Position numbers and translations under genes: made by a program. From a virus: a stretch of 31,560 nt of DNA. Every line of letters starts with the position of its first letter. Within the stretch, counting starts at the first letter, position 1. The notes under the pieces were generated by a model. It made no database searches. It had not been told where the DNA came from and worked only from the letters and a program-made list of their open reading frames with translations. Where the stretch lies: positions 1-31,560 of the IMG/VR virus record IMGVR_UViG_3300020416_000037; one strand, 5' to 3'. Shown piece by piece: positions 1-31,560 of the stretch.

Positions 1-11
1 CCTTTTTTATG

Positions 12-20
12 TAATAAATA
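12..20 (+). promoter_or_regulatory. Late promoter box upstream of the first gene
   Basis: TAATAAATA at 12-20 matches the NATAAATA late promoter of T4-like cyanophages. The box ends 30 nt before the ATG at 50. A 7-bp inverted repeat (18-24 with 29-35) begins inside the box and would form a hairpin in the leader. Confidence 0.7.
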
Positions 21-49
21 TCTAATAATAGATATCGTGTGCAAGACAG

Positions 50-3000
50 ATGCCATTATCTCGTTTAGATAACTTTCTGAAGAATGTAAAAGGAAATATT
101 ATCTATGTTGACCCCAACAACTTAGATGCTACTGATGGTATTGAGAATCAGGGTAACTCATTCGCTCGACCATTTAAGACTCTTCAGAGAGCGTTAGTAG
201 AGTCTGCTAGATTCTCATATCAAAAGGGTATCGATAACGATAGATTTGAAAAAACCACAATTTACCTGGCACCTGGTACACACCACATTGACAATAGACC
301 TGGATGGATTCCGATTGGTGCCAATAGCTTCAGACTTAGAAATGGATTAACCTCAAGTGATTTTCCTGCATTTAGTAGCACGTCTAACTTTGACATCTTT
401 GATGGTAATAATGCTCTGTATAAACTGAATAGTATCCATGGTGGTGTGATTATTCCCCGTGGTACATCACTTGTAGGACAAGATCTTAGAAAATGTGTGA
501 TCCGTCCAATCTATGTGCCAAATCCAGAGAATGAACTGATTGAAAGATCGGCCATCTTCAGGGTGACAGGTACGACTTACATGAATAGTTTTACCATTAA
601 AGATGCTGATAATCAGAAAGCATGTTACAAGGATTATAGTAGTAATACATTCAAACCTACATTTTCTCACCATAGGTTGACGGTATTTGAATATGCCGAT
701 GGTAGGAATAATGTCAATATTAACGATGATTTTATCACCTATGCAACGAATCGTACCGATCTTGACATGTATTATGAGAAAGTCGGTCTTGTATATGGTC
801 CTGCAAGTGGAAGAGAGATTGAACCTGATTTCCCAAGCCCAGGTGTAGATATTCAACCTAGGATTGATGAATTCCGAATTGTTGGTCCTACACAAGGATC
901 TGCTGGTATTTCAAGTATTAAGGCTGGTAATGGTATAGTTCCTACATCTGTTATTGACGTTCAGTTAGCCACACCTATTTTTGGTCTCAACATTGACACC
1001 GAGGTTATCATTAATAATGTGACAGATGATAGGTATAATGGAACTTTCAATGTTACTGAAGTTACGGCAACAACCGAAACTGGAGTAACGGGATTTAAGT
1101 ATGAAGTTCCTGTGTCACCAGGTGATGCTCTTCCAAATCCATCTGGAACCACTGTGAATTTGTCTACTGACACGGTAACTAGTGCGTCACCATACATCTT
1201 TAATTGTTCTATTAGATCACTGTTTGGTATGTGTGGTATGCATGCCGATGGTTCAAAGGCTGATGGATTTAAATCCATGGTCGTTGCTCAGTTTACTGGA
1301 GTTGGACTACAGATTGATGATAATGCATTTGTAAAATATAATACGTCAAGTGGTGCATTTGATGATTCGCTGACAGTTCCAAATTTACATACAGACATTG
1401 ATGCTGTATATAAACCTGCTTATAATAATTTCCATATCAAGGCATCAAACAATAGTTTGATTCAGTTAGTATCAATCTTTGCGATCGGATATTCAAATCA
1501 GTTCCTGGTTGAATCAGGTGCTGACTTCTCCCTTACTAACTCAAACTCGAACTTCGGTCAGATTGCGTTGGTTGCAAAGGGTTATAAAGATAATGTCTTC
1601 TCTCAGGATGATGCCGGATACATTACTCAAATCATTCCCCCCAGAACTCTGAAACCAGAGAATGCGACAATCGAATTCTCATCACTTGATATTACGAAAA
1701 CTACCTCTGTCGGGGACACATCAAAACTGTATCTTTATAATTTCACTAATCAGGATGAGGCACCTAATAGTATCATTCAAGGATACAGATTCGGTGCAAA
1801 AAATGATGAAGATATCAATGTTGTAATTCCTGTTGGTGGTACTCCTACAACATTCCGTGCCAAAGTTGTCATGGATGATACTGCATATGCCACTAATAAG
1901 GCCATTGGTAAAAAGGTATCTAGAGTCGGTAGAAATGTTTCTACTGGTAATAGTATTACAAGTTCAACACTGACCTTTACCAGTACTCACCAGTTTATTC
2001 AAGGAGAAACAGTCAGAATTATCTCCAATGATGGAAGACTACCTGACGGTCTTGATAGCAATAAAGTTTATTTCTCAATCGTTGATGGATTAGGTGGTAA
2101 TCAGATACAGATTGCCCAGTCATTGAATGACGCCCTTTCTGGCAATAATGTCACGATCAACAATTTAGGTGATACTTTGATCGTTGAAAGTAGGGTGAGT
2201 GACAAACTAGCCGGTGATATCGGACACCCAATTCAATTTGATACAACTAATAGTCAATGGTATGTAAATGTATCATCTGCATCCACTGAAAATAATTTGT
2301 ATGCGAAGTTGATTGGTGGTGGAATCGGAGACGCCTCACCAAGAAGTTTCTTCACTAGATTGAAGGATTCCAGACAATCTGATGATAGAATTCATAAGGT
2401 AAGATATGTAATTCCCTCTTCTACAGGTTCTGATTCTGCAAGAACACCACTTGACGGATATATCATACAAGAGTCTGGTGATGTGACCGGTGCTAACAAT
2501 ACCGAGGTTGCCCTGGAGTTTAATCCTGGTTCAGTTACCTTGAGTAATGATTCGCAGATGAGAAACTTTAGTTTCATTGCAAATGTAGATTACAGAGCGG
2601 GTCTGGCTCACTATACCACTGAAAAACCACATAGACTTTCTATCGGTTCAAGTATCGAGATTGGTAATGTTACTAGTACGTTGTTCCCAGTTGCTGGTGT
2701 AGGTCAATCAGGTTTCAACGGTGTATATGAAGTTACTGGAATCACTAGCGCAAGAACATTCTCGATTAATCAAATTCACTCTAGTCCTGGAACTTTCACC
2801 AATAATACATCATCTAGAACCACATCTCTTCCCTTTATGAAGAGAAAGAACTATAGTAGAGATTATTACGTTTATGATGTAGAAACTATTAATGACTTCA
2901 AAAATGGTGAGCAGGATGGTATTTACTACTTAAGTCTGTTGAGTGCGGATGTTAAACCGACTGTTGCACCATTTAATAATGATTATGCTTTCTCACAACC

Positions 3001-4945
3001 AGTTCAAAATCTTTATCCACAATTAGATAGAGATAATCCAAAATCCACTGCAACTTCCGCAGCGTGTCATGCACCTGCTAAATTAGTTGGTGAGACTGTT
3101 ATTAATAATCCTCTGGATAGTATTACCGGAGAGACCCTTGAAGATTTGCTTGATGAGACTGGAATTGGTGTAGGTATTACCGATATTGTAAGTAACAGTG
3201 TTGGAACAGCATATACCATCTTCACCGATCACGATCATGGTCTCAACAGAATCACAAAACCTGCTATCGATAACCCTGGTGCAGGATATGGTGATGGTTC
3301 ATCATCTATTCAATATTTTTACAATGCAACACTAGAAAATACTGGTGCAGGTTCTATCGGTAGGCATGGAACGGCACTAGTAACTGTCGATGGAACTTCT
3401 TCTGGTGAGATTATTGATATCGCTATCATGGATGGTGGTAGTGCCTTCGTTGCTGGTGATACGTTCAGAGTTGTCGGTATTGCAACCACCACTGGTTTCA
3501 GTGCTGCTACAGGTACAGTCAATAAGACATACAATAACTTGAACGACGTTATCACTATAGCTGGTATTAATCAGTTTGACGGAAGAGCATTTAATTCTGA
3601 TTATAAGATTACGTCAGTCCCGGCAGTCAATGAAGTCGAGGTTGTACCATTAGCACCAACGTCGCCTGGTGTAACAGCTGGATTAGGTAATGCTGTGGCA
3701 TCTCCAGGTGCATTCACTATTGTTGGACCAGCATTTGATACGAGTAGTTTTGTATATAACAAGAATGTAGGTCTTGCCACGGTCACCACAGACTTTGCTA
3801 ATAACTTCAGAGTTAATAATAGTGTGACGGTAAGTGGTGCCTCTCAATCATTCTTTAATGGATCATTTATCTGTGTTGATAAGATTGGATTGACAACTGT
3901 TGTCCTTGATGTTGGTATTAATACTGTTTCCCCTTCGACATCTGGCACTATTCAACTCCATAGTAATGGACTACAGAATAATGCTGGTGATATTGTTGTT
4001 GGAAATGGTAAACTTCATGGCAGGGAACAACCCATCTATGCCGGTATTACTACAACATTATCTGCGGCTATCTCTAATAAGACTACTGATACTATCAATG
4101 TCAATAATATGACAGAGTTTGGTTTCCTGATCGGAGACTACGTTCAGGTCAATGATGAAATTATGAGAATTAAGACAACTGTAAGTCGTGTTGGTGGAAC
4201 AACTCAACTTAAGGTCTTTAGAGCTGTATATGGTACAATTGCTGCAATTCACCCTGTTGGTTCTGTAATTCAAAGAATAAGAGCTTATCCTATTGAGTTT
4301 AGAAGAAATTCTATTATTAGAGCATCAGGTCATACATTTGAATATGTTGGATTCGGTCCTGGTAATTACTCCACAGCATTCCCAGATAAGCAAACCAAAG
4401 AACTATCAACTGAGCAACAAATTATTTCTCAAGCTCAAAAAATGAGTGGTGGTGTTGTCAATTACACTGGAATGAATGACAGAGGTGATTTCTACATTGG
4501 TAATAAGAGAATTGCATCTATTACTGGTAGAGAACAACTCTTTAATACTCCGGTTCAAACTGTGACTGGTGAGGATCCATTTGCATCTGGTGCTTCAGAC
4601 GACGTTAATAATTTTAACTACTCTGAAAGTTCTGTAATCAAGATTGATAGAAATCTGGTTGTTAATGGTGGTGATAAGACTAATATTCTTTCAGAGTTTA
4701 ATGGTCCTGTCCAATTTACACAGAAAGTTGTAAGTACATCACCTGAAGGTCTTGAAGCAAGTAGTTTGTTTATCCAAGGTAATGCTCAGGTATCTAGAAA
4801 GATTACCGTTGGTATTTCAACTCCTAGTGAAGCTGGTAACCCTGGTGATATTGTTTACAACGCCAATCCCACTTCAGGTGGAACAGTTGGTTGGGTCTAT
4901 ACTACCAGTAACGCTTGGAAGACCTTTGGAACTATCAGCAGTTGA
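50..4945 (+). CDS. Large beta-helix-like virion structural protein (1631 aa)
   Basis: A 1631-aa protein with no signal peptide or membrane segment. Residues about 15-170 hold IYVDPNNLDATDG, a TLQRAL helix, IYLAPGTH and an IPRGTSLVGQDLRK turn, the layout of pectate-lyase-like parallel beta-helices in phage tail proteins. Residues about 470-515 (QLVSIFAIGYSNQFLV, then SLTNSNSNFGQ) and a near-C-terminal HTFEYVGFGPGNY...GDFYIGN segment both recur in the 7811-11455 product, so the two are paralogues. The last 100 residues contain stalk-like repeats and GNPGDIVYNANP...GWVYTT, which I associate with cyanophage structural proteins. The middle is a long series of beta repeats (GYGDGSSS, VAGDTFRVVGI). 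It probably belongs to the baseplate or a fibre. The exact virion position is unknown, and no catalytic residues could be assigned. The ATG at 50 lies just after a late promoter, with only a weak ribosome site. Confidence 0.85.
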   Translation: MPLSRLDNFLKNVKGNIIYVDPNNLDATDGIENQGNSFARPFKTLQRALVESARFSYQKGIDNDRFEKTTIYLAPGTHHIDNRPGWIPIGANSFRLRNGLTSSDFPAFSSTSNFDIFDGNNALYKLNSIHGGVIIPRGTSLVGQDLRKCVIRPIYVPNPENELIERSAIFRVTGTTYMNSFTIKDADNQKACYKDYSSNTFKPTFSHHRLTVFEYADGRNNVNINDDFITYATNRTDLDMYYEKVGLVYGPASGREIEPDFPSPGVDIQPRIDEFRIVGPTQGSAGISSIKAGNGIVPTSVIDVQLATPIFGLNIDTEVIINNVTDDRYNGTFNVTEVTATTETGVTGFKYEVPVSPGDALPNPSGTTVNLSTDTVTSASPYIFNCSIRSLFGMCGMHADGSKADGFKSMVVAQFTGVGLQIDDNAFVKYNTSSGAFDDSLTVPNLHTDIDAVYKPAYNNFHIKASNNSLIQLVSIFAIGYSNQFLVESGADFSLTNSNSNFGQIALVAKGYKDNVFSQDDAGYITQIIPPRTLKPENATIEFSSLDITKTTSVGDTSKLYLYNFTNQDEAPNSIIQGYRFGAKNDEDINVVIPVGGTPTTFRAKVVMDDTAYATNKAIGKKVSRVGRNVSTGNSITSSTLTFTSTHQFIQGETVRIISNDGRLPDGLDSNKVYFSIVDGLGGNQIQIAQSLNDALSGNNVTINNLGDTLIVESRVSDKLAGDIGHPIQFDTTNSQWYVNVSSASTENNLYAKLIGGGIGDASPRSFFTRLKDSRQSDDRIHKVRYVIPSSTGSDSARTPLDGYIIQESGDVTGANNTEVALEFNPGSVTLSNDSQMRNFSFIANVDYRAGLAHYTTEKPHRLSIGSSIEIGNVTSTLFPVAGVGQSGFNGVYEVTGITSARTFSINQIHSSPGTFTNNTSSRTTSLPFMKRKNYSRDYYVYDVETINDFKNGEQDGIYYLSLLSADVKPTVAPFNNDYAFSQPVQNLYPQLDRDNPKSTATSAACHAPAKLVGETVINNPLDSITGETLEDLLDETGIGVGITDIVSNSVGTAYTIFTDHDHGLNRITKPAIDNPGAGYGDGSSSIQYFYNATLENTGAGSIGRHGTALVTVDGTSSGEIIDIAIMDGGSAFVAGDTFRVVGIATTTGFSAATGTVNKTYNNLNDVITIAGINQFDGRAFNSDYKITSVPAVNEVEVVPLAPTSPGVTAGLGNAVASPGAFTIVGPAFDTSSFVYNKNVGLATVTTDFANNFRVNNSVTVSGASQSFFNGSFICVDKIGLTTVVLDVGINTVSPSTSGTIQLHSNGLQNNAGDIVVGNGKLHGREQPIYAGITTTLSAAISNKTTDTINVNNMTEFGFLIGDYVQVNDEIMRIKTTVSRVGGTTQLKVFRAVYGTIAAIHPVGSVIQRIRAYPIEFRRNSIIRASGHTFEYVGFGPGNYSTAFPDKQTKELSTEQQIISQAQKMSGGVVNYTGMNDRGDFYIGNKRIASITGREQLFNTPVQTVTGEDPFASGASDDVNNFNYSESSVIKIDRNLVVNGGDKTNILSEFNGPVQFTQKVVSTSPEGLEASSLFIQGNAQVSRKITVGISTPSEAGNPGDIVYNANPTSGGTVGWVYTTSNAWKTFGTISS

Positions 4946-4951
4946 TAAATA
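4944..4951 (+). promoter_or_regulatory. Late promoter box for the collar fibre gene
   Basis: GATAAATA overlaps the TGA stop of the preceding gene (4943-4945) and ends 30 nt before the ATG at 4981. A second partial match, GATAAATG, includes the start codon itself and is probably coincidence. Confidence 0.75.
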
Positions 4952-4980
4952 AAAATAACATAAACTGACCTGGTAGATAA

Positions 4981-7416
4981 ATGGCAATTGATAAGGATTT
5001 TGTCATCAAGAATGGCTTACAAGTCAATGAAAACCTAATATTTGCGGATCCCGATACTGATAAGGTCGGTATCGGTACCACCACCGCAAATAGAAAGTTG
5101 GTTGTCATTGGTGATGGAGAGGTCAGTCAATCCTTGGCCGTTGGTACTACCATCACTGCAGAAAGAATCGCAGTAACTGGTGTATCTACCGCACAATCCG
5201 GTCTAGATGTTGGTGTCGGAGGAACAGTCCTAGGTGTATCTGTTCTTAATAAACAGATCGGTATTAATTCGACCAATCCAACTTACACAGTAGACCTTAG
5301 AGGTCCGGTGTCTACTGGAACTACTGCAGCATTTGTTTTTGGTGACGTAGAAGTAACTGGTTCAATTAAGGCAACATCGTTATCAGGTCAGATCTCTGCT
5401 GGTGGTACCGTTGGTTTCACTAATGTAACTGTAGAGAAAAATTTAGTTGCAAATAATGCTGAAGTATTCACAAAGTTCAACATTGATGATAATAGTAATA
5501 AGTTTAGATTTATAGCAGCTGGTGATCCTCCCGGAATTGGATTCACTCAAAATGTTGATAATCCTACGATTTATCTTAATAGAGGTCAAAACTATAAATT
5601 TGTTGTTGATGCTGGTGGATTCCCATTCTACATTAAAACAGAACCCACTGCCGATCTATTAAATCAATTCAATAGAGGTGTCGTAAATAACGGTGCTCAG
5701 GTTGGAATTATAACCTTCAAAGTTCCATTTGATGCACCAAACCTACTGTTCTACCAGGCATCCAATACAGCTGGTATGGGTGGCACTATTTTTGTTAATA
5801 ACGACCAATTATCAAATTCAATCGGTATTCTTACCGTCACATCCTTCTTTGATAGTAACACTCAAGCTGATTTTGAACAGATCTTTGTATCAGGTATTGG
5901 AACTATCAACAACCTGAAGGGTCCTGACTTCAGTGTAAGTTCTGGTATTGTAACTGCTAGTCAGACACAGACTGCATTTATCGGTGTTTCAACTGGTGCA
6001 GATAAAGTTCTGATTGAACAGAAGAACGATTCCACTGGTTATCAGGTATTGTTTACGGATGATTCATCGACTGGTTATAGAGCTGGTTATATTGATGCGA
6101 ATACTGGTCAATTCAAATACAATCCATCTACACAAGTTCTAACTGTAAATGAAGTTGTAGGTAATCTGTCTGGTATTGCCACCGGTGCCGATAACATTAA
6201 TGTTGATCAAAGAGGTAACAATGTAGATTATCAAGTTATCTTCAGTGATACTGATGGTAGTGCATATCAAAGATTGTATATTGACACTAACAATGCCAAT
6301 CTTACTTACAACCCCAGCACTAATACTCTTACATCCACCAATGTCAATGCAACGACATTCACCGGTAGTTTGAGTGGAACTGCAACAAATGCAAATAACA
6401 TTAATGTTGATGAGAAGAATGATAATACCGATTATCAGGTATTGTTCTCCGACAATCAAGGAAATAGTTTCCAAAGACCTTATATTGATTCTAACAGTGG
6501 ACAGTTTAAGTATAATCCATCAACAAACACACTGACAGCGGGAAACATTGCTGGTGCAGGTGACAATATTACTAATCTTGACGGAAGTAATATTTCACAA
6601 GGGACTATTAATGCAAACAGAATTCCTGATGCCTCTACAACGGCTCAGGGTGTAGTTCAACTGAACACCTCAATTAGTAGTACATCTACAACTAAAGCAG
6701 CAACACCATCTGCGGTCAAGGCTGCTTATGATGCTGCCATTCAAGTTATCCCCACCGGGTCGGTAATGTTGTTCTATCAATCTGCTGCACCAACTGGCTG
6801 GACAAAACTTACCACCAATAATAATAAAGCACTTAGAGTTGTAAGTGGTTCCGGTGGTGGAACTGGTGGTAGTAATAACTTTACATCTGCATTTGACTCC
6901 TCACGAGCAGTTCCACTTCTTCAACACAACCATACTGCCAACTCGGGTAACCAAAACTCCAATCACAGTCATTCTGCAAATGCATCATCAAGCTCTGGCG
7001 GAAATGGAGCACACGGACACTCCTTCAGTGACAACCATAGTCACAACGTGTCGGGAAATTCCAATAACAATGGAAATCATACTCATGGTACACCAACTGG
7101 ACTTGGAGATGGTGATGGAAGTGCTTTCAGTCCAGTTGGTGATGGACAAGGTGGATCAGGATCGGGTACCAATAGTACCTCCAACAGTGCTGGTGGACAC
7201 TCTCACAATGTGAGTGGTAACACTAACACTGCTACTGTATCTGGTAATACAGGAAACCAAAGTAACCACAGTCATAACGTGAACACCAACGTTTCACTTG
7301 GAAACAATAATTCTAATCACTCACATTCTATCACTGTAAGTAATAATGGTTCAAGTGGAGCATCAATGGACTTCGCTGTTAAATATATTGATGTCATTAT
7401 CTGTTCTAAGGACTAG
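4981..7416 (+). CDS. Tail-collar fibre protein with histidine-rich metal-binding tip (811 aa)
   Basis: An 811-aa fibre. Order: an N-terminal stalk starting MAIDKDFVIKNGLQV with VGIGTT repeats; a beta-sandwich at about 175-276 resembling a cupredoxin-like domain of marine proteins but without its usual metal ligands (F214, A260 and T263 where H, C and H are expected; M266 retained); three tandem repeats of about 65 aa at about 343-527 (DYQVLFSD...YID...FKYNPST); a phage fibre repeat at about 551-587 (ASTTAQGVVQLN ... TPSAVKAAYDAA); and a collar domain from about 590 (IPTGSVMLFYQSAAPTGW). Between about 650 and 780 lie eight HxH motifs, ending in FAVKYIDVIICSKD. In T4 gp12, HxH histidines of the trimer bind zinc, and in T4 gp37 a row of HxH motifs holds iron along the needle tip. 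By analogy this is a trimeric, metal-stabilised receptor-binding tip. It resembles gp12 and gp37 in this region only, so no symbol is given. Confidence 0.9.
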   Translation: MAIDKDFVIKNGLQVNENLIFADPDTDKVGIGTTTANRKLVVIGDGEVSQSLAVGTTITAERIAVTGVSTAQSGLDVGVGGTVLGVSVLNKQIGINSTNPTYTVDLRGPVSTGTTAAFVFGDVEVTGSIKATSLSGQISAGGTVGFTNVTVEKNLVANNAEVFTKFNIDDNSNKFRFIAAGDPPGIGFTQNVDNPTIYLNRGQNYKFVVDAGGFPFYIKTEPTADLLNQFNRGVVNNGAQVGIITFKVPFDAPNLLFYQASNTAGMGGTIFVNNDQLSNSIGILTVTSFFDSNTQADFEQIFVSGIGTINNLKGPDFSVSSGIVTASQTQTAFIGVSTGADKVLIEQKNDSTGYQVLFTDDSSTGYRAGYIDANTGQFKYNPSTQVLTVNEVVGNLSGIATGADNINVDQRGNNVDYQVIFSDTDGSAYQRLYIDTNNANLTYNPSTNTLTSTNVNATTFTGSLSGTATNANNINVDEKNDNTDYQVLFSDNQGNSFQRPYIDSNSGQFKYNPSTNTLTAGNIAGAGDNITNLDGSNISQGTINANRIPDASTTAQGVVQLNTSISSTSTTKAATPSAVKAAYDAAIQVIPTGSVMLFYQSAAPTGWTKLTTNNNKALRVVSGSGGGTGGSNNFTSAFDSSRAVPLLQHNHTANSGNQNSNHSHSANASSSSGGNGAHGHSFSDNHSHNVSGNSNNNGNHTHGTPTGLGDGDGSAFSPVGDGQGGSGSGTNSTSNSAGGHSHNVSGNTNTATVSGNTGNQSNHSHNVNTNVSLGNNNSNHSHSITVSNNGSSGASMDFAVKYIDVIICSKD
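6010..6560 (+). repeat. Three tandem ~65-codon repeats in the collar fibre
   Basis: Units begin at about 6010, 6193 and 6397. Each contains a charged lead (IEQKNDST, NVDQRGNNV, NVDEKNDNT), then YQV(L/I)F(S/T)D, YID and YNPST. The protein repeat is clear, while the DNA has diverged, so the duplication is not recent. It probably extends the fibre stalk. Confidence 0.8.
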
Positions 7417-7732
7417 GTGGTAATGTGTCAAGGGGATTATGAGGTGTAATCTGTGATTGCACGATCCCCTGTTGTAAACCTTCAATGTAGAGTTGTTGGT
7501 TTAAATGATTTGCTTGTGCTACATCGTTTCTAAAACTTTCTACTGCAGCACCAGTCTGATTTGATTTCTGAGCAATCTCAACGGCCATCATAGGCATCCA
7601 TGCGACGGCACACTTCCATTCGTCAATCTCTTGTCCTGTGTTTGGATTTACTCCCCTTACCTCAGTGTACCAAGCACATTTACGACCGACACATTTCTTT
7701 TTGATGAGAGGGCAAAACTCACCTTCCTTCAT
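7406..7732 (-). CDS. Small four-cysteine protein, unknown function (108 aa)
   Basis: This is the only gene on the minus strand, and it is convergent with the collar fibre gene, overlapping its 3' end by 11 bp. From the ATG at 7732 it encodes 108 aa. A TTG at 7747 would add five residues; I prefer the ATG because the conserved-looking part starts EFCPLIKKKC. Cysteines at 7, 14, 19 and 41 (C-x6-C-x4-C-x21-C) with aromatic neighbours (CAWY, EWKCAVAW) suggest a zinc site or iron-sulfur cluster. The second half is predicted helical and Gln/Asn-rich, ending in a proline-rich tail. It does not look like fibre sequence. I recall similar small proteins in T4-like cyanophages, without known function. 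It has its own minus-strand late promoter, so it may be made with the virion proteins. The ribosome site is unclear: GAGGTG lies about 15 nt upstream of the ATG. Confidence 0.8.
   Translation of the reverse strand: MKEGEFCPLIKKKCVGRKCAWYTEVRGVNPNTGQEIDEWKCAVAWMPMMAVEIAQKSNQTGAAVESFRNDVAQANHLNQQLYIEGLQQGIVQSQITPHNPLDTLPPSP
7431..7470. terminator. Stem-loop at the convergent gene junction (possible bidirectional terminator)
   Basis: AGGGGAT (7431-7437) is complementary to ATCCCCT (7464-7470). Between them, GTGTAATC (7444-7451) pairs with GATTGCAC (7455-7462), with one G-U wobble, around a 3-nt loop. This gives 15 pairs in two stems separated by an asymmetric 6/1 internal loop. It starts 15 nt after the collar gene stop and lies within the 3' end of the minus-strand gene. 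No U-run follows on the plus strand, so it is not a standard intrinsic terminator. It may protect or define transcript ends. Confidence 0.4.
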
Positions 7733-7757
7733 TGTGTAAATACTCAATCACCTCAAA

Positions 7758-7765
7758 TATTTATC
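7758..7765 (-). promoter_or_regulatory. Minus-strand late promoter box
   Basis: Read on the minus strand this is GATAAATA, 26 nt upstream of the ATG at 7732. It is the only late-type box I found that is oriented against the main direction, and it fits the only minus-strand gene. Confidence 0.65.
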
Positions 7766-7774
7766 TACTCACTT

Positions 7775-7782
7775 TATAAATA
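7775..7782 (+). promoter_or_regulatory. Late promoter box for the 7811 operon
   Basis: TATAAATA, the exact T4 late consensus, followed by CAACTAACAGG and ending 29 nt before the ATG at 7811. It lies 9 nt from the minus-strand box, so the two form a divergent pair. AGGAAAAG at 7791-7798 may act as a ribosome site. Confidence 0.75.
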
Positions 7783-7810
7783 CAACTAACAGGAAAAGCA
7801 TTATAGTTTA

Positions 7811-10800
7811 ATGTCATTACTTAGGGCCGATAAGATAACCAATAGGTTTAAGAATAGTGGCCCGATCATTGTTGGTCCTTCCTCCGTAACTGGTGATTTT
7901 ACGGTATCAGGAATTCTTACAGCATTAGGAATTGGTGTTACTAATGATGTTTTAATTGGTGGTGCTACAACCACAAAGTTTTTAACAGCTCAAAACTCAG
8001 CAAATCTTTTTAATACAACATTAACAGGTGTAACCACTGTTGGTGTAATTACTGGTGGTACATACTTTGGTAATGGTGTCAATTTAACGGGAATTGTTAC
8101 ATCAATTGCTGCTGGTGCTGGTGTTTTTATCTCTCCGGCTAGTGGTCAAGGAAGAGTAACAATTAATGCAAATAATGTAGCAGTTGCTGGTTTTGCAGTC
8201 ACAGCCGGTGTATCAACTAATCTGAAGGGTGGTGCCTCCGGTGTCATACCATATCAATCTGCCGTCAATACTACAGCATTTACTGGTGTAGGTAATACTG
8301 GAGAAATTCTTTTATCACAAGGAGCTAATACTCCTGTATGGACTTCACTCGCAGCGATTAATGTTTCTTTCGCTTCAAGTGCTGGTGTATCCACAAACTT
8401 AAAAGGTGGATCAGCAGGTAAGCTTCCAATTCAAACTGCACCCGATACCACTGGATTCCTTCCAGTTGGTGTCACAGGTAATATCCTGTTAGCACAGGGA
8501 ACTTCAAATCCAATCTATATTGATCCTAAGGCATCTTTGGATGTTCGTAGGGCACGGTTCGCAGGTATTGCTACCAATCTACAAAATGGTTTCATCTCCA
8601 ACGTAACTTCATTAGAAGTTGTTGGTGTCACCACATTAGGTGTAACCACAGCAAAGACGTTAGATGTCACTGGTATCACCACCACTGACCTTTTAAATGT
8701 TTCTACTGCTGCAACGATTACCAATCTGACCTTATCTACAGGTCCCGGTGTTGCAGTCACAGCCATTCTTGATGAGGATGACTTGGTATCTAACAGAGCA
8801 GATGCTCTGGTAACTCAACAATCAATCAAGGCATATGTTGATAGTCAAGTTACAGCACAAGACCTTGACGGTAATGCTGATAGTGGAACATTTGTAGTTG
8901 ATCTTGATAGTCAGGAGTTAGGTGTTCGTGGAACTTCTAACGAAGTCATCACTGTTGGTGCTGGACAAAGTGTTACTGTTGGACTTGATACCAACGTAAC
9001 TATTCCAAACAACCTAACAGTTACTACCAACTCACAAGTTAATGGTATCTCGTCGGTTGGTTCTGCCATTACAATGTATGGAGCGACTGGTATTGTCAGT
9101 GCCACTGCATTCTATGGTGACGGCACAAACCTTACCAACGTTCTTGGAATTGGTAATTCTGTTACTAATATCGTCTTTGTCAGTCCTGATGGTGATGACA
9201 CAAAAGATGGTCGTAGAGTATCAACAGCAAAGAGAACTGTTGGTTCTGCACTTACAATTGCCGAAGCAAGTACAGTTATTAGAATCTCTGCTGGTAACTA
9301 TTCAGAGAATAACCCACTCATTCTTCCTGAACAGGTAACTATTCTTGGTGATAGTTTGAGAGAAGTATCGCTGTCACCACAGAATGCTAATCAAGACTTC
9401 ATCTATGTTGCTAACGGAAGTTATGTTGAGAATATATCCTTCACCGGAACTTTGAATGAGGGTAAGGCAATCATTGCATTTAATCCCGATAAACCATCGT
9501 TTGTAACACAAGGCCCATACATTAGAAATTGTACTAACTTCATCACTAATAGTATTGGTATGAAGATTGATGGTGCTAGTGTAATCGGTCCTACAAGGGC
9601 GATGAACGTTGATAGTTACACTCAACTGAACCAGGGTGGTATTGGCGTTTCTATCTCTAATGAGGGTTATGCTCAGTTAGTTTCTATCTTCACCATCTAC
9701 AACGATCAGAGTATCATTTGTATCAATGGTGGTCAATGTGATCTGACCAACTCCAACTCTTCATTCGGTAGGTTTGGTCTGGTTGCTGATGGTATCGGTC
9801 CCACAAACTTTATCGGTACGATTACGACTGCAACTGCTGCAAATTCAGATGTATTCCCCATTGATTTAAGTACAGAGACACTTTCAATTGAAAACGCATT
9901 GTATGATGCTGCATCAGGTCTTACAACGATTACCACTTATAAGGCTCATGGTTATAATCAGGGTATGAGTGTTAATCTTGCAGGTCTTGGTTTCTCCTGC
10001 AGATCATATGACCACACTTTTGTAAGTGGTGTTAATAATGCAATCACCGATGGTAATGGTGTAAATTATACCGCACAAACCGGAACAACTTATAATCAGG
10101 ATACTGGAGCATTAGTTCTTGATGTCAATACGACTCATGGATTATCTGCTGCCACAGCATTAACGGCAACAACTGGTACTGGTTGGATTCCATCCACAGG
10201 TATTTTGACTGTTGTTACAACAGCTGCACATGGATTGACAACAAATGATTATGTTAAATTCGCGACAGAATCACTGACATTCTCTTGCACACAAGATGGT
10301 AATGCTACCAACCATGCATATCCCAGACAAACTGATCCCGTATTTAATAAGTGGATTCAGGTAACTGTAACTAATGCCACTACATTTACATGTAGTGTTG
10401 GTGTCTCAACAACCGGTGATTTTACACACACATTTGTTTCAGCAACTGCAGGTGGAGTTCTGAAGGCTAATGATACTGTCACCATTGCTGATAATGGTGT
10501 CACATTTACATGTGATAAGGACAACAATACTTCTAATCACTCTTATCCCAGACCTGGTGATCCAGCATCTGGTGCTACTCTTGGTATTGAAGCCGTCACA
10601 TCTGATACATTTACTGTTAATGTTGGTGCATCTAATATCTTTACCTTCCCATCCGGTAACTTTGGTAACATATTCACCGTTAGTGAAGTAGTTGGCATCA
10701 ATACATTTAAGACCTTTGTAGGATTCTCAACTCTGACTCATGTTTATAATAGCGGAGGAAACACCAATACATTTGTAACCAGACCTTATGACGGTCAGGT

Positions 10801-11455
10801 TGTTTATGTTGATAGTATTTTCAATTCGATCAATGGTGTTACGATTACGAACGGTGGAAGTGGTTACACAAGTCCCCCTGCAATTACATTCTCTGATCCA
10901 AGTGAATCATGGGGCATCAGGGCAACTGCAAACGCAGTATTGACGAATGGTGTAGTAACATCAGTGGATATGATTTCTAATGGTAGAGGATACACTGGAT
11001 CACCCACTGTGACTATCGCTGGTGCAGCTTCAGGCACCCCCAATCTCTTACCTACATACTATGTGGTCAGTAGTGCAACTCCGATTGTCGGTGGTATCTC
11101 TACTGTTACCTTTACTGAAAGGGTACCCTACGCAGTCGGTGTTGGATCAACAGTTCCATTCTTCAAACAGAGTAGAGTTCTTGCTTCAAGTCACGCCTTT
11201 GAATATATTGGATCTGGTAATACATTCCCTGATGCACTCCCTGCTCGTGGTGGTGTAGCAATCCCAGAAAATGAAATTGTGAATAAGAATGGGGGTTTGG
11301 TTATCTTCACTTCTACCGATCAAGCAGGTAACTTTAAAATTGGTGATGGTGTTGTTATTAATCAGTTAGAAGGTTCTATTTCTGGAGACGCATACAACAG
11401 AAGTTTGTTTGCAAACATCACACCTTACATTCTCGCACTAGGAGGGGGAGACTAA
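7811..11455 (+). CDS. Large beta-helix-like fibre/virion protein, paralogue of the first gene (1214 aa)
   Basis: A 1214-aa protein. It begins with a fibre-type N-terminus (MSLLRADKITNRF) and VTGDFTVSG stalk repeats. Two tandem repeats follow at about 131-180 and 190-238 (GVSTNLKGG...ILL(S/A)QG), with a partial third. Residues about 455-666 form a parallel beta-helix segment: FVSPDGDDTKDG, PEQVTILGDSLREVSLSP, then QLVSIFTIYNDQSIICI and DLTNSNSSFG. It mirrors the helix in the 50-4945 product. Two copies of a Cys/His motif (F-T/S-C ... H-x-YPR-x-x-DP) lie at about 825-845 and 897-917. GGSGYTSPP and GRGYTGSP repeats follow, then HAFEYIGSGNTFPDALP and GNFKIGDG near the C-terminus, also shared with the first gene. 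Likely a tail or fibre component; attachment site and receptor are unknown. It heads an operon with 11459 and 11810. Confidence 0.85.
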   Translation: MSLLRADKITNRFKNSGPIIVGPSSVTGDFTVSGILTALGIGVTNDVLIGGATTTKFLTAQNSANLFNTTLTGVTTVGVITGGTYFGNGVNLTGIVTSIAAGAGVFISPASGQGRVTINANNVAVAGFAVTAGVSTNLKGGASGVIPYQSAVNTTAFTGVGNTGEILLSQGANTPVWTSLAAINVSFASSAGVSTNLKGGSAGKLPIQTAPDTTGFLPVGVTGNILLAQGTSNPIYIDPKASLDVRRARFAGIATNLQNGFISNVTSLEVVGVTTLGVTTAKTLDVTGITTTDLLNVSTAATITNLTLSTGPGVAVTAILDEDDLVSNRADALVTQQSIKAYVDSQVTAQDLDGNADSGTFVVDLDSQELGVRGTSNEVITVGAGQSVTVGLDTNVTIPNNLTVTTNSQVNGISSVGSAITMYGATGIVSATAFYGDGTNLTNVLGIGNSVTNIVFVSPDGDDTKDGRRVSTAKRTVGSALTIAEASTVIRISAGNYSENNPLILPEQVTILGDSLREVSLSPQNANQDFIYVANGSYVENISFTGTLNEGKAIIAFNPDKPSFVTQGPYIRNCTNFITNSIGMKIDGASVIGPTRAMNVDSYTQLNQGGIGVSISNEGYAQLVSIFTIYNDQSIICINGGQCDLTNSNSSFGRFGLVADGIGPTNFIGTITTATAANSDVFPIDLSTETLSIENALYDAASGLTTITTYKAHGYNQGMSVNLAGLGFSCRSYDHTFVSGVNNAITDGNGVNYTAQTGTTYNQDTGALVLDVNTTHGLSAATALTATTGTGWIPSTGILTVVTTAAHGLTTNDYVKFATESLTFSCTQDGNATNHAYPRQTDPVFNKWIQVTVTNATTFTCSVGVSTTGDFTHTFVSATAGGVLKANDTVTIADNGVTFTCDKDNNTSNHSYPRPGDPASGATLGIEAVTSDTFTVNVGASNIFTFPSGNFGNIFTVSEVVGINTFKTFVGFSTLTHVYNSGGNTNTFVTRPYDGQVVYVDSIFNSINGVTITNGGSGYTSPPAITFSDPSESWGIRATANAVLTNGVVTSVDMISNGRGYTGSPTVTIAGAASGTPNLLPTYYVVSSATPIVGGISTVTFTERVPYAVGVGSTVPFFKQSRVLASSHAFEYIGSGNTFPDALPARGGVAIPENEIVNKNGGLVIFTSTDQAGNFKIGDGVVINQLEGSISGDAYNRSLFANITPYILALGGGD
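8205..8525 (+). repeat. Tandem ~58-codon repeat in the 7811 gene
   Basis: Two units begin at about 8205 and 8382 with GVSTNLKGG and continue through a Thr-rich strand to ILLSQG or ILLAQG. A truncated third, AGIATNLQNG, begins at about 8562. They are recognisable at protein level and partly diverged in DNA. Confidence 0.7.
11441..11450 (+). promoter_or_regulatory. Strong ribosome binding site for the 11459 gene
   Basis: GGAGGGGGAG lies inside the last codons of the 7811 gene, 8 nt before the ATG at 11459. There is no late promoter in this gap, so the small gene is probably translated from the upstream transcript. Confidence 0.7.
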
Positions 11456-11458
11456 AAA

Positions 11459-11803
11459 ATGCCACTAGCTTTAAACAATTATCAAACTATTACGGGTGTT
11501 GTAGGAACTAATACAGTCGGTATCTACACAGCACCAACTGGGTACAGTGCTATTGTTCTATTGGCACAAGCCACCAACATTGGAAGTAATACACAGACAA
11601 TTAATTTTTTACACGAAAGAACAGTCGCAGGTGTTGCAGTAACTACAGAAATTCTTTTGGGATTTCCTGTTCCTGCGAATGATGCTGCAAATCTTCTTGC
11701 AGGAAAACTTGTTCTTGAAACTGGTGACTCACTTAAAATAGGATCAAGTAGTAATACTGATGTGAAATTTATTTCATCTGTTTTAGAGACACTTAATCAG
11801 TAA
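11459..11803 (+). CDS. Small beta-rich virion-associated protein (114 aa)
   Basis: A 114-aa protein without cysteine, signal peptide or membrane segment, made of short alternating strands: NTVGIYTAPTGYSAIVLLAQ, TQTINFLHE, GFPVPAND, GKLVLETGDSLKIGSS, FISSVLETL. The second half matches the C-terminal half of the 13752 product in order and spacing (IVLLAQATN versus ILVGGTFAN; GFPVPAND versus NIPIPQGSS; GKLVLETGDSL versus GKTILRPNEVI), so the two are paralogues. I associate this pattern with small T4-like cyanophage structural proteins, but I cannot assign a role. It starts 3 nt after the previous stop, behind a strong ribosome site. It could be a fibre cap, connector or chaperone. Confidence 0.75.
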   Translation: MPLALNNYQTITGVVGTNTVGIYTAPTGYSAIVLLAQATNIGSNTQTINFLHERTVAGVAVTTEILLGFPVPANDAANLLAGKLVLETGDSLKIGSSSNTDVKFISSVLETLNQ

Positions 11804-11809
11804 TAAACA

Positions 11810-13726
11810 ATGGCAAGATTCGCTAGCAACGACCGTATAAATCTAAAAGTTGGTGTAAGTTCACATAGCGAACAACTTACATCACTGGAAGTAGTTGGTC
11901 GTGTTGGTATAAACTCTACCACATCAGAGAATGCACTAGACATTGTTGGTAATGCCAATGTAGATGGGAATATAAGTGTATCTGGGTTGTCAACCTTTAC
12001 TGGTATTGTTACCACTGGTGGTGACCTGTATGTTGGCGGTGACCTATATGTAAAAGATGATTTAGTATATGACGAAGTAACGGGTAGAAATATTAATATC
12101 AGTGGTGTAGCAACCATTGGTCAAACACTAGATGTCAATGGTAATCTAGATGTAGATGGTCACACAGAACTTGATAATTTAAATGTAACTGGTGTTTCTA
12201 CATTTACAGGTTCTATACATCTTCCTGATAGTTCTGGAGATGCCGTTGGTAGAATATTATTTGGTGATGGTGATGATTTAAAAATCTATCATGACGGCAA
12301 TTCTTATATAGAGAACACTAATGCAGCATCAAATCTTTTCATAAACAGTGCTCTAGGATTACAACTTAGAGTAAACAGTAGTGAAGCAGCACTTGCGGCG
12401 ACAGCTAATGGTACGGTTGAAATTTACCATGATGGTGTTGAAAAACTTGAAACCACTGGTTTTGGTGTTACTGTCTTTGGAACTACACAAACTCAACAGT
12501 TAAATGTAACCGGTGTTTCTACATTTGCTGGTAATATAAACGCAAATGGAAATCTTGTTGGTGATAACTCCACAAATATTTCTGGTATCAACTCTGTTAC
12601 TGCAGTAACATACTTTGGTGATGGTTCACAACTTACCGGTTCTGGTGGTGGTACCCTTATTCAAGGTATCTCTATCGAAGAAGAGGGGACGAATGTTGGC
12701 ACAGCTGGGTCAATCAAAACCATCAACTTCAAAGGTGCAAAGGTAACTGCTGCTTCAGTTAATGCCACTAAAGTTGATGTTACAGTTAATACTGGTCTTA
12801 ATACAGCAGGAACATCTGGTTTCAATAATCTATTTGTAACTGGTGTATCTACATTTGCAGGTAATATCAACGCGAATGGAAATGTTATTGGTGATAGTGC
12901 TACAAATATTTCTGGTATTAATTCAGTAACTGCAACAACATTCTTTGGTGATGGTTCTAATCTTTCTAACACTGGTGCAGTTTTAAGTGCCGCATCTGGA
13001 ATTCAAAGACTGGTTGCTACTAGTCTAACTACGGGTGTTCTGACCGCTGCTGGAACTGACGCGGACTTGACATTTAATGCAACAACTAACCTATTAAGTG
13101 CTGGTAAATTATCGATTGCAGGTATTTCTACATTAGCTGATGTTAATTCATCTGGTGTCATCACGGCAACAAGCTTTAGTGGAAGTGGTACAAATTTGTC
13201 AGGCATTGTTACTTCGCTAGTAGCAGGGGCCAATATTTCGATAAGTGGTGCTACCGGCCAAGTCACTATCGCTGGTCTTGCCAATACTGCTAATGTAACA
13301 GCCAATACCTTGACTGTATCAGGGTTCTCAACATTTGCAAGTGCGTCTTTTAGTGGTAATGTTTCAATTGCAGGAACACTTACTTATGAAGATGTCACCA
13401 ATATTGATTCTGTTGGTGTCATCACTGCAAGAGCTGGAATTAGAATCGGAACAGGTGGTACAGTCGGACCTGTAGGATCTGGTATTGTAACATACTTTGG
13501 TGATGGTTCACAACTAAGTGGAGTTCAAGGTGGTAAATGGGAAGAAACTGATGTAGGTATCAATACATCTTCAAATGTTGGTATCGGTACTACAAATCCC
13601 ATTCACAAACTAGAAGTTATTGGTGACACTAACCTAACTGGTAATCTAAATGTAACAGGAATTACTACCATAAATGGAAATAGTGTTCCATCCATCGGAA
13701 TGGTAATTGCCCTCAGTGGTTTCTAA
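11810..13726 (+). CDS. Repeat-rich tail fibre-like protein (638 aa)
   Basis: A 638-aa fibre-stalk protein. The N-terminus MARFASNDRINLKVGVSS differs from the MSxI type of neighbouring fibres. Many triple-strand stalk repeats follow (VTGVSTFTGSI, NGNLDVDGHTELDNL), then DLKIYHDGNSYIENT at about 157, a duplicated block (about 228-277 and 341-384) ending GDGSQLTG or GDGSNLSN, and late in the protein GTLTYEDVTNIDSVGVIT and TGGTVGPVGSGIVTYFGD. It ends KLEVIG...SVPSIGMVIALSGF. That last segment resembles the first strand of a tail-collar domain that goes no further, so there is no obvious globular head. It may be a stalk that binds another protein. It starts 6 nt after the preceding stop without a clear ribosome site. 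A 59-bp block near 13454 is almost identical to one in the 18315 gene. Confidence 0.85.
   Translation: MARFASNDRINLKVGVSSHSEQLTSLEVVGRVGINSTTSENALDIVGNANVDGNISVSGLSTFTGIVTTGGDLYVGGDLYVKDDLVYDEVTGRNINISGVATIGQTLDVNGNLDVDGHTELDNLNVTGVSTFTGSIHLPDSSGDAVGRILFGDGDDLKIYHDGNSYIENTNAASNLFINSALGLQLRVNSSEAALAATANGTVEIYHDGVEKLETTGFGVTVFGTTQTQQLNVTGVSTFAGNINANGNLVGDNSTNISGINSVTAVTYFGDGSQLTGSGGGTLIQGISIEEEGTNVGTAGSIKTINFKGAKVTAASVNATKVDVTVNTGLNTAGTSGFNNLFVTGVSTFAGNINANGNVIGDSATNISGINSVTATTFFGDGSNLSNTGAVLSAASGIQRLVATSLTTGVLTAAGTDADLTFNATTNLLSAGKLSIAGISTLADVNSSGVITATSFSGSGTNLSGIVTSLVAGANISISGATGQVTIAGLANTANVTANTLTVSGFSTFASASFSGNVSIAGTLTYEDVTNIDSVGVITARAGIRIGTGGTVGPVGSGIVTYFGDGSQLSGVQGGKWEETDVGINTSSNVGIGTTNPIHKLEVIGDTNLTGNLNVTGITTINGNSVPSIGMVIALSGF
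12497..12960 (+). repeat. Imperfect direct duplication within the 11810 gene
   Basis: About 130-140 bp at 12497-12640 recurs at 12832-12960. Both encode the series VTGVSTFAGNINANGN...TNISGINSVTA...FFGDGS, with mostly synonymous differences. Confidence 0.75.
13454..13512 (+). repeat. 59-bp block shared with 18714-18772
   Basis: The stretch encodes the end of TGGTVGPVGSGIVTYFGDGS. It differs at one base from the copy in the 18315 gene, in the same frame and orientation. Codon choice is conserved throughout, which points to recent recombination rather than protein constraint alone. Confidence 0.8.
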
Positions 13727-13732
13727 TAAATA
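13725..13732 (+). promoter_or_regulatory. Late promoter box (extended type)
   Basis: AATAAATA starts inside the TAA stop of the 11810 gene and continues as ACTAAAAAG. It ends 20 nt before the ATG at 13752. It is the first of five sites with the identical core ATAAATAACTAAAAA. Confidence 0.75.
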
Positions 13733-13751
13733 ACTAAAAAGTACTAATACA

Positions 13752-14279
13752 ATGGCGGAGTCATTTACAAATTCACTGACAAGGGCTGCGGGTATTGTAA
13801 CCTCAAGTAATTCAGGGTCTATTGGTATTACCACTTCCCTCATTACCGGAATCTCAACCAATGGGGTTTCAGTTGGTGATATGGTAAAAACAACATTCTT
13901 TAGGGGTGGGTCAAAAGTTTCTGTGATTGGAGTAGGTCAAGTAAATCTTGACAGAACATCTACCAATACCACTACAAAGACTGGTCAAACTGTTACATTT
14001 ATGGGTAAGACCACTGCTTTTACAGCAACCGAAAAATCAATCTTGGTTGGTGGAACTTTCGCAAATCTGACTGATAATACGATTAATGTGAATGTAGAGG
14101 TTGGAATCGGAAATACTTTTGCTCTTATCGCAAACAATATTCCTATCCCTCAAGGTAGTTCGTTCGTTATCAGTGACGCTGGTAAAACAATCTTAAGACC
14201 GAATGAAGTAATTAATTTGTATTGTGATACAGCCACATCTGTGGATTCTAGTTTGAGTATTCTTAGTGGGGTTCAATAA
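13752..14279 (+). CDS. Virion-associated protein with beta-rich C-terminal domain (175 aa)
   Basis: A 175-aa protein. The first half has strands including GSIGITTSLITGISTNGVS and a basic segment KTTFFRGGSK. The second half (about 95-175) matches the 11459 product: KSILVGGTFANLTDNTINV, NNIPIPQGSSFVISDAG, KTILRPNEVINLYCDT, SILSGVQ. This is a second copy of that small domain carrying an N-terminal extension. It heads a two-gene unit, and its stop overlaps the next start by one base (TAATG), which implies translational coupling with 14279. Its role is unknown; the context suggests a structural or assembly partner of a fibre. Confidence 0.75.
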   Translation: MAESFTNSLTRAAGIVTSSNSGSIGITTSLITGISTNGVSVGDMVKTTFFRGGSKVSVIGVGQVNLDRTSTNTTTKTGQTVTFMGKTTAFTATEKSILVGGTFANLTDNTINVNVEVGIGNTFALIANNIPIPQGSSFVISDAGKTILRPNEVINLYCDTATSVDSSLSILSGVQ

Positions 14280-14926
14280 TGGGTCTTGGTAATAACGGAT
14301 ATATTGGAAGATCTCCTGGAGATTCTTCTGTAATTGTAAGAAGACAGGTATATCAACCAACCGGTGTTCAAACTTCATTTACATTTGAATCTGGTTATGA
14401 CAACAATTTCTTTGATGTCTTTATTAATGGTGCGAAGCAGATTAAGTCCATTGACTTCACTGCGGTAGATAATACAACATTCTCTTTAACATCACCAGCA
14501 CAAAATGGTGATGTTATTGAGGCTGTCGCTTATAAAGCTTTCAATGCCACAAATAGTGGTGTGGGTATTCAATCTGCCGGGGTACGGATTGGTGAACCTT
14601 CAACTCTAAATTTTATTGGTGCAGGAAATACATTTAAAGTTAGGGAAGCTGGTGAGGTTATTGATATCTCCATTCAAGGTGGTGGAGGAGGTGGTGGTGT
14701 TGGAACTGCCATTAATTATGAAAACGGAGATTCAAGCCCATTTAGTTTCATTAATGCAACAGCATTCGTAAATCAAAATATTGTTTTAGATACAACAACT
14801 GCTGGTGCAGATAATTCATACGTTGTCGTCCAGGAACCCCGACTGATTGTTTCAGTTGGTGCTGCCGTTACTGTGGGACTTGGAAAAACTATGGTAACTG
14901 ATCTATATCAACTTGGTGATCTCTAA
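14279..14926 (+). CDS. Fibre accessory/tip-like protein with glycine hinge (215 aa)
   Basis: A 215-aa protein. Residues about 22-92 form a beta domain common in phage fibres: GVQTSFTFESGYDNNFFDVF, INGAKQIKSIDFTA, GDVIEAVAYKAF. Residues about 105-135 hold LNFIGAGNTFKV and ISIQGG, then a run of seven glycines as a flexible hinge. The C-terminal part (NIVLDTTTAGADNSYVVVQE ... GAAVTVGLGKTMV) lines up with the C-terminus of the 23044 product (YTLSNGRSAMSVGPVTLNAG), so the two proteins are paralogues with different lengths. It starts at ATG 14279, overlapping the stop of 13752. It is probably a short fibre or distal cap. No enzymatic motif is seen. Confidence 0.75.
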   Translation: MGLGNNGYIGRSPGDSSVIVRRQVYQPTGVQTSFTFESGYDNNFFDVFINGAKQIKSIDFTAVDNTTFSLTSPAQNGDVIEAVAYKAFNATNSGVGIQSAGVRIGEPSTLNFIGAGNTFKVREAGEVIDISIQGGGGGGGVGTAINYENGDSSPFSFINATAFVNQNIVLDTTTAGADNSYVVVQEPRLIVSVGAAVTVGLGKTMVTDLYQLGDL

Positions 14927-14932
14927 TAAATA
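14925..14932 (+). promoter_or_regulatory. Late promoter box
   Basis: AATAAATA overlaps the TAA stop of the 14279 gene and continues CAACTAAAAG, similar to the site at 7775. It ends 20 nt before the ATG at 14952. Confidence 0.75.
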
Positions 14933-14951
14933 CAACTAAAAGATATAAGTA

Positions 14952-16256
14952 ATGTCGGCAATTAATGTAAATTCAATTACAGGAAGGACCGGAACTCACG
15001 GTCCTGTGCTGACTGGTGTGACCACGGTAACTGGTGGCACTCTAAATACCGCAGCTTTAAACGTCACTGGTGCAGCTTCATTTTCCAGTAATGTATCTAT
15101 TGCCGGTACCTTAACTTATGATGATGTAACAAGTATAGATTCGGTTGGTATTATTACAGCACAGGCTGGTATTCAGGTAACCAGTGGGTCGGTTGGTATT
15201 GGAACTGCTATTCCTGGAGCATTGTTATCTATCGAATCTACCGCAGCAAATGCTGCAAGAATTCGTTTAGGATTTGATAGTCCTAGGTATTATGATATCT
15301 TCCGTGGTAGTACAACAAATAGTGGTTACCTTAATTTTTACGGAAGTCAAAGTTCTTTTGTTGGATATGTTTTTGATGGTGTAGATGGCGAGAGGATGAG
15401 AATAGATACAAGTGGTCGCTTATTGCTGGGCACCACGACTGAAGGTGAAGCAACTGCAGATAATTTTACAATTGCAGACTCGGGACATTGTGGAATTACT
15501 TTACGTTCCGGTGATGATGATGTTGGAACGATTTTCTTCTCCGACGGCACGTCTGGTGATGCTGAATATGAAGGTTACGTTCAATATGATCATAGTGGCA
15601 ATTTTATGAAATTTGCTACAAATCATGCAGAAAGACTTCGTGTAGATTCTACTGGTCGTTTGCTGGTGGGCACGACCAGTGACGTATCACCAGCAGGTTT
15701 TAATAATAGGATTCAGGTAAATACCAATAGTTACACTGCCAGTATTCTTCTTAGAAGAGACAGTAATAACGACGGTGCTGGCAACGTTGTCTTTGCTAAA
15801 TCCAGAAGTAGTTCGCTAGGTGGTCACACCATTGTTCAATCTGGTGATGACCTAGGAAAGATTTATTTTTATGGTGCTGATGGAACTGATACTGATACTC
15901 CAGCCGCATCTATTGAAGCAGCTGTAGACGGTACTCCTGGCACCAATGATATGCCAGGAAGATTGATGTTCAAAACAACAGCCGACGGAGCATCATCATC
16001 AACAGAAAGACTTCGTATAACTTCTGAGGGACATTTATTACCTGGAAGCAATAATACATATGATCTGGGATCAGTTACAAAGGGATGGAGAAATGTTTAT
16101 TCTAATGACTTAAATTTATCTAATATGAATGGAGATTCAAACGATATTGATGGAACTAATGGGTCATGGACTATTCAAGAAGGAAAAGATGACCTATTCT
16201 TAATAAATAGATTGACTGGTAAAAAATATAAGTTTAATCTTACAGAGGTATCCTAG
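14952..16256 (+). CDS. Tail fibre-like adhesin (434 aa)
   Basis: A 434-aa protein starting MSAINVNSITGRTG, the short N-terminus shared by several fibres here. A stalk follows with GTLTYDDVTSIDSVGIITAQ (about 50-72) and VGIGTAIPGALLSIES. Then three sections are each punctuated by an (E/G)R(L/M)R(I/V)D(T/S)-type strand: GERMRIDTSGRLLLGT at about 143, ERLRVDSTGRLLVGT at about 227, ERLRITSEGHLLPGS at about 352. Between them are compact beta units such as SGDDVGTIFFSDGTSGD. The C-terminus reads NTYDLGSVTKGWRNVYSNDL and then GKKYKFNLTEV. GSNNTYDLGS...WRNVYSNDL is a fibre motif I know from marine phages. Probably a trimeric fibre. The next gene starts immediately after its stop. Confidence 0.85.
   Translation: MSAINVNSITGRTGTHGPVLTGVTTVTGGTLNTAALNVTGAASFSSNVSIAGTLTYDDVTSIDSVGIITAQAGIQVTSGSVGIGTAIPGALLSIESTAANAARIRLGFDSPRYYDIFRGSTTNSGYLNFYGSQSSFVGYVFDGVDGERMRIDTSGRLLLGTTTEGEATADNFTIADSGHCGITLRSGDDDVGTIFFSDGTSGDAEYEGYVQYDHSGNFMKFATNHAERLRVDSTGRLLVGTTSDVSPAGFNNRIQVNTNSYTASILLRRDSNNDGAGNVVFAKSRSSSLGGHTIVQSGDDLGKIYFYGADGTDTDTPAASIEAAVDGTPGTNDMPGRLMFKTTADGASSSTERLRITSEGHLLPGSNNTYDLGSVTKGWRNVYSNDLNLSNMNGDSNDIDGTNGSWTIQEGKDDLFLINRLTGKKYKFNLTEVS
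16202..16209 (+). promoter_or_regulatory. Possible internal late promoter box
   Basis: AATAAATA lies inside the 3' end of the 14952 gene, 47 nt before the ATG at 16257. It lacks the ACTAAAAA extension and may be chance in AT-rich coding sequence. If active, it would give the 16257 gene its own late transcript. Confidence 0.3.
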
Positions 16257-16865
16257 ATGGCTTTTTATGTTACAGATGGAACAACTGCAAGACAACAAAA
16301 TACAGGTGTAGTTTTTGTTGAAGGTAAGGTAACTACTGGAACCTCACATGTAGATATAAGATATGATCAGGCAAGAAGTGCTGGATATGGATTTTTTACA
16401 TTAGATTTAACTGGTATAAGAGTTCAATCTAAGGAATTTACAATGCGTGGATTGACTGCTGCTAACACAGTTGCAACAAATGGACATTATGGGGGATACT
16501 ATGCTCATGGAGAGTCTGATGCAGACCTTGATGCGGGTACAAGTAGTAGTATGAATAATGATGCTTACTGGACTTTAACGGCGGGTCGGACGGGAAGTCA
16601 TCTCAGTAGATATTTGGGACATTGGAGAGTTTATATAACATTTCCTATAGATTCATCAATCACAGCTGTAAATGGTGCTCGTCCAAATGTTTTTTGGAGA
16701 GGAACTTGTAGAGTTTCTAGTGTTGACTCGGCCAATATAGCTGGTGGAGGAACAGCTGTTCCAGCTTTTGATTATGGTATCAGGATTGGTACTAATGATG
16801 GATCGACAAACTGGGATCTTGGTTCATATTGTCTAACCGGATATAAAGAGGGTGGTCAATTCTAG
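16257..16865 (+). CDS. Protein of unknown function paired with a fibre (202 aa)
   Basis: A 202-aa protein that begins directly after the TAG of the 14952 gene, with AGAGG at 16244-16248 as a ribosome site. It has none of the stalk repeats. Composition suggests a single all-beta domain rich in aromatic residues and glycine: VEGKVTTGTSHVDIRYDQA, YGFFTLDLTGIRV, GHYGGYYAHGES, YLGHWRVYITFPID, FWRGTCRVSS, FDYGIRIGTND. It has two cysteines (TCRV and YCLTGY). There is no signal peptide, membrane segment or known catalytic motif. The zero-gap pairing suggests a fibre-tip adhesin or a dedicated chaperone for the 14952 fibre, but nothing in the sequence decides between these. Confidence 0.7.
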   Translation: MAFYVTDGTTARQQNTGVVFVEGKVTTGTSHVDIRYDQARSAGYGFFTLDLTGIRVQSKEFTMRGLTAANTVATNGHYGGYYAHGESDADLDAGTSSSMNNDAYWTLTAGRTGSHLSRYLGHWRVYITFPIDSSITAVNGARPNVFWRGTCRVSSVDSANIAGGGTAVPAFDYGIRIGTNDGSTNWDLGSYCLTGYKEGGQF

Positions 16866-16887
16866 TGATCTTTCATGGTTTATGGTT

Positions 16888-16895
16888 GATAAATA
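16888..16895 (+). promoter_or_regulatory. Late promoter box
   Basis: GATAAATA followed by ATCAAAAAG, ending 17 nt before the ATG at 16912. The same ATAAATAATCAAAAA variant occurs at 29827. The rest of the 46-nt gap shows nothing else clear. Confidence 0.75.
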
Positions 16896-16911
16896 ATCAA
16901 AAAGTACTCTG

Positions 16912-18294
16912 ATGTCAAGAATAAGAGCAGATCAGATATTAAATGGTGCTGGTACCGGTGCTCCTAACTTTTCATTAGGACTTCAGGTAGGTGCTGCTAC
17001 CACTATCCATACAACAGGTATTGACCTTGGAAGTGGTAATATTCAATCACATAATATAAATTCAACTGGTATTATTACTGCTGCTTCTGGATCTTTTAGT
17101 GGTAATGTTTCTGTTGGTGGAACATTAACATATGAAGACGTTACAAGTATAGATTCGGTTGGTATTATAACTGCTCAATCTGGTATTCATGTTACTGGTG
17201 GTGATGTTGGTATCAATACAACTTCAAATAATGATGGCGCACATTTTCAACATTATCAATCTGAAGTAAGACATCAAAGTTTCCAAAGTACTAATGGTGA
17301 TTTATCAATTGTTACAGATAATAATAGTAATCCAGCTGTATACATCAAAGGAACAGGAAATGCAGATTTAGTAAATGTATTTGATAATACTACTGAAGTT
17401 TTTACAATAAAAGATGGTGGTAATGTTGCTATCGGAACTGATAATCCCTCATCAGTCATTTTTACTGTAAGAGGAGATAATAATACTACATTTACTAATA
17501 ATCCAGCTAGCATGCTTATAGCGGGTAATGATTCAGCGACTTCGGGTAGCTCTGGTGCCGGTATATTCTTTGGAGGAAGATATCTCGATGGTCAAGATAC
17601 TACAACGACATTTGCAGCTATCAGTGGTATTAAGGAAACAACATCAGATAATGAATATGGCGGTGCTTTAGTTTTTGGTACTAGAGCTGCTGGTTCTGGT
17701 GGTGGAAGTTTTGAAAGAATGCGTATAGATTCTAATGGTTATATGACAAAGGCACCATCGGGAATGGTAATAAGAAGTGGTTTTTATGATCCAGGAACCG
17801 GAACTAATGCAACAACAGCGACCACTTCCGCGACATTTACAACCCTTAATATTAATGGAACGGGTCAAGTAGGACATAATATAGGTAAATTCAGTGATGA
17901 CGGACTCACATATACTAAAGTAAGTTCTAATAGTCATCTGAATATTAGTGTATCTATACCTTTTTATCTTGCCGTGGGTGGTACAGGTTTTGGTATTAGA
18001 GCTCTGTTGAGTACAGATAATGGAAGTAATTATTATACAGTAACTGGATTAAGCAATGGACCCGCTGACAAATGGGGTGCAGCTGGTTACGGTGGTAACA
18101 CATCTGGTATAGTAAATTATACTTGGAATACAAGAATGAATTCTTCTCGGGCATCAGCAATACTTGCAAAAACAGGAACTATTAGATTCTATTTTGAGGT
18201 GGCTGTTTGGTCTAGTTCCGATACATTAACAATTGGTGATTATCCTAGTTATAACAAAAAATCTTCAATTATAGTACAAGAAATTGCTGAATAA
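16912..18294 (+). CDS. Tail fibre-like adhesin with beta-sandwich head (460 aa)
   Basis: A 460-aa fibre. MSRIRADQILNGAGTGAPNF is a typical cyanophage fibre N-terminus. A stalk follows with GTLTYEDVTSIDSVGIITAQ (about 70-90) and VGINTTSN, then EVFTIKDGGNVAIGTDNPSS and SFERMRIDSNGYM (about 265-280). The last 180 residues lack these repeats and look like one globular beta domain: MVIRSGFYDPG, SNSHLNISVSIPFYLA, GIRALLSTDNGSNYYTV, TIRFYFEVAVWSS, SIIVQEIAE. The layout resembles the C-terminal domain of the 23494 product. By position it is the receptor-binding head. No specific fold can be fixed by eye. It starts 17 nt after a late promoter box and has no clear ribosome site. Confidence 0.85.
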   Translation: MSRIRADQILNGAGTGAPNFSLGLQVGAATTIHTTGIDLGSGNIQSHNINSTGIITAASGSFSGNVSVGGTLTYEDVTSIDSVGIITAQSGIHVTGGDVGINTTSNNDGAHFQHYQSEVRHQSFQSTNGDLSIVTDNNSNPAVYIKGTGNADLVNVFDNTTEVFTIKDGGNVAIGTDNPSSVIFTVRGDNNTTFTNNPASMLIAGNDSATSGSSGAGIFFGGRYLDGQDTTTTFAAISGIKETTSDNEYGGALVFGTRAAGSGGGSFERMRIDSNGYMTKAPSGMVIRSGFYDPGTGTNATTATTSATFTTLNINGTGQVGHNIGKFSDDGLTYTKVSSNSHLNISVSIPFYLAVGGTGFGIRALLSTDNGSNYYTVTGLSNGPADKWGAAGYGGNTSGIVNYTWNTRMNSSRASAILAKTGTIRFYFEVAVWSSSDTLTIGDYPSYNKKSSIIVQEIAE

Positions 18295-18297
18295 ATA
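18290..18297 (+). promoter_or_regulatory. Late promoter box (extended type)
   Basis: AATAAATA includes the TAA stop (18292-18294) of the 16912 gene and continues ACTAAAAAAG. It ends 18 nt before the ATG at 18315. Confidence 0.75.
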
Positions 18298-18314
18298 ACT
18301 AAAAAAGTATCGGT

Positions 18315-19091
18315 ATGTCGAAGATACAAGTAAATGAGATAGTCAATCACTTTGATAATGGTGCTCCCGACTGCCCCAAAGGTTTTACGGTATCTTCTGG
18401 TATTTCGACATTTACCGGTTCAATTGATGCAAATGGTAGTTTAGATGTAGATGGTCATACAAATTTAGATAACGTTAATATATCTGGTGTTGTCACTGCT
18501 ACTAGTTTTGTTGGAAACGTTACTGGTAATGTTACGGGAAATGCTGATTCAGCAACTAATGCACAAGGTCTTACTGGTTCTCCAAGTATTTCTGTTGCAA
18601 GTCTTGTCGCAACTGGTAATGTAACTATTGGTGGAACACTTACATATGATGATGTAACAAACGTAGATGTAATTGGAATATTAACAGCAAGAGGTGGAAT
18701 AAAAATTGGTACGGGTGGTACAGTCGGACCTGTAGGATCTGGTATTGTCACATACTTTGGTGATGGTTCACAGTTAACTGGTATTGATGCAACTCAAATT
18801 CAAACTGGTAATACTAGTGTCCAGACTATAGATACTGGGTCTGATGGGCACGTTAAGGTTAATACTGAAGGTAGTGAAAGACTTCGTATAACCTCAACTG
18901 GTTTAATTGATGCATCTTCAAATACAACTGCTATAGCACTACCACAAGGAACCACAGCACAAAGACCGTCTGGTTCGGCACCATACATAAGGAAGAATAC
19001 CACCAATAATGCGTTGGAATATTTTGATGGGACATCATGGGTAGAGATAATCACGGATTATTTCCCCACTGGTTCTACTATTTTAGGTTGA
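18315..19091 (+). CDS. Short tail fibre-like stalk protein (258 aa)
   Basis: A 258-aa protein starting MSKIQVNEIVNHFDNGAPD. It has stalk repeats SLDVDGHTNLDNVNISG, GNVTGNVTGNADSATNAQG, GTLTYDDVTNVDVIGILTA and TGGTVGPVGSGIVTYFGDGS, then ERLRITSTGLID (about 189-200). Its C-terminal segment, QGTTAQRPSGSAPYIRKN then ALEYFDGTSWVEI, is a common phage fibre ending. It stops at YFPTGSTILG, which recalls the start of a collar domain and goes no further. With no large head of its own, it may act as the stalk for the product of the next gene, whose ribosome site overlaps its stop codon. A 59-bp segment is almost identical to part of the 11810 gene. Confidence 0.85.
   Translation: MSKIQVNEIVNHFDNGAPDCPKGFTVSSGISTFTGSIDANGSLDVDGHTNLDNVNISGVVTATSFVGNVTGNVTGNADSATNAQGLTGSPSISVASLVATGNVTIGGTLTYDDVTNVDVIGILTARGGIKIGTGGTVGPVGSGIVTYFGDGSQLTGIDATQIQTGNTSVQTIDTGSDGHVKVNTEGSERLRITSTGLIDASSNTTAIALPQGTTAQRPSGSAPYIRKNTTNNALEYFDGTSWVEIITDYFPTGSTILG
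18714..18772 (+). repeat. 59-bp block shared with 13454-13512
   Basis: The copy in the 18315 gene. One base differs (gtCacat here, gtAacat in the other copy). Sequence on either side diverges quickly. Confidence 0.8.
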
Positions 19092-19097
19092 GGTAAG
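19090..19097 (+). promoter_or_regulatory. Ribosome binding site overlapping the upstream stop
   Basis: GAGGTAAG shares its first two bases with the TGA stop (19089-19091) of the 18315 gene and lies 5 nt before the ATG at 19103. No late promoter is present, so the two genes are probably transcribed and translated together. Confidence 0.65.
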
Positions 19098-19102
19098 AAA
19101 TA

Positions 19103-22100
19103 ATGGCAAACGAAGTATTTACAAGAACTCCTACAAGTGTAGGTAACAGAAAAAAATTCACCTGGGCAGGTTGGATAAAAAGAAATGATATAAATGCAAG
19201 TGGTGCAAATTCCTATCAAGGAATTTTTGCTGTCGGTACTTCTGATGGTTCAGAAGATACCTTTATGTTCTCTTCTGATCGAATCAGATTACGTTGCGAA
19301 AGTGGATCAGACATAACAACAATTGAGGAATTTAGAGACCCTGGAAATTGGATGCATGTGATGATGGTCGTAGATACCACAGTATATGATGCAGATCGTA
19401 GATGTGTTTTTTATATGAATGGAAGAAGATCAGACTGGATGTCTCAAGAAGATAACATTACTCAAAACGCAGACTTAAGAATTAATAGTGTTGACAAACA
19501 TTATTTGGGAGAATTTCCCAGAATTAATGAACATTTAGATGGTCAAATATGTGATGTATTCCTCGTAGATGGTCAGGCACTTGGTCCAGATGTGTTTGGT
19601 TTCTATAAAGATGGAGACGGTTATATTTCTTCTGGAACTGCAAAAGCAACTGATTTCCGTCCTGGTCAGTGGATGCCACATTCACCATCAAAGATCAAAA
19701 AGGATATCAATCGTAGGGGTGGATTTGGAGTTAATGGATTCTATCTTCCTATGAATGATAGTTCCAATCCTGGTGCTGACTTCCATATGACTCCTAATAG
19801 TATTATTAAACTGAAAGGAGAAGACTTACCACAACCACGCAACGGTGCTCCTACAACTTCTGATTCTTATGTCAGTCAGTTGAGGACACAGACAGGTGAA
19901 TTGTTTAATGATGGGGTCGTTAATTTTGGTGGAGCCGGTGATAGAAATGCATTGCAAGATAGTGGTAATGGAGTCAATTTAGGAACTGGTGAATTTACTG
20001 TAGAAGCTTTTGTTTATCATTCTATTCTTCCGCAAAATTCTCTGCAGTATATCTTCATGACCACAGCTCAAGGTAATCCTAATGCATTTGCATTTGCTGT
20101 TGAAAATGATCGTATTGTTGCTGGGTCACATGCCGGTAGCTTCTCAAACTCCACAAAAGTAGAAGCAACATTTCCTGTAGGAAGTCTTAAAACAGGTCAG
20201 TGGTATCATTATGCTGCTTGTAGAAGTGGAAATACACTCCGTCTGTTTATTGATGGAAAAATGATGGTGGAGGATACTTCACACACGGAAAATTATAATA
20301 ACACCAGTGCTTTTGGGTGTAGAGTTGGATCCGAGGCAGGGGATGGTGCTAGTAGTGCAGGATTTAAATCTATCAAGGGATTTATGTCAAACGTTCGTGT
20401 TGTAAATGGAACCGCTCTTTATACCTCAAACTTTACACCACCAACATCCGCTCTTACTGCAGTAACCAATACTATTCTTCTTTGTTGTCAGTCTCCAACA
20501 TCAGTGACTGCTGCTGCTGTATCACCTGGTACATTATCACTTCTAACTCATTCAGGTGATATGCCAGCAGCCGCTGCTAGAAATGAATTAGATGCTTCTA
20601 TTGTTCTTGCTATTCCTGGTATTAGTGGTGGTCAGGTTACTGGGATTGGTGATTACTCTGCTGATATCCGAGGTAATGGAACTAATAAAAATATTTCTGC
20701 AAATGGAAATGCTGGTGTTGGTGCGACTGGAATATATTATGGAAGTGCTTTAAATCTTGATGTAAGTAATGATAATCTTGTTATTGCTAACGACTCAAAC
20801 GGAAGTATCTCTACGGATTTTAGTTTTGGATCTAGTGATTTTACAGTAGAGTATTGGCAATATAATACAAGTTTTTCAGGAACTCCTGGACATGGTATAT
20901 GGGATAGTCCAAATAATCAAAGATCTTGGTTAATCTATAATAATAGTTCATCAAAACCAAGATATTATGTGTCGGTCGATGGAGTTGCTAGTGTTAATAT
21001 AAATTCAGATGAAACTGTTCCAACTGATCAATGGAATCATTATTGTATGGAAAGAGTTGGTTCAACTTTATTTGGCTATCTAAATGGTAGATGTGTCGGA
21101 CAAAATAGTAATTTGGGAACACAATCGCTATTTACTCCAGTTGATTACCTAAAAATTGGAACTTGGGGTGATTCATCATTCTCTGTAAAAGGATTTGTAC
21201 AAGACTTTCGTATCTATAAAGGTGTAGCAAAATACAAGGGTGGTTTTGATGTTCCCAAACCTTATACACCAGTAGGTATTGAAGCATTTAGAACAGTTGC
21301 TGATACTTGTAAGAATAACTTTTGTACTTGGAATTCAATATCTCCTACATTTAGTGGGAGTAATGCAGTATTTTCTAATGGAAATCTGACTACTTCTGAA
21401 GCAACCTCAAACGTAGCTCAAGGCACTGGAACAATTGGTCCATCATCAGGTAAGTGGTATTATGAAGCAAGAGCAGAAAATGTAACTGGTAGTACTCATT
21501 TGATTGGAATACGAGCAGCAGAATGGAATAATGCTAATACTCAAAATAGTTTAGCATATAGAAGTAATGGTGCTGTATATAATTATAGTACTGCTGCTAC
21601 TAGTCAAGCATCCTACACTACTGGTGATATCATAGGTATTGCATTTGATGCTACTAATGGAAGATTATGGTTCTCTAAAAATGGAGTTTGGACTACTGGA
21701 ACAAACCCTTCAGCAGGGTCGGGACAAAATGTTAATTACACACCTTCTGCAACCACTGCATTTTTTGCCTTCGATAATGTATCAGGAACTCAATTATGGG
21801 ATGCAAATTTCGGTCAAAACCCATCATTCTGTGGCAGAATTACAGCAGGAACAAATGCAGATGATAGTGGCAAGGGACTGTTTAAGTATGCCCCTCCAAC
21901 TGGTTTCCTAGCATTATGTGAGGATAACTTACCTGCTCCTGTAATTGCTGACCCTGGTAAGCACTTTAAGACCGTACTTTATACTGGCACTAACACTAAC
22001 AGATCTGTTACTGGTGTTGGATTCAAACCTGGTTTTGTTTGGACAAAAGAGCGTAATGGTACTGAAGTGCCTGCATTTTACGATGAAGTTCGCAAACCAC

Positions 22101-23020
22101 CAAATGTGCTTTATTCTTCCGAAACAAATTCGGAGGAAAATAATTCTGGATATCTTTATTCATTTGATGATGACGGATTTACAGTTGGTACTGCTGATTT
22201 AAGTAATAATGCTGGTGGTGAATACGTCGCATGGTGTTGGAAAGCAGGTGGTGCAGCAGTACCAAACACTGAAGGTAGTATCACAGCACAGGTGAGTGCC
22301 AATCAGACAGCAGGATTTTCTATTGCCAAATGGACTGGCACAGGAGCAAATGGTACAATCGGTCATGGATTGAGTACGGCACCAGAAATAATGTTCGTCA
22401 AGGGGTTAGATAACACAGATCATTGGTTTGTTTATAGTAGTTCTTTAACAACATCACAATATCTTTACTTAAATCTAACTTCCACGATAGCTTCTGGAGC
22501 AAATGCTTGGAACAGTACAGCTCCAACTAATAGCGTATTTTCAATCGGAGATGATGGTGGTGTAAATGGATCTTCAAATGATTACATTGCTTATTGTTGG
22601 CATGGTGTAGAAGGTTTCAGTAAGTTTGGAACCTTTGAAGGAAGTGATAATGCTGATGGTGCTTTTGTGTACTTGGGATTCAAACCAGCACTAGTCATAG
22701 CCAAGAATATACAAACTGCATATACTGTTGGTGGCTCTGTTGCTACAAGTTGGGGTATGTGGGATTCTTCTAGAATGCCAAATAATCCTGCAGGAAATCC
22801 ACTCTGGGCAAATTTTAACAGCACTGAAACTACTAGAGGTAACGGATCGAGTGCAAACACAGGAGGAGAAGATGGTAATGGTCTAGGTGGATTCCTAATG
22901 TGTGATCTATTATCAAATGGATTTAAGGCAAGATCTGCCGGAAGTGAATTTAATTCTCCAGGAACAAATATCTACATGGCATGGGCAGAATCACCATTCC
23001 AGACTGCAAACGCCAAGTGA
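19103..23020 (+). CDS. Multidomain LamG/SPRY lectin-like adhesin (1305 aa)
   Basis: A 1305-aa mosaic with no stalk repeats. Residues about 1-165 are a first concanavalin/LamG-like domain (KKFTWAGWIKRNDI, GNWMHVMMVVD, RCVFYMNGRR, HLDGQICDVFLVDGQ). About 290-447 are a second (TGEFTVEAFVYHS, GQWYHYAACRSGNTLRLFID, GFMSNVRVVNGTALY). About 576-720 are a third (SDFTVEYWQYN, DQWNHYCMERVGSTLFGYLN, KGFVQDFRIYKGVAKY). About 783-903 resemble a SPRY domain (SGKWYYEARAEN, GDIIGIAFDATNGRLWFSKN, FGQNPSFCGRI). About 954-1305 are a C-terminal region met in marine phages (GFKPGFVWTKER, GEYVAWCWKAGG, GTIGHGLSTAPEIMFVK, DYIAYCWHGVEG). LamG and SPRY folds bind sugars or proteins, so host-surface recognition is likely. 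Translation appears coupled to the short stalk gene at 18315. Domain edges are approximate, and ligand and metal sites were not resolved. Confidence 0.85.
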   Translation: MANEVFTRTPTSVGNRKKFTWAGWIKRNDINASGANSYQGIFAVGTSDGSEDTFMFSSDRIRLRCESGSDITTIEEFRDPGNWMHVMMVVDTTVYDADRRCVFYMNGRRSDWMSQEDNITQNADLRINSVDKHYLGEFPRINEHLDGQICDVFLVDGQALGPDVFGFYKDGDGYISSGTAKATDFRPGQWMPHSPSKIKKDINRRGGFGVNGFYLPMNDSSNPGADFHMTPNSIIKLKGEDLPQPRNGAPTTSDSYVSQLRTQTGELFNDGVVNFGGAGDRNALQDSGNGVNLGTGEFTVEAFVYHSILPQNSLQYIFMTTAQGNPNAFAFAVENDRIVAGSHAGSFSNSTKVEATFPVGSLKTGQWYHYAACRSGNTLRLFIDGKMMVEDTSHTENYNNTSAFGCRVGSEAGDGASSAGFKSIKGFMSNVRVVNGTALYTSNFTPPTSALTAVTNTILLCCQSPTSVTAAAVSPGTLSLLTHSGDMPAAAARNELDASIVLAIPGISGGQVTGIGDYSADIRGNGTNKNISANGNAGVGATGIYYGSALNLDVSNDNLVIANDSNGSISTDFSFGSSDFTVEYWQYNTSFSGTPGHGIWDSPNNQRSWLIYNNSSSKPRYYVSVDGVASVNINSDETVPTDQWNHYCMERVGSTLFGYLNGRCVGQNSNLGTQSLFTPVDYLKIGTWGDSSFSVKGFVQDFRIYKGVAKYKGGFDVPKPYTPVGIEAFRTVADTCKNNFCTWNSISPTFSGSNAVFSNGNLTTSEATSNVAQGTGTIGPSSGKWYYEARAENVTGSTHLIGIRAAEWNNANTQNSLAYRSNGAVYNYSTAATSQASYTTGDIIGIAFDATNGRLWFSKNGVWTTGTNPSAGSGQNVNYTPSATTAFFAFDNVSGTQLWDANFGQNPSFCGRITAGTNADDSGKGLFKYAPPTGFLALCEDNLPAPVIADPGKHFKTVLYTGTNTNRSVTGVGFKPGFVWTKERNGTEVPAFYDEVRKPPNVLYSSETNSEENNSGYLYSFDDDGFTVGTADLSNNAGGEYVAWCWKAGGAAVPNTEGSITAQVSANQTAGFSIAKWTGTGANGTIGHGLSTAPEIMFVKGLDNTDHWFVYSSSLTTSQYLYLNLTSTIASGANAWNSTAPTNSVFSIGDDGGVNGSSNDYIAYCWHGVEGFSKFGTFEGSDNADGAFVYLGFKPALVIAKNIQTAYTVGGSVATSWGMWDSSRMPNNPAGNPLWANFNSTETTRGNGSSANTGGEDGNGLGGFLMCDLLSNGFKARSAGSEFNSPGTNIYMAWAESPFQTANAK

Positions 23021-23026
23021 TAAATA
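23019..23026 (+). promoter_or_regulatory. Late promoter box (extended type)
   Basis: GATAAATA starts inside the TGA stop (23018-23020) of the LamG/SPRY gene and continues ACTAAAAAGG. It ends 18 nt before the ATG at 23044. Confidence 0.75.
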
Positions 23027-23043
23027 ACTAAAAAGGTTTTACA

Positions 23044-23484
23044 ATGGCGATTGGAAATCCCATTACTAGTGAAAATAATTTTAGGATAAACAAGTTTGGT
23101 CCACATCAAGGACAAACTCTGTTCACAATTAATAATGGGTACCAAATAGGTAAAATTTCTGTCTTCAGAAATGGTGTTCGACTCACAGACGGTATTGATT
23201 TTACCGCTTCTGATGGTTCTACTGTCACGTTTAATACTGGCTGTAATCTCGGTGATGATATAGTTATTGAAGTTCTTGACACGTTCAGTGTTGCTAATGT
23301 TTCTGGAAGTGGTGGTGGGGCCACTGGAAGTAGTGGAGATGAAGTATTTCATGAAAATGAACAAGTGGTGACAGCAAATTATACGTTAAGTAATGGTAGA
23401 AGTGCTATGAGTGTTGGTCCTGTGACTTTGAACGCAGGAGTGGTAGTTACCATCCCTGCAAATCGAAGATGGGTAGTTCTCTAG
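23044..23484 (+). CDS. Small fibre accessory/tip-like protein (146 aa)
   Basis: A 146-aa protein and paralogue of the 14279 product. Residues about 15-80 form the fibre beta domain (GQTLFTINNGYQIGKISVFR, NGVRLTDGIDFTASDGSTV, GDDIVIEVLDTF). A Gly/Ser hinge follows (about 86-98), then a C-terminal segment NEQVVTANYTLSNGRSAMSV, GPVTLNAGVVVTIPANRRWV. That ending (NAMS-GP-IT... TIPSG-WV in my memory of the family) is common in marine phage fibres and may form a small beta-helical cap. It is the first gene of a unit with the 23494 fibre, 9 nt downstream. Confidence 0.75.
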   Translation: MAIGNPITSENNFRINKFGPHQGQTLFTINNGYQIGKISVFRNGVRLTDGIDFTASDGSTVTFNTGCNLGDDIVIEVLDTFSVANVSGSGGGATGSSGDEVFHENEQVVTANYTLSNGRSAMSVGPVTLNAGVVVTIPANRRWVVL

Positions 23485-23487
23485 GAG
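23483..23487 (+). promoter_or_regulatory. Ribosome binding site for the 23494 gene
   Basis: AGGAG overlaps the last base of the TAG stop of the 23044 gene region and lies 6 nt before the ATG at 23494. The 9-nt gap has no promoter, so the two genes share a transcript. Confidence 0.6.
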
Positions 23488-23493
23488 TAAGTC

Positions 23494-25254
23494 ATGGCAG
23501 TCTCAATTTCTGGTGAAGGTGTCATCAGTGGTAGTAGTAATTATTCCTTCGACTCAAAAGTATCGGTTGGTGGTACTCTGACTTATGAAGATGTAACCAG
23601 TGTTGACTCAGTTGGTATTATAACTGCACAATCTGGTATTCGTGTTACTGGTGGGACGGTTGGTATTGGAACTGATGATCCAGGTAGTCACAAACTTCAT
23701 TTGTATGGAGCATCAAACTCTGACATAAGAATGACTGCTACTGGTGATGATATTATCAATATATTTGCAAATTCTAATAGAAGTTCTGCCAATGATGTTA
23801 TTTTTGCGATAAAAGGAGAATGGAATGGAACACAAGTAGCAAATATAAAAATTAATGCTGGAGATGATACAACTAATAAAGATGATGGGTATATTACATT
23901 TAATACTAGAGAAAGTGGTGCTGGATCAAGCACAGAAAGAATTCGTATAACTTCTGCTGGTAAAGTTGGCGTCAATGAAACTGCTCCAGCAGCAGATTTG
24001 GTTGTTAAACAGTCGGGAAATACATTTACAACTCAATCACAAACAGTTGCTTTATTCCAAAGAAGTTCTACGGCAGGACACGGAGTAAAGATTGCAATTG
24101 TAGCAGGAACTGGAGGTTCTTCAGACATCAATTTTGGCGATACTGATGACGAGGATATTGGTATTATTCAGTATTTCCATACCGACAACTCTTTAAGAAT
24201 TACTGCTAATGCATCAGAAAGACTTCGTATAAACTCGAATGGAACAACACAATTTACACCTGAAGGAAGCACTAGTAATCCGTATCTCTTAATTGATACC
24301 AGTGGTGATAATGCTAGATTTAATGCTGCTAAATCATCTGGTAACTGTGGATTAATATTCGTAACTCAAAATTCAGGAACTGCAACCGAAAGACTTCGTA
24401 TAACTTATGATGGTAAATTTGGATTTAAAACTACTTCTCCCGACTATACAGTAGATATCAACGGGGAATTGGGAATTACTGAAGGTCAACCAGTTACTTG
24501 GCACGATGGTTCTGGCAATGCTGCTGCTCAGATTTATGGAGATTCCAGTAGTAACTTGATATTCAGGACTGGAGTTGCTGCTATGGGAGAACGGATGCGT
24601 ATAACTCCTGGTGGTGATAGTTACTTCACTGGTAATGTTGGTATTAATAAAGCTGCTCCAACACAAGCACTTGATGTTGTCGGAAGAATTATAAAAACAG
24701 AATATGAACCTGGTGAATTGATTGAATGTCTTGAGACAATTGCAAATGGTATACAATGCACTCTTTCTTCTGGATCATATACCCCAACTAATGTAACTGC
24801 AACTCAAGATCTTACATCTTCCTATGCAGATATAAATGGTTCAGTATTTACTTACAATGTTCCTGCAGGAACTAAGAGACTTGTTTATGACTTCTTCGTT
24901 TTCATGAAGGACAAGGATGTTGGACCACTTTTACACTTTAGGGGTTTAACAACTGCTGATGGTAGTAGTACATATGCTGTAGTAAATGACTCTAGATCTA
25001 CCTGGAGAGGTGCAACTGCGAGTGCCGACTACCAGCATTGGATACACAATAGAATGGTTCTCTTTGATAATTCAAGTGAGGATTTAAATGATGGTTTACT
25101 TAATTCTCTTGGTGGCACTACAAGAAAAATTAAATTTCAATGCAGAGAATATAGTGGGTCGTATGAAGGGCAGTTGCATACCACAAACAATTATGACGGA
25201 GCTGGAACTGACATTTTGGTTCGTCCTCATATCAGAATTTCTGCTTATGCGTAA
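23494..25254 (+). CDS. Tail fibre-like adhesin with globular C-terminal head (586 aa)
   Basis: A 586-aa fibre. The N-terminus MAVSISGEGVISGSSNYSFD differs from the MSxI type. The stalk has GTLTYEDVTSVDSVGIITAQ at about 28-48 and VGIGTDDPGSHKLHL. Four ERLRI-type strands mark its sections: ERIRITSAGKVGVN (about 148), ERLRINSNGTTQF (about 242), ERLRITYDGKFGF (about 299) and ERMRITPGGDSYF (about 366). Residues about 395-586 are a repeat-free domain with SGSYTPTNVTATQDL, GTKRLVYDFFVFMKD, HWIHNRMVLFD, RKIKFQCREYSGSYEG and a last strand VRPHIRISAYA. Its outline resembles the head of the 16912 product. This is a probable receptor-binding domain. It is translated with the 23044 tip-like protein, so the two may assemble together. 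Confidence 0.85.
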   Translation: MAVSISGEGVISGSSNYSFDSKVSVGGTLTYEDVTSVDSVGIITAQSGIRVTGGTVGIGTDDPGSHKLHLYGASNSDIRMTATGDDIINIFANSNRSSANDVIFAIKGEWNGTQVANIKINAGDDTTNKDDGYITFNTRESGAGSSTERIRITSAGKVGVNETAPAADLVVKQSGNTFTTQSQTVALFQRSSTAGHGVKIAIVAGTGGSSDINFGDTDDEDIGIIQYFHTDNSLRITANASERLRINSNGTTQFTPEGSTSNPYLLIDTSGDNARFNAAKSSGNCGLIFVTQNSGTATERLRITYDGKFGFKTTSPDYTVDINGELGITEGQPVTWHDGSGNAAAQIYGDSSSNLIFRTGVAAMGERMRITPGGDSYFTGNVGINKAAPTQALDVVGRIIKTEYEPGELIECLETIANGIQCTLSSGSYTPTNVTATQDLTSSYADINGSVFTYNVPAGTKRLVYDFFVFMKDKDVGPLLHFRGLTTADGSSTYAVVNDSRSTWRGATASADYQHWIHNRMVLFDNSSEDLNDGLLNSLGGTTRKIKFQCREYSGSYEGQLHTTNNYDGAGTDILVRPHIRISAYA

Positions 25255-25263
25255 TTCTACCCC

Positions 25264-25271
25264 TATAAATA
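25264..25271 (+). promoter_or_regulatory. Late promoter box for the Peptidase_G2 fibre
   Basis: TATAAATA, the exact late consensus, 36 nt before the ATG at 25308. This is the longest promoter-to-start gap on the plus strand. A weaker TGTAAATA lies at 25286-25293 within the leader hairpin. Confidence 0.7.
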
Positions 25272-25283
25272 TTTAAGGTAAAA

Positions 25284-25297
25284 CCTGTAAATACAGG
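25284..25297 (+). promoter_or_regulatory. Leader hairpin covering a possible ribosome site
   Basis: CCTGT (25284-25288) pairs with ACAGG (25293-25297) across AAAT. The last three bases of the stem belong to AGGA (25295-25298), the best ribosome site for the ATG at 25308. A competing 4-bp hairpin, AGGT (25276-25279) with ACCT (25283-25286), shares bases with it. Both stems are short. Confidence 0.35.
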
Positions 25298-25307
25298 AAT
25301 ATAATAA

Positions 25308-27623
25308 ATGAGCACCCTTAAGACAAATACTCTTCAACACTTAGATAGTGGTTCAGCTAACATTGAGTTGGCCAAGGGTGGGGGTGCAATTCATTCTGGA
25401 ATCTCTACCTTTAATAAGGTAAGTGTAGGATCTGCAACAACATTCACAGATGATCTTGTGGTGAATGGGGATGCTCGTATTACGGGTATTCTTACCATTG
25501 GTACAGGATCAATTACTCTAGATCCTAATAATGATGAGATCAAACTTGGTCAAACAAAACTGAAAAGAGAGAGTGATGGTGAAATTAAAATTACCGATTT
25601 ACAAGGTAATTTAAAAGGATTAAGAGGAAAAAGATTTAGAATTCAAGTTACAGCAAGTGAGAAAAACAAAAATGGAGTTGAGGTAGGAACTGGGGCAACG
25701 ATTACAAGTCCTAATGATAATGAATTAGCATTTAGAACTAACGATGAACCGAGAGTAAAAATTGATTCCAGTGGTAAAGTTGGTATCGGTAAAACAGATC
25801 CTAACACACTCCTCCATGTTCATGGAAGTAGTAGCACACAGAAACTAGTAAGATTTACCAGCGGCCCATCAGAAAGAAATAATTATATTGGAGTTGTAAG
25901 TTCTGATAATTTAGAAATAGGTGCTGATGAAGATAATGAGGGAAATGATTCTTCTATTAGATTTAGAGTTGATGGAACAGAAAGACTTCGCATCAAATCA
26001 GATGGTGATACATCATTATCATTTAATTTACTAATACCAGAAGACAAGAAAATTCATCTTGAAGGTATTAGCAGTGATGATTATAATGCTATTTGGAAAG
26101 CAGATACAGAAAATACAGTATTTGTAACTTCAAGGTTCAACATTGCAAATATCATTGATTCAAATGATGATGATACAACATCCTTCTGGTCAGTAAGACA
26201 TAACGGAACAACTCTTTCTGGTTCATCAGAACTTATGAGAGTTGGGGGTGATGGTAAAGTTGGTATCAACGCAACTTCTCCAAATGCACGTCTCGAACTA
26301 AAAGAGAGTGATGGAAATATCGCTTTTAAAATAGGTAATAGTGCAGAAACTTATAATAGGTTTCAGATATATGCAAGATCTAGTGGAGATACTGATTATC
26401 ATACAATTGCATATTTTCACAAAGATAATTACCCATTAAATCATTATACCTACGCAGGAACGAGTTATAATTACGCATCAGTTATGGCAGGGCGTACAAG
26501 ATCTAACGCTGCCAGTCCCACTAATTATTATAGACACGGTTCTCACTCATTTGATGCATATTCAGCTCGTACTGATGATCAACAGAATTACAGATCTCGT
26601 ATTTTTATGAGAGCATGGGATGGTGGTGATGATGGTGATAGAAATGCAATTTATTATGTAAATTCAGGTTCTGATACCACTTCAGTTGACTACGACCAAC
26701 ACCAAAAGTTTGGTATAAAAGGAAATGGTATGACTCAGTGTGGCTCCAGTGTTTATGCTGGTAGAGTAGAATCTGATGAATCAACTCCAAATAGTGTTTA
26801 TGGTGGTACAAGTGGTACTACGGTGATCGTTTATCCTGGTTCATCCGCTCAATATACACGTATGGATGCCAGAACAACTAGTGGTACTGATCAAGTATTT
26901 AAAGCAGATACAGGTATTGGTGTTTGTTTTAAGGTAGAAGCAAGTGGTAAAGTAGAAGCTGATGGTTCTTTTTCTAATCCTGCTACTGACTATGCTGAAT
27001 ATTTTGAATGGACAGATGGCAATACAAGTAGTGCTGACAGAAGAGGTATAACTGTTGTTATGGATGGTGAAAAGATAAGACCAGCAACTAATAGTGATGA
27101 TACATCAAAAATTATTGGTGTGGTATCTGCTTTACCATCAATCGTTGGTGATGCTGCATGGAGTAAATGGCACCTCGCACTTCAAAATGATGTTTATGGA
27201 AGTTGGGTTACAGAAGATAAAGAATATCTGGTTTGGAATAAATTTGGTACATTTACTGACACAGATGGTGTTAAAAAACCAAATCCACAACCAGATATAA
27301 ACGACTACAATATGTCATCTGATTTTCAAATCCTTGTTTCTGATATTGAAGAAGAAAAGGCAAAAGGTAATGTACCTCAAGCTGCAATCGATCAAAATCT
27401 AAGATATACAAGACCCTCACGAGTCTATAACCCAGATTATGATCCAACAAGAGATTATGTGCCTAGATCTCACAGAAAAGAATGGGATGCGATTGGTCTG
27501 TTAGGTAAGCTTGTTGTTCGTAGGGGACAACCAATCGGTTCCAACTGGATATTAATGAGATCTAATGTCGGTGTTGATCCTAATGATAATAGTATCATCT
27601 TGGATCGTTATCTGGTTAGATAA
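25308..27623 (+). CDS. Tail fibre with C-terminal Peptidase_G2-like autoprocessing domain (771 aa)
   Basis: A 771-aa fibre. N-terminus MSTLKTNTLQHLDSG, then stalk repeats, FRTNDEPRVKIDSSGKVGIG (about 146), ERLRIKSDGDTSL (about 225) and SELMRVGGDGKVGIN (about 306). A His/Tyr-rich section follows (about 345-435). From about 561 the sequence matches the Peptidase_G2 (intramolecular chaperone autoproteolysis) family: TDYAEYFEWTDGN, DRRGITVVMDGEKIRPA, KIIGVVSALPSIVGDAAWSK, then LGKLVVRRGQPIGSNW at the end. In phi29 gp12 and similar spikes this domain helps the trimer fold and then cuts itself off. By analogy, cleavage should fall near T560-D561, leaving a fibre of about 560 residues and releasing about 211. 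The site is inferred from the position of the DYAE motif. This is the only fibre in the window with this domain. Confidence 0.85.
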   Translation: MSTLKTNTLQHLDSGSANIELAKGGGAIHSGISTFNKVSVGSATTFTDDLVVNGDARITGILTIGTGSITLDPNNDEIKLGQTKLKRESDGEIKITDLQGNLKGLRGKRFRIQVTASEKNKNGVEVGTGATITSPNDNELAFRTNDEPRVKIDSSGKVGIGKTDPNTLLHVHGSSSTQKLVRFTSGPSERNNYIGVVSSDNLEIGADEDNEGNDSSIRFRVDGTERLRIKSDGDTSLSFNLLIPEDKKIHLEGISSDDYNAIWKADTENTVFVTSRFNIANIIDSNDDDTTSFWSVRHNGTTLSGSSELMRVGGDGKVGINATSPNARLELKESDGNIAFKIGNSAETYNRFQIYARSSGDTDYHTIAYFHKDNYPLNHYTYAGTSYNYASVMAGRTRSNAASPTNYYRHGSHSFDAYSARTDDQQNYRSRIFMRAWDGGDDGDRNAIYYVNSGSDTTSVDYDQHQKFGIKGNGMTQCGSSVYAGRVESDESTPNSVYGGTSGTTVIVYPGSSAQYTRMDARTTSGTDQVFKADTGIGVCFKVEASGKVEADGSFSNPATDYAEYFEWTDGNTSSADRRGITVVMDGEKIRPATNSDDTSKIIGVVSALPSIVGDAAWSKWHLALQNDVYGSWVTEDKEYLVWNKFGTFTDTDGVKKPNPQPDINDYNMSSDFQILVSDIEEEKAKGNVPQAAIDQNLRYTRPSRVYNPDYDPTRDYVPRSHRKEWDAIGLLGKLVVRRGQPIGSNWILMRSNVGVDPNDNSIILDRYLVR

Positions 27624-27629
27624 TAAATA
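27622..27629 (+). promoter_or_regulatory. Late promoter box (extended type)
   Basis: AATAAATA overlaps the TAA stop (27621-27623) of the previous gene and continues ACTAAAAAGAG. It ends 17 nt before the ATG at 27646. Confidence 0.75.
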
Positions 27630-27645
27630 ACTAAAAAGAGTTCTG

Positions 27646-29475
27646 ATGTCAAGGGCAAGAGACTTATCAAGATTTGCAAACCAACAAGCTATAAGTGTTG
27701 ATTCTTCCCTTAATGTAGGTATCAACTCAACATCTCCTGACGCAAAATTAGATGTTGTTGGTATTGTTAGTGCAACAGAATTTTATGGTGATGGTTCAAA
27801 TCTAACCGGTGTATCGAGTCCAGGATTAGGAACTGCGTTAAGTGATGACACTACCAGTCCTCTTAATTCTATCTACTTCACGAATGCAAACTTATCTGTT
27901 GCATCAACGATAACTGTAAATCCACCTTCATCAGCTTCAGCAGCATTCACACAATATGCTAACATCGTTCTACAGAATGACGCAGATTTAATTGTTGCTG
28001 ATGGTGATACATTTATTCCAGATATTCTGGGAATTGGAACGGATGTTGATGAACCAGGGACACTGGCTGGTGGTGCAGGAAAATTAAGAGTAGATAATAT
28101 AACAAATAAAGCGGGAACAGGATCTCCAAATTTCCCTTTTGGTATGAGTGTTGCTGGTGTTATAACTGCAACATCATTCAGTGGGTCTGGTGCAAACTTA
28201 ACTAATATTAATTCTACAAGTGCAACAGGTGATTTTTCTATTGCTGATAAAATAATTCATACTGGAGATACCGATACTGCAATAAGATTCCCTGCTGCTG
28301 ATACATTTACTTTAGAGACTGCTGGTAGTGAAAGACTACGCATAGCTTCTGATGGTAAAATCACCACCGGTGCAGTTAATGTAAGCTATGGTGGAACCAT
28401 TGGTATCGGAAAATCGTTCTTCATCAATAACTGGGGTGGTATTTACAATGGAGTAAGATACGAGTTTAACACGAGTTCTGTTGATAATTATACTCAAGGT
28501 TATCACTGTTATTCTCATAATGGCTCACTTCTACAAGGACGTAGATATTCAAATAATGATGGTGGGGTTATTATTCAACTTATGAAATCAGGTGACAATT
28601 ATGGCGATGGTTTAGTTACCCAGGGTGACACGATTGGACAGATATTGTTCCAACCAAATAACGGTGCTGGATTTACCAATGGTGCTACTATTGAAGGAGC
28701 AGTGGATGATAATACTGGTGATACCATTTCCTTATCAGTTATTCCAACGAAATTTAAATTTAATTTAAGAGATTCTGTCGGTAATTCGGACAGAATTTAC
28801 TTCACTGCAAACAATGATTTTAATTGGGGTGAAGTTGGACAAGGGCATACACAGGGCACGATTCACCTTTTACCAAAAACAAGTACAGCTCATTCTGGAG
28901 GTGCTATTACATGGGGTGCTGAAGATGATGGATATTCTTTTCCTTATAGTGGAGGAGAGAGAGCACACGCTGGAATCTACGTAAGGTCTGATGGTACTTA
29001 TGGTACAAAGATGTACCTTTCAACTACAGATCAATATTCCGCAGGATCTAAAACTGCAATAGAAATCGATCATCAGGGAGTTGTTCATACCAAAAAACAA
29101 CCTTTTATATACGGACGTCCAACAAATACTACGGGTAGTGGTATTTTTAATGCTATGGGAAGCATCCAAAGTCGTGGAGGATTGGCATTTACAACTGATA
29201 GAATTACAGTAAGTAAGGAAGGAGTATACCTTATTACTTTTAACACAATTTGTGACACCAGCACCGGAAGAGTAGATGCTAGAATAAGAGTAAATGGAAG
29301 TACTATTGTTAATACTTTAAATGAAAATAATGGAACCGGATATCATTACAGAGGTGCATCTATCTGTCGTTACCTCTATGAAAATGATTACATTCAAGTA
29401 GAAAATGGTGATTGGTATGACCCTTCAAATTCAGCTACTGATTGGAAGACCTTGAGTGTAGCATTTTTAGGATAA
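27646..29475 (+). CDS. Tail fibre-like adhesin with C1q-like head (609 aa)
   Basis: A 609-aa fibre with a different N-terminus, MSRARDLSRFANQQ, also familiar from marine phage fibres. The stalk has VGINSTSPDAKLDVVG and ATEFYGDGSNLTG, then an insert with TAGGA/GTGSPNFPFGMSV. At about 205-224 comes HTGDTDTAIRFPAADTFTLE, followed by SERLRIASDGKIT (about 228). The C-terminal 120 residues (about 487-609) look like a C1q/TNF-type jelly roll: GIFNAMGSIQSRG, DRITVSKEGVYLITFNTICD, RIRVNGSTIVNTLNE, RYLYENDYIQVENGDWYD, WKTLSVAFLG. C1q-like heads form trimers and fit a receptor-binding tip. A middle region (about 245-480) with YEFNTSSVDNYTQGYHCYSH and GGAITWGAEDDGYSF remains unassigned. Confidence 0.85.
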   Translation: MSRARDLSRFANQQAISVDSSLNVGINSTSPDAKLDVVGIVSATEFYGDGSNLTGVSSPGLGTALSDDTTSPLNSIYFTNANLSVASTITVNPPSSASAAFTQYANIVLQNDADLIVADGDTFIPDILGIGTDVDEPGTLAGGAGKLRVDNITNKAGTGSPNFPFGMSVAGVITATSFSGSGANLTNINSTSATGDFSIADKIIHTGDTDTAIRFPAADTFTLETAGSERLRIASDGKITTGAVNVSYGGTIGIGKSFFINNWGGIYNGVRYEFNTSSVDNYTQGYHCYSHNGSLLQGRRYSNNDGGVIIQLMKSGDNYGDGLVTQGDTIGQILFQPNNGAGFTNGATIEGAVDDNTGDTISLSVIPTKFKFNLRDSVGNSDRIYFTANNDFNWGEVGQGHTQGTIHLLPKTSTAHSGGAITWGAEDDGYSFPYSGGERAHAGIYVRSDGTYGTKMYLSTTDQYSAGSKTAIEIDHQGVVHTKKQPFIYGRPTNTTGSGIFNAMGSIQSRGGLAFTTDRITVSKEGVYLITFNTICDTSTGRVDARIRVNGSTIVNTLNENNGTGYHYRGASICRYLYENDYIQVENGDWYDPSNSATDWKTLSVAFLG

Positions 29476-29478
29476 ATA
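29471..29478 (+). promoter_or_regulatory. Late promoter box for the 86-aa gene
   Basis: GATAAATA contains the TAA stop (29473-29475) of the 27646 gene and continues AGAGAAAATAAA rather than ACTAAAAA. It ends 21 nt before the ATG at 29499. Confidence 0.7.
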
Positions 29479-29498
29479 AGAGAAAATAAATTAATAGT

Positions 29499-29759
29499 AT
29501 GCCAAATATCAATGTAACTTTATCTGATTCAGAATATAAGGCTATGCAATTTGCATGTCTTGATGTTGATGAGTGGATTCAAAATGCAGCTACAGCAAGA
29601 GCTCATATAGCAACAAATGATATTATTGAATTAAATACAGTACACTGTAATGAAAATAGTATAGCGATTGCTGTTGGTAGAGATGCACAAGTTACTCAGG
29701 CATATGATCTAAAAGTCGTTCAAACGGTGGCGGAGAGAGAAGCAATGTCAACAATGTGA
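29499..29759 (+). CDS. Small conserved-type phage protein, unknown function (86 aa)
   Basis: An 86-aa protein, MPNINVTLSDSEYKAMQFAC..., mixed alpha/beta, with two cysteines (FACLD, VHCNEN), no stalk repeats and no membrane segment. The series of a beta strand, a helix with DVDEWIQNAATARAH, then HCNEN and VGRDAQVTQAYDLKVV resembles small proteins I recall beside fibre genes in marine phages, none with a known role. It has its own promoter and sits between two fibre genes. It could be an assembly factor or minor virion protein; the sequence does not decide. Confidence 0.75.
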   Translation: MPNINVTLSDSEYKAMQFACLDVDEWIQNAATARAHIATNDIIELNTVHCNENSIAIAVGRDAQVTQAYDLKVVQTVAEREAMSTM

Positions 29760-29853
29760 TCCGAGAGTGATTTTTTGTAAAATAATGGGTCTCAAGCATC
29801 ATCAATTACCGTGATGGAAATTACGGGATAAATAATCAAAAAAGTATAAATCC
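29760..29853 (+). other. Longest intergenic gap (94 nt)
   Basis: Apart from the late promoter at 29827, it contains a short T-run (29771-29776) and two weak, mutually exclusive inverted repeats: CATCA/TGATG (29800-29804 with 29812-29816) and CCGT/ACGG (29809-29812 with 29823-29826). I see no small gene and no convincing terminator. Confidence 0.5.
29827..29834 (+). promoter_or_regulatory. Late promoter box for the 29854 fibre
   Basis: GATAAATA followed by ATCAAAAAAG, the same variant as at 16888, ending 20 nt before the ATG at 29854. A partial TATAAATC (29845-29852) is too close to the start to serve it. Confidence 0.75.
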
Positions 29854-31431
29854 ATGGGATTGAGTTTAAGAGGTACCACCTCAGGCGCTATTGATATCAA
29901 TCCACCAGCAGTGGCTGGTGATAATGCCATTACTCTTCCTGCAAGTAATGGTAGTGCTAATCAGTTTTTTAAAAATAGTGGGACGGCGGGTGTTGTAACC
30001 TACTCCTCCATGGTGGAGACTTCTGGTGGATCGGTTGGTATTGGAACTGCTATTCCAGACAGACCACTTCATGTTTTTAATGGTACGAATGATGCGAATG
30101 TAAAAATATCATCAACTGGTTCTGGAAAAGATGCAAGATTAGAATTAATTGGAAATAGCACAGGGACCTCTCAAATTAGACTCGGTGATGAAGCATCTGC
30201 AAATGTAGGATTGATCACTTACGATCATTCAAGCGACTTTTTAGCATTTAGAACATCCTCATCAGAAAGACTTCGTATAACTTCTGCTGGTAATGTTGGT
30301 ATCGGAACTGATAATCCTGTAGAACCTCTTCACGTTAATGGAGATGCGCGTGTAGATGGTAATTTATACCTTGATTCTACAAAGTATCTTTCGGCAGGAG
30401 GATCAGGCACTAATTGGGGGTCTGTTCAGATTAATGGAGGTGGTGGAGGTGGATATGAAGGATACAGTATTGATGGTCGAGCTGTGTTCGTGCATGACGG
30501 CAGTACAAATATGGGATTATATGATGATGTGAATGATCATTGGGTTCTGCAACATAGTATGCAAGCTGTTGATTCAATCACAATGTTATATTCTGGTAAT
30601 GGTAATGAAAGACTTCGTATAACTTCTGCTGGTCTGGTTGGTATCGGAACTGATAATCCGTCACAGGAATTATCAATTTACGGCACTGGTGCAGTAAGAA
30701 GTGAGATAGTTTGTACCAATTATAATGATGCGGGCGCAGGCATATATCTTAGAACAATGAACGGCGGTTCAACGGTTTCTAATGCAACGTTGAATACAAA
30801 TACTACTGGAGATTTACTATTTTGGACTGGAACATCCGGTGCTTCAGAAAGACTTCGTATCTCCTCAGCAGGTGCATTTGGAATTGCTGGTGCAAACTAT
30901 GGAAATGCGGGTCAGGTCATAAAATCAAATGGGAGTAGTGCTGCTCCTACATGGCAAAATCTATATTCATATTTCTTTTATGGACAACAAGATACACAAA
31001 CTAGCATCGCTACTGCAACATATACAAGTCTCAAAAACTTAGGAACTAGAACCGTGGCTTTGGGTGATGCAAGTATAGCATCATGGAATGAATCTGAAGG
31101 GGAACTCACGGTTGGAGCGAGTGGAGCAGGATACTGGTTTCTATCCTGCGCTGCTGGTATTGATGATATTCAGTCAGGTGATTTTGTTCAAGTTGTTATC
31201 AGTAAAAATGGAACTGATACTGCTTTAGGCACTAATGTAACTACTTATGGTAGATCTTGGAATGGTGCTACTGCCAACCAAGTTACTGTTGATAACGTCA
31301 GTGGTATCGCAGAGTTAGCTGCTAACGATGTAGTTCGCTTTTATGTTTACCATAACGAAGGCTCTACTGAACCAACTGAACCAAATAGATGTTATGCAAT
31401 GGGATATCGGATTGGAGGAACCTCAGGATAA
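29854..31431 (+). CDS. Tail fibre-like adhesin with jelly-roll-like head (525 aa)
   Basis: A 525-aa fibre starting MGLSLRGTTSGAIDINPPAV, a third N-terminus type (GAIDI...AITLP is common in marine phage fibres). Stalk: GGSVGIGTAIPDRPLHVFNG (about 59-78), SSERLRITSAGNVGIGTDNP (about 137), KYLSAGGSGTNWGSVQINGG with a run of glycines (about 177-206), a second ERLRITSAGLVGIGTDNP (about 252) and ASERLRISSAGAFGI (about 332). The last 150 residues (about 375-525) form a beta domain of C1q-like appearance: ATYTSLKNLGTRTVALGD, GYWFLSCAAGIDDIQSGDFV, VVISKNGTDTAL, ELAANDVVRFYVYHNEG, CYAMGYRIGG. A 53-bp segment is duplicated inside the gene (30265-30317 and 30607-30659). This is a probable trimeric receptor-binding fibre. 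Confidence 0.85.
   Translation: MGLSLRGTTSGAIDINPPAVAGDNAITLPASNGSANQFFKNSGTAGVVTYSSMVETSGGSVGIGTAIPDRPLHVFNGTNDANVKISSTGSGKDARLELIGNSTGTSQIRLGDEASANVGLITYDHSSDFLAFRTSSSERLRITSAGNVGIGTDNPVEPLHVNGDARVDGNLYLDSTKYLSAGGSGTNWGSVQINGGGGGGYEGYSIDGRAVFVHDGSTNMGLYDDVNDHWVLQHSMQAVDSITMLYSGNGNERLRITSAGLVGIGTDNPSQELSIYGTGAVRSEIVCTNYNDAGAGIYLRTMNGGSTVSNATLNTNTTGDLLFWTGTSGASERLRISSAGAFGIAGANYGNAGQVIKSNGSSAAPTWQNLYSYFFYGQQDTQTSIATATYTSLKNLGTRTVALGDASIASWNESEGELTVGASGAGYWFLSCAAGIDDIQSGDFVQVVISKNGTDTALGTNVTTYGRSWNGATANQVTVDNVSGIAELAANDVVRFYVYHNEGSTEPTEPNRCYAMGYRIGGTSG
30265..30659 (+). repeat. Internal 53-bp duplication (30265-30317 and 30607-30659)
   Basis: Both copies encode ERLRITSAGxVGIGTDNP and differ at three adjacent bases only. 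The first 22 bases of each also match 16005-16026 in the 14952 gene exactly. Confidence 0.8.
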
Positions 31432-31440
31432 CTTGTATCT

Positions 31441-31448
31441 AATAAATA
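31441..31448 (+). promoter_or_regulatory. Late promoter box (extended type)
   Basis: AATAAATA with the ACTAAAAA extension, ending 15 nt before the ATG at 31463, the shortest spacing in the window. Unlike the other four sites of this type, it does not overlap the upstream stop. Confidence 0.75.
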
Positions 31449-31462
31449 ACTAAAAACATCAG

Positions 31463-31560
31463 ATGTCAAATATTCTTGCTAATAATATAAACCCAAGGAG
31501 TGGCAATAAGATTACCATTGGTAATGTCAATACCACTGTGGCGATTGCAGGAACTGCGAC
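31463..31560 (+). CDS. Tail fibre-like protein, 5' end only (partial)
   Basis: An open frame runs from ATG 31463 to the window edge (32 codons plus 2 bases). It begins MSNILANNINPRSGNKITIG and continues with a stalk-like VNTTVAIAGTAT. The N-terminus fits the MS-x-(I/L)-x-x-(N/D)-x-(I/L) pattern of the 7811, 14952, 16912, 18315 and 25308 products, and a late promoter precedes it. The head and length are outside the window. Confidence 0.7.
   Translation, partial: MSNILANNINPRSGNKITIGNVNTTVAIAGTA

Follow-up and report, generated by a model that had tools for sequence, protein, structure and literature searches.

Adjacent late genes of a T4-like marine phage as probable stalk and multi-lectin head of one two-chain tail fibre

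The products of two adjacent open reading frames (ORFs), which start at positions 18315 and 19103 of the window, i.e. of the whole stretch of 31,560 nucleotides analysed here, are probably two chains of one tail fibre or adhesin joined by the docking of a short C-terminal tag. From the sequence comparisons described below we assign this reading a probability of roughly 0.73. The source of the window is a T4-like marine phage, probably a cyanophage. ORF 18315 would provide the fibre part, whose last 17 residues would serve as docking tag, while ORF 19103 would provide a multi-lectin head devoid of an anchor of its own. LamG1, the 16 N-terminal residues of the head and the extension behind LamG1 would mainly act as the coupler receiving the tag, and the variable LamG2, LamG3, SPRY and DUF7483 would be the host-facing domains, presumably placed at the fibre tip and binding the host surface. 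As tag and LamG1 would form a constant joint, recombination could swap stalks and head domains while assembly stays intact.

The head gene (19103-23020; all features given here lie on the plus strand) possesses an ATG start and encodes 1305 residues. The sequence-only reading had described its product as a five-domain chain with three LamG-like domains and a SPRY-like domain, a description which is correct since it is borne out by Pfam matches above the cut-offs and by the predicted folds of LamG1 and SPRY; the fifth domain is DUF7483. Laminin_G_3 (PF13385) reaches 101.8 bits (curated cut-off 27.6) and covers three stretches, SPRY (PF00622) reaches 31.7 bits (cut-off 26.3) and DUF7483 (PF24299) 344.8 bits (cut-off 27) over profile positions 1-330 of 330, while 3keto-disac_hyd and Laminin_G_2 match below their Pfam cut-offs. 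LamG1 and its conserved C-terminal extension, the proposed docking domain, occupy 19103-19702 (residues 1-200), the first 16 residues of which (19103-19150) are highly conserved and are proposed to form half of the docking site. They are followed by a conserved linker of low pLDDT (19703-19891, residues 201-263), by LamG2 (19922-20446, residues 274-448), which is optional among relatives, by LamG3 (20600-21268, residues 500-722), by the SPRY domain (21305-21892, residues 735-930) and by the C-terminal DUF7483 (21950-22996, residues 950-1298, Pfam E value 6e-103). The LamG1 model resembles pentraxin, CBM40 and laminin-G chains (best Z 14.8, rmsd 2.8, 148 aligned residues, serum amyloid P) and the model of the SPRY part resembles real SPRY domains (Z 19.8, rmsd 2.2, 166 aligned residues, DDX1 SPRY). 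DUF7483 is modelled as mostly beta and mostly with confidence; the fold-match lists covering it are filled by the SPRY part and thus uninformative on its fold.

The upstream gene (18315-19091) encodes 258 residues comprising an N-terminal stalk with repeats, a core module and the C-terminal tag. Searching the 18 ORFs of the window by regular expressions for three stalk motifs reveals all three, once each, in ORF 18315, one or two in ORFs 11810, 14952, 16912, 23494, 25308, 27646 and 29854, and none in ORF 19103. ORF 18315, which contains no Pfam domain above cut-off and matches the tail fibre families phrog_30742 and phrog_6942, is accordingly the headless stalk protein it had been taken for, and ORF 19103 indeed lacks the stalk repeats of its neighbours. 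The core module (GTTAQRP...IRxNTT...YxGTxW, 18879-19037), delineated from the alignment of relatives, is a generic one which also occurs without the tag elsewhere in complete genomes.

Both genes look like one late bicistron, since ATAAATA, the core of late promoters in T4-like phages, is present at 18291-18297, 24 nt 5' of the stalk gene, is absent in front of the head gene and is next found at 23020-23026, where it closes the two-gene unit. Within the window this motif occurs at 14 sites on the plus and one on the minus strand and is located within 60 nt upstream of 13 of the 18 genes. Among the relatives, the core lies within 60 nt upstream of the partner gene in 35 of 48 cases (random windows 1.8%), within 100 nt upstream of the head gene in none of 51 (random windows 3.0%) and behind the head gene, the last 8 bases of the gene included, in 22 of 41. 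As to the translational coupling suggested previously, an 11-nt gap and a Shine-Dalgarno-like GAGGT (19090-19094), which spans the TGA stop codon of the stalk gene into the gap, are in its favour; the genes do not overlap, though, and coupling is just plausible because similarly small gaps are common in the window. Adjacency of genes in a late operon does not require their products to form a complex.

The proposed docking tag is the 17-residue C-terminal end of the stalk protein (WVEIITDYFPTGSTILG, 19038-19088). Its consensus WVExxxDYxPxGSxxLG constitutes the end of the protein in 51/51 complete relatives, a set which leaves out 5 of 59 pattern matches dropped at confirmation. The constancy of W, E, D and Y arises partly by construction, as these residues belonged to the search pattern. 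Outside the pattern, all 51 sequences share P, G and S, and 49 have the terminal L and G, with synonymous codons varying; since these residues are kept despite the synonymous changes, the tag is, judging from the alignment, conserved as protein. The 48 tag-bearing partners with a complete start measure between 60 and 952 residues, and by their N-termini the 29 long ones can be sorted into 14 groups, so that only the C-terminal end is constant. In 19 loci the partner is a 60-residue protein, too short for a stalk, and a twentieth is cut by the contig end. It is very improbable that the conserved end is instead a nucleic-acid feature, serving as a joint for recombination or as a signal for translational coupling. 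Such a feature would agree with the Shine-Dalgarno-like site over the stop codon of many partners (TGAGG in 30/51), with GGT as last codon in 48/51 and with the recombination of domains on both sides, but third codon positions vary while the residues stay fixed over a stretch starting 51 nt before the stop codon. In addition, many of the 60-residue partners have TGA TAA ATG and no Shine-Dalgarno-like site, yet keep the residues, and pelagiphages (see below) display a protein end that is fixed to a similar degree yet differs in sequence.

The tag predicts the nature of the following gene. Searching from the end of the upstream protein, a LamG-first gene is found 1-15 nt after the tag protein in 51/51 complete cases. 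The reverse search, which started from LamG1 and made no use of the tag, places the tag directly upstream of 51 of 54 LamG-first ORFs and of none of 26 ORFs in which LamG lies behind a longer N-terminus. Both searches share contigs, the 51 tag-head pairs reduce to 43 after dereplication, and, all linkage being observed within families of genes that share ancestry, the counts do not represent independent events. Nine complete isolate genomes were selected for a match to one of the proteins: six harbour both tag and LamG-first head and three (S-B43, P-TIM68 and S-CAM4) neither. An adaptor core of S-CAM4 lacks the tag at its end and is followed by a gene that does not start with LamG. P-TIM68 (L036), considered as a possible fusion since it matches the stalk, was rejected because its whole genome lacks a LamG1 match. 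In one locus (L054) a stop codon interrupts the adaptor frame ahead of the tag. The split adhesin composed of stalk and head put forward in the sequence-only reading thus gains strong comparative support from the pairing of tag and LamG-first head, and among complete window-type loci neither gene occurs independently except for one second head in tandem (L141, identical with L006), which has no tag directly upstream. Yet the part tied to the head is the 17-residue tag and not the stalk, as the loci with a 60-residue partner demonstrate.

These observations also bear on the alternative that the 19103 protein attaches alone, to the capsid, the baseplate or another fibre, and that ORF 18315 is a mere operon neighbour. 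The tandem second head of L141 is in line with it, as is the best family match of ORF 19103, PHROG 19943, which is filed under 'head and packaging, virion structural protein'. We nevertheless consider this alternative unlikely: a neighbour without a role should not hold a near-invariant end of 17 residues while its length and N-terminus change, the three complete genomes devoid of the tag are also devoid of LamG1, and the tag is missing ahead of a gene that does not begin with LamG. The distances between adaptor end and LamG1, compared over 36 non-redundant loci of 40, correlate weakly, with a rho of 0.27 (0.14-0.18 for the other domains), a value that the proximity of the two along the genome could produce by itself. 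The strongest distance correlation overall, 0.47, is that of LamG1 with DUF7483.

A second version of this arrangement is present in pelagiphages, where a different tag, GGGQFN, is found ahead of LamG genes. A GGGQFN-type partner ORF is followed by a LamG gene in 74 of 81 cases, the remaining 7 being located at contig ends, and the gap between both varies (1-nt overlap in 49 of the 74, 79 nt in 13). In Skadi-1 the GGGQFN partner is the annotated tail fibre, and the gene behind it is, as in the window, a LamG-first gene with SPRY, followed by a DUF7483 gene; the Skadi type differs from the window in its tag, in a head split over two ORFs and in its small pelagiphage genome. The available part of PMC10504331 attributes two ORFs to a hypervariable region of Skadi, one uncharacterised and one encoding a structural lectin-domain protein; the Skadi genes considered here are set beside these ORFs by description and not by matched identity. 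A fused form was found once, in L009, which unites core module, TIG, Ig, LamG and DUF7483 in a single ORF and follows the pelagiphage-like layout; among the loci scanned there is none of the window's own type.

The head is a mosaic in the literal sense, as had been claimed, since the closest relative is not the same for each domain. Leaving out L049, which is the same phage, LamG1 is closest to L051 (82.5%), LamG2 to L084/L085 (83.8%), LamG3 to L066 (63.6%), SPRY to L072 (80.1%) and DUF7483 to L051 (60.8%, with L053 at 60.2%). Although L051 is the closest relative for both LamG1 and DUF7483, its LamG2 shows an identity of just 38%. The head domains are, hence, exchanged by domain-level recombination.

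With respect to the proposed docking site, the majority residue frequency amounts to 0.86 for residues 1-16 of LamG1 and to 0.80-0.84 for residues 157-262 (0.84 for the linker, residues 200-262), compared to 0.41 for the LamG core. In the isolated model, head residues 1-8 show a pLDDT below 50. We considered whether the gene boundary cuts the LamG fold, so that the tag (GSxxLG; GGxQFN in pelagiphages) would supply the first beta strand of LamG1 in trans. Strand donation would then lock stalk and head, and such a universal joint would allow ocean phages to exchange stalks and heads freely. Structural alignment matches residue 5 of the LamG1 model with residue 19 of serum amyloid P (1sac) and of C-reactive protein (CRP, 1lj7), and residue 1 with residue 12 of CRP (1gnh), the N-terminus of the model being of low confidence in each case; from these offsets, about 11-14 N-terminal residues of the SAP and CRP chains lack a counterpart in the model, whose first predicted strand comprises residues 18-27. 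A profile of 32 LamG domains with a first strand of their own was scored on the joined tag and LamG1, using 100 shuffled and 100 unrelated ends per pair as controls. Over all 46 pairs, the score was reached by shuffled ends in 53% and by unrelated ends in 70% of cases. Among the 43 pairs of the window type, native ends do on average no better than the controls, the best single case being L090 (6% and 9%). Only the three pelagiphage pairs leaned slightly towards strand donation (6-18%). Strand donation into LamG1 is thus possible but doubtful, the sequence test having failed to support it. In 23 of 46 segments the first strand of LamG3 reads YGSA[LM]xF, a visual likeness to the tag which carries no weight in the present reading.

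Among known systems, the T-even fibre, in which genes 37 and 38 are adjacent, offers the best reading by analogy, i.e. a two-chain fibre organised like gp37-gp38. In T-even phages and S16, the tip adhesin is a chain of its own, distinct from the fibre protein; the N-terminus of T2 gp38 interacts with gp37, and PP01 gp38 fails with T2 gp37 until its 113 N-terminal residues are replaced by those of T2 (PMC12892980, accessible part). ORF 19103 likewise directly follows its fibre gene within one promoter unit. It differs from gp38 in that none of the five Pfam families which match it at E values up to 1 is gp38 and in that it lacks a glycine-rich stretch of the kind expected for a polyglycine type II sandwich (Gly makes up 11.5% of the residues, GGG does not occur, and no stretch of 30 residues holds more than 9 Gly). 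Furthermore, the head is a 1305-residue LamG/SPRY/DUF7483 chain, and its coupler would consist of a LamG domain and a tag of 17 residues. The same source describes T4 gp38 as a chaperone of gp37 which is released after assembly, and fibres with cognate chaperones are reported for Alteromonas phages (PMC10579305, PMC7289586). On this model the 19103 protein might assist the folding of the 18315 fibre as a chaperone or cap it transiently, and would not be kept in the virion; we regard this as exceedingly improbable given a protein of such size whose three LamG, SPRY and DUF7483 domains recombine like receptor-binding modules. Families of virion structural proteins and of tail fibres, moreover, are among its PHROG matches, and the lectin-domain protein in the hypervariable region of Skadi is called structural (PMC10504331, available part).

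Two further systems resemble the proposed two-chain fibre in part. The lateral tail fibre of DT57C consists of two proteins, LtfA and LtfB (gp108 and gp107), one attached via the other (PMC10713586, PMC4728585), and LtfA donates beta strands to LtfC (PMC10713586). This fibre, however, is branched and belongs to a T5-like siphovirus, and strand donation takes place at the fibre-tail junction and not at the head. The gp48/gp49 tailspike of Schitovirus B2, as far as presented in the accessible part of PMC11654681, is made of two gene products which were co-purified and solved by cryo-EM. Judging from its name and size (410 residues, 44 kDa), PDB entry 9d83 should be this complex; its chain D, 'Gp49', has at its C-terminus a module resembling the adaptor core (E 0.0076), but the match contains neither LamG head nor tag. 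Our literature search returned no paper with 'DUF7483', and the tag-LamG joint is not described in the titles and abstract beginnings of the best-ranked open-licence papers on phage LamG or lectin fibres and donor strands.

Many related ocean viruses share the arrangement of tag and LamG-first gene while differing in stalks and heads, which addresses the open question of how abundant marine phages swap their receptor-binding heads. By this comparison, proteins with DUF7483 may form part of the tip of fibres built from two or three chains, and the tag could tie many 'hypothetical' proteins of fibre regions into pairs. A fixed end of 17 residues that predicts the next gene represents a concrete, testable joint, and a joint which stays constant would explain how heads recombine while assembly is preserved.

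The head gene at 19103-23020 (+ strand) was confirmed as an open reading frame of 1305 residues. Pfam assigns to it three Laminin_G_3 stretches, SPRY and full-length DUF7483, each above cut-off, which bears out the three LamG-like domains and the SPRY-like domain of the sequence-only reading and adds DUF7483 to them; among PHROGs its top match is a family of virion structural proteins. The proposed lack of stalk repeats in 19103 and their presence in the 258-residue partner at 18315-19091 (+ strand) likewise hold, as the former contains none and the latter all of the three stalk motifs searched. The proposed translational coupling is plausible: a GAGGT site extends, on the + strand, from the 18315 stop codon into the intergenic gap. 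The genes lie 11 nt apart without overlap.

For ATAAATA, which we take to be a T4-type late-promoter core, the window has 14 sites on the + strand against one on the - strand; the longer ATAAATAA is present nine times, a count attained by one of 100 shuffles. The core is found within 60 nt upstream of 13 of the 18 window genes. On the + strand it lies at -24 relative to 18315, is absent upstream of 19103 and recurs at 23020, ahead of gene 23044. Across 51 related loci no head gene has the core within 100 nt upstream (background in random windows 3.0%), while 35 of the 48 partners having a complete start carry it within 60 nt (background 1.8%) and 22 of 41 complete heads are directly followed by it. 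This distribution argues for 18315 and 19103 being one transcription unit. In two further window pairs, 23044 with 23494 (23044-25254) and 13752 with 14279 (13752-14926), the second gene lacks a separate ATAAATA within 120 nt; these pairs may possibly constitute additional two-chain fibres.

The last 17 residues of the partner form a tag, WVExxxDYxPxGSxxLG. A scan of viral contigs for its pattern W[VI]E[ILV][IF][TS]DY gave 59 matches, 54 of which, on 54 contigs, were confirmed and 51 comprise a complete partner end. The sequence-only reading had named independent occurrence of the two genes as speaking against a split adhesin; in all 51 complete loci the partner stops exactly 17 residues from the motif start and a gene beginning with LamG ("LamG-first") follows 1-15 nt behind. 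The remaining three are L101 and L102, which begin at a contig end, and L054, whose adaptor is interrupted by a natural in-frame stop codon at about 6110, with tag and LamG-first gene intact downstream. The partners with complete start (48) range from 60 to 952 residues; 19 measure exactly 60, and the N-termini of the 29 long ones define 14 groups. In the complete isolate genomes S-SRM01, RN05-S, RB11-B and S-B05 a partner of 202-272 residues is followed after exactly 11 nt by the head gene, while in ACG-2014e and ACG-2014i a 60-residue partner, itself preceded by a protein of 1,373 or 1,396 residues, lies 6 nt ahead of it.

A reverse search through LamG1, the first LamG domain of the head, is independent of the tag sequence, although it shares many contigs with the tag search and the two are hence not independent. 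Among its 79 loci (ORFs counted at a LamG1 score of at least 40 bits) the tag precedes 51 of 54 LamG-first ORFs and none of the 26 ORFs in which LamG starts further inside. Two of the 51 show the variant end EYFPEGSGIFG, and one (L109) deviates from the first search pattern. One of the three untagged ORFs is a second tandem head (L141); the others are L122, which shares its contig with L054, and L101, which lies at a contig end. The tandem heads (L006, identical with L141, 6001-14383) comprise 1215 and 1569 residues behind one tagged adaptor of 119 residues. Of nine complete genomes searched as a whole, which were picked for matching one of the proteins and not at random, six contain tag and LamG1 jointly, and both are missing from S-B43, P-TIM68 and S-CAM4. 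In several of these genomes the generic adaptor core module is present elsewhere without the tag. In S-CAM4 an untagged 48-residue adaptor core follows a 1,370-residue structural protein, and the gene behind it opens with a core-like module of its own and encodes LamG in cis, a natural contrast to the tag/LamG-first pairing.

Four tag residues (W, E, D, Y) belong to the search pattern. Of those outside it, P, G and S are invariant in 51 of 51 loci and the terminal L and G in 49, with codons varying synonymously, which indicates selection at the protein level. In LamG1 the mean majority frequency is 0.86 for the first 16 residues and 0.80-0.84 for the stretch behind the domain, against 0.41 for the LamG core. 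Among the 41 complete heads, 24 consist of LamG1, linker, LamG3, SPRY and DUF7483 and 15 additionally contain LamG2; L052 alone has a second LamG3-like domain, and many heads include further stretches without domain assignment. In ACG-2014i (L094) the head is a 391-residue LamG1 protein followed by a Peptidase_S74 fibre. Residues 545-738 of a fibre-like protein of the window (25308-27623) match Peptidase_G2, the IMC autoproteolytic cleavage domain, in Pfam. Over 36 non-redundant heads the strongest distance correlation (rho 0.47) links LamG1 and DUF7483, at opposite head ends; L051 is the closest relative of the window for both.

Built from 44 sequences, the LamG1 model (mean pLDDT 65; mostly 69-91 over residues 11-160) adopts a pentraxin/laminin-G fold; a model of SPRY plus DUF7483 reaches a higher mean pLDDT (80.9). 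Residues 1-8 of LamG1 fall below 50, and its first strand spans residues 18-27. Since residue 5 aligns with residue 19 of SAP and CRP, the N-terminal stretch of the latter has no counterpart. The predicted structure is compatible with a LamG1 lacking its first strand, without amounting to proof. Donation of this strand in trans by the tag failed a sequence test for the window's group; it fits the anatomy of both this group and the pelagiphages.

In pelagiphages the gene ahead of the LamG gene ends in GGGQFN (46/74), GGAQFN (24/74) or close variants. Within the best 80 of 481 loci, 74 of 81 partner ORFs are followed by a LamG gene, with a 1-nt overlap in 49 and a 79-nt gap in 13 of the 74; five others stop 11-129 nt from the contig end and two run off it. 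The annotated tail fibre of Skadi-1 is such a GGGQFN-type partner, and HTVC103P has two pairs. A third layout in other phages (L037, L016, L026, L046 and similar) shows a longer head N-terminus with its own, SLRFN-like first LamG strand and an upstream protein ending in a different module. The search for fused versions suggested earlier yielded L009, a single ORF with TIG, Ig, LamG and DUF7483, its LamG being called by a profile built in this analysis with no Pfam match.

Given the linkage in all complete tag loci, its recovery by the reverse search and the joint presence or absence in complete genomes, 18315 and 19103 are best read as a two-chain fibre with tag and LamG1 as the joint, in line with the split adhesin first proposed. 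The tag would dock on LamG1 and the head would sit at the fibre tip; it may bind glycans, and the host is probably a cyanobacterium. The pair resembles T-even gp37-gp38 in organisation only. On each of two contigs (L124/L130 and L126/L129) there are two adaptor-head pairs whose tags differ (SDYFPTGSVILG against SEYFPEGSGIFG), a natural test of pair specificity.
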